Shown here one piece after another: positions 1 through 63,953 of a stretch of 63,953 nt of DNA (positions within the stretch are counted from its first letter, which is position 1; each line of letters opens with the position of its first letter). This stretch comes from Fidelibacterota bacterium (GTDB lineage Bacteria > Pseudomonadota > Alphaproteobacteria > Rhodospirillales > Rhodospirillaceae). The position numbers and the translations under genes are program-made. The notes beneath the pieces are model-generated. The model was not told where the DNA came from. It saw nothing but the letters and a program-made list of their open reading frames with translations, and ran no database searches. The DNA lies in NCBI GenBank assembly GCA_947476625.1, contig CANJRA010000015.1, positions 1 to 63,953 of the forward strand, read 5' to 3'.

Positions 1-202
1 GAACGACAACATCATTTACATCGGCGATTTGGTCCAAAAGACCGAAGCCGAAATGCTCCGCACCCCGAACTTCGGCCGCAAGTCCTTAAACGAGATCAAG
101 GAAGTGCTGGCGCAGATGGGTCTGCACCTGGGCATGGAAATCACCAATTGGCCGCCTGAGAACATCGAAGACCTGGCCAAGAAGCTCGAAGAGCCGTTCT
201 AA
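1..202 (+). CDS. rpoA: RNA polymerase alpha subunit, 3' end (partial)
   Basis: The gene enters from the left edge and only the last 66 codons are visible, ending in TAA at 200-202. The peptide is the alpha C-terminal domain: the segment [16 protein letters not shown] is the helix-hairpin-helix region that contacts the UP element and activators, and it ends with a typical acidic tail ([14 protein letters not shown]). The role is assembly of RNA polymerase and promoter recognition. rplQ follows 158 bp downstream, the normal order at the end of the alpha/S13/S11 operon. Confidence 0.95.
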
Positions 203-206
203 TACC

Positions 207-254
207 CTCAGCGCCCCAGACGGGGCGTTGAGATTTTAAGGACCAGTGTGGTCC
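207..254 (+). terminator. Two hairpins between rpoA and rplQ
   Basis: An 11-bp stem with one G-U pair (207-217 with 222-232, loop 218-221) is followed by ATTTT, resembling a weak intrinsic terminator. A second inverted repeat, GGACCA-GTG-TGGTCC, follows at 240-254. They may attenuate read-through from rpoA into rplQ or mark mRNA processing. This is seen in sequence only; function is inferred. Confidence 0.4.
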
Positions 255-360
255 GTGCTTCCAGTACCATTTTGGGCTTGGGAATTTCGCAATCGGTTTC
301 GCCCGCCGGCTTTTGCCGGTATCGCAAGATGCGAAGCCAGGATGATGAAGGGATAATGTC

Positions 361-786
361 ATGCGTCACGGTTATGCCGGCCGCCAATTAAGCCGCACCA
401 AGGGCCATCGCCGCGCCTTGTTTGCCAACCTTGCCAACGCGCTTTTGAAGCACGAGCAGATCAAAACGACGGTCCCGAAGGCGAAGGATTTGCGTCCTTA
501 CGTCGAAAAGCTCATCACTCTGGGCAAGCGCGGCGATCTGCATGCTCGCCGTCAGGCTGCCGCCAAGCTGCGTGACGATGCCGTCGTTGCCAAGCTGTTC
601 AGCGTTATCGGCCCACGTTACAAAAGCCGCTCGGGTGGTTATACCCGCATCATCAAAGCCGGCCTGCGCTATGGCGACGCCGCCCCGATGGCGATCATCG
701 AACTGGTCGACCGCGATGTCGACGCCAAGGGCAAGGACGCAGGTCCGGTGCAGGAAACAGTCGTTGCGGACGGCGCCGCGCAATAA
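361..786 (+). CDS. rplQ: 50S ribosomal protein L17 (bL17)
   Basis: This is a large-subunit ribosomal protein that sits near the peptide exit tunnel. The N-terminus [20 protein letters not shown] is the family signature, followed by the conserved [10 protein letters not shown] segment and the [14 protein letters not shown] segment. At 141 residues it has the usual core plus an alphaproteobacterial C-terminal extension ending in an alanine-rich tail. ATG at 361 is the natural start. It is the last gene of the rpoA ribosomal operon, and a hairpin follows it. Confidence 0.97.
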
Positions 787-809
787 GCACGGCTCTAAGA
801 CTTGAAGCT

Positions 810-846
810 GGGGGCAGTCACCTTAATTGGGGCTGCCCCCATTGCT
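810..846 (+). terminator. Terminator-like hairpin after rplQ
   Basis: GGGGGCAG (810-817) pairs perfectly with CTGCCCCC (833-840) across a 15-nt loop, followed by ATTGCTTTT. The position just after the rplQ stop fits the end of the ribosomal operon. The T tract is imperfect. Confidence 0.55.
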
Positions 847-995
847 TTTGGGGCCTATTTAAATATGGACCGGCTTGAATCTGATAACTGAGGATCTAAA
901 TCTACCATATTGAAAATAAAACAATATTTACAAGATTTACCGAAAGTATAATTCCGGACCTTGTGCCAAGTCCGCAAGAATGGAATGACAAGGAT

Positions 996-2405
996 ATGAT
1001 CAGTCGTTTTCTCACTGTTGCACTGGGGTTGACCCTCGGTCTTGGCCTCACCGTAGCGGCCGCCGCGGAGCGGCAAACGCCGGTATCGCGCCAGCAAGTG
1101 ACGCTGACCTTTGCGGCGACTGTCAAGCAGGCCGCCCCGGCGGTTGTTAACATTTACACGCGCAAGGTCGTCCAGAGCCAAGCCTCGCCACTTTTCAACG
1201 ATCCGATCTTCCGCCAGTTTTTTGGCGACCAAGCCGGCGGCCCCTTCGCGCGCGAGGGAGTCCAGAATTCGCTGGGTACCGGCGTGATCGTCCGCTCCTC
1301 CGGGATCGTCATTACCAACAACCATGTCGCCGGCGATGCCGACCAGATTAACGTCGTGCTCGCGGACCGGCGCGAATATGCCGCAAAGATCGTCGGCAAG
1401 GATCCCAGGTCGGACTTGGCGGTCTTGCAGCTTCAGGGAGTCACGGACCCTTTGCCGGTTCTGGAACTCGCGGAGTCCGACGATGTTGAAGTCGGCGATA
1501 TGGTCCTGGCCATCGGCAATCCTTTTGGCGTTGGTCAGACAGTCACCTCCGGCATCGTCTCGGCGTTGGCGCGGACGACGGTGGGTGTGTCGGATTTTCG
1601 GTCTTTTATCCAGACCGATGCCGCCATCAATCCGGGCAATTCGGGCGGCGCGCTGATCACCTCCGATGGGCGCCTGATCGGAATTAACACCGCTATTTAT
1701 TCCGGCAACGGCGGCAGCGTCGGCATCGGTTTTGCTATTCCGGCCAACATGGTACGGACGGTTCTTGCCAGTATTTTGAAAGAAGGCCGCGCGGTCCGGG
1801 CTTGGCTTGGGGCGAGCGGCAAAAGCATGACGGCGGACCTGGCTAAAAGCCTGTCGTTGCCGCGTCCTACCGGAATCATCATCGATCGCGTGGCGACGGG
1901 CGGACCGGCGGATCGGGGCGGATTGCTCGTGGGCGACATCGTCCGCAGCGTGAATGGCCATGAAGTCAACGACATCGAAGAATTGCGCTATCGCTTCGCC
2001 TCCATGGAGATCGGCGGTCGCACCTCGATCGACATTGTGCGCCAGGGCGTAAGCAGGACTCTCCAGATAGGGCTTTTGGCGCCCCCCGATAAGCCGGCCC
2101 GTGATGTCAGGCAATTATTTGGCTCGCATCCTTTCGCCGGGGCGACGATTGCCAACCTTAACCCTGCGGTCGCCGAGGAGATGGGGCACGATTTTTCCGA
2201 ACCCGGGGTCGTCATTACTGGCACTCAGCCGGGTGAAGCCGCCGCTCGTCTTGGTATTAAAGTGGGTGACATCGTCCTGGCGGTGAACGAGCAGCCCGTC
2301 AAAACCGTCGCCGACGTCGTCGCATATACCACAAACCCCCTGCGGCGCTGGTTGATCTCCATCATGCGCGATGGAAAGGTCTATCAGTTCCAGGTCAACG
2401 GGTGA
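996..2405 (+). CDS. DegP/HtrA-family periplasmic serine protease
   Basis: This is a periplasmic quality-control protease. From ATG 996, which has AAGGA just upstream, it encodes 469 residues. An upstream GTG at 963 would add 11 residues ahead of the signal peptide and is less likely. Residues 1-25 form a Sec signal peptide (hydrophobic core ending AAAAE). A trypsin-like domain follows with all triad elements visible: His in ITNNHV, Asp in DPRSDLAVLQ and Ser in NPGNSGGAL. Two PDZ domains follow, the first around residues 260-345 and the second over roughly the last 80. It opens a plus-strand run, and its stop overlaps the GTG start of rarA (GTGA), implying translational coupling. Whether it is DegP, DegQ or DegS-like cannot be settled from sequence alone, but two PDZ domains argue against DegS. 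Confidence 0.93.
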   Translation: MISRFLTVALGLTLGLGLTVAAAAERQTPVSRQQVTLTFAATVKQAAPAVVNIYTRKVVQSQASPLFNDPIFRQFFGDQAGGPFAREGVQNSLGTGVIVRSSGIVITNNHVAGDADQINVVLADRREYAAKIVGKDPRSDLAVLQLQGVTDPLPVLELAESDDVEVGDMVLAIGNPFGVGQTVTSGIVSALARTTVGVSDFRSFIQTDAAINPGNSGGALITSDGRLIGINTAIYSGNGGSVGIGFAIPANMVRTVLASILKEGRAVRAWLGASGKSMTADLAKSLSLPRPTGIIIDRVATGGPADRGGLLVGDIVRSVNGHEVNDIEELRYRFASMEIGGRTSIDIVRQGVSRTLQIGLLAPPDKPARDVRQLFGSHPFAGATIANLNPAVAEEMGHDFSEPGVVITGTQPGEAAARLGIKVGDIVLAVNEQPVKTVADVVAYTTNPLRRWLISIMRDGKVYQFQVNG

Positions 2406-3760
2406 GCGACCTTTTCGAGACATCCGGTGGCCTGCCGGACGATGATACCGGCTCCAAAGCGGGCCAGCCGCTCGCCGACCGGCTCCGGCCACGCACTCTG
2501 GCCGATGTGGTTGGGCAGGAGCACTTGCTTGGTCCGGAAGGTCCGATCGGGCGTATGCTGACCGGTAAACGCCTGACCTCCATGATCCTCTGGGGTCCGC
2601 CGGGCTGCGGCAAGACCACCATCGCCCGGCTGCTGGCAAAGGGCACGGACCTGTTTTTCCAGCCGATCTCGGCCGTGTTCTCGGGTGTGGCCGATCTTCG
2701 GAAGATCTTCGATGCCGCCGCCAAGCGCCGCACAATGGGGCAGGGCACGCTCCTGTTCGTCGACGAAATTCACCGCTTCAACCGTGCCCAGCAGGACGGG
2801 TTTCTGCCTTACGTCGAGGATGGAACCGTGGTGCTGGTCGGAGCAACGACCGAGAACCCATCCTTCGAACTCAATGCGGCGCTCATGTCGCGCTGTCAGG
2901 TCATGGTTCTGCGCCGTCTCGATGACTCAGCCCTCGACAAACTCCTGACCAAGGCAGAGGAAGATGCTGGCCGCCCTATGCCCCTGACCCTTGATGCCAG
3001 GGCGGCTTTACGCGCTATGGCTGACGGCGACGGACGCTATATGCTTGTATTGGCGGACGACATCCTCGCTCTGAGGAAAGATTCTCAACCCCTTGATCCT
3101 GCAGCGTTAGCGCAGGTCATTCAGCGACGTGCGCCGGTCTATGATAAGGACCGGGAAGGCCACTACAATCTGATCAGCGCAGTCCACAAATCCCTGCGCG
3201 GGTCCGACCCGGATGCGGCGCTTTATTGGGTCAGCCGCATGTTCGACGGCGGCGAGGACAAGGCCTATCTGCTGCGCCGGCTTACCCGGTTTGCTTCGGA
3301 AGATATCGGCCTCGCCGACCCCCAAGCGCTGCAGATGGCGATTGCGACATGGGAGACTTACGACCGTTTAGGCTCGCCGGAGGGTGACTTGGCGATAGCG
3401 AATTTGGTCATCTACCTGGGTACGGCACCAAAATCCAACGCCAGCTATGTAGCTGCCGGCGAGGCTCTAGGTGCTGCCCGGAAAACCGGCTCGCTGACGC
3501 CGCCCGCCCATATCCTGAATGCGCCCACCAAGCTGATGAAGGAATTGGGTTACGGCAAAGGCTACGCCTACGACCACGACGATCCAGACGCTTTCTCGGG
3601 GAAAAACTACTTCCCCGACGGCATGCCCCGGACGCAGTTCTATCGGCCGCCCGAACGCGGTTTCGAACGCGAAATCAATAAGCGGCTGGCCTATTGGCAG
3701 AAGCTGCGCGACAAGAAGGCCGCTGGCGGTAAAGCCGGCCCGGATGAGGATTCCCCATGA
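2402..3760 (+). CDS. rarA: Replication-associated recombination protein A (RarA/MgsA), AAA+ ATPase
   Basis: This clamp-loader-like AAA+ ATPase acts at stalled replication forks. It has 452 residues and starts at GTG 2402, overlapping the protease stop. Visible motifs are Walker A GPPGCGKTTIARLL (about residue 62), Walker B LLFVDEIHRFN, sensor 1 GATTENPSFELN, and the C-terminal MgsA/RarA tetramerisation region containing SALYWVSRM-like and YAYDHDDP motifs. Length matches the family (about 440). The stop overlaps the start of the next gene (ATGA). The opening residues, with no signal peptide and a short acidic leader, fit a cytosolic protein. Confidence 0.95.
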   Translation: MSDLFETSGGLPDDDTGSKAGQPLADRLRPRTLADVVGQEHLLGPEGPIGRMLTGKRLTSMILWGPPGCGKTTIARLLAKGTDLFFQPISAVFSGVADLRKIFDAAAKRRTMGQGTLLFVDEIHRFNRAQQDGFLPYVEDGTVVLVGATTENPSFELNAALMSRCQVMVLRRLDDSALDKLLTKAEEDAGRPMPLTLDARAALRAMADGDGRYMLVLADDILALRKDSQPLDPAALAQVIQRRAPVYDKDREGHYNLISAVHKSLRGSDPDAALYWVSRMFDGGEDKAYLLRRLTRFASEDIGLADPQALQMAIATWETYDRLGSPEGDLAIANLVIYLGTAPKSNASYVAAGEALGAARKTGSLTPPAHILNAPTKLMKELGYGKGYAYDHDDPDAFSGKNYFPDGMPRTQFYRPPERGFEREINKRLAYWQKLRDKKAAGGKAGPDEDSP

Positions 3761-4761
3761 GTGCCGTACAGCAGATCACCGTTTCGGCGGAGGAGAGCGA
3801 AACCCGCCTTGATCGCTGGTTCAAGCGCCGTTTCCCCAACATCAACCATGGCCGCCTGGAAAAGCTCCTGCGCACAGGCCAAGTGCGGGTAGATGGCGGT
3901 CGCGCCAAAGCCAACCAGCGCCTTCAGGCCGGACAGATCGTCCGTGTCCCGCCGCTTGATGGCAGTGAGCAGTCGGCAACTTCGGCAAAGGCAAAGCCTA
4001 CCGTCCGCCCGGTCTCGGATCAGGATGCCGCCATGCTTCAGCGCATGGTGATCTATAAGGACGACGAGATTATCGCCCTTAACAAGCCGCACGGCCTCGC
4101 GGTCCAGGGCGGCACCAAGACCACCAAGCACATCGACGGCATGCTCGATGCCCTGCGGTTTGGCTCCGAAGAGCGGCCGCGGCTGGTGCATCGTCTCGAC
4201 CGCGACACCTCGGGCGTGATGGTAATCGCCCGCACGCCCAAGTCGGCGGCGGTGCTGGCAAAAGCCTTTCAAAGCCGGGATATGCAGAAAATTTACTGGG
4301 CGCTTGTCATGGGCCATCCCGAGCATTCCGCCGGGACGATCACCGCTGCGTTGGCCAAGTCCGCTTCGTCGGGCCGAGAACGCATGGAATGGGACAAAGA
4401 GGACGGTAAATACGCCGTCACCGATTACCGCGTCGTCGACACTGCCGCGCGCAGGTTCACATGGCTCGAGTTGATGCCGCGCACCGGCCGCACGCATCAG
4501 CTCCGCGCCCACTGCACACTTATCGAAACGCCGATTATCGGCGATGCCAAGTACGCACTACGCCAGTACCATGCGGATCAAGTGGTCGACCTTCATGAAG
4601 GCCTGCTTGCCGACATTGCCGACCGCATGTGCCTCCACGCCCGGTCCTTGGTGGTCGAGCGTCCTGGAAAGAAGCCTCTGACAATCACGGCGCCATTGCC
4701 TAAGCATATGAAAGACGCTTTCAAGGATCTTGGTTTCAGCGAAGGTGAGGCGGGTACATGA
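3757..4761 (+). CDS. rluC: RluC-family 23S rRNA pseudouridine synthase
   Basis: It isomerises uridines in 23S rRNA. An N-terminal S4 RNA-binding domain (about residues 10-70, LDRWFKRRFP to LRTGQVRVDGGRAKANQRL) precedes the RluA-type catalytic domain. Motif II reads HRLDRDTSGVMVIART, with the catalytic Asp in RLDRDTSG. The later motif TGRTHQLRAH is also present. The 334-residue length and S4 domain fit RluC (positions 955/2504/2580 in E. coli) better than RluA. It overlaps rarA upstream and the HAD gene downstream by 4 nt each. Confidence 0.9.
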   Translation: MSAVQQITVSAEESETRLDRWFKRRFPNINHGRLEKLLRTGQVRVDGGRAKANQRLQAGQIVRVPPLDGSEQSATSAKAKPTVRPVSDQDAAMLQRMVIYKDDEIIALNKPHGLAVQGGTKTTKHIDGMLDALRFGSEERPRLVHRLDRDTSGVMVIARTPKSAAVLAKAFQSRDMQKIYWALVMGHPEHSAGTITAALAKSASSGRERMEWDKEDGKYAVTDYRVVDTAARRFTWLELMPRTGRTHQLRAHCTLIETPIIGDAKYALRQYHADQVVDLHEGLLADIADRMCLHARSLVVERPGKKPLTITAPLPKHMKDAFKDLGFSEGEAGT

Positions 4762-5459
4762 GCGCACCCCACCGCTTGGTGGTCTTCGATCTCGACGGTA
4801 CGCTGGTCGATAGCCAGGCCAATATCGCCCGTGCCGTTGTCGACAGCGCTCAGCTTCTCGGTCTCGACGCGCCGCCCGCAGCCGAGGTTTCGCGGGTTAT
4901 TGGATTGTCCCTGGGCGAGGCGCTGGCGCGGCTGTTTCCTCATATCGACGCCGAAACCCATCGCCGCCTCGATCATGAATACCGCGAATGTTTCGTCCGC
5001 TATCGGACCATGCCCGATTACAAAGAGCCGCTCTTCGATGGCACCCATGAAATTTTGGAGGCGCTCGACAAGGCCGGATACCTTCTTGGCATCGCTACCG
5101 GAAAGGCCATGCGCGGGGTCAATTACCTCCTGAGCACACAAGGCTGGCACGGTCGGTTCGTTACTATTCAGACCCCCGACATAGCCCCTGGAAAACCTCA
5201 CCCTGGCATGGTCTTACAGGCGATGGCTGAGACGGGAGTTGAGCCACAAAACACAGTCATGATCGGCGATACGTCGTTCGATATTGAAATGGCGCGCGCG
5301 GCCGGCGTGGGGGCTGTCGGCGTGTCTTGGGGCAATCATTCTGTCAGCGAATTACGCGCTGCCGGCGCTCACCGTGTGATTGATCGGTTGAGTGATCTGC
5401 TGCACGCTGTTGATGCCCTTACGGTTCCCATTCCCGTCGCAATGGAGAAGCAGCCATGA
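4758..5459 (+). CDS. HAD-superfamily hydrolase, phosphoglycolate phosphatase-like
   Basis: This is a 233-residue HAD phosphatase. Motif I is VFDLDGTLVDSQ near the N-terminus, motif II is in GIATGKAMRG, and motif III/IV is PGKPHPGM followed by MIGDTSFDIEMARAAGV. A helical cap lies between motifs I and II, giving subfamily IA. Substrate cannot be assigned. In alphaproteobacteria this gene commonly sits just after rluC, so a link to ribosome or metabolite repair is plausible but inferred. It overlaps both neighbours (ATGA). Confidence 0.85.
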   Translation: MSAPHRLVVFDLDGTLVDSQANIARAVVDSAQLLGLDAPPAAEVSRVIGLSLGEALARLFPHIDAETHRRLDHEYRECFVRYRTMPDYKEPLFDGTHEILEALDKAGYLLGIATGKAMRGVNYLLSTQGWHGRFVTIQTPDIAPGKPHPGMVLQAMAETGVEPQNTVMIGDTSFDIEMARAAGVGAVGVSWGNHSVSELRAAGAHRVIDRLSDLLHAVDALTVPIPVAMEKQP

Positions 5460-7675
5460 AGATCGTGAAGATTGCCGCCGGCGTTCTGGCCGTGCTGATC
5501 CTAGGCGTGGTTGTCGTCCTCCTGACGTTCGACGTGAGTAAATATAAAGGGCTGATCCAGGATCAGGCCAAGGCTGCCAACGGCCGCGAGGTCACGATTG
5601 GCGATATCAAGCTCTCCCTGTCGCTGTCGCCCGCGATCGTAGTCAGCGACGTCAAAGTCGCCAACGCGCCTTGGGGCAGCCGGCCAGAGATGCTCACGCT
5701 TAAGAAGCTAGAAGCCAGCACTCAGCTCATTCCGCTTCTGTTCGGCACCGTCAACATCAGCGGCCTGAAGCTGGCCGACCCTGACGTGGTGCTGGAGACC
5801 AATGCGGCAGGAAAGGGTAATTGGGAGTTCGAGACTGCGTCCGCCGGTTCGGCCGGAGCTTCTTCGAGCGCGCCCCTGCCGCTCAATGTCAGCGGTGTTT
5901 CAGTCGAGAACCTGCAGCTGACTTATCGGGACGGCAAGACTAAGGGTGGCGCTAATGTCTCAGCCAAGTCCGTTGAGGCGAAAATCGCCGGGGCGCTGAT
6001 GGACCTCAACCTTCCCTCCGTGACCCTTACCGAAACCGTCGCCTCTTATAAGCAAGGTGCTACGTCCGCCGAAGGCTCCGTCGCCAAATTCGATATGACG
6101 GCCGTCGGTCCGATCACCGATTTCAATATCACCAAGCTTTCAGCCGCCGACGCCAAGGGCTCCTACAAGGATGGTCCGACGGCCTATCAGGGTGCCTTCG
6201 CCAGTCTTGCCATGGAAGGCGAAGCCCGCGCCGCGACCGAGAAAGATCTCGTCGCCGCCATCAAAGCCATGCATGTGACCAAGATCGCGGTTGAGAAGGC
6301 GAACGGCTCTTTGAAGGACGCCAAAACCACTGCCAGTGCCGAGATCGGGAAAATCATTGCCGAAGCCAAAGGCAAAATCGGCGACCTCGGCATCATCAAC
6401 CTCGCCGTCACCGATACGAAAGCCAGCTACAAGGGTGAGGGCGCGCCGGTCGAGCTCGTGGTCGATAAGGCGTCCCTCGATGACAAGGGCGCCTTGGACT
6501 TCGCTGCCAAGATCAATGGCCAGGACGTGAAAGCCGCCGGTACGCTGGCGCCGGTCGCATCGCTGGCGGCGATGAACAAGTCCTTTCCGGCCAAAGTGAA
6601 GCTTGAAGGTTTCGGCATTAAGGCCGACAGCGACATCATGGTCGATCTGTCCAAGAGCCGCCCCTTTGCCAAGGGCGTGTTAACCATTCCGGAACTCGAT
6701 CTCGCGGCCTACAGCAAGCCCGCAAGCGGTGGTGCGCCTGGTCCAGCCGCAAAGTCGAGCGCCGCCGGTCCGTTGTTTTCGAACGATCCGTTGCCCTGGG
6801 ACAGCCTGACGTCGACCGATGCCAATGTGAAAGTCTCGATCGGCAAGCTGATGCTGCCCAATGGCCTCAAGCTCAAGGACGTGGTGCTGCCGGTTGATCT
6901 TGTCGCCGGCAAGCTTGGACTGAAACCGGCGTCCTTCGGAATCGCGGGCGGAACGCTCACCGCCAATGTCGATGCCAATGCGAATGCGAATGACAAGTCG
7001 GTCACGCTGAAAGCCGAGGCCAAAGGAATCTCCGCCGAGGGCTTGGCCAAGGAACTCAAGAAGTCCGATGTCATCACGCAAGGACCCTTGGACCTGGATA
7101 TGAATGTGCGCGGCGTGGGCGCTTCCATGCATGCCATTGCCGGCAGTCTGAACGGCTCGGTGATCGCGGGCATGGGCGAAAGCAAGATCCGCAATGATGC
7201 GCTCAATATGATTGGGGCCGATGTCATCATGCAGGTTCTGAGCGCGCTGAATCCGCTCGGCAATAAGGATCCTTATACGGTGGCGCGCTGCGGCGTGGTC
7301 AACCTGCAGGTAGCTAACGGCGTCGCAACGACCAATAACGGCATTGCCCTGGTCACCGACAAGATACAGATCACCTCCAGCGGTAAAATCGACTTCGGCA
7401 GCGAGCAGCTTGATCTCAGTGTTCGACCAAAGGCCACGGGCGGCATCGGCGCGGGTCTCGGGTCGCTGGTCAGCGCTGTCAAAGTGCAGGGGCCCATTGC
7501 AAGCCCGGGTATCGGGATTGATAAGGCTGGAGCTGTAAAAGCGTTGAGTACCTTGGGTGCGGCTTTTGCCACCGGCGGCGCATCGCTCGTGGCGCAAAGT
7601 GTGAAAGACAAAGCCGACGCGGCTGCCGGCGGGGATCCCTGCCAGACCGCACGGACCTGGCACCTAAAAAAATAA
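5456..7675 (+). CDS. AsmA-family inner-membrane/periplasmic protein
   Basis: This 739-residue protein has an N-terminal membrane anchor (AAGVLAVLILGVVVVLLTF, about residues 8-27) followed by the AsmA hallmark (GREVTIGDIKLSLSLSP, then VSDVKVANAPWG) and long beta-rich repeats. The C-terminal AsmA_2 region (about 540-700) contains LNGSVIAGMGESKIRND. AsmA-like proteins are thought to be bridge-like lipid transfer proteins between inner and outer membrane. It starts inside the HAD stop and ends one base into the ATG of the ATP12 gene, so it is part of the same operon. Lysine/alanine-rich repeats dominate the middle. Confidence 0.85.
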   Translation: MKIVKIAAGVLAVLILGVVVVLLTFDVSKYKGLIQDQAKAANGREVTIGDIKLSLSLSPAIVVSDVKVANAPWGSRPEMLTLKKLEASTQLIPLLFGTVNISGLKLADPDVVLETNAAGKGNWEFETASAGSAGASSSAPLPLNVSGVSVENLQLTYRDGKTKGGANVSAKSVEAKIAGALMDLNLPSVTLTETVASYKQGATSAEGSVAKFDMTAVGPITDFNITKLSAADAKGSYKDGPTAYQGAFASLAMEGEARAATEKDLVAAIKAMHVTKIAVEKANGSLKDAKTTASAEIGKIIAEAKGKIGDLGIINLAVTDTKASYKGEGAPVELVVDKASLDDKGALDFAAKINGQDVKAAGTLAPVASLAAMNKSFPAKVKLEGFGIKADSDIMVDLSKSRPFAKGVLTIPELDLAAYSKPASGGAPGPAAKSSAAGPLFSNDPLPWDSLTSTDANVKVSIGKLMLPNGLKLKDVVLPVDLVAGKLGLKPASFGIAGGTLTANVDANANANDKSVTLKAEAKGISAEGLAKELKKSDVITQGPLDLDMNVRGVGASMHAIAGSLNGSVIAGMGESKIRNDALNMIGADVIMQVLSALNPLGNKDPYTVARCGVVNLQVANGVATTNNGIALVTDKIQITSSGKIDFGSEQLDLSVRPKATGGIGAGLGSLVSAVKVQGPIASPGIGIDKAGAVKALSTLGAAFATGGASLVAQSVKDKADAAAGGDPCQTARTWHLKK

Positions 7676-8421
7676 TGGTAGCCGACCTCGCAAAACTCGC
7701 CGGGCGCGAACCGCCGCGGCCGAAGATTAAACGCGTTTATAAGACCGTGACGGTCGGCGAAGCCGCGGGAGTATTCCGCGTGCTTCTAGACGGGAAGCCG
7801 GTCCTCACACCGCTGCGCAAGCCGATATCCACCGCCCACCGCGCGCTGGCCGATGCGCTGGCAGCCGAGTGGGATGCCCAGGATCCAAACATTGATCCCG
7901 AGGCCATGCCGCTTACGCGTCTGGTGTCCACGGCGCTTGATAGGGTGACGCCGCAGCGCGATGTGCTTATCGGAGAACTCATGGATTACGTGGATGCGGA
8001 CCTGCTGTGCTACCGCGCGGCTTATCCCGCCGATCTCAAAGCACGCCAGCATGTGGTTTGGCAGCCGGTTTTGGACTGGCTCAATGCCACCCATGGCATT
8101 GGCTTTACGACGGCCGAGGGACTTCTCCCGCACAGCCAGCCTGACGCGACGGCAGTGGCTTTGCGCAAAGCCATATCGGCTTTGGACGACGAGCATTTGA
8201 ACGCCCTACAGGCCAGCGCCGCGATCACAAATTCGCTCGCGCTATCGCTCGCTATCGTGCATCGGCATATCAGCGCCGCCGAAACGTTTGCGGCGGCGGC
8301 CTTGGATGAAACCTACCAGATGGAGAAGTGGGGCGAAGACGAACTCGCACTCACACGCCGCCGCCATATCGCGGCGGACCTCAATGCCATCGGACGTTAT
8401 CTGGATTTAGTGAAGGCTTAG
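7675..8421 (+). CDS. ATP12-family F1-ATPase assembly chaperone
   Basis: This 248-residue protein matches bacterial ATP12 homologues, found mainly in alphaproteobacteria and mitochondria, where ATP12 binds the F1 alpha subunit during assembly. Supporting features are the N-terminal FRVLLDGKPVLTP strand, AEWDAQ, DADLLCYRA, the WQPVLDW segment and the C-terminal LDETYQMEKWGEDE motif. ATG overlaps the AsmA stop by one base (TAATG). It is the last gene of the run. Cytosolic; no signal peptide. Confidence 0.88.
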   Translation: MVADLAKLAGREPPRPKIKRVYKTVTVGEAAGVFRVLLDGKPVLTPLRKPISTAHRALADALAAEWDAQDPNIDPEAMPLTRLVSTALDRVTPQRDVLIGELMDYVDADLLCYRAAYPADLKARQHVVWQPVLDWLNATHGIGFTTAEGLLPHSQPDATAVALRKAISALDDEHLNALQASAAITNSLALSLAIVHRHISAAETFAAAALDETYQMEKWGEDELALTRRRHIAADLNAIGRYLDLVKA

Positions 8422-8570
8422 CGACCGCGCGCCTGCATGCCGCGCGGTGTTGCGCCTCGGCCGCCTGTCGGCCGCGCATGTTGCGGCGGCGTCTTGGATT
8501 TCACTTTTTTCGCCTTAACGAACTTCGCGATTGGTTTGTCTTTGTTGGTGGCCACGACCATACCCCACAT
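8418..8570 (-). CDS. Possible 50-residue basic protein downstream of YciB
   Basis: A minus-strand ORF runs from ATG 8570 to TAA at 8418-8420. It encodes a lysine/arginine-rich peptide with the segment TNKDKPIAKFVKAKKVKSKT and a glycine/arginine-rich tail ending MQARGR. The frame stays open upstream to a TAG within the end of the yciB gene, so a longer non-ATG start is possible. No good ribosome-binding site precedes the ATG. It overlaps the ATP12 stop by 3 nt. The composition looks protein-like, but I recognise no family. Low confidence. Confidence 0.3.
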   Translation of the reverse strand: MWGMVVATNKDKPIAKFVKAKKVKSKTPPQHARPTGGRGATPRGMQARGR

Positions 8571-8622
8571 AAAGTTGCCCGCCGGGCCTCCGCCAACCGG
8601 TGCAAGTATTACATGCCTTCTT

Positions 8623-9216
8623 TTAGGCTTTGTCTACATCACTTTTCGCATCTGCGTCCGCCGGTTGAATTGAATACCTCAGGATGATCGGCAGCATCGC
8701 GAAGCTGAAAAGCAGCGTCAGCGGCATGATACCGAAGGCTTTGAAATTCACCCATGTGTCGGTTGAGACATTGCGCCAGACAATTTCATTGAGTCCGGCC
8801 AGCAGCAGGAAGAATCCGATCCACGCCCGCGTCAACAAAATCCAGCCGCGCTCGGTCAGCTGAAAAGCGGCCTCGAGAACCAGCTTGATGAACAATCGGC
8901 CCGTGACGAGCCCGGCAAACAAAATCGCCGCGAACATCAAATTGACGATGGTCGGCTTCAGCTTGATGAAGGTCTCGTCCGCCAAGTAGAGCGTCAGCCC
9001 GCCAAAGATCACCACGAAAACCGCCGTCACCAACGGCATGACGGGAACGGTCCGGGCAATCGCGTAGGACAGTCCCAAGGCCACGATTGTCGCGGCCATA
9101 AAGGCTGCGGTGCCGGGGAAGATTCCGAAATAGGCATTGGCTCCGAAGAACACCGCCAGCGGGCCCATTTCCAAGGCAAGTTTCAGCATCGGGGGCAACT
9201 TGGCGGGGGCGGCCAT
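8623..9216 (-). CDS. yciB: Septation protein A / YciB-family inner-membrane protein
   Basis: The gene encodes 197 residues with about five or six transmembrane segments spread across the protein. The signature features are an N-terminal LALEMGPLAVFFGANAYFGI stretch, a central FAGLVTGRLFIK segment and the late motif VWRNVSTDTWVNFKAFG, all diagnostic for the IspZ/YciB family. YciB influences envelope integrity and septal peptidoglycan in enterobacteria; its molecular activity is unresolved. It stands alone on the minus strand, divergent from the carboxylase genes. Confidence 0.92.
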   Translation of the reverse strand: MAAPAKLPPMLKLALEMGPLAVFFGANAYFGIFPGTAAFMAATIVALGLSYAIARTVPVMPLVTAVFVVIFGGLTLYLADETFIKLKPTIVNLMFAAILFAGLVTGRLFIKLVLEAAFQLTERGWILLTRAWIGFFLLLAGLNEIVWRNVSTDTWVNFKAFGIMPLTLLFSFAMLPIILRYSIQPADADAKSDVDKA

Positions 9217-9381
9217 GGGCTATGTTCCTGAACCATAAAGGCAGGCCGGTTTATAGCGGTTGAGCAAGGCCCGCTCTATTGCTTTTTGTGGCAGGCCGGA
9301 GTTCCATTTATGCTAGGTCTGTTACGGGAGCGGCTCATCCACTGGCCGCGTGCGGGAGCGGCTTTCTAGGTCATTGGAGCA

Positions 9382-10914
<1,533 letters not shown>

Positions 10915-10929
10915 GGCCCGGCACTCATC

Positions 10930-12951
10930 ATGTTCAAGAAAATCCTGATCGCTAACCGCGGTGAAATTGCCTGCCGGGTTATCAAGACCTGCAAGCAGAT
11001 GGGCATCGCCACGGTCGCGGTCTATTCCGATGCCGACCGCAATGCCCTGCATGTCGAAATGGCCGACGAGGCCGTGCACATTGGCGAAAGCCCCGCGGCA
11101 AAAAGTTATCTTCTCATCGATCGTATTGTGAAGGCCTGCAAGCAGACCAAAGCTGAAGCCGTGCATCCGGGTTACGGGTTCCTGTCTGAGAATAAGGAAT
11201 TTCAGAAGGCGCTGGCGAAAGAGAAAGTCGTTTTCATCGGTCCCGATGCCCACGCCATCGAAGCCATGGGCGACAAGATCGCGTCCAAGAAGTTAGCCGA
11301 TAAAGCCGGCGTCTCTACAGTGCCCGGCTACATGGGCATTGTTAAGGACGTCGCCGAGGCCAAGAAAATTGCCAAGCAGGTCGGCTATCCGGTCATGCTC
11401 AAAGCATCGGCCGGCGGCGGCGGTAAGGGCATGCGCATTGCCCGCAATGAATCTGAAGTGCAGGAAGGCTTCGAGCGCTCGCAATCCGAAGCTAAATCGT
11501 CGTTCGGCGATGATCGCATGTTCATCGAAAAATACATCGAGCAGCCGCGACACATCGAAATCCAGGTCATCGCCGACCGGCATGGCAATACGTTGTATCT
11601 GAACGAGCGCGAATGTTCGATCCAGCGCCGCCATCAAAAAGTTATCGAAGAAGCGCCCAGTCCCTTCCTCGATGCGAAGACCCGCAAAGCCATGGGCGAG
11701 CAGGCGGCACAGCTTGCCAAGGCCGTGCAGTACGTCAGCGCCGGCACGGTCGAGTTTATTGTCGATACCAAGCGTAACTTCTACTTCCTGGAAATGAATA
11801 CGCGCCTTCAAGTCGAGCATCCGGTAACGGAACTCGTCACCGGCCTCGACTTGGTCGAACTGATGATCCGCATTGCAGCCGGCGAAAAACTTCCGCTGAA
11901 GCAGAAGGACGTCAAGATCAACGGCTGGGCGATTGAATCGCGGGTCTATGCCGAAGACCCGTATCGCAACTTCCTGCCGTCCATCGGTCGTTTAGTGCGG
12001 TATCTCCCACCCGCTGAGAATAAGAACGTGCGCGTCGATACTGGCGTGCAGGAGGGCGGCGAGATCAGCGTGTTTTATGACCCAATGATCGCCAAGCTGT
12101 GTACGTGGGGCAAAGACCGCAAGGAAGCCACCGCGCATATGCGCGCAGCGCTCGACGCCTATTATATCCGCGGCGTCCTGCATAACATTCCGTTCTTAGC
12201 CTCGGTGTTGGGCAAAAAGAAATTCGAAGACGGTAAATTGTCGACCAATTTTATCGCCGAAGAATATCCCGATGGCTTTTCGGACAAGGATCTGCCCGCG
12301 AAAGACCCGACAACGCTGGTCGCTGTGGCCGCGATTGTCCATGACGCCTATGTGCGCCGCGCGGCCGGTATTTCCGGACAGATCCCGGGACACGGCCGCA
12401 ACGTGCCCGAGAATTGGGTCGTGGCGTCTTACGGGGCTAATGGTAGGGAAAACGAATATCCGGTCTGTGTGTCGCCGCATAAAACCATGCTTGGCGGCGG
12501 GATCGTCGGTTCGACCGTGAATGTCGGCAAAAAAACCGTCCACGTCAAAAGCGCGTGGATTTTCGGTGCGCCGCTGTTTGTTGCCGACGTCAACGGCAAG
12601 TCAGTCACTATTCAAATCGACAACCGCGTCGTGGGCTATCGCTTGTTTCATGCCGGCAGTCAGATGGATGTCGGCGTCTATACCGTGCGCGCCGCTGAAC
12701 TCGCGCGTTTAATGCCGCACAAAGAGCCGCCGGACTTGTCGAAATATCTGTTGTCGCCAATGCCTGGCTTGTTGGTGTCCCTGGCTGTGACAGAAGGGCA
12801 GGAGGTCAAAGCCGGCGAGACCTTGGCGGTTGTCGAAGCGATGAAAATGGAAAACATACTCAAGGCCGAACGCGACGGAACAGTTAAGAAAATCTACGAG
12901 CAGAGCGGCGCCTCTTTGGCTGTGGATCAAATGATCCTGGAATTCCGCTGA
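10930..12951 (+). CDS. pccA: Propionyl-CoA carboxylase alpha chain (biotin carboxylase + BCCP)
   Basis: The 673-residue protein has biotin carboxylase N- and ATP-grasp domains (IANRGEIACRVI; the glycine-rich ATP loop KASAGGGGKGMRIA; FLEMNTRLQVEHPVTE), a BT linker domain in the 500-600 region, and a C-terminal biotinyl domain with EAMKMEN, biotin on Lys639. It carboxylates its own biotin using ATP and bicarbonate. It pairs with pccB just upstream and is followed within 7 bp by an acylphosphatase gene. Domain order and length match PccA rather than the shorter AccC. Confidence 0.94.
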   Translation: MFKKILIANRGEIACRVIKTCKQMGIATVAVYSDADRNALHVEMADEAVHIGESPAAKSYLLIDRIVKACKQTKAEAVHPGYGFLSENKEFQKALAKEKVVFIGPDAHAIEAMGDKIASKKLADKAGVSTVPGYMGIVKDVAEAKKIAKQVGYPVMLKASAGGGGKGMRIARNESEVQEGFERSQSEAKSSFGDDRMFIEKYIEQPRHIEIQVIADRHGNTLYLNERECSIQRRHQKVIEEAPSPFLDAKTRKAMGEQAAQLAKAVQYVSAGTVEFIVDTKRNFYFLEMNTRLQVEHPVTELVTGLDLVELMIRIAAGEKLPLKQKDVKINGWAIESRVYAEDPYRNFLPSIGRLVRYLPPAENKNVRVDTGVQEGGEISVFYDPMIAKLCTWGKDRKEATAHMRAALDAYYIRGVLHNIPFLASVLGKKKFEDGKLSTNFIAEEYPDGFSDKDLPAKDPTTLVAVAAIVHDAYVRRAAGISGQIPGHGRNVPENWVVASYGANGRENEYPVCVSPHKTMLGGGIVGSTVNVGKKTVHVKSAWIFGAPLFVADVNGKSVTIQIDNRVVGYRLFHAGSQMDVGVYTVRAAELARLMPHKEPPDLSKYLLSPMPGLLVSLAVTEGQEVKAGETLAVVEAMKMENILKAERDGTVKKIYEQSGASLAVDQMILEFR

Positions 12952-12957
12952 GGGGCC

Positions 12958-13269
12958 ATGTCCGCGGCATCGGAAACGAACGTTACGCTCCGCGTGCTGA
13001 TTGAAGGCCGCGTACAAGGCGTCGGTTACCGCGCCTGGGTGGTGAACGCGGCGCGCAAGGTAAGCTTGTTTGGTTGGGTGCGTAATCTGACCGACGGATC
13101 TGTGGAAGCGTTGGTGCATGGACCGTTCGAAGCCGTCGAGCAATTTGTCGCGGACTGTCAGGCCGGGCCTTACATGGCCAAAGTTACAGCGGTGATAAAA
13201 GAGTCCGTCGATGAGAAAGTCCCCGAAGGACCATTTCAACAACGTCCGACGGCAGATCGGCAAGGCTGA
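12958..13269 (+). CDS. acyP: Acylphosphatase
   Basis: This small enzyme (103 residues) hydrolyses acyl phosphates. The active-site segment GRVQGVGYRAWV carries the phosphate-binding Arg, and NLTDGSVEALVHG carries the catalytic Asn, both in the expected spacing of about 18 residues. The C-terminal tail is longer than the typical 90-residue enzyme and basic. It starts 7 bp after pccA and is probably co-transcribed. Confidence 0.9.
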   Translation: MSAASETNVTLRVLIEGRVQGVGYRAWVVNAARKVSLFGWVRNLTDGSVEALVHGPFEAVEQFVADCQAGPYMAKVTAVIKESVDEKVPEGPFQQRPTADRQG

Positions 13270-13278
13270 TCGCCACGT

Positions 13279-13944
13279 CTAAGCTGTCGCCGCCAGCTTC
13301 CTTTTGAAGACGGATTCAAACGTCGCTTGCAATGCCGCGTCAACCGCAGCCATTGGCGCGTTCTTGCCAAGATCGGCGAGGGAGGTCACGCCATGGGCTA
13401 CGATCCCGCAGGGCACGATACCTGTGAAGTGTGACAGGTCCGGTGCGACGTTTAGTGAAATGCCGTGGAAAGTCACCCAGTGGCGCACGCGCACGCCCAA
13501 GGCCCCGATTTTATCCTCGCGGCCACTTCCACGATTAACCCAAATTCCCACGCGACCTTCGCGACGCTCGCCCGTGACGTCGAATTCGGCGAGGGTCCGA
13601 ATCATCCAGTTTTCCAGGTCGCGCACAAAACAGCGCACGTCTTCACCCCGGTGTTTCAAGTCGAGCAACACGTAAACCACGCGCTGGCCGGGGCCATGAT
13701 ACGTGTATTGGCCGCCTCGGCCGGTTTTGAAGACCGGAAAGCGATCCGGCGCCAATAAGTCGTGGCTTTGCGCGCTGGTTCCCGCCGTGTAAAGCGGGGG
13801 GTGTTCCAGAAACCACAGTAATTCCGGTGCGGTTCCATCTCTAATGGCGCCCACCCGCGCGTCCATAGCGGCCTCGGCCTCTGGGAAGGGCACAAGGTCG
13901 TGGGAAATGCGCAATTCGACAGGCGGTTGGGTCATGTCCGTCAC
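13279..13944 (-). CDS. lipB: Lipoyl(octanoyl) transferase
   Basis: LipB moves octanoyl from acyl carrier protein to lipoyl domains of 2-oxoacid dehydrogenases. Visible are [17 protein letters not shown] (substrate pocket), the Lys in KIGALGVRV and the catalytic Cys in [10 protein letters not shown]. It encodes 221 residues from GTG 13944; an in-frame ATG at 13935 would shorten it by three residues and is equally plausible. It is convergent with acyP, with only 9 bp between stops. Confidence 0.94.
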
Positions 13945-14032
13945 GGTGGGTGTTTCCTTGCCAACCCATACCCGATTTGCTATTGGACCGCACGCCCGGT
14001 GCTTTGGCGCCGGGACATCTACCTAATATCGT

Positions 14033-14117
14033 GCGGTCGTGGCGGAATTGGTAGACGCGCAGCGTTGAGGTCGCTGTGGGGCAACCCGTGAAAGTTCGAG
14101 TCTTTTCGACCGCACCA
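14033..14117 (+). tRNA. tRNA-Leu (anticodon GAG)
   Basis: The acceptor stem GCGGTCG/CGACCGC closes 14033-14039 with 14107-14113, followed by A and an encoded CCA (14115-14117). The anticodon stem CAGCG/CGCTG encloses loop TTGAGGT with GAG at 14067-14069. A long variable arm, as expected for a class II leucine tRNA, and GTTCGAG in the T loop are present. Length 85 nt including CCA. Confidence 0.97.
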
Positions 14118-14189
14118 CTACTTTTGTCTGTCCTCCCTTTTTTCCGGGGTTAGCCTTCAGGGCCACCACATTTACAGACAGGGGCCGCC

Positions 14190-15617
14190 ATGGCCGAGAC
14201 ACCAAGCCCGACCCCGGTGACCGTCCCCCGCGCCCGCCGCGCCCCCATAGAGGCGCTTGACGAAAATTTCGAGCTGGATTCTGAGTTCGTTGAGGAAGTT
14301 GCCACAACTCTGCGGACCAACGACAAGGAACAGGTTCGTACGCTGGTGGGCGAACTCCATTACGCCGACATGGCCGATCTTCTCGAGCGCCTCGATAGCG
14401 AGGACCGCAGGCTTCTGATCGATGCCATCCGCGACGACTTCAATGCCGACGTTCTGCCCGAGTTGGCCGCCGAAGTCCGCGACGAGATCATGGATGCTTT
14501 AGGCTTTGAAGACTTGGCCGTGGCGTTGACGGAACTGGATTCCGACGACGCCGTCTACATCGCTGGAAAACTCGATTCCGACGAGCAGGCCCAGATTATC
14601 GGCCGCTTGCCCCAGGAGACGCGCACACTCATCGAGCAGGGACTAGCTTATGGCGAGCACACCGCCGGGCGTCTTATGCAGCGCGAACTGGTAGCTGTTC
14701 CCAATTATTGGACCGTCGGCGAAACCATCGACTATCTGCGCACCACCCGAAACACGCCGGAAAAATTCTATGTGATTTTCGTGGTCGATCATCGGCACCG
14801 CCCGCAAGGCATGATCGAACTGCACCATGTCGTAAAAGCCCGGCGCCCGACTCAGATGCGCGACCTTATCGACGATCCCGAACTTGATGTGATTCCGACT
14901 GACATGGACCGTGAGGAAGTAGCTTTTCTGTTTCGTCAGCGCGATTTAACGGCGGCGCCGGTTGTTGATAAGTCGGGCCGTCTGATCGGTCAGATCACCA
15001 TCGATGACGTGGTCGACGTCATGGATGAGGTCGCGGGCGACGACATCTTGAAACTCGCCGGTGTGCGTCCGCAGGAAGACTCCAGCCTCTATCGCACAGT
15101 TATGTCCACCGCCCAGTCACGGTTCATCTGGCTGGTGCTAAATCTCGGCACGGCTTTTTTAGCATCGGCGGTCATCGGCGCGTTTGAAGGCTCGATTGAA
15201 AAGCTTTCGGCCCTCGCGGTGCTTATGCCGATTTGTGCATCTATGGGCGGAAACGCCGGAACGCAAACCCTCGCTACAGTCATCCGCTCAATGGCAACGC
15301 GCGAACTCAATGCCAGCAATGTGGTTCGCGTGGTGTGGAAGGAAATTTTCGTTGGCTCGATCAATGGACTTTTGTTCGCGGTGATCACCGGGCTTATTGC
15401 CTATCTTTGGTTTAAGGATGGTCTGCTTGGCGTCGTGATTGGTTCGTCCATGGTTGCCAACATGATTGCGGCGGGATTCGCCGGAATCACTATCCCATTG
15501 CTTCTTGAAAAATGGGGTGCCGATCCGGCGGATTCGGCAGCGGTTTTCCTCACAACTATTACCGATTGTGTAGGGTTCTTCACCTTTTTGGGACTGGCAA
15601 CCTGGATTTTACTCTAA
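14190..15617 (+). CDS. mgtE: Magnesium transporter MgtE
   Basis: This is a 475-residue Mg2+ channel/transporter of the inner membrane. Domain order is: cytosolic N domain of helical repeats (about 25-145, ADLLERLDSEDRRLLIDAI and the next repeat), a pair of CBS domains (about 150-275), a plug helix, then five transmembrane helices from about residue 310. The pore signature GGNAGTQTLAT and the later PADSAAVFLTTITDCVGF are both present. The CBS and N domains normally sense cytosolic Mg2+ and gate the pore. It is preceded directly by tRNA-Leu; no riboswitch was seen. Confidence 0.95.
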   Translation: MAETPSPTPVTVPRARRAPIEALDENFELDSEFVEEVATTLRTNDKEQVRTLVGELHYADMADLLERLDSEDRRLLIDAIRDDFNADVLPELAAEVRDEIMDALGFEDLAVALTELDSDDAVYIAGKLDSDEQAQIIGRLPQETRTLIEQGLAYGEHTAGRLMQRELVAVPNYWTVGETIDYLRTTRNTPEKFYVIFVVDHRHRPQGMIELHHVVKARRPTQMRDLIDDPELDVIPTDMDREEVAFLFRQRDLTAAPVVDKSGRLIGQITIDDVVDVMDEVAGDDILKLAGVRPQEDSSLYRTVMSTAQSRFIWLVLNLGTAFLASAVIGAFEGSIEKLSALAVLMPICASMGGNAGTQTLATVIRSMATRELNASNVVRVVWKEIFVGSINGLLFAVITGLIAYLWFKDGLLGVVIGSSMVANMIAAGFAGITIPLLLEKWGADPADSAAVFLTTITDCVGFFTFLGLATWILL

Positions 15618-15688
15618 TTTACCGCGAGCCCGTCCACGCGTTGTAATGGGTGTGGTCAATCTGGGGGTGGGCAGGTACAATTAGGTCC

Positions 15689-16183
15689 ATGTCCGAGAAA
15701 GAAGGTCAGTAAATCTATCCGCCTAATAATCTGCGCCAAAAACAAAAACTGGCCGGAGTCACTGGCACCATCGATGCTGTATGGATTAACGCAGCAGAAC
15801 GTTCCATCGGGGCGGCAAAATTCGACTATCTGGAAGCTGCCGTCGAAGACATGGCGGCGCTCGCCACAGCCTACGACAAGGCGATCAAAGACCCCGCCAA
15901 CCGGCCCGCACATATCGCTGAACTTTATGCCGTCGTGCAGTCCATCAAAGGGCAGGGCACCAGCTTTGGTTACCCGCTGATGACGGCTGTCGGCACGCAG
16001 CTCGCACGTTTCATCGAAGACGCCGGCGAAAATCTTACCGATGCTCAGATGGATGCGGTGAAAGTTCACCAGGAAGCTCTGCGGCTCATCATGCAGCAGA
16101 AGATGGAAGGCGACGGCGGACCGATAGGTCAAAAGCTCGTCGCCGGCCTCGCGATGGTCATCAAGAAAATTAAGGGCGAGTAG
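15689..16183 (+). pseudogene. Hpt-like phosphotransfer protein gene interrupted by an in-frame TAA
   Basis: From ATG 15689 the frame reads MSEKEGQ, then TAA (15710-15712), then continues open with IYPPNNLRQKQKLAG and about 155 further codons to the TAG at 16181-16183. The downstream part resembles a small Hpt-domain family: its core VVQSIKGQGTSFGYPL aligns with the Hpt pattern HxxKGxxxxFG, but Gln occupies the phosphorylatable His position. An in-frame ATG at 15851 would give a 110-residue product lacking the first helices. Either the gene is decayed, or a non-ATG start after the stop is used, or the base is a sequencing error. Its 3' end overlaps the convergent GH114-like pseudogene by 14 nt. 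Confidence 0.6.
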
Positions 16184-17476
16184 TCGGCACCGCTGCCGTG
16201 CTCGGCTTGATTTTTGTCTGGGCGAGGCTCTGCGTCGGGTCCAGCGGCGTCATGAACTCCCAGCGCCGATAAGCTTCCACACCGTCCAGTACGACGCCGT
16301 CAAAGCCCAAGTCCATCAGTCCGGCAAAATACTTTCCGAGGATGGCTTTCCATGCGGTGTTCCAATACTCGATCGCGTATTGGCCGGGACGATCCGGGCC
16401 GAAGGCTTGATCCAACTCGGTTCGCCAATGCCCCACTCGCGCTTCCAGTAGTAACGTTCGTCCTCGGCATAGCCCACGCTCATCCGCGCCAGCACTAAAC
16501 GGCGCGCGCCCATTTCCTTGAACTTGAGACTATGTATTTCATCCTTCGTCAGGTTTTGTTTGCCTTTGAAGAATGCGTCCGTGACGAGGACGTCGTAATT
16601 GGTCGATTGCAGGGCTGCGAGCCATTCACCGTGCGAGGCGTATTGGGTGTTGTCCAGCATCACCAGCATGTTTTTGGCGACGCCTAAGACTTCAACATTG
16701 CGTGGGTTTTCGGGCGAGGGGCGGTTTTTGGGAACGTTTGTAAAGACATCTGTTGTATCTGAGTCCGTATGCGCAACCACGCCGGCTTGAATCGCGGCTT
16801 GCAGCGCACTTTGCGCCGTAGCGGGGGTTTTGCAGTGCTCAATCGAAAGCAGCTTCAAACCCTGCTTTGCCATGTCGTGCAGGTTGTCGCGCGGAACGCG
16901 CAAGGGCGCGCAGAATTGACCGTTGAGAACAATACCGTTGAGCTGCTGGATATAAAGCCGCAAGGGCATGCCGATCTGCATAATAGCGTCGGCAGGAATC
17001 TTCGCGTCGGGATCGCGTTTGATTTCGGTCAGGTCGAACTCACGGCGGCTCCAGGCCAAAAGGTCAAAACCCCCGCGCGTGGTAACGATGAATTTCGGAT
17101 CACGCCCGCGCGCATAAATCGCAAGTTCCTCGACGATACTGCGCATGGCCGTGCGGTAATTAGGAATTTCGGCCAGCGGAATATCGAGCACTTCGACCTC
17201 ACCCAGCAACATGCGGGTGCGGTCGGGCACGTTCGTGCCCTGCGTTGACGGTTTGGCTTGCGGCGGAGCAACAGGAATGAGTGGTTTTTCTACTTCCGGC
17301 GGCGGGGGTGCCGGATCGCCCGATCCTTCGAGCCCTGCGCCCGGCGGCGGACCAAGCTGGCGTCCGGCAGCCGGAGCAGGCGTATTGGGTTGCTCGGCGG
17401 CAATAACTGCGCCCCAGCTCAAAGCGGCTGCTGCGGCGGCTGCGAGAAGTACGTTGCGTCTTTTAGAAGTGATCAC
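16170..17476 (-). pseudogene. GH114-like (TM1410 family) secreted protein gene with a frameshift
   Basis: The first frame (start 17476) has a signal peptide, a proline-rich linker and most of a barrel domain with LVLARMSVGYAEDERYYWKREWG. Its homology fades just after GEPSWI. The second frame takes over with GQYAIEYWNTAWKAILGK and MDLGFDGVVLDGVEAYRRWE, the classic C-terminal part of the endo-alpha-1,4-polygalactosaminidase-like family (GH114/TM1410). The shift therefore lies at about 16390-16410. Rejoined, the product would be about 430 residues with an extra N-terminal domain of unknown role. It may be a pseudogene or a sequencing indel. Activity on galactosaminoglycan polysaccharide is a family guess only. 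Confidence 0.7.
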
Positions 17477-18570
17477 GGCACCCGTTCCGCCACGTAATCG
17501 GCAATGGCCAAGCTGGAGGTCAGTCCTGGTGATTCTATGCCGTAAAGGGCAATTAAACCGTTAACGCCGGTTTGTGCCGGGGTTTGGATGTCGAAGTCCT
17601 TCGCGGGATCGTTAGGCCCTTGGATTTTCGGGCGAATTCCGCTGTATCCGGGCCTGAGAGCGCCGTCGGGCAGCCCCGGCCAATATTTACGAATGGCCGC
17701 ATAGAAAGACGGCTCGCGCCCTTCATCGACGACGTAATCAAGCTTATCGGTCCATTCCAGATCCGGGCCAAACCTGCCCTGATTGGAGAGATCCAAGGTG
17801 TAATGCAGGCCGAGGCTGGCATGGCCCGGCAGGGGATAGACAAGGCGCGTGAACGGCGGCTTTCCCGAAAGATAGAAGTAATTGCCCTTGGCGTAGTGCT
17901 GCGGCGGGACCGAGCCTGCTTTGACCCCCGTGATCTTGCGGCCGATATCTTGCGCACCCAGTCCGGCGCAGTTGATGACCGTGCGCGCCTTCAAGCTTAT
18001 CGCGCCGTCGCCGCCGACCGTAATGACGATTCCGTCATCCGCGGCGCTTCCACCGACAACCGGGCTATTATAAGCGATGACCGCGCCGTTCTGTTCGGCG
18101 TCGCCAAGCAGCGCCAGCATATATCCGTGACTATCGAGAATCCCGGTCATCGGCGAGTGCAAGGCGGCCGCGCATTCCAAGTTCGGTTCGATGCGCTTTG
18201 TGTCCGCGCGGCTCATCCAGGTCATGTAGACGCCGCTCTCGTTGGCGTGCGTCTGAAGCTTTTTGAGGCCGGCGATTTCGCTTTCATCCGCGGCGTAGAC
18301 CAGCTTGGTGGTCCGCTTATACGTTACACCGTAGGCATCACAAAATGCATAGAGCTTGTCGCGGCCTTCGATGCAAAGCCGCTCCTTCAGGCTGCCATGC
18401 GTATAGAAAATACCTGCATGTATGACTTCGCTGTTACGAGAACTGGTGGCGGTGCCAAACGCGTCTTCAGATTCCAGAATCAGCACTTCGCGGCCTTTGC
18501 GGGCCATGGCACGGGCGACCGCTAAGCCCACAACCCCGGCGCCAATGACGATACAATCCGCTGCTTCCAT
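17473..18570 (-). CDS. FAD-dependent oxidoreductase, L-2-hydroxyglutarate oxidase-like
   Basis: This is a DAO-family flavoenzyme of 365 residues from ATG 18570. An open frame extends 17 codons upstream, but the chosen ATG places the Rossmann motif VIGAGVVGLAVARAMARKG at the usual distance from the N-terminus. Further matches are SSRNSEVIHAGIFY, typical of LhgO/YgaF-like enzymes, VINCAGLGAQDIG, and a C-terminal GYSGIRPKIQGP with FAD-binding GIESPGLTSSLAI. Probable role is oxidation of an L-2-hydroxy acid. Its 3' end overlaps the start of the GH114-like gene by 4 nt (CDS stop and next ATG), suggesting co-transcription. Confidence 0.85.
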   Translation of the reverse strand: MEAADCIVIGAGVVGLAVARAMARKGREVLILESEDAFGTATSSRNSEVIHAGIFYTHGSLKERLCIEGRDKLYAFCDAYGVTYKRTTKLVYAADESEIAGLKKLQTHANESGVYMTWMSRADTKRIEPNLECAAALHSPMTGILDSHGYMLALLGDAEQNGAVIAYNSPVVGGSAADDGIVITVGGDGAISLKARTVINCAGLGAQDIGRKITGVKAGSVPPQHYAKGNYFYLSGKPPFTRLVYPLPGHASLGLHYTLDLSNQGRFGPDLEWTDKLDYVVDEGREPSFYAAIRKYWPGLPDGALRPGYSGIRPKIQGPNDPAKDFDIQTPAQTGVNGLIALYGIESPGLTSSLAIADYVAERVP

Positions 18571-18658
18571 GCTTATCCCCGTTTTCATCATAAGTGTGAG
18601 GCGCGCGGCTCTGTTGGTCAAGTTGCGCTGACATATGGCGGGCTATAATGTCTGCCGT

Positions 18659-19444
18659 ATGATCTCGACAAACCCACAAAAACCTCCGCGCATTGTTGTC
18701 TTCGGTAATGAGAAGGGCGGCACGGGCAAATCGACGCTGGCGATGCACCTGACAGTCGCGCTGCTCAATCGCGGCCTCTCAGTCGCAACCATCGATCTCG
18801 ATGCCCGCCAAGGCACAATCTCGCGCTATGTCGCCAATCGCCGCCAGTACGCCTTGCGCCAGTCGGTGCCGATGCCGGAGCATGCGGCGTTGGATACGCA
18901 AGACAACATGGAAGCCGAACTCGCGGCGATATTGGACCGGACGCAACATTGCGCGATGGTGATTATCGATACCCCCGGCCATGACGGCGCTCTATCGCAA
19001 ATCGGCCATTCTTACGCCGACGTGCTGGTCACGCCTATCAACGACAGCCTGATCGACTTAGACGTGCTGGCGCATGTGGATCCGCACAAACAAACCATCC
19101 AACGCCCGAGCCATTATTCCGAGCGCGTCTGGAAGGCTAAACAAATTCGCGCCAAGCGTGATGGCGGGTCGATGGACTGGGTCGTGGTGCGCAACCGCCT
19201 CGGCCAGTTGGAAGCACGCAACAAAAAGCTGATGGGCAAGTTGGTGAATGATCTGGCCAAGCGCATCGGCTTTCGGGTCGCGGACGGGATTCATGAGCGT
19301 GTTGTCTATCGTGAACTCTTCCTCGACGGACTAACGGCGGAAGACTTGGCGGCGCTTGCAAATACGCGGGACGTAGCTATGTCACACGTCGCAGCGCGAC
19401 AGGAAATTCGCAATCTCATGCACGTCCTCGGATTGGACACATAA
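18659..19444 (+). CDS. mipZ: Division plane positioning ATPase MipZ
   Basis: This ParA-like P-loop ATPase forms a gradient from ParB at the cell poles and blocks FtsZ assembly away from midcell; it is specific to alphaproteobacteria. The N-terminus shows the deviant Walker A GNEKGGTGKSTLAMHL, then DLDARQGTISRYVANR, the Walker B-like IIDTPGHDGALS, and PINDSLIDLDVLAHVD, all family signatures. The ATG at 18659 is preferred over the one at 18635 because the P-loop then starts about 13 residues in, as is usual. It is divergent from the oxidoreductase and followed after 4 bp by a J-domain gene. Confidence 0.93.
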   Translation: MISTNPQKPPRIVVFGNEKGGTGKSTLAMHLTVALLNRGLSVATIDLDARQGTISRYVANRRQYALRQSVPMPEHAALDTQDNMEAELAAILDRTQHCAMVIIDTPGHDGALSQIGHSYADVLVTPINDSLIDLDVLAHVDPHKQTIQRPSHYSERVWKAKQIRAKRDGGSMDWVVVRNRLGQLEARNKKLMGKLVNDLAKRIGFRVADGIHERVVYRELFLDGLTAEDLAALANTRDVAMSHVAARQEIRNLMHVLGLDT

Positions 19445-19448
19445 AGCC

Positions 19449-19937
19449 ATGGTAGCTTTGCTCTTCGGATTACTGGTGCTGATTGGCGCTGTGACGTTTC
19501 TCAGTTGGCTTGGCCGCGCCGATCCAAAAGCCGTCCGCAAGAGTATCAATTGGGGCGTGCTGGGACTTATTGCGCTGGTCATTGTCGGGCTCGTCCTCAC
19601 GGGGCGTGTCGGCGCGGCCATGGCGGGTGTGGTGGCGCTTGCGGCATGGATCGGACGCATTCTGAGTTTCGTGCAAATGGGAAAACAATTCCGCGACATG
19701 TTCACCGGCAAGCGTTCCAAAGCCGATGAGGGAGCATCGGCAAGCGGTGCTCCGCGCGGTGTTATGACGGTGGAAGAGGCGGCGCGTATCTTGGGCGTTG
19801 CGCCCAATGCCGACGAAAGCGAAGTAAAAGCAGCCTATCGCCGCCTCATGGGGCAGATTCATCCGGATCATGGCGGCAACGATTATCTCGCCGCGCAGGT
19901 AAATCAGGCGAAAGATACCCTTCTCAAAAAAGGCTGA
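19449..19937 (+). CDS. Membrane-anchored J-domain protein
   Basis: The protein has 162 residues. Two hydrophobic helices (ALLFGLLVLIGAVTFLSWL and a second at about 36-68) are followed by a linker and a C-terminal J domain (about 105-162) with ARILGVAPNADESEVKAAYRRLM and the HPD motif in QIHPDHGGN. The architecture resembles mitochondrial Tim14/Pam18 and bacterial DjlC-like proteins: a membrane tether with the HPD facing the cytosol to stimulate DnaK. It immediately follows mipZ. Client unknown. Confidence 0.85.
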   Translation: MVALLFGLLVLIGAVTFLSWLGRADPKAVRKSINWGVLGLIALVIVGLVLTGRVGAAMAGVVALAAWIGRILSFVQMGKQFRDMFTGKRSKADEGASASGAPRGVMTVEEAARILGVAPNADESEVKAAYRRLMGQIHPDHGGNDYLAAQVNQAKDTLLKKG

Positions 19938-19940
19938 CTT

Positions 19941-20300
19941 TTAAGGTGTCGGCGGCACAACCTTCGGCATGCGATGCTCGCCGGTAGTAGGCGGCATGTT
20001 CGGTTTTAGCAGCGGATCTGTATTGGTCGATTTGTCGGGCATCGTCAATGGTGCCTTCGTCGAGGTGCCGAGAATTTCCGGTGGCGCGACAGGCGCTTTG
20101 GACCCGAATTTTGTGCGAATGGCCGTGCGTTCCGCCTCCGTCTTGGCGGTTGTCCATTCCGTCCGGCAGTCGGCCAGATCTTTGCCGGTCAAACCCCATT
20201 CGGAGCAGGCATCGGCGCTGGCCGCTAGGGTAGCTGCCGCAAAACCGTAATGGGCGGCAAAAACACTCGTGATGACGGCAAGTACAAAAATGGTTTTCAC
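19941..20300 (-). CDS. Small secreted protein of unknown function
   Basis: This encodes 119 residues with a clear signal peptide (MKTIFVLAVITSVFAAHYGFA). The short mature part carries two cysteines (DACSEWGL and DLADCRTEW), a charged helix and a proline/threonine-rich tail. I recognise no family. It is convergent with the J-domain gene, with only 3 bp between stops. Codon composition looks like its neighbours. Confidence 0.6.
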   Translation of the reverse strand: MKTIFVLAVITSVFAAHYGFAAATLAASADACSEWGLTGKDLADCRTEWTTAKTEAERTAIRTKFGSKAPVAPPEILGTSTKAPLTMPDKSTNTDPLLKPNMPPTTGEHRMPKVVPPTP

Positions 20301-20513
20301 TGCTTCCTCCCGGCAAAAAGGGGCGGCGCTCGCAATTTAAACGTCGATGGAAATTCTTTAGTTCCCGCCAGACGTCTTGGCGGTCTGGGCGGCATCCTCG
20401 GCGGTTGCAAGCCCGCGCCGGGCATGGCACATATTTGTTAGACATCCGTCCGAAAAGACGGGGTTTGCCTGCTGATTCAATAACTTTGATCCAATATTTC
20501 TAAGGGACGTTCC

Positions 20514-21392
20514 ATGACGCAACGCGTGCGTAAGGCGGTGCTTCCCGTCGCCGGGCTAGGCACCAGATTTCTGCCCGCGACGAAAGTCATTCCCAAGGAA
20601 ATGATCCCGGTGATCGACAAGCCGGTGGTGCAGTACGCCATCGAGGAAGCGCGTGCTGCCGGTATCGAAGAATTCATTTTTGTCACGGCCGACGGCAAGG
20701 AATCCATCGCCACGCATTTCTATCCTCATCCCGTGCTCGAGCGCGCGCTTGAGGAGAAGGGTAAGCTGGCCGAACTGAAGATTGTGCGCGATTCCACATT
20801 GCCGCCGGGTGCGGTGCACATCGTAAAGCAGCACGATCCGTTGGGCTTAGGTCATGCCGTGTGGTGCGCGTGGCAGCTGATCGGCAACGAACCCTTTGCC
20901 GTCATCCTGCCGGACGACATGGTTCTGTCGCAAACACCCTGCCTGAAACAATTGATCGACGCTCACAGCAAGGTGGGCGGCCACGTCGTGGCGGTCGAAG
21001 ATGTGCCGCGCGACCAGACAAACAGATACGGCATTCTCGACATCCTGTCTGATGACGGTAAACTCGCCAAGGCTAAGGGGCTTGTCGAAAAACCAGCACC
21101 CGATAAAGCACCATCAACGTTGGCAATCATAGGTCGTTACATCCTCGATCCCGCCGTGTTTACCGAACTCGACAAACACACCAAGGGTGCTGGCAATGAA
21201 ATCCAACTCACTGACGCGTTGAACCGGACAATCGCTAGCGTGCCGTTTCACGGCCTGCGCTTCGAAGGCCGCCGTTACGACTGCGGCACGCGCGTTGGTT
21301 TTGTCGAGGCAAACCTAGCTTTTGGTTTGGCGCACCCCGAGATGGGCGATCGTTTGCGACCGCTCGTACAAAAGCTGCTTGATACAAAGTAA
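20514..21392 (+). CDS. galU: UTP-glucose-1-phosphate uridylyltransferase
   Basis: GalU makes UDP-glucose from UTP and glucose-1-phosphate. The 292-residue protein opens with the nucleotidyltransferase signature VLPVAGLGTRFLPATK followed by IPKEMIPVIDKPVVQYAIEEA. It also has LGLGHAVWCAW, LPDDMV (metal-binding Asp), LVEKP and a late FEGRRYDCGT motif. It heads a run with UDP-glucose dehydrogenase 18 bp downstream and a phosphohexomutase, a set that makes nucleotide sugars for capsule, LPS or exopolysaccharide. Confidence 0.96.
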   Translation: MTQRVRKAVLPVAGLGTRFLPATKVIPKEMIPVIDKPVVQYAIEEARAAGIEEFIFVTADGKESIATHFYPHPVLERALEEKGKLAELKIVRDSTLPPGAVHIVKQHDPLGLGHAVWCAWQLIGNEPFAVILPDDMVLSQTPCLKQLIDAHSKVGGHVVAVEDVPRDQTNRYGILDILSDDGKLAKAKGLVEKPAPDKAPSTLAIIGRYILDPAVFTELDKHTKGAGNEIQLTDALNRTIASVPFHGLRFEGRRYDCGTRVGFVEANLAFGLAHPEMGDRLRPLVQKLLDTK

Positions 21393-21410
21393 CCGCCAGG
21401 AGTTAGCCCG

Positions 21411-22721
21411 ATGCGTGTAGCTATGATCGGAACCGGCTATGTCGGTTTAGTGTCAGGGGCGTGCTTCTCCGAATTCGGCATCGACGTGGTCTGCGTCGAC
21501 CGTGACGCGTCCAAAATCGAACGGCTGAAAAAGGGCGAGATCCCGATTTACGAACCGGGCCTGGATACGCTCGTCAAAACCAATGCCGAAGCCGGCCGGT
21601 TGACCTTCACGACTGATCTCAAATCGGCCATTGCCGGCGCGGAGGCGGTATTTATCGCTGTCGGCACGCCTAGCCGACGCGGCGACGGTCACGCCGATTT
21701 ATCTTATGTTTACGGCGCCGCCATGGATATCGCCGGTCATCTCACCGGGTATGCGGTTGTCGTCACCAAATCCACCGTGCCTGTCGGCACCGGCCGCCAG
21801 GTCGAACGCATTATCCGCGCGGCGCGCCCCGAGTTGGAGTTCGACGTCGCCTCGAACCCGGAATTCCTGCGCGAAGGTTCCGCCATCAACGATTTCATGC
21901 GGCCTGACCGCGTCGTCATCGGTACCGAAAGCGAACGCGCCCAGCAGGTCATGCGCCAACTTTATCGCGCGCTCTTCCTGATCGAAACGCCGATCCTCTT
22001 CACCAAGCTTGAAACCGCCGAGATCATCAAGTACGCCGCCAATACCTTTTTGGCGACCAAGATCACCTTCATCAATGAGATGGCCGATCTGTGCGAAAAA
22101 GTCGGAGCAGATGTGCACGACGTCGCGAAGGGCATTGGTCTTGACGGCCGCATCGGTAAGAAATTTCTGCATCCGGGCCCAGGATACGGCGGCTCATGCT
22201 TCCCGAAAGATACGATGGCTTTGGTGAAAACCGCGCAAGATTACGGTACGCCTTTGCGCATCATCGAGACTGTTGTCGACGTTAACGAGAAGCGTAAACG
22301 CCGTATGGCCGATAAGATCGCGGCTGCTTGCGGCGGCGACGTCCGCGGCAAGACGATCGCCGTTCTCGGGCTGACATTCAAACCCAACACCGATGATATG
22401 CGCGATTCGCCCAGCCTCGCGATTATTCCGGCTTTGCAGCAGGCAGGCGCGACCATCCGCGCGTATGACCCTGAAGGCATGCATGAAGCCAAAAAGCTAC
22501 TACCGGATATCACGTATTGTGTCGATGCCTACGACGCCATGAAGGATGCAGATGCGGCAGTATTGTTGACGGAATGGAATCAGTTCCGCAATTTGGACAC
22601 AAAGCGGATGAAGACTCTCCTCAAGTCTCCTATCGTTGTGGATCTGCGCAATGTCTATAATCCGGCAGATATGAAGGTTGCGGGTTTTAGCTACACCTGC
22701 GTCGGGCGTCCCAATCCTTAA
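21411..22721 (+). CDS. UDP-glucose 6-dehydrogenase
   Basis: It oxidises UDP-glucose to UDP-glucuronate with two NAD+. The 436-residue protein has the N-terminal Rossmann motif IGTGYVGLVSGACFSEFG, the mid-domain KYAANTFLATKITFINE, and the catalytic Cys in GPGYGGSCFPKDTMAL. The C-terminal NAD(P)-binding/UDP-binding domain has GLTFKPNTDDMRDSPSL. It uses GalU product directly, and the two genes are adjacent. Ugd, TuaD and RkpK are names used for this enzyme in different species, so no symbol is given. Confidence 0.95.
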   Translation: MRVAMIGTGYVGLVSGACFSEFGIDVVCVDRDASKIERLKKGEIPIYEPGLDTLVKTNAEAGRLTFTTDLKSAIAGAEAVFIAVGTPSRRGDGHADLSYVYGAAMDIAGHLTGYAVVVTKSTVPVGTGRQVERIIRAARPELEFDVASNPEFLREGSAINDFMRPDRVVIGTESERAQQVMRQLYRALFLIETPILFTKLETAEIIKYAANTFLATKITFINEMADLCEKVGADVHDVAKGIGLDGRIGKKFLHPGPGYGGSCFPKDTMALVKTAQDYGTPLRIIETVVDVNEKRKRRMADKIAAACGGDVRGKTIAVLGLTFKPNTDDMRDSPSLAIIPALQQAGATIRAYDPEGMHEAKKLLPDITYCVDAYDAMKDADAAVLLTEWNQFRNLDTKRMKTLLKSPIVVDLRNVYNPADMKVAGFSYTCVGRPNP

Positions 22722-22759
22722 GTGCCCCCTCCAAAAGTATAAAAGAAGTTTTTAATATT

Positions 22760-24157
22760 ATGACCGCCAGCCATAAATTCCATTCAACGATCCTGCGCGA
22801 ATACGACATCCGCGGCATTATCGGAGAAACTTTATACACGGCTGACGCTACGTGGGTCGGTAAGACCTTTGGCACAATCGTCAAACGCAATGGCGGGTCG
22901 CGGGTCTGTGTGGGGTATGACGGTCGTATCAGCTCTCCGAGTATGGAAGCGGCGCTGGTGGATGGGCTCAAATCGGTCGGCATTCACGTCGAGCGCGTCG
23001 GGCGTGGTCCTACGCCCATGCTGTATTTCGCGACGGTAGAAACCAAAGCCGACGGCGGCATCATGGTGACAGGCTCGCACAATCCGCCGACGCATAACGG
23101 ATTCAAGATGATGCTGGGCAAAAAACCGTTCTTCGGCGCCGATATCAAACAACTCGGCGAGATGGCGGAAACCAGCGACATTGATGCGGGCTTGGGCGTG
23201 GTAACGGATATTCCGGCTTTCACGCGCTATATCGAGCGTCTGCAAAAAGATTTCTACGGCAATCATCCCATTACAGCTGTTTGGGATCCGGGCAACGGCG
23301 CCGGCGCCGAAGCGGTGGTCGCGCTTGTGAAACATCTGCCAGGCAAACACAAGGTTATCAACGGTACCATCGACGGCACATTTCCGGCCCATCACCCGGA
23401 CCCGACGGTGCCTAAAAACCTCGAGCAACTCATCGCCGCCGTGAAGAAGGAAAAAGCCCACGTCGGCTTTGCCTTCGATGGCGATGCCGACCGTATCGGG
23501 ATTGTCGATGGCGCAGGCCGCATTCTTTGGGGCGACCAAATTATGCAAATTCTGGCCGAGGATGTGCTGAAGCAGCATCCCGGCGCGCCGATCATTGCTG
23601 ATGTGAAAGCCAGCCAGGCTCTGTTTGACGAAGTCGCGCGCATGGGCGGTAAGCCCATCGTCTGGAAAACCGGCCACTCGCTGATCAAAAACAAAATGGC
23701 CGAGACCAAGTCGCCGTTGGCGGGCGAGATGAGCGGCCACATTTTCTTCGCCGACCGCTATTACGGCTTCGACGATGCTGTTTATGCGGCCGTGCGCTTC
23801 CTCAGCATTATGGCCAGCGACGAGAAATTCGATCTCATCAAGCGCTACGACCGCATGCCGGCGTTGATCAACACACCCGAGCTGCGGTTTCCCTGCGCCG
23901 ACGAACGCAAGTTCACCGTCATCGATGAAGTCAAAGCGCGGCTGGTGAAGTCCGGCGCAAAGCTCTCGGATATCGATGGCGTGCGTGTGACGGGCAAGGG
24001 CGGCTGGTGGCTGCTCCGGCCCTCAAATACCCAAGCCGTGCTGGTGGCGCGCGCCGAAGCCGATACGGAAGCGCATCTCGATGGGCTTAAGGCCGAATTG
24101 GCCTCACAGCTCCAGCAAAGCGGTCTGGAACTGCCGACAGTGTCGGTCGATCACTAA
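22760..24157 (+). CDS. Phosphomannomutase/phosphoglucomutase
   Basis: This alpha-D-phosphohexomutase has 465 residues. The four family landmarks are visible: N-terminal LREYDIRGIIGE, the catalytic phosphoserine loop TGSHNPPTHNGFKMM, the metal-binding FDGDADRIGIVD, and the sugar-specificity loop GEMSGHIFF. The phosphate-binding RPSNTQAVLVARAEA is near the C-terminus. This pattern fits the AlgC/ManB dual-specificity group that supplies glucose-1-phosphate or mannose-1-phosphate, consistent with galU and UDP-glucose dehydrogenase just upstream. It converges with dacA, with 11 bp between stops. Confidence 0.93.
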   Translation: MTASHKFHSTILREYDIRGIIGETLYTADATWVGKTFGTIVKRNGGSRVCVGYDGRISSPSMEAALVDGLKSVGIHVERVGRGPTPMLYFATVETKADGGIMVTGSHNPPTHNGFKMMLGKKPFFGADIKQLGEMAETSDIDAGLGVVTDIPAFTRYIERLQKDFYGNHPITAVWDPGNGAGAEAVVALVKHLPGKHKVINGTIDGTFPAHHPDPTVPKNLEQLIAAVKKEKAHVGFAFDGDADRIGIVDGAGRILWGDQIMQILAEDVLKQHPGAPIIADVKASQALFDEVARMGGKPIVWKTGHSLIKNKMAETKSPLAGEMSGHIFFADRYYGFDDAVYAAVRFLSIMASDEKFDLIKRYDRMPALINTPELRFPCADERKFTVIDEVKARLVKSGAKLSDIDGVRVTGKGGWWLLRPSNTQAVLVARAEADTEAHLDGLKAELASQLQQSGLELPTVSVDH

Positions 24158-24168
24158 AACTTAGAAGA

Positions 24169-25638
24169 TTACCGCGCAGCGACCTGAGCGGGCGGGATGG
24201 CCTGACAGCCGGCTTTGCTTTGAATTAGCGCGCAGGCACGCATCAGGTCGGCTTTTTCCATGCCGACAATGCGTGCACGGTACATCTTGCGGCCATTGAC
24301 GGTCGCTTCAATCACCGACGGGCCGGCGGAAGCAAACGTGGTGTTGAGTTTCAAGGCCGCTGCGGCTGCCTGTGTCTCGGCGGTCGCGCGGTTGGCATAG
24401 GCCCCAATCTGAATTCCCCACGTCGCTACGCCCGCGGCATTCACAGCCGGAGCGGCAGCGCGCGATTTCGGGATGGTATTTGGTACGAGGGCCGCGACAA
24501 CGCGCGGCTTGCTGCGCGCGGGTGAGGCGGTAGACGGGGCTGGCGGCGCAAGGCTTTCGGTTTCGATAGCGCCAGTGCGGGTGACCGGTTCAAAGGGCTC
24601 ATCCGTATCGCCTTGCTCGGCGGTGCTTTCCGCTTGGTCTTCGGTGTCCGACAGGGCGATTTGGGAGCCGATGCGATCGGCGACCGGCGGATCGTTACGC
24701 GCGATCAAAGGTGCTGCGGGGGTGCCGGACAGCGCGCTGAAGCCGCCGTCCATAAGGGAGGCAAGGCGCTGGTCGCGGACGCGGGCGGTCGAGCCGCCGA
24801 ACATCACCCCAATAACCCGGTAACCGTTGCGGGTGGCCGAGGCCACGAGATTAAAGCCCGAAGCTGCCGTAAAGCCGGTTTTGATGCCGTCGGCGCCTTC
24901 GTAGAACTCCAGCAGCCGGTTATGGGTGCGGATGGTCTGGCCCTGATACGTGTATTCCATGCGCGAGAAATTGGCGTAGTGCTGGGGGAAGTCTTTGATG
25001 AGGTGACTGGCGAGGGTCGCCATATCGCGGGCGGTCGAGAATTGTTCAGGGTTCGGCAGACCGGAGGCGTTACGGAAGGTTGTTTGCGTCATGCCGAGGG
25101 CGCGAGCCTTCGCGGTCATTTTTTGCGCAAACACGTCTTCGCTACCGCCAAGGCGCTCGCCGGTGGCAACCGCGACGTCGTTCGCCGATTTAGTGATCAA
25201 CGCGCCAATCGCTTGCTGGACGGTAATGGTCGATTTCGGGCTCAGATAAAGTTTCGATGGCGCGGCAGCCGCAGCGCGCTTCGACACGGGAATTTGGGTG
25301 GCCATGTTCACGTCGCCGCGCTCAAGCGCTTCGAACAGCATGTACAGCGTCATCATCTTGGTGAGCGACGCAGGGTAGCTTTTGACGTCGGCGTTGACTT
25401 CGTTCAGCACCTGACCGGTGGCGTAATCGACGACAATGGCGGAATAGACGGGGGGATTATATTTCGCGGCCGGAGTCTTACGGGCTTTTCTGTCGCTTTT
25501 AGAGATGCTGGCTTTCGAGGCGCTGGCCTTGGTCGATTTAGCCTGAGCATCCGACGCCGCCGATACCGAGATCAGGGCCGGCGTGCAGATCAGCAGAAAG
25601 GCGGCAAACAACCGAACCAGACCGAAGCGCATCCCCAT
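24169..25638 (-). CDS. D-alanyl-D-alanine carboxypeptidase (PBP5/6 type) with C-terminal SPOR domain
   Basis: This periplasmic enzyme trims peptidoglycan pentapeptides. A signal peptide (residues 1-27) leads into a penicillin-binding domain with active-site YPASLTKMM (SxxK), SAND (SxN) and DGIKTGFTAASG (KTG). An alanine/proline/glutamate-rich linker (about 330-405) joins it to a C-terminal SPOR domain (about 408-485, WGIQIGAYANRATAETQAAA), which binds denuded septal glycan strands. The fusion suggests septum-targeted carboxypeptidase activity. Total 489 residues. SPOR-tailed DacA proteins are common in alphaproteobacteria. Confidence 0.92.
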   Translation of the reverse strand: MGMRFGLVRLFAAFLLICTPALISVSAASDAQAKSTKASASKASISKSDRKARKTPAAKYNPPVYSAIVVDYATGQVLNEVNADVKSYPASLTKMMTLYMLFEALERGDVNMATQIPVSKRAAAAAPSKLYLSPKSTITVQQAIGALITKSANDVAVATGERLGGSEDVFAQKMTAKARALGMTQTTFRNASGLPNPEQFSTARDMATLASHLIKDFPQHYANFSRMEYTYQGQTIRTHNRLLEFYEGADGIKTGFTAASGFNLVASATRNGYRVIGVMFGGSTARVRDQRLASLMDGGFSALSGTPAAPLIARNDPPVADRIGSQIALSDTEDQAESTAEQGDTDEPFEPVTRTGAIETESLAPPAPSTASPARSKPRVVAALVPNTIPKSRAAAPAVNAAGVATWGIQIGAYANRATAETQAAAAALKLNTTFASAGPSVIEATVNGRKMYRARIVGMEKADLMRACALIQSKAGCQAIPPAQVAAR

Positions 25639-25967
25639 TCTCTACATCCCGCACAAGGTTTTATCGCTCTACCGGAATGTAAAAAACACGGCAGGGCTGT
25701 GGATAACTAATCGCCTCTTCGATCCCCTCGCAGTGGGCCGTCATTATGCGACCGTCCCGGTTAACCCGGCGTTATCTGGAGAAAATACTTTGTTTGAGTT
25801 GCGCTGTCTACCCGTCTCTTATTCATGTCCTTGAATCCAATGATTTTTCACCCATTTAAGGGTAACAGACCGATCATGAGATGCTAAAAGCCCCAGATAC
25901 GAGTGTGAGTTGGCGCGACTTAAAGGGGCTGGAATACGTTGGCGCGCAAGAAAAACATTAAATTTAA
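25639..25967. other. Intergenic region between dacA and clpS, proximal part
   Basis: No gene is supported here. The stretch holds the upstream region of the carboxypeptidase. It also has a direct repeat, GTTGGCGCG, at 25909-25917 and 25938-25946, and an AGCCCC/GGGGCT inverted pair spanning about 25888-25931. These could be regulator sites, but nothing identifies a protein. Confidence 0.4.
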
Positions 25968-25988
25968 CCGCCCCCCCCCCTGGCGGGG
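25968..25988. repeat. C10 homopolymer within a G/C hairpin upstream of clpS
   Basis: Ten consecutive C (25971-25980) lie between CCGCC-like and GGCGG sequences, which can pair. The tract sits just upstream of a TTGACA hexamer, so its length could change promoter strength by slippage. It may also be inaccurate in the assembly. Confidence 0.5.
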
Positions 25989-25996
25989 AGAAATTT

Positions 25997-26030
25997 TTGA
26001 CACATACTTAAGGCCAGCTTTGGTATTCTT
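25997..26030 (+). promoter_or_regulatory. clpS: Possible sigma-70 promoter for clpS
   Basis: A perfect -35 hexamer TTGACA (25997-26002) is followed by a weak, poorly spaced TATTCT-like -10 element near 26024-26029. The strong -35 box and the position upstream of clpS support a promoter; the -10 is unconvincing. Confidence 0.3.
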
Positions 26031-26122
26031 GGTACACCGCAACCGCTACCGGCAGAGTTAAGTTTCCGACGCAAATGAATGCCATTTTAAGCACTATTAA
26101 CGCCCCCGGATCGGTCACGCGT

Positions 26123-26452
26123 ATGACCGATGAACGTAAGGGCAACGACGACGGTCGGACGACGACCGGCGTGGTGGTTAAGCCGCGCCCGAAGGTCAAA
26201 AAACCGTCGATGTACAAAGTGCTGATGCTGAACGACGATTATACTCCCATGGAGTTCGTCGTGCATGTGTTGGAAAAGTATTTTGCCAAAACGCCGGAAG
26301 AGGCGACGCGCGTGATGCTGCATGTCCATCAGAAGGGTGTCGGGATCTGCGGTGTATTTACTTTTGAGGTCGCGGAAACCAAAGTGAACCAGACCATGGA
26401 GCTGGCGCGTAAGAATCAGCATCCGCTCCAGTGCACGCTTGAGAAGGAGTGA
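26123..26452 (+). CDS. clpS: ATP-dependent Clp protease adaptor ClpS
   Basis: ClpS binds N-degron substrates and hands them to ClpAP. The core has [24 protein letters not shown], with the substrate-pocket DD and hydrophobic residues, then [23 protein letters not shown]. From ATG 26123 the protein has 109 residues, matching the family. An in-frame ATG at 26075 would add 16 unsupported residues and cannot be excluded, since neither start has a strong Shine-Dalgarno. The disordered, charged N-terminus is typical. clpA follows after about 115 bp. Confidence 0.93.
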
Positions 26453-26568
26453 CGGCGTTGCGAGATACGTTCGGGGAGGGCGATTGAGGCTTTCGAGGAG
26501 TTCATAAGGGCCGTGAGTTGCGTGTTGTGCAATACTCCAGGTCGTAATTGGAAAGGATCGTAATTCCC

Positions 26569-28905
26569 TTGTCTATGTTGTCTCAAAACTTGGAAAAGAC
26601 CCTTCACCTTGCGCTTGCCGCCGCTGCCGAGCGCCGGCATGAATACGCGACCCTCGAACATCTGCTCGTCGCACTATGCGATGACACCGACGCCATCGCC
26701 GTGATGCGGGCGTGTAATGTCGATATCGAACACCTGCGCACTGGCGTGCGTCAATTTCTGAATGAAGATTTAAACGATCTGGTGTCGCTTACCGGCGACG
26801 ATCCGAAGCCGACCGCCGGTTTTCAGCGTGTGGTCCAGCGCGCGGCGATTCATGTGCAGTCGTCAGGCCGCGAGGAAGTTACCGGCGCCAATGTGCTGGT
26901 CGCATTATTCTCTGAACGCGAAAGCCACGCGGTTTATTTCCTGCAGCTGCAGGACATGACCCGTTTGGATGCGGTCAATTATATCTCTCACGGCATCGCC
27001 AAACGCGCGGCGACCGCCGAACGCAAACCCGTGAATGGCGCCGAGCCGGAAGCTAAATCGGAAGAAGTGGTCAAGAAGGGCCGCGAGGCGCTGACGGCCT
27101 ATTGCGTCGATCTCAATGAAAAGGCCAAGGCGGGCAAAATTGATCCGCTGATCGGCCGCGAGAAAGAGGTCGAGCGCACTATTCAAATTCTCTGCCGTCG
27201 CACGAAGAACAATCCGCTGTATGTCGGTGACGCCGGTGTCGGCAAGACCGCCATTGCTGAAGGGCTTGCGCGCCGCATCATAAACAAGGAAGTGCCGGAA
27301 GTTCTGTATGACGCCATCATCTTCTCGCTCGACATGGGTGCGTTGTTGGCGGGCACGCGCTATCGCGGCGACTTCGAGGAACGCTTGAAGGCCGTGGTCT
27401 CTGAGTTGGAAGCCATGAAGGGCGCGGTGCTGTTCATTGACGAAATCCATACCGTTATTGGTGCCGGTGCGACGTCCGGCGGCGCGATGGATGCGTCCAA
27501 TCTGCTTAAGCCTGCTTTGGCCTCAGGCAGCCTCAAGTGCATTGGCTCTACGACCTATAAGGAATACCGCAATCATTTCGAGAAGGACCGCGCGCTGGTG
27601 CGGCGCTTCCAGAAGATCGACGTGCCGGAGCCGTCCATCGAAGATACGGTCAAGATTTTGAAGGGTCTCAAGCCTTACTACGAAGAGCATCACAAAGTGC
27701 GCTACACGGCGGAAGCTATCCGTACAGCCGTGGAGCTGTCGGTGAAATACATTCACGACCGTAAGTTGCCGGACAAAGCTATCGACGTCATCGATGAAGT
27801 CGGCGCTTCGCGCATGCTGTTGCCCGAAAGCAAACGTCGCAAGGTTGTCTCGGTGAAGGACGTCGAAGAGGTGATTGCGAAAATCGCCCGCGTTCCATCC
27901 AAAACCGTTTCACGCGACGACAGAAAATCGCTTCAGAATCTCGAGCGCGATCTCAAGACCATGGTCTTCGGCCAGAACGATGCCATCGTCGCGCTGTCGA
28001 GCGCCATCAAACTATCGCGCGCCGGCTTACGCGAGCCGGAAAAGCCGGTGGGCAGCTATCTGTTTGCCGGGCCCACAGGTGTCGGCAAAACCGAAGTCGC
28101 GCGCCAGCTGGCGTCGTCGCTCGGTATCGAGCTGCATCGCTTCGATATGTCCGAGTATATGGAACGGCATTCGGTTTCGCGCTTGATCGGCGCACCGCCG
28201 GGTTATGTCGGCTTCGACCAGGGTGGCCTGTTGACCGACGCGGTCGATCAGCATCCACATTGCGTGTTGCTGCTCGACGAAATCGAGAAAGCACATCCGG
28301 ACCTGTTCAATATTTTGTTGCAGGTCATGGATCACGGCAAACTGACAGACCACAACGGCAAAAGCGTCAATTTCAGGAACGCCATCCTGATTATGACGAC
28401 CAATGCTGGTGCGGCCGATCTTGCCAAGAACGCGATTGGTTTCGAGCGCGACACACGCGAAGGCGACGACAAGGAAGCCATCGAGCGGATGTTTACGCCC
28501 GAGTTCCGCAACCGCCTCGACTCCATCATTACCTTCGCCAATCTGTCGCCCGACGTGGTGCATAAGGTGGTGGATAAGTTCGTCATGCAGCTCGAGGGTC
28601 AGTTGTCCGACCGCAATGTCACCATTGAGTTGTCGCAGGCTGCGAGGGATTGGCTTGCTGTTCGCGGTTACGACAATCGCATGGGCGCTCGCCCACTGGC
28701 GCGGGTCATCCAGCAAGAGATCAAGAAGCCTTTGGCCGATCACCTTCTGTTCGGCGACCTTATTACCGGCGGCCATGTGAAAGTGGATGCTGCGGACGGC
28801 AAGCTGACGTTCGTCATCACGCCGTCAAAGGTCGCGCCGAAAAAAGAGACCGAGGTTGAGGACGAAGAACTAGCTTCGGAAAAGCCGCCCGTACCTGTGA
28901 AATAG
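26569..28905 (+). CDS. clpA: ATP-dependent Clp protease ATP-binding subunit ClpA
   Basis: This AAA+ unfoldase partners with ClpP. The N domain (about 1-145, [23 protein letters not shown]) docks ClpS. The D1 ring follows with Walker [14 protein letters not shown] and Walker [15 protein letters not shown], then the D2 ring with [12 protein letters not shown] and [12 protein letters not shown] charged C-terminal tail ends the protein. The start is uncertain: GAAAGGA (26551-26557) is well spaced for TTG 26569, while ATG 26575, two codons later, matches the usual first residues (MLSQNLEKT) but lies 17 nt from the ribosome-binding site. It lies downstream of clpS in the same direction. Confidence 0.95.
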
Positions 28906-28930
28906 ACAGGCTGGGTTTTCGCGATGCTGT

Positions 28931-29704
28931 CTAGTTGCGCCGGCTGATGATTTCGATCATCGGCCCGGCAGCACCTTCGGCCGTACGTGCTTCGATGCCG
29001 TAGGTCTGAGCGAGAATCTCAGGCGATAGCGCGTCACGCGGCGCGCCGTCCGCCAGCACACGGCCTCCGGCCAGCACCAGCACGCGGTCCGCCATGCGCA
29101 GCGCCATGTGCAGGTCATGCAGCGTGACGATGACGCCGTGCCCTTGCTCGGCGGCCATGCGGCGGAACAGATCGCCGGCATCCAATTGATGACCGGGATC
29201 GAGCCCCGCCAGCGGTTCGTCCGCCAGCAGCCACTCCGGTTCACCGGCCAACGCGCGCGCCAATAGAACACGGGCACGTTCGCCGCCGGAGAGGGTCGCG
29301 ACCGTGCGGTCGGCGAGGTCGGCCACACCGGCGAGGTTGATGGCTCTATCAACGGCTTCGTCATCGGCTGTGCTCAGGCCGCGCGCACCGATGAAAGGCG
29401 TGCGTCCCAGGCCTACAAGCGTGCGCGCATCTATGGCCCAGGCCACTTCAGGAATTTGCGGCAGGTAGGCGAGGCGTTGCGCGCGGGTACGTGCGGGAAT
29501 GTCGTTAATGTCCGTGCTGTCCAACAGCACCTGTCCGCGGTCCAGTTTTCGCAAACCCGCCAGACACGTGAGCAGCGTCGACTTGCCGGCGCCGTTAGGC
29601 CCCACAATCGCGGTCACTTGACCCGTGGCGAACGTAGCGCTAACGCCGCCCAAAACCTGCTTATCGCCCAACCGCACATGCGCGTCCGTCACTGAAAGGC
29701 TCAT
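28931..29704 (-). CDS. btuD: Vitamin B12 ABC transporter, ATP-binding protein
   Basis: This 257-residue ABC ATPase has Walker A VGPNGAGKSTLLT, Q-loop region YLPQIPEVAWA, signature LSGGERARVLLARAL and Walker B WLLADEPLAGLD followed by the H-loop VTLHDLHMALRMADR. It belongs to the FecE/BtuD group. The permease gene overlaps it by 4 nt upstream, and a cobalamin riboswitch controls the cluster, so B12 is the likely substrate. The substrate is inferred from context, not from the ATPase itself. Confidence 0.9.
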   Translation of the reverse strand: MSLSVTDAHVRLGDKQVLGGVSATFATGQVTAIVGPNGAGKSTLLTCLAGLRKLDRGQVLLDSTDINDIPARTRAQRLAYLPQIPEVAWAIDARTLVGLGRTPFIGARGLSTADDEAVDRAINLAGVADLADRTVATLSGGERARVLLARALAGEPEWLLADEPLAGLDPGHQLDAGDLFRRMAAEQGHGVIVTLHDLHMALRMADRVLVLAGGRVLADGAPRDALSPEILAQTYGIEARTAEGAAGPMIEIISRRN

Positions 29705-30687
29705 GCCGCCCTCCGCCGCATATGGATCAACAGCAGCAGGAAAAAAGGCCCGCCCAAAATCGACATCGCCACCCCGAGTTTCAGTTCAGCGGGCGAGGGC
29801 GTCAGGCGCACAATAATATCCGCGGCAAGCACCAAGACTGCGCCTGCCAGAGCGCTTGGAATGAGAAGCGCGCCCGGACGTGCGCCGACTAGCGGGCGCA
29901 GAAGGTGTGGTGTGACCAATCCGACAAATCCGATCACGCCTGTCACTGCGACGCTGGCGCCGGTGGCAAGGCCGATGCCGATTGCCAGCAAGATCCGGGT
30001 CCGGTCGATACGAATGCCCAAAGAACGCGCCGTAGATTCACCCAAGGTCAATGCATCCAGGGCGCGGCTCAATGTGAATAGGATGCCGCAACCAACAGCG
30101 ATAAACGGCACCGCAAAACGCACCTCATCTACGCTGCGGTCGGCCAGCGCGCCCATCAGCCAGTTGATGATTTCGTTCACGGCCCACGGTGTCGGCGCGA
30201 GGTTCATCGCCAGAGCGACACCGGCCGACGCGACGGTATTGAGGATAACGCCTGCCAGAATGAAGGTCAGAATACTGCTGGCCGAGCCCGATAATGTCAG
30301 CAGTATCCATATGCCCGCGAACGCGCCAATCATCGCGCCGGTTGGCAGTAACCACGGAACTTGTGTCGCGAGATCGAAATAGAGAGTCACAACGGCCCCG
30401 AATGCCGCCATGGGCGACACCCCCAGCACGCCCGGATCGGCGAGGGGGTTGCGCGTGTAACCTTGTAGCGCCGCACCCGAGACGCCCAACGCCGCGCCGA
30501 CAAAAATACCCAGTATCGTGCGCGGCAAGCGCAGTTCCAGAATGATCGTCCAACGCGGATCGTCCGACACGCCTGACCAGACGTGCCACGGAATCCAAAT
30601 CTGCCCCGCGCTCAGGCTGACAATGCTGAGCACGATAAGCGCAACAATCAGCGCACCGTACAAGACTGGCCGGGGCATGTTTTTCAT
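29701..30687 (-). CDS. btuC: Vitamin B12 ABC transporter, permease
   Basis: This FecCD-family permease has 328 residues with about nine or ten membrane helices. Family motifs are LRLPRTILGIFVGAALGVSG, followed by GYTRNPLADPGVLGVS, and a later GFVGLVTPHLLRPLVGA. It forms the membrane channel with BtuD. It overlaps btuD downstream (4 nt) and the binding-protein gene upstream (4 nt). The N-terminal LYGALIVALIVLSIVSLSAG is the first helix. Confidence 0.9.
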   Translation of the reverse strand: MKNMPRPVLYGALIVALIVLSIVSLSAGQIWIPWHVWSGVSDDPRWTIILELRLPRTILGIFVGAALGVSGAALQGYTRNPLADPGVLGVSPMAAFGAVVTLYFDLATQVPWLLPTGAMIGAFAGIWILLTLSGSASSILTFILAGVILNTVASAGVALAMNLAPTPWAVNEIINWLMGALADRSVDEVRFAVPFIAVGCGILFTLSRALDALTLGESTARSLGIRIDRTRILLAIGIGLATGASVAVTGVIGFVGLVTPHLLRPLVGARPGALLIPSALAGAVLVLAADIIVRLTPSPAELKLGVAMSILGGPFFLLLLIHMRRRAA

Positions 30688-31505
30688 GGGCGCATCTCGG
30701 GCGATACGCTTTCACGCGCTGCTTTGAGCGCCGCCGCGGTTTTAATCAGCACGGGGCCGGCGCAGTAGAACAGGCGATCGGGAAAAGTCGCCCGACCCAT
30801 GCGCGGACCAACGGCCTTCAACGCCGGATGACGCACCACGCGATCGGCCCATGTCGGCGTGTTGGGCCGGACCTCGCCAGCCAGCAACATTTGCGGCGGG
30901 TCGGCGACGACGCGCTCCAGTGAAATATTGCCCCACCACACCAGACCATAGCGACCGGCGGCATTCGTGAAGCCGGTACGCGCCAGCATTTCATTGAGCA
31001 CCGAACCGGAGCCGGTAGAAAAGCCGTTACGTTGATAGATCAAGGCCGACAGCGGCGGCGTACCAGGCGCAGGTTCTGCGGCTTTAATCGCCGCCTCAAT
31101 CTCAGCAATCAGCGCCTCGCCGCGTTCAGCGCGGTTGAGCAATCCGGCGATACGGCGCAGTTGCTCCATACTTTCGGCGATGTTTTGCGGCTCGGCGAAT
31201 AATTCGGTTCTGATGTTGACGCGCCGTAACGCATTGCGTGTTGCGAGCGAGGAGTGACGGCTGGTCAGCACCATATCCGGGTTGAACGACATCACTTCTT
31301 CGGCGGACTCATGCGTCATCGGAAAAGTTTCGGCGATATCGGCGATGGTAGATGTATCGTAGTCGCGCGCGAAATGACTAAGCGCCGCGATCTGTTCGCG
31401 GTCGGCAAGATTGACGAGCATGGTATCAAGGCAGGGATTGAGCGAAACGATCCTTCGCGGTTCGTCTGCTGCGTCGGCGGTTCCATGTAAGAACGCGATC
31501 GCCAA
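30684..31505 (-). CDS. Cobalamin-type ABC transporter substrate-binding protein (BtuF-like), start unresolved
   Basis: The mature part begins EPRRIVSLNPCLDTMLVNL and continues with two lobes of the periplasmic-binding-protein fold typical of BtuF/FhuD proteins; HSSLATRNAL and YGLVWWGNISLERVV are landmarks. A signal-peptide-like stretch (LRRHFSRAACAALAIAFLHG) precedes it, but that frame contains no ATG or GTG. The only ordinary start near it is TTG 31505, which would cut the signal peptide short and lacks a ribosome-binding site. The open frame continues back into btuB. The true start may lie at an unusual codon near 31547, or a base may be wrong. It overlaps btuC downstream. Confidence 0.8.
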   Translation of the reverse strand: MAIAFLHGTADAADEPRRIVSLNPCLDTMLVNLADREQIAALSHFARDYDTSTIADIAETFPMTHESAEEVMSFNPDMVLTSRHSSLATRNALRRVNIRTELFAEPQNIAESMEQLRRIAGLLNRAERGEALIAEIEAAIKAAEPAPGTPPLSALIYQRNGFSTGSGSVLNEMLARTGFTNAAGRYGLVWWGNISLERVVADPPQMLLAGEVRPNTPTWADRVVRHPALKAVGPRMGRATFPDRLFYCAGPVLIKTAAALKAARESVSPEMRP

Positions 31506-31531
31506 AGCCGCGCAAGCAGCGCGGCTGAAAT

Positions 31532-31567
31532 GGCGACGGAGGGAGCCTTTCCGGCCCCCTCCGTGCC
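31532..31567 (-). terminator. Strong hairpin between btuB and the btuF-like gene
   Basis: CGGAGGG (31537-31543) pairs with CCCTCCG (31557-31563), extended inward by GCC/GGC around a 5-nt loop and outward by further pairs, with one internal mismatch. There is no T run on either side, so it may be a processing or attenuation element that reduces expression of the transporter genes relative to the outer-membrane receptor. It also overlaps the signal-peptide-like part of the btuF-like frame. Confidence 0.5.
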
Positions 31568-31575
31568 AAGAGACG

Positions 31576-33504
31576 TTAGAATTTAGCGCGGACACCAGCA
31601 AATGCCCCACGGCCGGGCGTGCCGTAGTTGTTGGTGGTGACGTAGGCTTTATCGAACAGGTTTTCAATGCGGCCATAGAGTTCAACGGTTTCATTGATCT
31701 GCCAGGAAGCGCGCAGATCCACCAATGTATAGTCTTGCAGCGTAATTGTGTTGCCGGCGCTGTCGAAGGTGTCGCCAACGTAGCGCACGCCGACGCCGGT
31801 TGAAACATCCACGGGCCACGTGTACGTCGCCGTAAAATTGGCGGCATTTTTCGGGCGCCGCGCTAACTGCTTGCCCAAGTTGGCGCCGGGCGTACGGTTT
31901 TCAGCGTCGGTATAGGTGTAGTTGGCCTGGAGCGACAATGCGTCGAATTCGGCCGATGCGGTCAATTCCACGCCTTTAGCTCTGGAGGCGGCGGTGTTGT
32001 CGTAGACGCCGAACTTGCCGGGTGTGCACAGCGGGTGCGTACCGGGACAGTTGACGAAGTCGATTTGGTTTTTTGTCTTGCGATAGAACCCAATGGCCGA
32101 AACGATAATCTTGTCGGTCAAATGCTGCTCAATACCGCCATCCCAGCTGTCGGCCGTTTCCGGCGTCAATCCAGGATTCCCGTAGTCGCTATAGAGCTGA
32201 TACAGCGTCGGCGCTTTGAAACCTTGGCTGAAGCTCGCGCGCAGGATCGTGCTGCCTTCGTTCAACGACCAAGCAGCGGCGGCTTGACCGACGAGGTGAT
32301 CGCCGAAGGTGCTGTGGCTGTCGTAGCGCAGGCCGCCTGTGAGCGTCAGGCCCGTGACCACTTCGGCCTGCAATTGCGCAAAGCCGCTGGCGATGTTGGT
32401 CTTGCCGATTGTCGGGATGGGATTGGGGTCAAAGGACGATGCAAACGCCGAATTGAATGATGACTTTTCATACTCTGCGCCGAAAACCGCATCCCAACCT
32501 TCCGCGAGCGCGAACGAGCCTTGATACTCCCAACGCTTGTTGCGTCCGAGTGAGTTGAACGTCCTATCCGTGACGACCTGATCTGGGTCGAAGTTATCGC
32601 GATCAAGATCCGTATATCCAAACGCGAAGCGGTTCTTGAATCGGCCATCCATCAGATCGAGGTTCACGCCGGAATAACCCAAGAACTGCCTGTAAACGCC
32701 GTACTCGCGTGTATCGCCAAATGCATAAAGCGGGGCAGGGAAGCCGTCGAATTCGCTGCGGCCGCGGATATAGAGTCCGCGCAGATCGACCGAAAGCGCA
32801 TCGCTGAGGACGACGCCGAGACGGGCGCTGGCGCCGGCATTTCTGTGGCCGTCCTTCTCCGTTCCGTTGACGTAACTTGAGATACCGTCGGTGGTGTAAT
32901 ACCCGCCGGCGACACGCCATGTGAATTTATCGTCGGTGCCGCCGAGGCCCACGCGGCCATAACCCGTTGCGCGTGATCCGCCTTCAGCTTCCGCAGATGC
33001 TTGGAAAGGTTGTGTCGGCACGTCCGTCACGATGTTGACGACGCCGCCGATGGCCTGGCTGCCCCAAAGGATCGACTGAGATCCGCGTAGGATTTCTATG
33101 CGTTTAATGTCGCCGATGAGAAGGCTGCTGAAATCATAGCCGCCGCCGGTCACCGCTGGGTCGTTGATTTTCACGCCGTCGATAACCACGGTTGTTTGAT
33201 CTGTTTCGGCGCCGCGGATACGCACCGCCGTAATGCCGCCGATGCCGCCGTTGCGCGAGTAGCTTACGCCCGGCGTTTGCGACAGAAGGTCGGAAACGGC
33301 AACGGCTTGGCTTTCTTTAATGACGGCTTCGGTCAGCACGGTGATCGACGAGCCGATTTTATAAAGCGGCTGCGGCGTGCGTGTTGCGGTGACGACGATC
33401 TCATCGGAAATGTGGCCTGCAACATCGGGCGCGGCTGTTGGCGCTTCTGCGAACGCAGGCATGGCGGCGAGGATGGCGACAAAGCTCGTGGAAGCGATCA
33501 GCAT
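31576..33504 (-). CDS. btuB: TonB-dependent vitamin B12 outer-membrane receptor
   Basis: This outer-membrane beta-barrel receptor has 642 residues from ATG 33504. TTG 33513, three codons upstream, has a better-spaced AGGTG and would add Lys to the signal peptide. The signal peptide (LIASTSFVAILAAMPAFAEA) is followed by the TonB box region DEIVVTATRTPQPL, a plug domain (VSDLLSQTPGV, RIRGAETDQTTVVIDGVKIND, RIEILRGSQSILWGSQAIGGVVNIVT), then a 22-strand barrel ending in the aromatic VRAKF. The cobalamin riboswitch immediately upstream assigns the substrate. It is first in the btuB-F-C-D operon. Confidence 0.92.
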   Translation of the reverse strand: MLIASTSFVAILAAMPAFAEAPTAAPDVAGHISDEIVVTATRTPQPLYKIGSSITVLTEAVIKESQAVAVSDLLSQTPGVSYSRNGGIGGITAVRIRGAETDQTTVVIDGVKINDPAVTGGGYDFSSLLIGDIKRIEILRGSQSILWGSQAIGGVVNIVTDVPTQPFQASAEAEGGSRATGYGRVGLGGTDDKFTWRVAGGYYTTDGISSYVNGTEKDGHRNAGASARLGVVLSDALSVDLRGLYIRGRSEFDGFPAPLYAFGDTREYGVYRQFLGYSGVNLDLMDGRFKNRFAFGYTDLDRDNFDPDQVVTDRTFNSLGRNKRWEYQGSFALAEGWDAVFGAEYEKSSFNSAFASSFDPNPIPTIGKTNIASGFAQLQAEVVTGLTLTGGLRYDSHSTFGDHLVGQAAAAWSLNEGSTILRASFSQGFKAPTLYQLYSDYGNPGLTPETADSWDGGIEQHLTDKIIVSAIGFYRKTKNQIDFVNCPGTHPLCTPGKFGVYDNTAASRAKGVELTASAEFDALSLQANYTYTDAENRTPGANLGKQLARRPKNAANFTATYTWPVDVSTGVGVRYVGDTFDSAGNTITLQDYTLVDLRASWQINETVELYGRIENLFDKAYVTTNNYGTPGRGAFAGVRAKF

Positions 33505-33685
33505 ATGTTTCAAGGCGGCACCTATTTTAATAATTGGCGCTCGCACAGGTCTGCTGCAGCTAGGAAAAATCATAAAGCCCCCGGTCAACAACAGCCCCAC
33601 GCAAGCGCGCGGTTAAGACAACTGCCGTCTCTCCGAGGCGAACCCCGTTCGTGCAGCACACCCCGACTGACCGATGGACGACTAC

Positions 33686-33862
33686 GACAGGCAGGTCTCC
33701 TGGCTCACGGGTAATGGTCCAGCGCAACGCCTTCCCGGAATAATCCAGTGGCTCTTTGGTGCGTGAACTAACCGCTTACAGTTGCGGGGGCAGCCCAGGT
33801 CTTACACCTGAGTTCCCTTTTCATCCTCAATCTGAGGAACCTATCGCGAGGACGGTTTTATA
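33686..33862 (-). promoter_or_regulatory. Cobalamin riboswitch
   Basis: Read on the minus strand, the region has the conserved blocks in order: GGTTCC and GGGAA near the 5' side, GGGCTGCCCCCGCAACTGTA, the GCCACTGG block, GGGAAGGCG, and the B12 box GAGCCAGGAGACCTGCC at 33690-33706. It lies about 185 bp upstream of the btuB start. In this class, adenosylcobalamin binding represses the downstream uptake genes, usually by masking the ribosome-binding site or by termination. Confidence 0.93.
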
Positions 33863-33891
33863 GGCCGCAATGCACCCGGTCAATACGGGCC

Positions 33892-35958
33892 CTATGCGTT
33901 AAGCCGTGAAGAGGGATGCAAATTTGTGGGATCTACCGGGCGGCTGAACAAATAGCCCTGTAAAAGCTCGCACTGGCTGGCTTTCAGGATATCCGCCTGT
34001 TCATCGTTTTCTACGCCCTCGGCCACGACATTGAACCCCAGGCGGTCGGCGAGTGTGATGATAGCGCCGACGATCTGGCTATCGGCGGGGCTATTGCCGA
34101 GATCCTTAACGAAAGACCGGTCTATCTTGACCACATCGATCGGCAGGCGCTTGAGGTAGGCGAGGGACGAATACCCCGTGCCGACGTCGTCGATCGACAA
34201 TTTAACGCCCAGCGCACGCAGGTTGCCCAGTGTCGTAATGGCCCGCTCGATGTCTACCGACATGGCGCCTTCAGTCAGTTCCAGTTCCAGGCATTTAGGA
34301 TCGATTTTGGTTTCGGTAAGAATGCGTTGCACGACATCCACCAGGCCGCGATCCAGAAACTGCGTTGGTGACAGGTTTACGGACACGCTTTTGATAGGGA
34401 TGTTATTTGCGCGCCATTTCACAAACTGGGCGCAGGCTTCGCGCAAGGTCCACTCGCCGATCTGCATGATCAAGCCGCACTCTTCCGCCAGCGAGATGAA
34501 AGAGCCAGGCGGCACAAAACCCTTTTCCGGATGCTGCCAGCGTATCAGTGCCTCGGCGCCCAGGATTTCGTGCGTGGTAGAATCTACCTTTGGCTGGTAG
34601 TGCAAAATAAATTCCTGACGCGCGAGCACGCGGCGCAGATCATTCTCGATATCCAAGCGCTCGGCAGCCACCGACAACATGTGGGATTCGAACACCACCA
34701 CCGGCCGGGTTTTGTTTTGCTTGGCGGCATACATCGCCATATCGGCGTTACGGATCAGAAGGTCGGCCGTGTTGCCGTCGGCGGAGAAATGCGCGACGCC
34801 GATGGATTGTAGACAGTAAATTTCTCGACCGTTGATCGTGAACGGATCGCCGAAATTATAAAGCACCTTATGCACCAAAGCTGCGCCGCCCTTTATGTCG
34901 GTCAGATCGGAGGCGCCAATCACGAACTCGTCGCCGCCCAATCGCCCGACGACATCGGAGAAGCGCGTGGATGTTTTAAGGCGCTTCGCGACCAGGCGCA
35001 GCAGTTCGTCACCGGCCTGGTGACCCATACCGCCGTTGACCTGCTTAAAGCCGTTGAGATCGATGTAAAGCACGGCAAGGCTCGACTTCTGGCGCTGTGC
35101 ATGAAGGATGGCTTGCTCCAAACGCTCCGTCGCCAGCCATCGGTTGGGAAGCTACGTGAGCAAGTCGTAATTCGCTTGATGGCGAATGCGTTGCTCCTGA
35201 TTCTTACGAAAGCTGATATCCGAGCATGTGATAACGAAATGACTCGAGGCTTCGTCTCTGCCATCGACGGCGGCCATGGACAGCGCGGCAACAAAGGGCG
35301 CGCCGTTAAGGCGTCAACAGGTTGCTTCGCCCGACCAGTGACCGCGCGCGCTCAACTCGGCCCAGACCGAGGGCAGAAATGTTTTCTCGTGATAGCCGGG
35401 CGCCAGCAGATCGAGTTTGGTGTTGATCAGCTCGCTCGCGGTGAACGATGTAACGGCTTCGTATGCGGGATTAACCGCTTTGAACGTCAAGCTGCGATCG
35501 ACGATGAGAATACCGTCGCCCACGCTGTCGAAAACTTTTGCCAGCAGACGGATCTGTTCTTCGTCGGATTTGCAGCGGGTGATGTCTTCGACGGTGCCTT
35601 CATAAAACATGATGCCGCCGTCGGAACCGCGCACGCAGCGCGCGTTCTCGGTAATCCAAATGATGGAATGGTCGGCGCGGTAAACTTGCGCTTCGAAATC
35701 GAGGACGACACCGTCGTCCGACATGATGCCCTTGAAATCGTCGCGGCGTGTGGGGTCTACATAGAGCTGGCCCGCGATGTCCGTCAGACCTTTAATGAGG
35801 TCTTCGGTTGTGTCGAAGCCATAAACTTTTGCAAGGGCGGGATTAACCCGGAGATAGCGGCCTTCAACAGTGGTTTGATAGATGCCTTCGACCGCGTTTT
35901 CGAAGATGCTTCGATATTGGCTTTCGATGTCGGCGGTCACGTTTTTACTGACTTTCAA
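33892..35958 (-). pseudogene. PAS-PAS-GGDEF-EAL c-di-GMP signalling gene with two in-frame stops
   Basis: From ATG 35958 one frame encodes two PAS domains (RSIFENAVEGIYQTT to FYEGTVEDITRCKSDEEQ, then AKVFDSVGDGILIVDRS) up to TGA at 35314-35316. The same frame continues through the end of the second PAS and RIRHQANYDLLT, hits TAG at about 35152-35154 where family members have Gly in LTGLPNR, then runs through an intact GGDEF domain (RLGGDEFVIGAS) and EAL domain (GAEALIRWQHP, DDVGTGYSSLAYLKRLP) to the end. Because all parts share one frame, these are point nonsense changes. A GGDEF-EAL product could still be made from TTG 35121. The expected function is c-di-GMP synthesis or breakdown under PAS control. 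Confidence 0.8.
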
Positions 35959-36439
35959 TCTAACCCCTTTATCTGGCTCAGCCTCCCCGACAGCCCGGAT
36001 TGTGTTTCACGCTATGGTATGTCTCTCGGCCTTATAATTAAATCCTCAGTAGAAACTAGCATCGCAGACCTATGAGTGCGAGACTATACTACGTGGGAAA
36101 AACCCATACGCAAGCCTCACATACGAGGGTCGCAAAAACCAGTTGGATCGTGCTGAAACCGTTATAAATGGGGCAATTCAACGATAGAAGTTTGGGCTTG
36201 TACGGCATGCAAACCAAGTATTCGAAATCCAAATCTAAATAGCCGGCGGGACGAGGGGAAACGCCGTGAAAAGCTGTTGTGGATTCGTGCTGGGGTTTCT
36301 CGGTGCGCCTTTATCTTTCAAGCGATTTCTCAGCCTTCACGGGGTTTCTCCAGCACCTCGTCACGAATATCAAAGCCGGTGTCTCGACCGACATGACGAC
36401 GGTTTGCAAGGTCAACTAGACCGGCACATCTCACACGCT
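35959..36439. other. Gene-poor region between the PAS-GGDEF-EAL gene and glnA
   Basis: I see no supported gene. Short open frames near 36245-36420 encode low-quality peptides, one of which (VTNIKAGVSTDMTTVCKVN) looks faintly protein-like and might be a remnant. AT-richer sequence at 35990-36200 could hold promoters for the minus-strand pseudogene. Confidence 0.4.
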
Positions 36440-36478
36440 GAAAAAAGAAACGCCCTGCGGCACGTTACCGCAGGGCGT
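36440..36478 (-). terminator. Intrinsic terminator of glnA
   Basis: On the minus strand a perfect 11-bp stem, ACGCCCTGCGG/CCGCAGGGCGT, with a 7-nt loop is followed by TTTCTTTTTT. It sits about 35 bp after the glnA stop and is a textbook rho-independent terminator. Confidence 0.9.
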
Positions 36479-36512
36479 AAGTCTCAGCGTTAGAAAGCGA
36501 ACGAAAAAGAAC

Positions 36513-37922
36513 TTAGACGCTGTAGTACATTTCGAACTCGATCGGGTGCGGCGTGGTTTCAATACGCATCACTTCCGGCATTTTCAGATCGATCCAGGAC
36601 TGGATGAAGTCCTTGTTGAACACGTCGCCTTCCGTCAGGAAGTCGTGATCGGCCTGAAGGCTTTCGAGTGCTTCGCGCAAGGAGCCGCAAACCTGCGGAA
36701 CCTGAGCGAGTTCTTCCGGCGGCAGTTCGTAGAGGTTCTTATCCATCGGGTCGCCCGGGTGGATTTTATTCTTGATACCGTCCAGACCGGCCATGAGCAT
36801 GGCGGCGTAGGCGAGGTAGGGGTTCGCGCCCGGATCGGGGAAGCGCACTTCGACGCGCTTGCCCTTGGGGCTCGACACGTACGGAATACGGCACGAGGCC
36901 GAACGGTTACGCGACGAGTACGCGAGCAGCACCGGCGCTTCGTAACCCGGCACCAGACGCTTGTAGCTGTTGGTGAGCGGGTTGGTGAAAGCGTTCAGCG
37001 CTTTGGCGTGCTTGATGATGCCGCCGATGTAGTACAGGCAGGTTTCCGACAGATCGGCGTAGCCCGAACCGGCGAAGGTGTTCTTGCCTTTTTTCCAGAT
37101 CGACTGGTGCACATGCATGCCCGAACCGTTGTCGCCGAACATCGGCTTCGGCATGAAGGTCGCCGATTTGCCGTAAGAGTGCGCTACCATGTGCACGACA
37201 TATTTGTAGATCTGCATGTTGTCGGCGGTTTTGACGAGCGTGTCGAACTTGACGCCGAGTTCGTGCTGCGCGGGCGCTACTTCATGGTGATGCTTTTCCA
37301 TGGTGACGCCCATTTCGGCCATGACCGAGACCATTTCGCCGCGCAGATCGGTTTCCTGATCGACGGGGGCGACCGGGAAGTAGCCGCCTTTGGTGCGCGG
37401 ACGGTGGCCCGGGTTGCCTTCGTCATATTTGCGGCTGTCGTTGACAGGCATTTCCGTGCTGTCGATCGAGAAGAACATGTGGTTCGGCGCGGTCGAGTAA
37501 CGCACGTCGTCGAACACGAAGAATTCGGCTTCCGGACCGAAGTAGGCAGTGTCGCCGACGCCGGCGGATTCCATGTAGGCCAGTGCCTTCTTGGCGATGG
37601 CACGCGGGCAGCGGTTATAAAGCTGGCCGGTCGCGGGCTCGATCGTGTCGCAGAACAACACCAAGGTAGGCTGCGCCGTGAACGGATCCATGACGGCGGT
37701 GGAGAGATCCGGCTTCAACTGCATGTCGGATTCGGCAATGTCTTTCCAACCGGCAATCGAAGAGCCGTCGAACATAATGCCTTCCGTCAGCATCTCTTCA
37801 TCGACGGTGTCGATGTATTGCGCGGTGTGCTGCCACTTGCCTGCGGGACTGGTAAAACGGAAGTCGACGTATTTGACTTCCTTTTCTTTCATGAGTTCTT
37901 GGATTTTTTTGACGTCGGACAT
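36513..37922 (-). CDS. glnA: Glutamine synthetase type I
   Basis: This dodecameric enzyme makes glutamine from glutamate, ammonia and ATP. The 469-residue protein has [11 protein letters not shown], the latch/substrate motif [11 protein letters not shown], metal-binding [15 protein letters not shown]-binding [16 protein letters not shown], and the adenylylation site Tyr in [11 protein letters not shown], so it is likely regulated by GlnE. glnB lies directly upstream on the same strand with 190 bp between the two genes, the common alphaproteobacterial glnBA arrangement. A clear terminator follows. Confidence 0.97.
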
Positions 37923-38111
37923 GGCTCTCTTTCCTGTTCCTACCGTTATCGGTTGTTGTCTAGTCGTGTTGTGCGAATTTTCGGAAGCAGGCAGGGTTTT
38001 AAAAGCCTGCGTCCGGATCGCCGTTTTTTGGAAATCGTCCTTATTGGTATTGGCCGTTTGTTATTATTATTTTGTCCGGCCGCCGTGAAGGTAGATCAAA
38101 GTGTATTGCAG

Positions 38112-38541
<430 letters not shown>

Positions 38542-38768
38542 CTTCGGGAACAGAATGATTTCTATAAGAATCAGGGTTTCCTAGCTGTGACAGCGGCATT
38601 TCCCGCCAAGTATGCTCAAGAACGGGTCAAGCTGTGCATTTCTTGGGCAAGCCCACCATGGCTAGGCGTGGCCGGACGTTGCTTGACGCCCGCCAGGAGA
38701 GGAGGTACCAACCGCGTTCTACGGAAATGGCTCGATAATAAAGGCGGCGATCGCGAAGCCTTTGTTGT

Positions 38769-38846
38769 GGCGGGTGTAGCTCAGTTGGTTAGAGCATCGG
38801 TTTGTGGTACCGAGGGTCGCGGGTTCGAGTCCCGTCACTCGCCCCA
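38769..38846 (+). tRNA. tRNA-His (anticodon GTG)
   Basis: The acceptor GCGGGTG (38770-38776) pairs with CACTCGC. An additional encoded G at position -1 (38769) faces C73, the identity element of histidine tRNA. The anticodon stem TCGGT/ACCGA encloses TTGTGGT with GTG at 38804-38806. CCA is encoded at the end (38844-38846). Confidence 0.97.
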
Positions 38847-39062
38847 TCTTCCGCCTCGTTTTCCCGCGTTCAGGAAGCGAGTTTAGGAATGTAGCGGCCG
38901 CGCGAAGCCGCCGCTCTCGGCGCAATCACCACCAAATTCCGCCCAATTGCTCCTTAAAGATGCAGTTGCTGTCTTGGCGGCCGCAACTTCGGCAGGCCCC
39001 AGGATTTATATATGTATGGATATGAGCACCTATCCGGTGTGGGCTAGGCAGAGGATTTTATC

Positions 39063-39602
39063 ATGAAGAAATGCGCGATAACGGTTTTTGCGATCCTGTT
39101 CGGTATGGGGTCTGCCATGGCTGGTGTTGAGGACAATGAAGCGCCCGATCCGGCCCTGACGCCGGGAACCGTCAATAAGAAGGTCACCCAAGACAACATC
39201 GCCACGACTATTTGCGACGCCCGTTGGATCAAGAAGATGCGCCCCTCGCGCAGTTACATGCAAACGCTTATGAAGCATCAGCTTAAAGCCTGAAATTATA
39301 AAGAACGTAACCCGAAGAAATATGCCGCTGAACAGCTGATCCCCATCGAAGTCGGTGGCGACCCCAGTGATCCCGGTAATCTATGGCCCCAGCGTCTGGG
39401 CGCTGGCTGGAGCGCGCCGGAAAAAGATAAGTTGGAAACTTACGTTCACAGCGAAGTCTGTGCCGGCCGCATGACGCTGGCGGGTGGCCAAGCCGTTTTC
39501 CAGAAAAATTGGGTGGAGGTCTTCCACCTTTACTGCGGCTCTCATCCGGACTCTCCATGTAATCCGCCCGGCACGCCAGTGCAGTTGGAAAACCCCAAAT
39601 AA
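39063..39602 (+). pseudogene. Secreted HNH-nuclease-like protein gene split by an in-frame TGA
   Basis: ATG 39063 starts a signal peptide (KKCAITVFAILFGMGSAMA) and a domain reading TICDARWIKKMRPSRSYMQT, which then meets TGA at 39291-39293. The same frame continues with NYKERNPKKYAAEQLIPIEV, GGDPSDPGNLWPQ and a cysteine-containing C-terminus to TAA near 39602. Related secreted proteins have DHLIPLE plus NLWPE, an HNH-like nuclease motif. Here Asp-His is replaced by Glu-Gln, so the catalytic histidine is gone as well. The stop falls where relatives carry an aromatic or charged residue. It looks like a decayed gene; TGA read-through as Trp is possible but unsupported because TGA is used as a normal stop across this window. 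Confidence 0.6.
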
Positions 39603-39658
39603 TATCTAGCGATACCGAACTTTCCGCTACAATTTCATCTGTGGTGGAGAAGGGGCTT

Positions 39659-40099
39659 ATGTCGCAGCTTTTTCAAATTGTATATTTGAGTGCGGCGGCA
39701 AAGGGGCTTGCCCCCGCCGAGGTCGATGACATCCTCATTGTGGCGCGTGCCCGCAATGCAAGTGCCGATGTTACCGGCATGCTCCTATATGCAGATAAAA
39801 GCTTTGTTCAAGTCCTTGAGGGTGAGCGCACAAATGTGGAAGCAACCTTCGCTCGTATCGCACGCGATTCCCGTCATACCGGCATTTTAGTGTTGCTCAA
39901 GCAACCGATCTCCGCGCGAAACTTTCGCGACTGGTCGATGGGGTTCGAGCGCCTTCAGCCCGGCCAGTCTGCCGACTTCGATGCGGTATTTCATATCGAT
40001 CGCGCAGTTATCGAAGAACGCATGACGGCGCCACAGGCTGATAAGGTGATGGTGTTTTTGCGATCATTTTACAGCGCCGCTACACGCGAACAGCTTTAA
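39659..40099 (+). CDS. BLUF-domain blue-light photoreceptor
   Basis: This 146-residue protein is almost entirely one BLUF domain, which binds FAD. The key Tyr lies in LFQIVYLSAAAKG, the flavin-contacting Gln in SFVQVLEGE, and the Asn in ARNASADVTGMLLYAD; RHTGILVLL and FRDWSMGFE complete the fold. ATG 39659 has AAGGGG at good spacing and is preferred over the earlier GTG-initiated frame. There is no output domain, so it must signal by protein contact. It lies between two decayed genes and 3.7 kb from a broken c-di-GMP gene, a common partner class for short BLUF proteins. Confidence 0.92.
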   Translation: MSQLFQIVYLSAAAKGLAPAEVDDILIVARARNASADVTGMLLYADKSFVQVLEGERTNVEATFARIARDSRHTGILVLLKQPISARNFRDWSMGFERLQPGQSADFDAVFHIDRAVIEERMTAPQADKVMVFLRSFYSAATREQL

Positions 40100-40110
40100 G
40101 GCGGGCAAAA

Positions 40111-40301
40111 ATGTACCGACGCATTCTACGCACGCTTTTGTTGGCTTGTTGCGCGGGACGCGGCGTCATCGGCCCGGATCGCCCGCATTCCAACCCGCGC
40201 CCAAGCCCGAACCGGCACCTTGGACTCTCAGGCAAACCGGCTGTATTGAGCCGTTCCCACCGAGGGAAATCAGCCCGCGGCCATCTGGGTCTATAGCGTA
40301 A
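40111..40301 (+). pseudogene. Possible frameshifted small lipoprotein gene
   Basis: ATG 40111 begins MYRRILRTLLLACCAGRG, with a lipobox LLAC and a basic n-region, and continues to GPDRP. The following codons in this frame look random, whereas the +2 frame from about 40185 reads AFQPAPKPEPAPWTLRQTG and CIEPFPPREISPRP to TAA at 40299-40301, which is more protein-like. A one-base deletion near 40184 would restore a 60-residue lipoprotein. No family recognised; the evidence is only the lipobox and composition. Confidence 0.35.
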
Positions 40302-40331
40302 GATAGCAATATCAATCAGATAGCTTGCCCC

Positions 40332-40349
40332 ACGGTATTATAATACCGT
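40332..40349. promoter_or_regulatory. Perfect 18-bp palindrome, probable operator
   Basis: ACGGTATTATAATACCGT is a perfect inverted repeat with no spacer, about 114 bp upstream of rplM and about 30 bp after the lipoprotein remnant. Perfect AT-centred palindromes of this size are typical binding sites of dimeric repressors. No cognate regulator is visible next to it. Confidence 0.5.
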
Positions 40350-40462
40350 ATATGGAACCCACTGATTTTCTTATCTTTTAGCGTTGACTTCGGGTCCGCG
40401 CCGAAGATAATGCGCGCTCATTCGAGACCAGACTTAATACAAGGCATTTCGGGAATAAAAAC

Positions 40463-40924
40463 ATGCGCACGCATTCGGCAAAACCCTCAGAAGTGCAGAA
40501 GAAATGGTTCCTGATCGACGCTGAAGGCATCGTCCTTGGACGTATGGCGGCGATCGTGGCCGGACTTTTGCGCGGCAAGCACAAGACCATGTTCACGCCC
40601 CACATCGATACGGGCGATCATGTCATCATCATCAACGCCGAAAAGGTGAAGCTGACCGGCCGCAAGGCGGAACAGCGGGTTTTCTATTGGCACTCCGGTT
40701 ATGCCGGCGGCCTGAAGGAACACACCGCGAAGCGTACCCTCACGGGCAAGTTCCCCGAGCGCGTTGTCGAGCGTGCCATCGAGCGCATGATGCCCAAGGA
40801 CAGCCCCTTGGCGCGCGGCCAGATGAAGAATTTGAAGGTCTATGCCGGCGCGGAACATCCGCACGTAGCGCAGACCCCGGCGGTGCTGGATCTCGGCGCC
40901 CGTAACCGCAAGAACAAGCCGTAA
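40463..40924 (+). CDS. rplM: 50S ribosomal protein L13 (uL13)
   Basis: This early-assembling large-subunit protein has 153 residues. It has [56 protein letters not shown] and [21 protein letters not shown], all diagnostic. rpsI follows after 11 bp, the universal L13-S9 pair. Confidence 0.97.
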
Positions 40925-40935
40925 GGGATCAGAAA

Positions 40936-41406
40936 ATGTCCGAACAGAAACAAACCCTCGCGGATCTCAAGACGGCGACCACGGCCGCTGCGCCGAAGGT
41001 TGAGCCGAAGCGCGACAAACAAGGCCGCTCCTACGCCACCGGCAAGCGCAAAAACGCCGTTGCCCGCGTTTGGATTAAGCCCGGCAAAGGCAAGATCACT
41101 GTTAACGATCGCACGTTCGAAGGCTACTTCGTTCGCCCGGTTCTGCGCATGATGATCAATCAGCCATTCACCGTTACCAACCGCGCCAACGAATTCGATG
41201 TCGTCTGCACGGTCTCCGGTGGCGGCATGTCGGGTCAGGCGGGCGCCGTGCGTCATGGCATCTCGAAGGCCCTGACCTATTACGAACCCAGCTTGCGCCC
41301 GCCCTTGAAGGCCGCTGGCTTCCTGACGCGCGATCCGCGCGTCGTGGAACGCAAAAAGTACGGCCGCAAGAAGGCGCGCCGCAGCTTCCAGTTCTCGAAG
41401 CGTTAA
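40936..41406 (+). CDS. rpsI: 30S ribosomal protein S9 (uS9)
   Basis: This small-subunit protein's C-terminal tail reaches the P-site tRNA. It has 156 residues, with an N-terminal extension of about 25 residues typical of alphaproteobacteria. The core begins with [17 protein letters not shown] and includes [19 protein letters not shown]; the tail is [17 protein letters not shown] with the universal terminal KR. It is followed by a strong terminator. Confidence 0.97.
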
Positions 41407-41433
41407 AAGTTCCGCGCGCAAGCGCGAGACAAA

Positions 41434-41468
41434 AGAGCGCTTCGGTTTCCCCGAAGCGCTCTTTTTAT
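41434..41468 (+). terminator. Intrinsic terminator of rplM-rpsI
   Basis: A 12-bp perfect stem, AGAGCGCTTCGG/CCGAAGCGCTCT, with a 5-nt loop is followed by TTTTATTT. It lies about 28 bp after the rpsI stop. Confidence 0.92.
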
Positions 41469-41510
41469 TTGTGGTTTGGTTCGGAAAGCTAGGTTCGGAA
41501 AGAACGTGTG

Positions 41511-42461
41511 ATGAAGCCAAAGATTTTTATCGACGGCGAGGCTGGCACCACTGGCTTGCAGATCAGGCAGCGCCTGGAAACGCGCGGCGATATCGCGTTG
41601 GTGTCCATCGACCCGGCGAAGCGCAAGGACGCTGCTGCGCGCGCGGCGATGCTGAACGGCAGCGACATTGTCGTGCTGTGCCTGCCCGATGACGCGGCAA
41701 AGGAAGCGGTCGCACTCATCACAAATCCCGCAGCGAAGGTGATCGATGCGTCTACCGCGCATCGTGTTGCCGACGGTTGGACATTCGGCTTTCCTGAAAT
41801 GACCGCGTCGCAGAAGGACGCGATTGCTGCATCCACGCGTGTCTCGAACCCCGGCTGCTGGTCGACCGGCGCCATTGCGCTGTTGCGCCCGCTGGTCTCT
41901 AGCGGCGTGCTTAATGCAGATTATCCCGTCACGATCGGCGGCGTGTCCGGCTATTCCGGCGGCGGCAAGGCTATGATCGCGGAATTCGAAAACACCAGCG
42001 ATCCGACTTTCACAAATGTTCCGTACCGGATTTACGGCTTGGACTTGAAGCACAAGCATCTGCCGGAGATCCAAAAATTCGGCGGCTTGGGCATCACGCC
42101 GGTCATGTCGCCCTCTGTCGGTCGTTATGCGCAGGGCATGATCGTTGAAGTGCCGCTGCATCTTGACCTGCTATCGCACAATCTGAAACCCGCCGACATT
42201 CACGCCGTTCTGGCGAAGGCTTATCAGGGCGCTCATTTCGTCGAAGTGATTTCGCGCGAGCAAAGCAACGCCATCAAGACGCTGCCGCCTGAAGAACTCA
42301 ACGGCACCAACAAAATGCGCTTATTCGTCTTTGGTCATGACGGCGCGCGCCAAGTGCGGTTGGTCGCGCAACTCGACAACCTCGGCAAGGGTGCGTCCGG
42401 TCAAGCCTTGCAGAATATGAATATCATGCTGGGTTTCGCGGAAACCACAGGGCTGCAATAG
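41511..42461 (+). CDS. argC: N-acetyl-gamma-glutamyl-phosphate reductase (short type)
   Basis: This is the third step of arginine synthesis: NADPH reduction of N-acetylglutamyl phosphate. The 316-residue protein opens with KIFIDGEAGTTGLQIRQRL (nucleotide-binding), and the catalytic Cys is in VSNPGCWSTGAIALLRPL. The pattern matches the shorter second class of ArgC found in many proteobacteria. ATG 41511 is preferred; GTG 41508 lies just before it. It is followed after 10 bp by a carbonic anhydrase-like gene. Confidence 0.94.
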   Translation: MKPKIFIDGEAGTTGLQIRQRLETRGDIALVSIDPAKRKDAAARAAMLNGSDIVVLCLPDDAAKEAVALITNPAAKVIDASTAHRVADGWTFGFPEMTASQKDAIAASTRVSNPGCWSTGAIALLRPLVSSGVLNADYPVTIGGVSGYSGGGKAMIAEFENTSDPTFTNVPYRIYGLDLKHKHLPEIQKFGGLGITPVMSPSVGRYAQGMIVEVPLHLDLLSHNLKPADIHAVLAKAYQGAHFVEVISREQSNAIKTLPPEELNGTNKMRLFVFGHDGARQVRLVAQLDNLGKGASGQALQNMNIMLGFAETTGLQ

Positions 42462-42471
42462 GAGAACGAAG

Positions 42472-43008
42472 ATGGCGCTGATCCTTCCTTGGAACGGCAT
42501 CATGCCTAGAATCGCCGCCGATGCTTTCATCGCACCGAACGCGACGATCATCGGTGATGTGGAGATCGGTTCGCGCGCCAGCATTTGGTTCGGCTGCATC
42601 GTGCGCGGCGATACCAGCTACATTCGCATTGGTGCCGGCACAAACATTCAGGACGGCAGCATCGTTCATGTCAGCAGCGCCAACGGCCCGCGAAAAGAAA
42701 AGCCCACGATCATTGGTGCGAACGTGCTGATCGGCCACCAGGTTATGGTGCACGGCGCAACCATCGAAGATCATGCGTTCATCGGCATGAGCTGCCTATT
42801 GCTCGACGCGTGTGTGGTAGAAACCGACGCCATGCTGGGTGCGGGCTCTTTGCTCAGCGCCAACAAGCGCATTCCGCGCGGCCAAATCTGGGCCGGTCGC
42901 CCCGCCAAATACTTCTGCGATCTCACGCCGGATCAAATCACCCGCATGCGTGAAGATACCGAAGGCTACGCCGAGCGGGGGCAGCAGTATCTCAGGCAGT
43001 TGAGTTAA
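42472..43008 (+). CDS. Gamma-class carbonic anhydrase-family protein
   Basis: This 178-residue left-handed beta-helix protein has hexapeptide repeats across its length. Metal ligands are plausible in IQDGSIVHVSS and IGHQVMVHGATIEDHAFIGM, and RGDTSYIRIG is the family's conserved Arg/Asp segment. It resembles YrdA/PaaY-type proteins; real carbonic anhydrase activity is uncertain. It is probably co-transcribed with argC. Confidence 0.88.
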   Translation: MALILPWNGIMPRIAADAFIAPNATIIGDVEIGSRASIWFGCIVRGDTSYIRIGAGTNIQDGSIVHVSSANGPRKEKPTIIGANVLIGHQVMVHGATIEDHAFIGMSCLLLDACVVETDAMLGAGSLLSANKRIPRGQIWAGRPAKYFCDLTPDQITRMREDTEGYAERGQQYLRQLS

Positions 43009-43017
43009 ACCGCTGCG

Positions 43018-44826
43018 TTAAACAGCGCGCGCCTTCACATAACTACCCGGCGCGTCTTCAATCGCTTTGAATTTCGGGTTGCTGCCCGGCTTGCGTGCCG
43101 GCACCATGCCGCCGGACTGCGCCGCCAGCCATTTTTCCCAGTCATGCCACCACGAACCCGCATGTTCCTTGGCGCCAGTCAGCCAAGCTTCGGCCGACGG
43201 GGATTTTTTGTCGTTCGTCCAGTAGCCGTATTTCTTCGCCGCCGGCGGATTGACGATGCCGGCGATATGTCCCGAGCCCGAAAGCACAAAGCGCGTCGGG
43301 CCGCTGAAGAGTTTCGTAGCTTCGAACGTCGATGCCCACGGCGCGATGTGATCCTCGCGCGCGCTCAACATGTATGTCGGCACAGTGATGCCGCGCAGGT
43401 CGATGGGCGTGCCCGCGAGCGTTACGCCGCCGGGTTTCGCGAAGTTGTTCTCCAAGTACATGTTGCGTAAGTAGAAGCTATGCATGGCTTTCGGCATACG
43501 CGTCGCATCCGAATTCCAGTAGAGCAGGTCGAAGGGGAACGGCTCTTTGCCCAGCAGGTAATTATTCACCACAAACGACCAGATCAGGTCGTTGGAGCGC
43601 AGCAGGTTGAAGGTGTTGGCCATGTCGGACGCATCAAGGTACCCGGTTTCCGCCATGCGCTTTTCGAGACTTTCCACCTGCTCTTCGTCGATGAACACGG
43701 AGAGGTCGCCGGATTCCTTAAAATCCGTCAGGGTCACGAAATAGGTGGCCGAAAGAACGCTGTCGTCCTTCTTGGCCTTAAGATAGGCGAGGGTGGCCGA
43801 CAGCAATGTGCCACCCAGGCAATAGCCCGCCATGTGAATTTTATCGACACCGGTGATCGCGCGCACGACGTCCTTCGCGGCAACGGCACCCTCGATCATG
43901 TAGTCTTCGAAGCTCACCTGGCTCATGTCCGCCTCGGGGTTGACCCAGGAGACGACGAACGTGGTGTAGCCCTGATCCGTCAGCCACTTCAGCAGCGAGT
44001 TCTTCTCGCGCAGGTCGAGGATGTAAAATTTGTTGATCCACGGCGGCGTGATGACGATCGGCACTTCCTTTACCGTTTCCGTCGTCGGCGCATATTGGAT
44101 GAGCTGGAACATCCGGTTTTGGAAGACCACCTTGCCCGGCGTCGAGGCGATGTTAACACCCATCTTGAAGTCGGACTCGTTGATCATGGAGATGCGCAAA
44201 TTGCCTTTGCCTTTCTCCAGATCGGCCAGCAGGTGTTCGAGGCCTTTCACCAAATTCTCGCCCTTGGTTTCGGCCACGGCGCGGAGCACTTCCGGGTTGG
44301 TGATGGCAAAGTTCGTCGGTGAGACGGCATTGATGAACTGCTTGGTGAAAAACTCCACCTTGCGCTGGGTACGGGCGTCGAGCCCGTCGACTTCATGAAC
44401 CGTCGCTTGCAGCCACCGGGAGGTCAGCAGGTACGACTGCTTAATAAAGTCGAAAATCTGGTTCTGCTGCCAGGCTTCATCCTTGAAGCGTTTGTCGTCC
44501 GGGGCGGGCTGGATCGTGGATGCTTCCTGCCCGTTGAAGGCCCGCATCGCCGCCGAGCGCCAAAGATCCATTGTGTCGCGCCACAGGTTCATCTGGGCGT
44601 CCACCAGCTTGCCCGGATCGGCCAGCATCTTGGTGGTCATTTCCATAAAAGCTGCGCCGATATTGACGCTGTCGGCCATACCCATATGGGCCGCCTGGGC
44701 GGGGTTGGCGGCGTTACGGGCAACGAAATCCGACACGAGCCGCTGTGCACGCTCGGCGATCCCGGTCATGATGCCGGCCCATTCCTCAGGGCTGCCGGAG
44801 ACGGGTATCTGGGGCTGTTCACCCAT
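43018..44826 (-). CDS. phaC: Class I poly(3-hydroxyalkanoate) synthase
   Basis: This enzyme polymerises (R)-3-hydroxyacyl-CoA into PHA granules. From ATG 44826 it has 602 residues, the class I length. The N-terminal domain (about 1-200) leads into an alpha/beta-hydrolase domain with the PHA synthase box GYCLGGTLLS, nucleophilic Cys near residue 334, the catalytic Asp in SAREDHIAPW and the general base His in SGSGHIAGIVNPP. The longer upstream frame (from 44928) lacks family similarity. No phaA/phaB/phaP/phaR genes lie beside it. Confidence 0.95.
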   Translation of the reverse strand: MGEQPQIPVSGSPEEWAGIMTGIAERAQRLVSDFVARNAANPAQAAHMGMADSVNIGAAFMEMTTKMLADPGKLVDAQMNLWRDTMDLWRSAAMRAFNGQEASTIQPAPDDKRFKDEAWQQNQIFDFIKQSYLLTSRWLQATVHEVDGLDARTQRKVEFFTKQFINAVSPTNFAITNPEVLRAVAETKGENLVKGLEHLLADLEKGKGNLRISMINESDFKMGVNIASTPGKVVFQNRMFQLIQYAPTTETVKEVPIVITPPWINKFYILDLREKNSLLKWLTDQGYTTFVVSWVNPEADMSQVSFEDYMIEGAVAAKDVVRAITGVDKIHMAGYCLGGTLLSATLAYLKAKKDDSVLSATYFVTLTDFKESGDLSVFIDEEQVESLEKRMAETGYLDASDMANTFNLLRSNDLIWSFVVNNYLLGKEPFPFDLLYWNSDATRMPKAMHSFYLRNMYLENNFAKPGGVTLAGTPIDLRGITVPTYMLSAREDHIAPWASTFEATKLFSGPTRFVLSGSGHIAGIVNPPAAKKYGYWTNDKKSPSAEAWLTGAKEHAGSWWHDWEKWLAAQSGGMVPARKPGSNPKFKAIEDAPGSYVKARAV

Positions 44827-45101
44827 GATGATGCTCTTGTGTCGCGCCGTGGGGGTCAGTAAGCAGGCGCATTGAGGTGTGGAACTGAGTGCTGGTACAG
44901 CATTTTTTTGATTTTTTTGCGGTGTCACTCAGAGTATGGATTAGCGGCAAGCGGAGGTCACGTCTAACATAGACTTAAGTGCGCCACCCTAACATACGTG
45001 GGTGCCGCCCGTGACCCGCGGCTATATTATGTTATTACTTTAAGACTGCCTTATAACTACCTGAAAGAATGGTGATTATGGTGAGAGACAGGAAGCAAAC
45101 G

Positions 45102-45986
45102 ATGGGTTTTCGCAGAGGCATGCTGTTCGCCGCCGCCGCGGCCGTCACCTTCACGCTCGCCGCCTGTTCATCCCAGCGCGACGTCTTGCCACCCCCCGAT
45201 ACGGAGCAAGCGGGTCAGGTCAGCGTCCCGAGCGAACCCGCTCAGGGCAGTGGCGGTGGTCTTGTCGCTGGTGGCGCACAGCCTAAGTTCAGGAACCCGA
45301 CCAGCACGCCAAAGAGCGCGCCTAATATTAATACTGTGCCGACCGAGGCGCCGAAGCCTTCCAGCAAGGAAGAGCGCGCCAAGACCATTGAAGGCCTCGT
45401 GGCCGATCGTACCAACGCTCAATATTCCGAGCAGAGCGGCCGCACGCAGCCGGTCGCCGTGCGCCCATTAGTGGACACGCCCGCAGGGGCCGAAAGCGAG
45501 GTCGCGCGCCTTGATGCACAGCCGCCGGCACGCCCGGCGGAAACCGAAGCCCCTCTCGAACTGCCACCTTCAAAGGGTGTCAGCCAGAATGTTGGCCCGC
45601 GCGCGCCCGGTTCGGCGCCGCGGCGGGCTACCAATGCTGACGATGCTGAAGGAAGCGCACCATCCGGAAGTTTGGGCGGCTTTCGCCCTCTCAGCGATTT
45701 GAGCGGCGGGGGTTTCGGTAAATCCACGCTGACGGGTACGCTGTCCTTGTCGGGCGGTAACCTGACGTCGAGCGACCGCACTGTTCTCAATACCGCCGCC
45801 CGCGCGCTCATTGATTCCCGTGGTAAAAGCGTGCTCCGCGTTGTTGGGCACGGCACCGGCGGACAGGACCGGGCGGTGTTTGCCGCCAACGAACTGGTCC
45901 GCGTAGGTGTCGCCAAGAGCAGCATCTACGTCGGGGCCGATAACATTACCGGTCCGACCGAAGTGTTTTTAGATCGCGCGAAATAA
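45102..45986 (+). CDS. Lipoprotein with OmpA-like C-terminal segment
   Basis: The start ATG 45102 has AGGAAG at ideal spacing and gives a lipoprotein signal: MGFRRGMLFAAAAAV to the lipobox LAAC. The mature 270 or so residues are disordered, rich in Pro, Ala, Glu and Ser up to about residue 205. They end with a folded-looking segment (TLSLSGGNLTSSDRTVLN, SVLRVVGHGTGGQD, FAANELVRVGVAKSSIYVGA) resembling the later part of OmpA-like peptidoglycan-binding domains. In-frame ATGs at 45069 and 45078 are less likely. It is probably attached to the outer membrane and reaches the cell wall. Divergent from phaC. Confidence 0.7.
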   Translation: MGFRRGMLFAAAAAVTFTLAACSSQRDVLPPPDTEQAGQVSVPSEPAQGSGGGLVAGGAQPKFRNPTSTPKSAPNINTVPTEAPKPSSKEERAKTIEGLVADRTNAQYSEQSGRTQPVAVRPLVDTPAGAESEVARLDAQPPARPAETEAPLELPPSKGVSQNVGPRAPGSAPRRATNADDAEGSAPSGSLGGFRPLSDLSGGGFGKSTLTGTLSLSGGNLTSSDRTVLNTAARALIDSRGKSVLRVVGHGTGGQDRAVFAANELVRVGVAKSSIYVGADNITGPTEVFLDRAK

Positions 45987-46086
45987 AAATCAAAGAAAGG
46001 CGGCGAAGCCTCACGGTCTCCACATCTTCGCCAAAATGGGCGTGTAGTCGTCAAACTTCCCGCCCACGTTTAACCAAGGCTTACCC

Positions 46087-47355
46087 ATGAATACCGAGTT
46101 CCACCGTATTAAGCGCCTGCCACCCTATGTCTTCGCCGAACTCAACGCGATGAAGGCAAAAGCACGTGCAGCCGGTGAGGACATCATCGACCTTGGCATG
46201 GGCAATCCTGATCTGCCGACGCCGCCGCACATTATTGCCAAGCTGTGCGAAGTGGCCCAAGACCCCAAGGCCCACCGTTACTCGGCCTCACAGGGCATCA
46301 AGGGGCTGCGCAAGGCGTTTGTTGGGTATTACGAACGCCGCTTTGGCGTGGAACTCGATATGAACAAAGAGGTCTGCGTCACCTTGGGCTCCAAGGAAGG
46401 CCTTGCCAATCTGGCGTCGGCTATTACCAGCCCGGGCGACATTATCCTCTCGCCGAACCCCGCTTATCCCATTCATCCGTTCGGCTTCATCATTGCAGAC
46501 GGTTCCGTGCGCTATCTGCCCTATGAGCCCAACGACGAGTTCCTGAAAGCGTTGGAGCGGGCGGTGGTATCTTCCCAGCCCAAGCCGAAGGCGCTGATCC
46601 TCAACTATCCATCGAACCCGACGGCCATGGTCGCCAGCCTCGACTTCTATGGTCAGGTTGTCGATTTCTGCCGCCATCACGAAATCTGGATCTTGTCGGA
46701 TCTGGCCTATGCCGAGATCTACTTCGACATCGAACCGCCGCCGTCGGTTCTGCAGATTCCCGGCGCGAAGGACATCGCCATCGAGTTCACCTCGATGAGC
46801 AAGACCTACAACATGGCCGGTTGGCGCGTCGGCTTCGCGGCCGGCAATCCACAGCTCATGAACGCTCTCATTCGCATTAAGTCCTACCTCGATTACGGTG
46901 CTTATACGCCGATCCAGGTCGCCGCCGCTGCCGCCCTGAACGGTCCGCAGGATTGCGTCGCCGAGATGCGCCAGATTTATAAAGAACGCCGCGATGTGCT
47001 GATCGAAGGTCTTGCACAGGCGCAGTGGCATATTCCGACGCCGCAAGCCTCCATGTTTGCGTGGGCGCCGATCCCGGAACCGTTCAAGCATTTGGGTTCG
47101 ATGGAATTCTCGAAGCTGTTGTTGACCGAGGCCGGCGTCGCCGTCGCACCAGGGCCGGGCTTCGGCGAGAACGGCGAGGGCTTTGTGCGTATCGCCGTCG
47201 TCGAGAATAAGCACCGCATCCGCCAGGCCGTGCGCAATATCCGCAATTTCATGAGCAACGCCGGGGCCGCCTTGGCCGAAGCCGAGAAGACGCGCGCGGT
47301 AAACGCGTGCGATACAAACGATAGCGGCCTTCCGCCGCGGGCCGCCGCGCTATGA
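46087..47355 (+). CDS. PLP-dependent aminotransferase (AlaC / LL-DAP aminotransferase-like)
   Basis: This class I/II aminotransferase has 422 residues. It has DLGMGNPDLPTPPHI, the PLP-contact YPSNPTAMV, DLAYAEIYFD, and the PLP lysine in TSMSKTYNMAGWRVGF. The NMAGWR signature fits AlaC-type alanine/glutamate aminotransferases often annotated as LL-diaminopimelate or aspartate aminotransferase. Its stop overlaps the hom start (ATGA), a pairing widespread in alphaproteobacteria, which suggests a role in amino-acid supply. Exact substrate not assignable. Confidence 0.9.
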   Translation: MNTEFHRIKRLPPYVFAELNAMKAKARAAGEDIIDLGMGNPDLPTPPHIIAKLCEVAQDPKAHRYSASQGIKGLRKAFVGYYERRFGVELDMNKEVCVTLGSKEGLANLASAITSPGDIILSPNPAYPIHPFGFIIADGSVRYLPYEPNDEFLKALERAVVSSQPKPKALILNYPSNPTAMVASLDFYGQVVDFCRHHEIWILSDLAYAEIYFDIEPPPSVLQIPGAKDIAIEFTSMSKTYNMAGWRVGFAAGNPQLMNALIRIKSYLDYGAYTPIQVAAAAALNGPQDCVAEMRQIYKERRDVLIEGLAQAQWHIPTPQASMFAWAPIPEPFKHLGSMEFSKLLLTEAGVAVAPGPGFGENGEGFVRIAVVENKHRIRQAVRNIRNFMSNAGAALAEAEKTRAVNACDTNDSGLPPRAAAL

Positions 47356-48653
47356 CCCAGCCCTTAAAGATCGCTATCGCCGGCCTCGGCACTGTCGGGA
47401 CCGGAGCCGTCAAAATATTGCAGACTAACAAGGATGCGATTACCGCGCGCAGCGGCCGTCCGGTTGTCGTGACAGCTGTTGCCGATCTCGACAAGAAGCG
47501 TGATCGCGGCATCGACCTCAGCGGCATCACCTGGTTCGATGACGCTGCGGCAATGGTCGCGACCGCCGATATCGATGTGTATGTCGAACTGATCGGTGGT
47601 GCCGAAGGCATCGCCCGTAAAACTGTCGAAGCAGCACTTGCCCGCAAGATTCACGTCGTCACGGCCAACAAGGCCCTGCTGGCCCATCACGGCGTGGCCT
47701 TGGCGAAAACCGCCGAGGCGGTGGGCATCACGCTGGCTTTTGAAGCCGCCGTCGGCGGCGGCATCCCGATCATCAAGGCCCTGCGCGAAGGGCTTGCCGC
47801 TAATACGATTAGCCGCATCACCGGTATTTTGAACGGCACGTGCAATTATATCCTCACAACCATGCGCAACACCGGCCGCGATTTCGCCGACGTGCTGAAG
47901 GAAGCGCAGGAACTTGGTTACGCCGAATCTGACCCGACCTTCGATATCGACGGCATCGATACCGCTCATAAACTCGCCATTCTCACCAGCCTCGCATTCG
48001 GCACGCAGGTCGATATCAAGTCCGTGCACGCCGAAGGCATCCGTCATATCTCGGCTTTGGATATCCAGTACGCCGAGGAATTCGGCTACCGCATCCGTCT
48101 TTTGGGATTGGCCGAGCGCGACAAGAAAACCGGCGGCATCGTGCAGCGTGTTTATCCGTGCCTGATTACGTCCGATCAGCCTTTGGCGGGTGTCGAAGGT
48201 GTGTTCAACGCTATTGTCGCCGAAGGCGATTTCGTCGGGCGTTCGGTTTACGAAGGTCGCGGTGCGGGCGCTGGCCCGGCGGCCTCCGCAGTTATCGCCG
48301 ATGTCGTCGACATCGCCGCTGGCCGCCGCACGCCGACCTTCGGTATCCCGGCAACCCAGTTGAAAGCATTGCCGTCCGTATCGCTCGATCAACACGTCGG
48401 CGAATACTATGTGCGCCTGCTGGTCGTCGATCGCCCCGGTGTGTTGGCTGATATTGCCGGTGCGTTCCGCGACGAGGCCGTGTCGATGGAATCCGTCCTG
48501 CAGCGCGGCAAGACGGAAAATGCGAACGTAAATATTGTCATCATCACGCACGAAACGCAGGAGTCTAACCTTCTGCGCGCCTTGAAGCGTTTGAAAGCTA
48601 ACGCGGCGCTGGTCGAGCCACCGCATATGATGCGGATCGAAAACCTTGGTTAA
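47352..48653 (+). CDS. hom: Homoserine dehydrogenase
   Basis: It reduces aspartate semialdehyde to homoserine, on the route to threonine, methionine and isoleucine. The 433-residue protein starts with IAGLGTVGTGAVKIL (NAD(P) binding). The catalytic domain has TANKALLAHHG, FEAAVGGGIPIIKALREGL and GILNGTCNYILT, followed by EAQELGYAESDPTFDIDG. A C-terminal ACT domain (about 350-430) starts YYVRLLVVDRPGVLADIAG and gives threonine feedback control in relatives. It overlaps the aminotransferase gene. Confidence 0.96.
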   Translation: MTQPLKIAIAGLGTVGTGAVKILQTNKDAITARSGRPVVVTAVADLDKKRDRGIDLSGITWFDDAAAMVATADIDVYVELIGGAEGIARKTVEAALARKIHVVTANKALLAHHGVALAKTAEAVGITLAFEAAVGGGIPIIKALREGLAANTISRITGILNGTCNYILTTMRNTGRDFADVLKEAQELGYAESDPTFDIDGIDTAHKLAILTSLAFGTQVDIKSVHAEGIRHISALDIQYAEEFGYRIRLLGLAERDKKTGGIVQRVYPCLITSDQPLAGVEGVFNAIVAEGDFVGRSVYEGRGAGAGPAASAVIADVVDIAAGRRTPTFGIPATQLKALPSVSLDQHVGEYYVRLLVVDRPGVLADIAGAFRDEAVSMESVLQRGKTENANVNIVIITHETQESNLLRALKRLKANAALVEPPHMMRIENLG

Positions 48654-48707
48654 CGCTGTCGCTTAACGATAAGAAGACGTCCCAAAAATATTTGACGAGG
48701 CTAAGCC

Positions 48708-49697
48708 ATGTCGCTGCAACTTGATTCCGACTTCAACAACGTCCTCGAACGCAATCTTGCGCTGGAAGCGGTGCGCGTGACCGAGGCGGCGGCGCTGTCG
48801 GCCTCGCGGCTGATGGGACGCGGCGATGAAAAGGCAGCGGATCAGGCGGCGGTAGACGCCATGCGTAAGGCGCTTAACAGCCTCAATATCGAAGGCACCG
48901 TGGTCATCGGCGAAGGCGAACGCGACGAAGCCCCGATGCTCTACATCGGCGAGAAAGTCGGCACCGGTAGCGGCCCCAAGGTCGATATCGCGCTGGACCC
49001 GCTGGAAGGCACCACCATCACCGCTAAGGGTGGCTCCAACGCCTGCGCGGTTATCGCGATGGCCGAATCCGGAAACTTCCTCAATGCGCCCGATGTCTAC
49101 ATGGACAAGCTGGCGGTTGGCCCCGGCCTTCCTGAAGGTGTTGTCGACATGGACAATACGCCCGAGCAGAATCTGAAGAATCTCGCCAAGGCCAAAAAGT
49201 GCGACCTGGAAGATTTGCTGGTGTGCATTCTCGATCGTCCGCGCCACGCTGAACTGATCGCGAAAGTGCGCGCCTCGGGCGCGCGTATTATGCTTATCAC
49301 CGACGGCGACGTATCCGGTGTCATCGCCACGGCGCAGCCAGATTCCGGCGTCGATATCTACATGGGCTCGGGCGGTGCGCCTGAAGGCGTTCTGGCGGCG
49401 GCGGCGTTGCGTTGTACCGGCGGCCAGATGCAGGGCAGACTGCTGTTCCGCAATGACGACGAGATCGCGCGCGCGCGCAAGTGGGGTATCAAAGACCTCA
49501 ATCGCAAATACGAAATCCTGGACCTCGCCAAGGGTAACGTGATGTTCGCTGCGACCGGCGTCACGACAGGGCCATTCCTGAAGGGTGTGCGCCGTTTTCA
49601 TAGTGGCGCCGTTACGCATTCGTTGGTGATGCGCTCGAAGTCCAATACCGTGCGCTATATCGAAGCTCACCACAGTTTCGAACACGACGGAAAGTGA
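48708..49697 (+). CDS. glpX: Class II fructose-1,6-bisphosphatase
   Basis: This GlpX-type enzyme hydrolyses fructose-1,6-bisphosphate in gluconeogenesis; some relatives also act on sedoheptulose bisphosphate. Its 329 residues include the metal site GEGERDEAPMLYIGE and DIALDPLEGTTI, TDGDVSGVIA, and GGAPEGVLAAAAL. It lies 54 bp after hom, and its stop overlaps the GTG start of recJ. Confidence 0.95.
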   Translation: MSLQLDSDFNNVLERNLALEAVRVTEAAALSASRLMGRGDEKAADQAAVDAMRKALNSLNIEGTVVIGEGERDEAPMLYIGEKVGTGSGPKVDIALDPLEGTTITAKGGSNACAVIAMAESGNFLNAPDVYMDKLAVGPGLPEGVVDMDNTPEQNLKNLAKAKKCDLEDLLVCILDRPRHAELIAKVRASGARIMLITDGDVSGVIATAQPDSGVDIYMGSGGAPEGVLAAAALRCTGGQMQGRLLFRNDDEIARARKWGIKDLNRKYEILDLAKGNVMFAATGVTTGPFLKGVRRFHSGAVTHSLVMRSKSNTVRYIEAHHSFEHDGK

Positions 49698-51481
49698 CCT
49701 CAGCTTCTTCTGTCTCGACATTTCTCGGCGTCGCCAAATCGGCGCTCGGCCGCCGTTGGGACTTGCGTCGGGCGGACGACGCGTCGGTCACCACGCTGGT
49801 GCGCGAGGCGGGTGTATCCGATGCCGTCGCCCGCGTTCTGGCTGCGCGCGGCGTGGATGCCATGGCCGCCGCCGATTTCCTGCATCCGACACTGAAGGTT
49901 CTGTTGCCCGATCCCAGTCAGCTCACGGATATGGATCAGGCCGCCGCGCGCATTCTCGCCGCCGTCAAAAGCGGTGAGAAAATCGCGGTGTTCGGCGACT
50001 ATGACGTCGACGGTGCCACGTCCTCGGCGCTGCTGATGCGTTTCTTTCGCAGTATTGGCGTCACTGTCACGGTCTATATCCCCGACCGCCGCATCGAAGG
50101 CTACGGGCCAAACGCGCCGGCGCTTTTAAAGCTGCGTCAACAGGGTGCGAAAATCGTCATCACGGTCGACTGCGGCATTGTCGCATTCGAGGCGCTGTCG
50201 GCAGCAAAAGAATCCGGCCTGGATGTGATCGTTGTCGATCACCATAAGGCCGAACCCATGATGCCCGCCGCGGCGGCAGTGGTAAATCCGAACCGGCTCG
50301 ATGACGCCAGCTTGCAGGGGCATCTCGCGGCCGTTGGCGTGGCGTTCTTATTAGCGGTGGCCGTCAATCGCGCACTGCGGGCCGATGGCTGGTACGCCGC
50401 GCAAGGCGTGGCCGAACCCGATTTGCGTTTGCTGCTCGATCTGGTGGCGCTTGGTACAGTCTGTGATGTCGTGCCGCTGAAGGGACTCAACCGCGCCTTT
50501 GTCGTGCGGGGCCTTCAGGTCATGGCGCGCGGCGGCAATGTCGGACTGACCGCGCTCAGCCGTGTTGCGCGCATTGATACCAAGCCCACGGCCTACCACC
50601 TCGGTTATTTACTGGGACCGCGCGTCAACGCCGGTGGCCGCATCGGCCAGGCAGACTTGGGCACGCGGCTTTTATCCACAGAAGATCCCGATGAAGCGGC
50701 GGCTCTGGCCCTGCGCTTGGATGAATACAATGCCGCCCGCAAAGAAATCGAGGCGGCGGTTCTACGCGAAGCTATCGAGCAAGTTGAGTCGAAAGCCTCC
50801 GACGATCCCGTGATATTTGCGGTCGGCAAGGATTGGCACCCCGGCGTTATCGGCATCATCGCCGGGCGCTTGCGAGAACGTTATGACCGGCCAGCATGCG
50901 TCGTCGCGCTCGATGGCGGCATGGCGAAGGGTTCCGGGCGTTCTATCGCAGGCGTGGATCTGGGCCGCGCTATTCTTGGCGCGCGTGAAGCCGGGCATCT
51001 GTTTACTGGCGGCGGCCACGCCATGGCCGCGGGTTTCAGCGTAACCGAGGACAAGATCGATGCACTTGTCGGCTTTGTGCAGGACGAAGTGCGACGTCAG
51101 TTGCAGGGCGAAGCTTTCGCGCCGTCGATGAGTTTGGACGGTGCACTTGCCGTATCCGCCGTCACCGCCGATCTGGTCGCGGAACTCGATTGCGTTTCAC
51201 CGTTCGGTGCTGGTAACGACGAACCGCGCTTCGCCATCGTCGATGCCAATCTGGTCAAAGTCGACATCGTAGGGTCGGGTCATGTGCGTTGCATTCTTTC
51301 GGGCCGCAGCGGCGGGCGCTTGAAAGCCATTGCTTTCAACTGTGTCGATTCCGATCTTGGGCAGTTACTGCTGACGGGGGCGGGAAAGCGTTTACATCTC
51401 GCGGGCACGATCCGCGCCGATACGTGGCAGGGCCGTACCGAGGCTCAATTGATTATCGAAGACGGCGCGCCCAGTTTTTGA
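49694..51481 (+). CDS. recJ: Single-stranded-DNA-specific exonuclease RecJ
   Basis: This 5'-3' ssDNA exonuclease acts in recombination and mismatch repair. The 595-residue protein starts at GTG 49694 (GTGA overlap with glpX). The DHH phosphoesterase motifs are FGDYDVDGATSSALLM, VDCG and VVDHHKAEP. The DHHA1 domain has GRSIAGVDLG and GGGHAMAAGFSV, and an OB-fold region closes the protein. The arrangement matches typical bacterial RecJ. Confidence 0.96.
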   Translation: MTSASSVSTFLGVAKSALGRRWDLRRADDASVTTLVREAGVSDAVARVLAARGVDAMAAADFLHPTLKVLLPDPSQLTDMDQAAARILAAVKSGEKIAVFGDYDVDGATSSALLMRFFRSIGVTVTVYIPDRRIEGYGPNAPALLKLRQQGAKIVITVDCGIVAFEALSAAKESGLDVIVVDHHKAEPMMPAAAAVVNPNRLDDASLQGHLAAVGVAFLLAVAVNRALRADGWYAAQGVAEPDLRLLLDLVALGTVCDVVPLKGLNRAFVVRGLQVMARGGNVGLTALSRVARIDTKPTAYHLGYLLGPRVNAGGRIGQADLGTRLLSTEDPDEAAALALRLDEYNAARKEIEAAVLREAIEQVESKASDDPVIFAVGKDWHPGVIGIIAGRLRERYDRPACVVALDGGMAKGSGRSIAGVDLGRAILGAREAGHLFTGGGHAMAAGFSVTEDKIDALVGFVQDEVRRQLQGEAFAPSMSLDGALAVSAVTADLVAELDCVSPFGAGNDEPRFAIVDANLVKVDIVGSGHVRCILSGRSGGRLKAIAFNCVDSDLGQLLLTGAGKRLHLAGTIRADTWQGRTEAQLIIEDGAPSF

Positions 51482-51619
51482 GCCTTCGCGGTTGCGTAAA
51501 CGACTGAATTTATTGAAGAGTAAGTCAGCAATGGGTTGTCACCTGCGGTTGACGGTTTCGATGAAAACTGTCACCGTGCATGTGTCTTCCAAGAGACATC
51601 AAATTAAAGGGGAGAGATA

Positions 51620-52261
51620 GTGTCATTATTTCGGAAATTGATTTGCTTGGCTGCGGGTGTCGGCGCAATGGCGCTCGTGTCTGGCGCGAACGCGGCTGAC
51701 GAAGGGTTCGTGGGCGGTAAGTTTACCTGCCTTCAGTTCACATCAGGTCTGGGCGGAAGTTCGTCTGGTAAACTGCCGTCCGACCTCGCGCGGTTGTGGG
51801 TCGTTGGTTACCTGTCTGGGTACTACAAAGCACAAGGCAGCCTCGCGTTCAGCGAAGACGCCGCAGACCGTCAGAGTTTCAACGAAGCGCTTAATGCTAA
51901 GTGCAAGGAATTCGGCAAAAGCAGCATTTTGGGTGTTTCCATGAATGCGTTGTCGAAAGAAGCGCGCAAGATCCCCAGCGTCGCTGGTGCTGACTTTACG
52001 CCGACCACTTATAAATGTGGCCAGCATGTCGACGCCAAGGCGGGCCCGGCGGCCGACGCCAACAAGGCCGACCTCGCCGAGCTTTGGGCCTTTGCGTTCA
52101 TCCAGGGCTATAAAAACGTTGCCTCGCCCAACATGGAAATCGGCAATGAAAATATGCCGCCGCTTCTCGGCGCTATTAACAACAACTGCGCCAAAAACCG
52201 CGATACGTTGTTTATGGACCTGACGGCCCTCGTGGCGGAAAAGGTCAAGATCGCCGAATAA
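51620..52261 (+). CDS. Secreted protein with two HdeA-like repeats
   Basis: The gene starts at GTG 51620 with GGGGAGAG just upstream. A signal peptide (about 1-25, ending SGANA) precedes two internal repeats of roughly 85 residues. The first runs from FTCLQF through LWVVGYLSGYYKAQG to LNAKCKEFG; the second from YKCGQH through LWAFAFIQGYKN to INNNCAKNRD. Each has one cysteine pair at matching positions, as in the acid-stress chaperones HdeA/HdeB. The protein therefore looks like a tandem duplication of an HdeA-like domain. Periplasmic; chaperone activity is inference only. Confidence 0.7.
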   Translation: MSLFRKLICLAAGVGAMALVSGANAADEGFVGGKFTCLQFTSGLGGSSSGKLPSDLARLWVVGYLSGYYKAQGSLAFSEDAADRQSFNEALNAKCKEFGKSSILGVSMNALSKEARKIPSVAGADFTPTTYKCGQHVDAKAGPAADANKADLAELWAFAFIQGYKNVASPNMEIGNENMPPLLGAINNNCAKNRDTLFMDLTALVAEKVKIAE

Positions 52262-52282
52262 GCGGTCAACAATTCCGGATAT

Positions 52283-52317
52283 AAAAACGGGCCCTGTATT
52301 GGGCCCGTTTTTATTTC
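52283..52317. terminator. Bidirectional intrinsic terminator
   Basis: AAAAACGGGCCC (52283-52294) pairs perfectly with GGGCCCGTTTTT (52301-52312) around a 6-nt loop. U-rich tails on both strands serve the HdeA-like gene and the convergent acetyltransferase gene, whose stop codon lies in the stem. Confidence 0.9.
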
Positions 52318-52910
52318 TTCGTGCTGCGTTGCTTACGTTTGCCTGGGTTCTTGGGCGGCAACGAGTTGTCGCCGTCGCCGAGGATGCGTTGCATCAGAAC
52401 CGCGTCCACCCAGCGGCCGAATTTAAAACAGGTGGAACTGAGCGAGCCGACGACAAAAAATCCGTGCCGGCTATGAAGCGCCAACGATGAGGCATTGGTG
52501 CTGTCACCGATGACCGCAATCATCTGCCGGAAGCCAAGCACCGTGCAGCGCTCTATCAGTTCGTTCATCAGCGCATTGCCGACATTGCGGCCCAGAAAAT
52601 CCTCGGCCACATAGACCGAATCTTCAATGGTGTACCGATAGCCCGAGCGCTCACGGAACGGGCCGGCGTAGGCATAACCCACAACGCGCTTGCCCTTCAT
52701 GGCGACCAAGTAGGGCAGGCCGCGTGACGTTACCCGCTGCCAGCGCGCAGTCATCTCCGCGACCGTCGGCGGTTCTTCCTCGAACGACGCCGTCGTCGAT
52801 GAAACGTAGTGGGCGTATATTTCCTGAACCACCGCCATGTCCTGCTCGGTCGCAAGACGGATGCGGACTTTGATCGGCGACGTGGATGGCTTTTGGTGTT
52901 GTGTGCTCAT
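52311..52910 (-). CDS. GNAT-family N-acetyltransferase, phosphinothricin acetyltransferase-like
   Basis: From ATG 52910 it has 199 residues. Pat/MddA-like landmarks are RLATEQDMAVVQEIYAHYV at the start, SFEEEPPTVAEM, GYAYAGPFRERSGYRYTIEDSVYV and the acetyl-CoA loop LGRNVGNALMNELIE, then GDSTNASSLALHSRHGF. A basic tail (KNPGKRKQRSTKK) is unusual. Amino-acid or analogue acetylation is likely; exact substrate unknown. Confidence 0.88.
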   Translation of the reverse strand: MSTQHQKPSTSPIKVRIRLATEQDMAVVQEIYAHYVSSTTASFEEEPPTVAEMTARWQRVTSRGLPYLVAMKGKRVVGYAYAGPFRERSGYRYTIEDSVYVAEDFLGRNVGNALMNELIERCTVLGFRQMIAVIGDSTNASSLALHSRHGFFVVGSLSSTCFKFGRWVDAVLMQRILGDGDNSLPPKNPGKRKQRSTKK

Positions 52911-52978
52911 GCTACTGTCGTCTCTATCGCGGTTGGGACCGCCCTGCAACCCCGATTGGGCTTCGTGACAGAATCATT

Positions 52979-53557
52979 TCAGCCGGGTTCTTTTAGCCAG
53001 GTCTTTTCGCGCAGGGCCAATAGATCCTGTTTGCGCGCCACCAGCCGTTTGCTGAGAAAAGAATAGAAATACCAGTCCTTGAGCGCGAAGGGCAAAATGC
53101 CATACAGCCGCTTCTCGAGCGTTGTCCAGTCGACCTTGCTGCGGTCGGCGCGCCGCTTCGATGGGATGCGCCACAGGTCGAAATCGTACCGCGAGCGGGC
53201 GATTTTAAGCACCCGATGCATGACCTCGTGATCTTCCAGCACAAAGGGCCAGTGTTTGGTCGAGAAGCCGCCCGCCGCCCGCAGCGTCGCCGTGCGGAAG
53301 GTCTGGCCGAATCCGCCGGTCAGGCATTGATTGGTATAAATCCGCGACTTGGTCATCTTGCGGATCTGGCGTCGGCGTGTCGCGCCGCTCACGGGCGGGG
53401 CAGCGAGATCGACGGCCATCACCGAGCTTACATTGGGCGGGGCGGCGGCGAAGACTTCCGCGCAGCGCCGTAGATAGTGTGTTGGATAGAATGTGTCGGC
53501 ATCGCAGAACACGACAAATTCGGTGTCGACGTGGGCGAGGCCGCACTCCAAAGCGTC
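52979..53557 (-). pseudogene. Glycosyltransferase family 2, 5'-truncated
   Basis: The frame begins abruptly at the codons for LECGLAHVDTEFVVFCDAD, i.e. inside the GT-A fold just before the metal-binding DAD motif. An in-frame TAG lies 3 codons upstream at the junction. The rest (GGFGQTFRTATLRAAGGF, LEDHEVMHRVLK) is intact to the stop. The N-terminal nucleotide-binding third is missing. It abuts, head to head, a flippase fragment that also lacks its 5' part, so a deletion that removed the shared upstream region of two divergent genes is the simplest explanation. Confidence 0.75.
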
Positions 53558-53846
53558 CTATGGCCCGCTGGTGCTGCTCGTGGCCGCGGCGACAGTGACG
53601 ATTATCGGCTTCCCAATGGACGCGGCTTTGTTCGCCATGGGCCACGCCGGCATTCCCTTGCGCATTGGTGTCGGCGTCGTTTTAGTTGTCCAGTTGCCGC
53701 TGCTTTATTTTCTGACCCTGAACTTCGGTTCACTCGGTGCCGGCTTTGCCACGCTTATTGCTTCTGTCGTCACTGTCGCAGCAATGACGATCTTTACGCT
53801 GCGTGAACTGCGCCTTCGCACGTCGAGCGTAGTGGTGACCGCATGA
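53558..53846 (+). pseudogene. Polysaccharide flippase (Wzx/MATE-like), 3' fragment
   Basis: The plus frame reads YGPLVLLVAAATVTIIGFPM, then three further hydrophobic helices (IGVGVVLVVQLPLLYF, GAGFATLIASVVTVAAMTIF) to a TGA overlapping the next ATG. These are the last transmembrane helices of an oligosaccharide flippase. At least 300 residues are missing at the 5' side. The upstream codons of the open frame (from 53493) are antisense of the glycosyltransferase and not part of the protein. Confidence 0.7.
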
Positions 53847-54523
53847 ACCCGTTGCAATCTCTCCTGCGCCGCATGGGCTTTGAGCTGAGTTGCACGCCGA
53901 GCGCGGTCGATTTCCTGACGTCGCGTCACGTCGAGTTGGTTTTAGACGTCGGCGCCAACAAGGGCCAATACGCGCGCGGCCTGCGGGCACAGGGCTACCA
54001 GGGGCGCATCCACTCCTTCGAACCTATAATAGCGGTCTACGCGCAGCTGACCCGCGCGGCGGCGGGTGACCCGCTTTGGACTACAACCAACTGCGCTGTT
54101 GGCGCATTTGCCGGTTCCGCCGATATCAACGTCTCGGACTCAACTGTCTACAGCTCCATCCGTTCCGCCACACCCATGAGCGCCGCATTTTCGCGCAAGT
54201 CCGCCGTCGTCCGGATAGAAACTGTGCCGGTGGTAACGCTGGACAGCCAGGTTGAAGGTGCGTCCGGACCAGTCTTTCTCAAGATCGACACACAAGGCTT
54301 CGAGCGCGAAGTCCTTCTGGGGGCGGGCGCACTCATGAGCCGCATCGTTGGCTTGCAACTCGAACTGCCGGTCGAGCACCTTTATCAGGGCGTGTGGTCT
54401 TTCAACGAGGCCTTCGTCGACTCCCTAGGATTCGCCCCGGCGCAATTCCGCATGGTGAATGCGCTCCACGACGATGCCGCCTCGGGCAACGAATTCTACT
54501 GTATTTTCCGCTGTAAACGCTAG
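53843..54523 (+). CDS. FkbM-family methyltransferase
   Basis: This 226-residue SAM-dependent methyltransferase has LVLDVGANKGQYARGLRAQGY (SAM motif I), RIHSFEPI (motif II acidic/aromatic), then VFLKIDTQGFEREVLLGAG, the FkbM signature. FkbM enzymes O-methylate sugars or secondary metabolites, here probably envelope glycans given the flippase and glycosyltransferase remnants. It overlaps the flippase stop by 4 nt, so it belonged to the same surface-polysaccharide operon. It is intact, but its promoter may have been lost with the upstream deletion. Confidence 0.87.
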   Translation: MNPLQSLLRRMGFELSCTPSAVDFLTSRHVELVLDVGANKGQYARGLRAQGYQGRIHSFEPIIAVYAQLTRAAAGDPLWTTTNCAVGAFAGSADINVSDSTVYSSIRSATPMSAAFSRKSAVVRIETVPVVTLDSQVEGASGPVFLKIDTQGFEREVLLGAGALMSRIVGLQLELPVEHLYQGVWSFNEAFVDSLGFAPAQFRMVNALHDDAASGNEFYCIFRCKR

Positions 54524-54693
54524 CTCCCAGCGCGTGGGTCGGCCTTCTACCGCTTGAAATGCCTGAAAAATCCCGATTTTCGGCACCCTCGGCCTTTTGT
54601 TCCGCCAGGCCCTTCGCTGGGCTTGATTTATGAGGCATCACCCGTTATCACCGCCCCTCCAACGGCCCACGCGAAGCCCCTTTGGCTCCCTGC

Positions 54694-54769
54694 GTCCCCA
54701 TCGTCTAGAGGCCTAGGACATCGCCCTTTCACGGCGGTAACCGGGGTTCGAATCCCCGTGGGGACGCCA
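54694..54769 (+). tRNA. tRNA-Glu (anticodon TTC)
   Basis: The acceptor GTCCCCA (54694-54700) pairs with TGGGGAC (54759-54765), followed by G and an encoded CCA. The anticodon loop CTTTCAC has TTC at 54728-54730. The GGTTCGAATCC T arm is present. It lies at the boundary between core genes and an accessory region. Confidence 0.97.
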
Positions 54770-55191
54770 ATCTTTTCAAGCACTTAGCATGAGATAATAC
54801 CCCTAAAAGGGGCCGCGGGTCCAATCCGGGTCTAATATACGGCCACGAACGGCGGCGGACTCCGGTGGTGGTTACCAGTGACATTGGGGGCTTAAGAGCC
54901 GCTGATTTGGCTCTCAGGATGATGGACTGCTGTGGTCTGGGTACCCCCGCCACTTTCCGACCCCCATCCCCCCAAAACCGGCAGGGGGGGGGTATGCTCA
55001 ATGCGGGGGGCCCCAGCCATGCATGGCGCGTAGGTATTTTTACGCTGCAGGCGGGTTGAAAACCCGGACGCGCAAGCGGCGATGATGCGCGGGCGAACTG
55101 CAAGGTTGTGACTGCGGCTTGGGCATCTATAGTGTCTGACTTACCCGTCAGCGGAGACTTCTAACGAACTCAACGGACAGAGAATCCATAA
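54770..55191. other. Non-coding boundary between tRNA-Glu and the RM locus
   Basis: I see no supported gene. The stretch contains C- and G-runs that can pair: CCCCCC (54968-54973) with a G9 tract (54984-54992), followed by GGGGGGCCCC about 55003-55012. These form a strong G/C hairpin or hard-to-replicate structure. No integrase or obvious attachment repeat was found. Confidence 0.5.
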
Positions 55192-55305
55192 ATGCGCCTT
55201 GAAGAGATCAAACCCAGAGCCTCCCTAAACGGCCTCGAACCCGCGGCGAGGACTCAGGTTCAAGCGATCCTGACCATCGAGAGCCGCGGCCAGTTCGCCG
55301 CATGA
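55192..55305 (+). CDS. 37-residue ORF overlapping hsdM, possible helicase N-terminal remnant
   Basis: ATG 55192 to TGA 55303-55305 overlaps the hsdM ATG at 55302 (ATGA). The peptide opens MRLEEIKPRASLNGLEP, which resembles the start of large SNF2-type helicases found beside some defence loci. The remaining 20 residues look unrelated. It may be a deletion remnant that now serves as a coupling leader for hsdM, or chance. Assignment rests on the short motif alone. Confidence 0.4.
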   Translation: MRLEEIKPRASLNGLEPAARTQVQAILTIESRGQFAA

Positions 55306-56792
55306 GCATTACCCTTTCACAACTCGAATCCCACCTCTGGGAATCAGCGAACATCTTGCGCGGGCCAGTCGATGCCGCCGACTTCAAGTCGTATGTATTC
55401 CCTTTGTTATTCTTCAAACGTCTATCGGATGTTCATGACGAAGAGCACACAGCGGCGCTGAAGGAATTTGATGGGGATGAGGAGTCGGCGCTGTTTCCGG
55501 AGAACTACAGCTTCCAGATTCCTGAGGACTGCCACTGGGCGGATGTACGCAAAGTAGCTTCAAATGTCGGCCAGGCCCTGCAAACCGCCATGCGGGGAAT
55601 CGAGCAGGCCAACCCACACACGCTTTACGGCATCTTTGGAGATGCGCAGTGGACAAACAAAGACCGGCTCTCGGATTCCTTACTGCGCGATCTCATCGAG
55701 CACTTCTCCCGACTCTCGCTCGGTAATTCAGCGGCCAAGGCGGATGTGCTGGGGCAGTCATACGAATACCTGATCAAGAAATTCGCCGACGCCACAAATA
55801 AGAAAGCAGGGGAGTTCTACACCCCGCGCTCCGTCGTGCGACTGATGGTGAACATTCTCGATCCCCGCGAGGGCGAGTCCATCTATGACCCCACCTGCGG
55901 TACCGGCGGCATGTTGTTAGAAGCCATCCACCATGTGCAAGAAACGCGGGGCGATGTTCGCACTCTATGGGGCAAGCTGTACGGCCAAGAGAAAAACCTC
56001 ACCACCTCAGCCATCGCACGGATGAATCTTTTCCTGCACGGCGCGGCGGACTTTCAGATCGTGCGTGGCGACACTCTGCGTAGCCCCGCGTTCTTCCTTG
56101 GCGACAGTCTCGCAACTTTTGACTGCGTCATTGCTAACCCGCCCTTCTCCTTAGAGAAGTGGGGAGATGAGGTCTGGGCCAGTGATCCTTATGGCCGCAA
56201 CTTCGCTGGCATGCCGCCCGCAAAAAGTGGCGACTACGCATTCGTCCAGCACATGATTAAGTCAATGGCACCCAAGACCGGGCGCATGGCCGTCGTCCTG
56301 CCGCATGGCGCACTGTTTCGTATGGGCAAAGAAGGCGAAATTCGTAAGAAGCTCCTTGGCATGGACCTTCTGGACGCTGTGATCGGCCTCGGTGCAAATC
56401 TCTTTTATGGAGCTGGTCTCGCCGCCTGCATCCTCATCTTTCGGCAAAAGAAGGTAAAGGACCGAAAGAACAAAGTGCTGATAGTCGATGCCTCGAAAGA
56501 GTTCAAAACGGGACGCGCCCAGAACGAACTTCTCCCCGAGCATGTTGAGCGCATTTACGGCTGGGTGCGCGACTACACAGATGTCGAAGGCATCGCCCGC
56601 GTCGTGACGCTCGAAGAAATCGCTGCCAACGACCATAACCTCAATATCTCGCGCTACGTCGAGCCAAAAGTCACAACCGAAGTTCTAACCGTAGAGGAGG
56701 CGAAGCAACGGTTGCGCAATAGCGCAGAGGCAGCATTTGCGGCGGAAGCAAGCCTCGTTGAGCTACTTAAGACCGAAGGCTTACTGAAATGA
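55302..56792 (+). CDS. hsdM: Type I restriction-modification methyltransferase subunit HsdM (first copy)
   Basis: This N6-adenine methyltransferase subunit has 496 residues. The N-terminal helical domain (SQLESHLWESANILRG, FPLLFFKRLSDVHDEE) leads into the SAM-binding motif YDPTCGTGGML (near residue 195) and the catalytic NPPF (near 279). The C-terminal DPYGRNFAGMPP and GALFRMGKEGEIRKKLL segments are the usual tail. It overlaps the second HsdM-HsdS gene by 4 nt. It is closely similar to the N-terminal half of that fusion, so the locus has two M paralogues. Confidence 0.95.
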   Translation: MSITLSQLESHLWESANILRGPVDAADFKSYVFPLLFFKRLSDVHDEEHTAALKEFDGDEESALFPENYSFQIPEDCHWADVRKVASNVGQALQTAMRGIEQANPHTLYGIFGDAQWTNKDRLSDSLLRDLIEHFSRLSLGNSAAKADVLGQSYEYLIKKFADATNKKAGEFYTPRSVVRLMVNILDPREGESIYDPTCGTGGMLLEAIHHVQETRGDVRTLWGKLYGQEKNLTTSAIARMNLFLHGAADFQIVRGDTLRSPAFFLGDSLATFDCVIANPPFSLEKWGDEVWASDPYGRNFAGMPPAKSGDYAFVQHMIKSMAPKTGRMAVVLPHGALFRMGKEGEIRKKLLGMDLLDAVIGLGANLFYGAGLAACILIFRQKKVKDRKNKVLIVDASKEFKTGRAQNELLPEHVERIYGWVRDYTDVEGIARVVTLEEIAANDHNLNISRYVEPKVTTEVLTVEEAKQRLRNSAEAAFAAEASLVELLKTEGLLK

Positions 56793-59419
56793 CCCGCATC
56801 ACCCAACAACAACTCGAGTCCTACCTATGGGGAGCCGCCGTACTCCTTCGAGGCACGATTGATGCTGGCGACTATAAGCAGTTCATCTTTCCACTGCTGT
56901 TCTTCAAGCGGCTATCCGATGTCTACGATGAGGAGACTGTCACCGCCCTACGGGAGTCCGACGGGGATCAGGACTTTGCGCTTTTCCCGGAGAACCACCG
57001 CTTCCAGGTTCCGGCGGACACGCATTGGCGGGAGCTTCGCAAGGTTAATCGCGATGTCGGTCGCACCTTGCAGCAGGCGATGCGATCCATTGAAGTGGCC
57101 AATCAAGACAAGCTGATGGGGATCTTTGGCGATGCGCAGTGGACAAACAAAGACCGCCTAGCCGATGCCATGCTGTGCGACCTCATCGAGCACTTCTCCA
57201 CGCTGGAACTCACCGTTGCAAACCTGCCCGAAGATGAGTTAGGCCAGGGCTATGAATACCTGATCAAGAAGTTCGCCGACGACTCCGGCCACACCGCCGC
57301 CGAGTTCTATACCAATCGCACCGTCGTCCACCTCATGACCGGGATGCTCGATGTGCAGCCCGGCGAGTCGGTGTATGACCCCACCTGTGGCTCGGGCGGC
57401 ATGCTGCTCTCCTGCATCACGTATTTACGGCGTGCGGGGAAGGAATGGCGGAATGTGAAGCTCTATGGTCAGGAGCGGAATCTCATGACCTCCTCCATCG
57501 CTCGGATGAACTGCTTCCTCCACGGCATCGAAGACTTCCGCATTGAGCGAGGCGATACTCTGGCGGAACCAAAGTTCGTCGAGGGGGATCGTCTCCGGCG
57601 CTTCGATGTTGTGCTCGCCAATCCGCCCTACTCGATCAAGCAGTGGAACCGGGAAGCCTTCGCCGCTGATCCCTGGGGGCGCAATCTTTTCGGCGTCCCG
57701 CCGCAGGGTCGTGCCGATTACGCCTTTCAGCAGCATATTCTGCAAAGTCTCAAGCCAAAGACGGGACGCTGCGCAGTCCTCTGGCCCCACGGCGTGCTTT
57801 TTCGAAATGATGAAGCAGAAATACGCCGCAAGCTCATTGAGGCCGACCTCATCGAGTGCGTCCTCGGCCTCGGCCCAAACCTTTTCTACAATTCGCCGAT
57901 GGAAGCCTGCGTCGTCATCTGTCGCACGCAGAAGCCCAAGGCCAGGCGCGGTAAAATTCTCTTCATCAACGCGGTCAACGAAGTCAATCGCGAACGCGCC
58001 CAGAGCTTCCTTAGTGAGGATAACTTGCAGCGGGTCGTCCACGCCTATCAGGATTTCAAAGACGAACCCGGCTTCACTCGCGTCGTTAATGCGGATGACA
58101 TTCGGGAGAAGGAGTGGAGCCTGAACATCTCGTTATTCGTCGTGAATGGCGAGCACAGGCGAACTGGAATGCGATCCTCCGGTGGTTCACTGGACCATGC
58201 ATTTACCCAGTGGCTGGCGAGTGCCGAAAGAACCCGCGCATCTCTAGCTGCGATTACTGGGGCCGCCGCCACCAGCGGTGTGCTCGCCGATATGCAGAAG
58301 ATGAAGGTTTACTTGCCGACCTGGGTGGATCGCTCCAAGTGGAGACGCTTCCCATTTGGAGATATCGCCGATTGCGTTCGTGAGCCCGGACAACCAACGC
58401 CCGCTGATTCTGAACGCTACATTGGTTTGGAACACATGGATACCGGTTCGCTGCATGTCCGGCGATGGGGCAGTGAAGCCGACTTGAAGGGGCGGAAGCT
58501 GAAGATGCGCAAAGGCGACATTCTCTTCGCCAAGCGCAATGCCTATCTCCGCCGCGTCGCTATCGCACCGCATGACGGATTCTTCTCGGCTCACGGAATG
58601 ATTCTGCGAGCGAAGCCAGACAAAGTCCTGCCGGAGTTTTTACCCTTCCTCATGATGAGCGACCGCTTCATGAACCGCGCCGTCGAGATTTCGGTAGGTT
58701 CGCTCTCGCCCACCATCAACTGGACCACGCTCAAGCAGGAGACCTTCGACCTCCCTCCACTCGACCAGCAGCGTCGCATCGCGGAAATCCTCTGGGCAGT
58801 GGATGACCAAATAAATGCATATCAAGAGGTGCGAATTCAGCTGGAAGCGTTCCGAATGTCGTTGTTTGGCGGTCACCTTGCCCACTTTCCAAGAAAACCA
58901 TTGTCCGAGGTTGCAGAATTTCTTGATGGGAAGCGCATCCCCTTGAGTGAAGTTGAACGCGCAAAGCGAAAGGGCCCCTATCCGTACTACGGCGCTTCAG
59001 GGGTGATCGATTATGTTGACGACTTTATTTTCGATGAACCGCTGATACTGTTGAGCGAAGATGGTTTTAATCTTGTAAATCGTAACGCACGGATTGCTTT
59101 CAAGGCCGAGGGGAAGGTGTGGGTTAATAACCATGCTCATGTTTTACGCCCGAAGGCGGGGATTAATATCGACTTCCTCGTCGATTACCTCGAGTCCATT
59201 TCACTTGAGCCCTTTATCACAGGCACCTACCAAAGGAAGCTCAATAAGTCTGAGTGCGAGCGTATCCCAGTAGTGGTTCCACCCATTAAAACTCAAAGCG
59301 ACATTGCTGAAACAATCGGATGTGTAGTTGAAGCGTTAAACTCCACGGATTGTCATATTGCGGCGAGCAAAAACCTTATTTCGTTATTGCTTTCAATTTT
59401 CTCAGAAGTCTCCTCATGA
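56789..59419 (+). CDS. HsdM-HsdS fusion: methyltransferase and specificity subunit
   Basis: The 876-residue protein joins a complete HsdM (about 1-460; SAM motif YDPTCGSGGML near 195, catalytic NPPY near 278) to a specificity subunit (about 490-876). The HsdS part has two target-recognition domains: TRD1 about 505-655, then the conserved spacer PPLDQQRRIAEILWAVDDQ, then TRD2 about 698-830, then the closing conserved region VVVPPIKTQSDIAETIG. Start overlaps hsdM and stop overlaps hsdR (ATGA both times). From about 58880, within TRD2, the DNA is more AT-rich than the flanks, suggesting TRD replacement. A fusion of M and S in a system that also has a separate M is unusual. Confidence 0.93.
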   Translation: MTRITQQQLESYLWGAAVLLRGTIDAGDYKQFIFPLLFFKRLSDVYDEETVTALRESDGDQDFALFPENHRFQVPADTHWRELRKVNRDVGRTLQQAMRSIEVANQDKLMGIFGDAQWTNKDRLADAMLCDLIEHFSTLELTVANLPEDELGQGYEYLIKKFADDSGHTAAEFYTNRTVVHLMTGMLDVQPGESVYDPTCGSGGMLLSCITYLRRAGKEWRNVKLYGQERNLMTSSIARMNCFLHGIEDFRIERGDTLAEPKFVEGDRLRRFDVVLANPPYSIKQWNREAFAADPWGRNLFGVPPQGRADYAFQQHILQSLKPKTGRCAVLWPHGVLFRNDEAEIRRKLIEADLIECVLGLGPNLFYNSPMEACVVICRTQKPKARRGKILFINAVNEVNRERAQSFLSEDNLQRVVHAYQDFKDEPGFTRVVNADDIREKEWSLNISLFVVNGEHRRTGMRSSGGSLDHAFTQWLASAERTRASLAAITGAAATSGVLADMQKMKVYLPTWVDRSKWRRFPFGDIADCVREPGQPTPADSERYIGLEHMDTGSLHVRRWGSEADLKGRKLKMRKGDILFAKRNAYLRRVAIAPHDGFFSAHGMILRAKPDKVLPEFLPFLMMSDRFMNRAVEISVGSLSPTINWTTLKQETFDLPPLDQQRRIAEILWAVDDQINAYQEVRIQLEAFRMSLFGGHLAHFPRKPLSEVAEFLDGKRIPLSEVERAKRKGPYPYYGASGVIDYVDDFIFDEPLILLSEDGFNLVNRNARIAFKAEGKVWVNNHAHVLRPKAGINIDFLVDYLESISLEPFITGTYQRKLNKSECERIPVVVPPIKTQSDIAETIGCVVEALNSTDCHIAASKNLISLLLSIFSEVSS

Positions 59420-62367
59420 GCTTTAACGAAGCCAACACCGTCGAGCAGATGATCATCGATGCCGCGACCAGCCTCAAGAGCGGTGCGGGTAGCTCTGCCG
59501 TGCGCGAGGACGCGTCCTCGCGCTGGACCTACGTGGAGGGGACGGCGCTACCCCGTCAGCCGGGCGAGGTGATGGTGGAGCCGTGGGTGCGGGATGCGCT
59601 CATTGCTCTAAATCCCGAGATCGCTGAACAGCCGGATCGGGCGGACGAGGTGATCTATGCGCTGCGTGCAATCCTGCTCTCCGTGCAGGGCGACGGGCTG
59701 GTGCGGGCAAACGAGAACTTTATGGCCTGGCTGCGCGGCGAGAAGACGATGCCCTTTGGCCCGAACGGCGAGCATGTAGCGGTGCGGCTGGTGGATTTTA
59801 CCGATCCGGGCAAGAACCGGCTGACGGTGGTGAACCAGTGGACCTATCAGACGGGTAGCGTGACCAAACGCTTCGACGTGGTCTTTGCGGTCAACGGTCT
59901 GCCCCTAGTAATTTGCGAGGCGAAGACCCCGACGCGCAGCGCGGTGACGTGGTTCGACGGGGCGTATCAGGTTAACGAGATATATGAGAAGGAGATACCG
60001 GCCATGTTTGTGCCTAACGTTTTCTCCTTCGCCACCGATGGCCGCCTCCTGCGTTACGGCAGCATCCGCATGCCCATCGACCTCTGGGGGCCGTGGCGTG
60101 ATGACGACAATCAGGACGAAGGTGAGCTGCGCCACGTGCGGGCCACAGTTGAGAGCCTGATGAGGCCCGCCGTTGTGCTCGACATCCTGCAAAACTTTAC
60201 CCTCTTCGCCACAGATAAGAAGCACCGACGCATCAAGGTGATCTGCCGCTACCAGCAATACGAGACGACGAACAAAATCGTGGCCCGCGTGATTGCCGGG
60301 TATCCGAAGAAGGGCCTCATCTGGCATTTCCAGGGCAGCGGCAAGAGCCTGCTGATGGTCTTCGCCGCCCAAAAGCTGCGGATGCATCCAAAGCTAGGCA
60401 ATCCTACGGTGCTCATCGTCGTGGACCGCATCGACCTCGACACTCAGATTACCGCCACATTCAATGCAGCGGATGTGGCGAACATGGTGGGCGTGAGCGA
60501 CCGCAAGGAACTGCAAACGCTCTTAGGACAGGACGTGCGCAAGGTCCTGATCACGACCATTCACAAGTTCGGCGAGGCTGGCGGTGTTCTGAACGACCGC
60601 AAGAATATCATCGTGATGGTAGATGAGGCGCACCGCACGCAGGAGGGAGACCTGGGCCGCAAAATGCGCGAGGCGTTGCCCAATGCCTTCCTCTTCGGCC
60701 TGACCGGGACGCCGATAAATAGAGCGGACCGCAACACCTTCTGGGCTTTCGGCGCGGACGAAGATACCGCTGGCTACATGAGCCGCTACTCCTTCCAGGA
60801 CAGCATTCGTGACAAGGCCACGCTGCCGCTTCACTTCGAAGCGCCGACCGTGAAGCTCAAAATTGATCAGGCAGCGATTGATGAAGCCTACAAGGTGATC
60901 ACCGACGACCTGAGCGAGCAGGACCGCGATGATCTCGCCAAACGCGCCGCCAAGATGGCCGTGCTGGTGAAGAACCCCGAGCGGGTACGTGCCGTGGTGG
61001 AGCACATCGTGCAGCACTACCAGACCAAGGTGGAGCCGAATGGCTTCAAGGCGCAGGTGGTGTGTTTTGATCGTGAATGTTGTGTGCTCTACAAGAAAGC
61101 CATGGACGAGTTCATCGACCCCGAGGCGAGCGCAATCGTGATGAGCGCCGGTCAGAAAGACCCGCCGGAATGGAAGGTTCATCTTCGGGATAAGGACTCT
61201 GAGGAAAAACTGCTCGACCGCTTCCGTTCGCCAGCCGATCCGCTGAAATTTGTAATCGTCACTAGCAAGTTGCTCACGGGCTTCGACGCTCCAATCCTTC
61301 AGGCAATGTATCTCGATAAACCGATGAAGGATCACAACCTCCTTCAAGCCATATGCCGCGTGAACCGTACTTACGGCCAAGCCAAGACCCACGGCTTGAT
61401 TGTCGATTACATCGGCATCTTCGACGATGTGGCTAAGGCGCTAGATTTCGACGAGAAGGCCGTTCAGCAGGTGGTGAGCAACATTGATGAATTGCGCCAG
61501 GTCTTGCCGCTGCAGATGCAGAAGTGCCTAGCGTTTTTCCCAAATGTGGACCGCAGTGTTGGCGGTTACGAAGGTCTGTTGGCCGCTCAGCAATGCCTGC
61601 CAAACAACGAGGTGCGTGATAAATTTGCCGGTGAGTACACCGTGCTGGGCACTATCTGGGAAGCCCTATCACCTGATCCCTGCCTGGGTGCCTACGCCAA
61701 GGATTATAAGTGGCTAACCCAGGTCTATGAATCCGTGAAGCCCGTGAGCGGCAACGGCAAGCTGCTTTGGCATCGCCTGGGCGCGAAAACTATCGAACTG
61801 ATCAATGAGAACGTTCATGTCGAAGCGGTGCGCGATGACATCGAGGCGCTGGTGCTCGATGCTGATGTGCTGGAGGGCATTCTAAAGGACGCCAATCCCG
61901 GTAAGAAGGCACGAGAGGTAGAAATCAAGCTTATTGCTCGGTTGCGCAAGCATGCCGGAAATCCGAAGTTTAAGGAACTCGGCGAGCGATTGGAGAAAAT
62001 CCGCGAGAAGCATGAACAAGGTCTGCTCAATAGCTTGGAATTCCTCAAAGCCATACTCGAAATTGCCAAGGACACCGTAGAAGCCGAGAAGCAGACCGAC
62101 CCCAAAGAGGAACGGGACCACGCTTTCGCCGCCCTGACTGACCTCTTTAATGAAGTGAAGGACAAGAACACTCACGTCATTGTGGAGCGTATCGTCGCCG
62201 ACATTGACGCCATTGTACGGCAGGTGCGCTTCGACGGCTGGCAGACAACCACTCAAGGTGAACGGGAAGTGCAGCAAGCACTCCGACGCACTCTGCTCAA
62301 ATACAAGTTACACACTGACCAGGAGCTGTTCGACAAGTCTTATGGCTATATTCGGCAGTATTACTGA
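59416..62367 (+). CDS. hsdR: Type I restriction enzyme subunit HsdR
   Basis: This is the motor and nuclease subunit, 983 residues from ATG 59416, which overlaps the fusion stop. The frame is open further upstream, but that part is antisense to reason. The N-terminal PD-(D/E)xK nuclease has RFDVVFAVNG and VICEAKTPTRS (Lys near residue 169). The helicase has Walker A QGSGKSLLMVFAAQ (about 305), DEAH in VDEAHRTQEGDLG (about 403), LFGLTGTPINR, and the late motifs LLTGFDAPILQAMYLDK and LLQAICRVNRTY. A C-terminal helical domain contacts the methyltransferase. All catalytic motifs are intact. Confidence 0.95.
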   Translation: MSFNEANTVEQMIIDAATSLKSGAGSSAVREDASSRWTYVEGTALPRQPGEVMVEPWVRDALIALNPEIAEQPDRADEVIYALRAILLSVQGDGLVRANENFMAWLRGEKTMPFGPNGEHVAVRLVDFTDPGKNRLTVVNQWTYQTGSVTKRFDVVFAVNGLPLVICEAKTPTRSAVTWFDGAYQVNEIYEKEIPAMFVPNVFSFATDGRLLRYGSIRMPIDLWGPWRDDDNQDEGELRHVRATVESLMRPAVVLDILQNFTLFATDKKHRRIKVICRYQQYETTNKIVARVIAGYPKKGLIWHFQGSGKSLLMVFAAQKLRMHPKLGNPTVLIVVDRIDLDTQITATFNAADVANMVGVSDRKELQTLLGQDVRKVLITTIHKFGEAGGVLNDRKNIIVMVDEAHRTQEGDLGRKMREALPNAFLFGLTGTPINRADRNTFWAFGADEDTAGYMSRYSFQDSIRDKATLPLHFEAPTVKLKIDQAAIDEAYKVITDDLSEQDRDDLAKRAAKMAVLVKNPERVRAVVEHIVQHYQTKVEPNGFKAQVVCFDRECCVLYKKAMDEFIDPEASAIVMSAGQKDPPEWKVHLRDKDSEEKLLDRFRSPADPLKFVIVTSKLLTGFDAPILQAMYLDKPMKDHNLLQAICRVNRTYGQAKTHGLIVDYIGIFDDVAKALDFDEKAVQQVVSNIDELRQVLPLQMQKCLAFFPNVDRSVGGYEGLLAAQQCLPNNEVRDKFAGEYTVLGTIWEALSPDPCLGAYAKDYKWLTQVYESVKPVSGNGKLLWHRLGAKTIELINENVHVEAVRDDIEALVLDADVLEGILKDANPGKKAREVEIKLIARLRKHAGNPKFKELGERLEKIREKHEQGLLNSLEFLKAILEIAKDTVEAEKQTDPKEERDHAFAALTDLFNEVKDKNTHVIVERIVADIDAIVRQVRFDGWQTTTQGEREVQQALRRTLLKYKLHTDQELFDKSYGYIRQYY

Positions 62368-62382
62368 TTTTGGGGTAGAAAA

Positions 62383-62763
62383 TTGATTAAGAAGATTTAT
62401 TGCGGACAGTATTCTTTAGTAATTTCATTCTGGGTATTTTTCTTCTTTGGGAATTGGCTCGCTTTCGGGCTGTTCGGAACTGTAGATACGATTTTCTTAA
62501 GTGGTTGGGGTTTCAACTTACTTGGTTGGATGGGCGCTCAGTACTCTCACGTCGTATCAAGCGGGATATTCTGGCTAGAGATAATTGCTTACTTCTATCT
62601 CTCTGCTCGGGGTGTCTGGAGGAGTGCAGATGCTTATCCACTCACGCGATGGTGGCCAAATATAGCAAAGCTGGGTGTCATCTTCTTTAGTTTGACCTGG
62701 GCTGTAAATTTCTACACCCGTTTCCTCGCGCCACTCTATCTGGCGCTTTCGCAGGGTAGCTAA
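62383..62763 (+). CDS. Small membrane protein of unknown function
   Basis: A TTG start at 62383, 16 bp after hsdR, gives 126 residues with three or four hydrophobic segments: VISFWVFFFFGNWLAFGLF, FNLLGWMGAQYSHVV, FWLEIIAYFYLSARGVW and LGVIFFSLTWAVNFY. It is rich in aromatic residues. No family recognised. GC content drops compared with hsdR, so this part may have arrived separately. Co-transcription with hsdR is likely from spacing. The start codon is uncertain. Confidence 0.6.
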   Translation: MIKKIYCGQYSLVISFWVFFFFGNWLAFGLFGTVDTIFLSGWGFNLLGWMGAQYSHVVSSGIFWLEIIAYFYLSARGVWRSADAYPLTRWWPNIAKLGVIFFSLTWAVNFYTRFLAPLYLALSQGS

Positions 62764-62813
62764 TATGCTCCCGATTGAAGCAATCTGAATACTTCACACA
62801 ACACCGGGTCCCA

Positions 62814-62939
62814 ATGAAGCGATGGCGCATGCCACTTTGTATTACTGTGAATAAGAACGGTGGCGTTATTGGTGATGACCCCACAGCCCAAGGAACGTCG
62901 CCGTTGACCAATCAGCACAGTGGTCGGAGGAGCAAGTGA
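62814..62939 (+). CDS. Possible 41-residue ORF coupled to the next gene
   Basis: ATG 62814 opens a frame encoding a basic peptide (KRWRMPLCITVNKNGGVIGD and on) whose TGA overlaps the GTG start at 62936 (GTGA). The frame is open further upstream to a TAG near the membrane-protein stop. There is no clear ribosome-binding site, so this may be chance. Confidence 0.2.
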   Translation: MKRWRMPLCITVNKNGGVIGDDPTAQGTSPLTNQHSGRRSK

Positions 62940-63415
62940 GAGGGCCCGAGAAGCCAATCGACCCGTCGGAAATAGACCCGGATCCAGATAGAGAAATTAG
63001 TAGCTATCGTGGATATTTGGGCGATTATTTCGACGGCAGCCTATCCGTCGAAGATTTACTAAAACCACTCGCGGCGTTTCCGTGGGATGAATACCGCGAT
63101 TTTGAGCCCACTCACAAACAACCTTCCGAACGTACCATCGAGTTTCTCGTTGGGCCGCGAAAAATCAAAATGTCATTCGACAGAGACATGATTGATCTCG
63201 TTCAGTTTCTCGAGGACTTCCCAACAATAGTTGTTCGGGATCTTGCAGAGTTTCAAACTCTTGAAGAACAATTGGATATGGGGCCAGGTTCGGGCGGAGT
63301 TACCTTCTTTTTCGAGAACGAAGATTATGAAACTAAGGATATTGAGGAGAGCATACGAAACTGTGCAGCTAGCCTTCGGACCGACTTTGATTTTCTAATG
63401 AAGTGCTCGATATAA
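62936..63415 (+). CDS. Acidic protein of unknown function
   Basis: GTG 62936 is preceded by GGAGG at good spacing. It encodes 159 residues, acidic overall, with no signal peptide or membrane segment. It has an N-terminal Asp/Pro-rich stretch (PSEIDPDPDREISSYRG), a likely alpha/beta core (RKIKMSFDRDMIDLVQFLE, FPTIVVRDLAEFQTLEEQ) and SGGVTFFFENEDYET. I recognise no family. It lies beside the RM locus in low-GC DNA, and such proteins may be immunity or accessory defence proteins, but nothing in the sequence shows this. Confidence 0.55.
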   Translation: MRGPEKPIDPSEIDPDPDREISSYRGYLGDYFDGSLSVEDLLKPLAAFPWDEYRDFEPTHKQPSERTIEFLVGPRKIKMSFDRDMIDLVQFLEDFPTIVVRDLAEFQTLEEQLDMGPGSGGVTFFFENEDYETKDIEESIRNCAASLRTDFDFLMKCSI

Positions 63416-63608
63416 AAGGCGCCAGCAGAGGTTAGCCTTTCTGCCTATCAAACTCTCGAACGAGGGCGATCAGATGCGGCACAAACAATACCCTGGCCTT
63501 CGCCCAGGTAATTAGAAGATCCGTATAGTGTGGTAATTGTCTAGGCCAACCAACCTCCTTCGTTCAGACGGATTGTGGTCTGAACCGAGTAAAACGGTAC
63601 GCTCTCGA
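63416..63608. other. Short non-coding gap after the acidic-protein gene
   Basis: Nothing beyond a T-rich stretch on the minus-strand side was recognised. The convergent gene ends near 63609. Confidence 0.35.
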
Positions 63609-63758
63609 CTACTTTGACTTTTTTTTCGGTTCTTCCTCGGCCAGATACTGCTGGTACTTCATTTCCGCCAGCTCGTTGAACATTGCCAAAACCTCCGGGT
63701 CGTGGATACCCAATCGCCGCCCTGGACGCTTTGGAGAAGTTTTGGCTTTTGCAGTCAT
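63609..63758 (-). CDS. 49-residue small protein, unknown
   Basis: ATG 63758, with GGAG about 10 nt upstream on the minus strand, opens a 49-residue frame: a basic N-terminus (TAKAKTSPKRPGRRLGIHD), a helix (PEVLAMFNELAEMKYQQYL) and a charged tail ending EPKKKSK. Its start overlaps the stop of the upstream gene (ATGA), which supports a real two-gene unit. No family recognised; possibly DNA-binding or a small phage/ICE protein. A different-frame reading at 63541-63771 is a shadow. Confidence 0.5.
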   Translation of the reverse strand: MTAKAKTSPKRPGRRLGIHDPEVLAMFNELAEMKYQQYLAEEEPKKKSK

Positions 63759-63953
63759 GACTTATCTCCACTGTCCTTAATTTGCTCGGTCAACCGCCGG
63801 GTGGAATCCCGTAAGTGACTTAGAAAATCCGGGAGTCTTCTCAGCCGGTGACTCATTTTCTCCATCTCACGCATCATCTCCAACCGAAACAATTCGCGGG
63901 CCAGGGACCCATCAATCACTCGCGCAAGCGTGTGGCCGTGACGCCCTATTTCA
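63755..63953 (-). CDS. 3' end of a gene running off the right edge
   Basis: The minus strand is open from the window edge to TGA at 63755-63757, which overlaps the small gene's ATG. The visible 65 residues are helical and charged (SLARELFRLEMMREMEKMS, then LRRLPDFLSHLRDSTRRL), with a coiled-coil look. Product unknown; the N-terminus lies outside the window. Confidence 0.5.
   Translation of the reverse strand, partial: EIGRHGHTLARVIDGSLARELFRLEMMREMEKMSHRLRRLPDFLSHLRDSTRRLTEQIKDSGDKS

Follow-up and report, generated by a model that had tools for sequence, protein, structure and literature searches.

A predicted PacII-like m6A/m4C type I restriction–modification locus in which the second M subunit and S form a single polypeptide

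The window (the whole stretch of DNA that was analysed, 63,953 nucleotides) contains a type I restriction–modification locus made of three genes in the order hsdM1, hsdM2~hsdS, hsdR (Table 1). The list of open reading frames and the Pfam searches agree with the original prediction on this arrangement, i.e. a 496-aa HsdM, followed by an 876-aa protein joining a second M to a two-part S, followed by HsdR. The 876-aa protein matches HsdM_N and N6_Mtase, together with two stretches of Methylase_S. Pfam and PADLOC label the three products HsdM, HsdM plus S, and HsdR, and NCBIfam concurs on HsdR. ATGA overlaps are present at 55302, 56789 and 59416, as predicted; all three had been described as junctions of the locus, but three genes give only two (the last two overlaps), the first overlap joining hsdM1 to an upstream 37-codon ORF (55192-55305). 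This ORF matched no Pfam family (E 0.01) and had no match (E 0.1) among the ORFs of at least 60 codons of the 80 related loci described below. A tRNA-Glu gene lies at 54694-54769, ~530 bases 5' of hsdM1, and a Pfam family was found for three of the eight flanking ORFs.

Table 1. Features of the locus, in window positions. Alignment A1 and the AlphaFold2 model are described in the text.
Feature	Positions	Strand	Remarks
hsdM1, m6A-type M subunit by sequence	55302..56792	+	496 aa; Pfam HsdM_N + N6_Mtase
hsdM2~hsdS fusion	56789..59419	+	876 aa, single open frame
M2 domain, probably m4C-type	56789..58258	+	AAEF 57296-57307, NPPY 57620-57631; C-terminal helix aa 468-490
Linker aa 491-512, M2 tail helix to S	58259..58324	+	Alignment A1 and junction comparison; boundaries approximate
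TRD1, relative of PacII TRD1	58325..58759	+	Match to 7vru_C residues 9-184, E 8.4e-49
Conserved helix CR1, aa 658-691	58760..58861	+	AlphaFold2 model; LPPLDQQRRIAEILW here (alignment A1)
TRD2, predicted adenine-side half-site domain	58862..59284	+	Methylase_S aa 704-843
Conserved helix CR2, aa 833-872	59285..59404	+	AlphaFold2 model
hsdR, nuclease/translocase subunit	59416..62367	+	983 aa; HSDR_N + SWI2_SNF2, TIGR00348

The start of hsdR was set at the ATG at 59416, the 1005-aa frame beginning at TTG 59350 being the mechanical longest ORF. HsdR scores 518 bits with TIGR00348, above the cut-off, and its motifs are intact: DVVF..EAK (from residue 154), GSGKS (307) and DEAH (403). Since the nuclease and SWI2/SNF2 domains are carried by HsdR, the product of a distinct gene, the locus does not belong to types IIB, IIG or ISP.

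The original prediction had considered that the locus might represent an undescribed class. However, type I systems whose two M subunits differ have already been published: the m6A/m4C class was established by Morgan et al. 2016, according to the excerpts of two citing papers (PMC9613975, PMC10569733), and the structure of PacII was reported by Zhu 2022 (PMC9613975). As described in the available excerpts of the latter, PacII is a heterotrimer of M1, M2 and S, with each M acting on one half-site; the m6A-forming M1 has AGEF and NPPF, the m4C-forming M2 has AAEF and NPPY, and F or Y in NPPF/NPPY is the published distinction between m6A and m4C subunits. The same pairs of motifs were found in the window, with AGEF (55806-55817) and NPPF (56136-56147) in M1, and AAEF and NPPY in the M part of the fusion. 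The original prediction had located NPPF and NPPY correctly; it treated them as equivalent, and the m4C implication was missed.

Among PDB chains, M1 was best matched by PacII M1 (7vru_A, E 4.6e-172, 576 bits versus 233 for the best non-PacII chain), and the M part of the fusion, over aa 2-478, by PacII M2 (7vru_B, E 2.4e-194, 651 bits versus 201). Each is thus nearer to its PacII counterpart than to the classical HsdM of solved structure. By contrast with classical type I enzymes (M2S, with identical M subunits), the locus has two different, adjacent M genes, whose products are 55% identical. Both M parts fall below the curated cut-off of the NCBIfam hsdM model (225.5 and 196.7 versus 242.75 bits). 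Among the 80 related loci, AAEFYT and NPPY were both present in 79 of 82 M2-type frames, and AGEFYT and NPPF in 67 of 73 M1-type frames, the remaining three and six being pieces or cut by contig ends. In a tree of these proteins, all 79 M2 rows fall on one side of a branch (support 0.83, length 0.50) and 68 M1 rows on the other. The M1 of the window has the M1-type residue at 18 of the 18 columns by which M1 and M2 differ, a partly circular comparison as the window's rows belong to the set, and the M2 signature is complete in the M domain of the fusion in the same comparison; R29, reported as M2-specific, did not discriminate between M1 and M2 in these sequences. A recent tandem duplication of hsdM is ruled out by the 55% identity and by the long branch between the two proteins, each of which groups with rows from many phyla, and the longest ungapped M1/M2 repeat (247 nt at 72%) also counts against it. 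By its sequence, M1 is of the m6A type. The M part of the fusion is probably of the m4C type and would methylate cytosine, with the reservation that NPPY is no proof of m4C because PacII M2 methylated adenine too, once the target bases had been swapped (PMC9613975).

The best match of TRD1 is the PacII S chain, which makes PacII the closest solved relative of both M parts and of TRD1. According to the excerpts available, PacII TRD1 reads CCC and positions the target cytosine (PMC9613975). At the six contact positions (R583, N584, Y586, L587, R589 and H602 in the fusion), R75, Y78 and H94 of PacII are kept and the other three residues differ (R76N, Q79L, K81R), for which reason a CCC target cannot be assumed for the window. 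The S of Methanoculleus sp. Afa-1 (L003) is 72% identical to that of the window over its whole length (residues 1-369 of the S part), and the two enzymes probably share their DNA target. TRD2 had weak matches only in the PDB. The three altered TRD1 contacts, like the adenine methylation by PacII M2, lend some weight to an alternative in which the architecture is the same and both M subunits are adenine methylases, the NPPY subunit working with an adenine TRD1 so that m6A is made on both strands. We nevertheless consider this alternative unlikely, as TRD1 is homologous to the cytosine-presenting TRD1 of PacII and retains three of its contact residues, and as the M2 signature is complete.

Turning back to the m6A/m4C assignment, which we prefer, every Methylase_S match of the genome (50 contigs, rated 100% complete by the tool) sits inside the fusion. 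A free S elsewhere in the host genome is rejected on that account, and M1 has no other visible S to serve. These observations, and the unfused form seen in the PacII structure, agree with the proposal, made in the original prediction, of one M1, one M2 and one S with each M on one half-site. The M2 tail helix (aa 468-490) and S are separated by a linker of ~22 residues. Alignment A1 consists of 24 rows, including 15 of the 17 fused loci described below and 8 M2-only rows. The AlphaFold2 model of the fusion obtained from it (pLDDT 73.4, pTM 0.46, weak MTase core) was used for helix positions only; when it was submitted to Foldseek, 7vru_B ranked first and 7vru_B/A/C were within the best nine rows, with rmsd of 4-7 Å.

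Related loci were collected by a contig scan of one genome per species (84,980 species), with the fused protein as query, and the best 80 of 233 confirmed relatives were retained. Among these best 80, M2 and S are fused in 17 (a proportion that overstates the commonness of the fusion because the ranking used a fused query) and lie in separate frames in 47, with no S in the covered stretch of the other 16; none has M1 fused to S. Three of the fused frames are interrupted or incomplete: a stop occurs near the M2 start in L007, and L009 and L011 run off the contig. As judged from record titles, the fused loci come from archaea (Methanoculleus, Methanomassiliicoccus/Methanomassiliicoccales) and many bacterial phyla (Leptospirales, Elusimicrobia, Armatimonadota, Acidobacteria, Bacillota, Proteobacteria, Methylococcaceae, Geobacteraceae, Riflebacteria, Akkermansiaceae and Spartobacteria); MAGs account for 16 of the 17 records, the exception being Methanoculleus sp. 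Afa-1. The original prediction had proposed to look elsewhere for an hsdM beside an hsdM-hsdS fusion, and this neighbourhood was found in 14 of the 17 fused loci (M1 being in three pieces in L006). No M1 was seen in the other three: L009 begins in M2, and the 0.9-1.4 kb covered upstream in L011 and L017 is filled by another frame and is too short to decide. The M2~S fusion is a real recurring variant, and the 17 fused relatives rule out a sequencing or assembly join of two genes, which had been raised along with the original prediction.

We also surveyed the host's phylum. This survey is less tilted than the best-80 set and covered the M2 match and the length of the frame that carries it: of 398 genomes, 12 (one of them the window's own) reach E <= 1e-140, and the window's is the only one of these 12 frames with room for S (882 codons versus 495-581). 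The other 11 have NPPY (11/11) and AAEFYT (10/11), and M1-type frames adjoin several of them. One phylum match (L099) has two stops inside the match. Among the relatives of the host, 23 of 60 have any HsdM-like match, the best being 49% identical; the 11 best of these matches comprise nine with [AG]GEFYT and NPPF and two without both motifs, and the AAEF and NPPY pair occurs in none of the 11. Matches were found in 3366 of 72,556 plasmid records, all below 60% identity, and 33 of them extend over at least 80% of the fusion; in most of the 40 listed, M and S are annotated as two genes. The locus thus occurs sporadically, which is the pattern expected of defence genes that move horizontally.

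The fusion might be translated or processed into free S (and free M2), so that the working enzyme would be an ordinary M1 + M2 + S. Internal ATG codons do exist in the linker (M504, M507), and proteolysis or stalling was proposed as the source of free M for an engineered EcoKI fusion (PMC3510504); however, no ribosome-binding site was seen by eye before M504 or M507, 11 of the 17 fused relatives have no Met in the ~30 residues before S (Met codons only being considered), and the dedicated M1 makes free M unnecessary, which together make this possibility quite improbable. That M1 is silent or redundant, leaving M2~S to act alone or as a dimer, as could be argued from the fragmented M1 of L006 and from the engineered EcoKI M-S, which required added free M in vitro and apparently not in vivo (PMC3510504), is highly improbable given the intact motifs of M1, its ATGA overlap with the fusion, its M1-type residues at all the diagnostic columns, its presence in every fused locus with enough upstream sequence to decide, and the failure of PacII M2 to bind S without M1 (PMC9613975).

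Compared with known systems, the M1 and M2~S of the window resemble PacII in having two M with AGEF/NPPF and AAEF/NPPY, respectively, and an S whose TRD1 is related to the cytosine-type TRD1 of PacII and is followed by a different TRD2. The locus differs from PacII in that M2 and S form one chain, whereas PacII M1, M2 and S are three chains, and in half of the TRD1 contact residues. The locus also corresponds to type IMS, a term of Roberts 2012 for an HsdM fused to an HsdS with one or two TRDs, HsdR being separate (PMC3510504): an M is joined here to a two-TRD S, and HsdR is separate. Engineered fusions of this kind are active, namely those of EcoKI (Roberts 2012, PMC3510504), where the enzyme most probably consists of one M and one M~S, and of S. 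aureus CC398-1 (Bower 2018, PMC6158711). Unlike these engineered proteins, which have classical, identical M parts, the fusion of the window is natural and comes with a distinct, dedicated M1.

The Vibrio vulnificus YJ016 MTase (7eew) is a natural M chain of 638 aa whose match to the M part of the fusion lies at residues 97-336; its residues 470-617 match the TRD2 part weakly (E 0.0023), but judging from its length it would be too short for M and two TRDs. This protein is not known to belong to an M1/M2 pair. PADLOC profile PDLC03038 'MTase_I' (896 positions) spans M and S, like the fusion, of which it matches residues 1-686 (1167 bits). Its label is type I methyltransferase only, and the output is silent on m4C and fusion; the length of the profile suggests that fused proteins are probably present in the collection behind it. 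Our literature search covered open-licence papers, and no natural M2~S fusion was recognised there, including in the excerpts of PMC3510504, PMC6158711, PMC3874165, PMC10609329, PMC12707154, PMC11885376 and PMC10569733. We do not claim the fusion as unpublished, since the founding paper (Morgan 2016) and REBASE lie outside that search. The two-M arrangement having been described, only the M2~S fusion, the less common feature of the locus, goes beyond the literature surveyed, and it opens no new class.

We are confident, from the motifs and the relationships of the proteins, that the locus encodes a complete, probably working PacII-like m6A/m4C type I restriction–modification system (M1M2S) with M2 and S in one polypeptide. 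The composition of the enzyme is most likely R2(M1)(M2~S). One M1 and one M2~S chain would form the methyltransferase; TRD1 would present a cytosine to the M2 domain, giving N4-methylcytosine on one strand, and TRD2 would present an adenine to M1, giving N6-methyladenine on the opposite strand. Two HsdR subunits would then join, and unmethylated sites would trigger ATP-driven translocation and cutting. The fusion would set M2 and S at 1:1 and substitute for the M2-S contact that, in PacII, needs prior M1 binding.

If this is true, the locus is a natural counterpart of the engineered M plus two-TRD S proteins, in the type I group with unlike M subunits. It would also provide an m4C/m6A methyltransferase of fixed stoichiometry, which may be easier to express than the three-chain form, and a ready test of whether the order of assembly (M1 first, as in PacII) matters. 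A further and tentative idea, which we regard as rather doubtful, is that M2~S is a pre-made cytosine-side half-enzyme able to read DNA alone and that M1, joining late and in limiting amount, would turn it on; as fused and split states alternate on the M2 tree described below, the fusion would then be an assembly switch that has been used repeatedly.

The history of the fusion was analysed on an unrooted M2 tree of 79 rows, including the window and 16 fused loci; two loci whose M2 is short or broken, L007 and L038, were left out, and 16 rows have no assigned state. The fused state requires at least 10 changes on this tree, four of them forced by well-supported branches, gain and loss being indistinguishable because the root was not inferred. 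Shuffling the states gave a mean of 15.3 changes, with 0 of 500 shuffles as low as 10. The fused state is clustered, yet it does not form one clade. A single origin of the fusion is unsupported by the M2 tree, and there are at least two types of junction: one with P-x-W shortly before S, in 11 of the 17 fused loci and in the window, and another, in L004 and L011, where the N-terminus resembles that of the unfused S from the same clade. The M2 of the window is 89% identical to that of L024, in which S lies ~2.8 kb away. We read this as fusion or splitting having occurred several times, or as S having been exchanged through recombination. Other defence-like genes were seen within the operon of split (L022, L026, L045) and fused (L016, L020) relatives; when in-operon frames were tested by Pfam, a family was found in 7 of 10 (HNH, OLD-like AAA, DUF4062, Schlafen AlbA_2, GmrSD).

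The arginine R29 was described in the PacII paper as kept in M2 and not in M1 (PMC9613975). When M1 and M2 sequences from the related loci (the best 80 of 233 confirmed relatives) are aligned, this column is indeed arginine in 78 of 79 M2 rows. Yet most M1 rows carry arginine as well (61 of 68, that of the window among them, with lysine in five and a gap in two), and across this broader collection R29 therefore fails to tell M2 from M1.

Across the S proteins of these loci, the residues at the TRD1 contact positions covary, and most of the proteins belong to one of a few classes: class 1 (R-R-Y-Q-K-H/D), class 2 (R-R-Y-L-K-T) and class 3 (R-N-Y-L-R-H/D), the last being that of the window. Loci L016, L017, L018 and L058, for example, lie outside them. 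The classes probably correspond to different half-sites.

Additional genes lie within the operon in three loci with separate M2 and S frames (L022, L026 and L045) and two with a fused frame (L016 and L020); their families are HNH, AAA_21/OLD-like, DUF4062, GmrSD_N and Schlafen AlbA_2, the Schlafen protein having a Fic-like C-terminus. Among relatives of the host, the HsdM match starts about 250 codons into a 745-codon frame at L083 and about 154 codons into a 651-codon frame at L085, which may reflect N-terminal extensions or merely long open frames.

Features of the window 5' of hsdM1
Feature	Position	Strand	Remark
Glycosyltransferase-like frame	52979-53551	minus	
Frame without Pfam match	53493-53846	plus	directly before FkbM methyltransferase gene
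tRNA-Glu gene	54694-54769		5' of hsdM1
37-codon ORF	55192-55305		ATGA overlap with hsdM1

The first two frames overlap, and one of them is probably a fragment or no gene. The 37-codon ORF had no Pfam match (E 0.01) and no match at E 0.1 among ORFs of at least 60 codons from the 80 related loci. Together with the tRNA-Glu gene, it spans a stretch (54694-55305) that could be an island boundary or a remnant.
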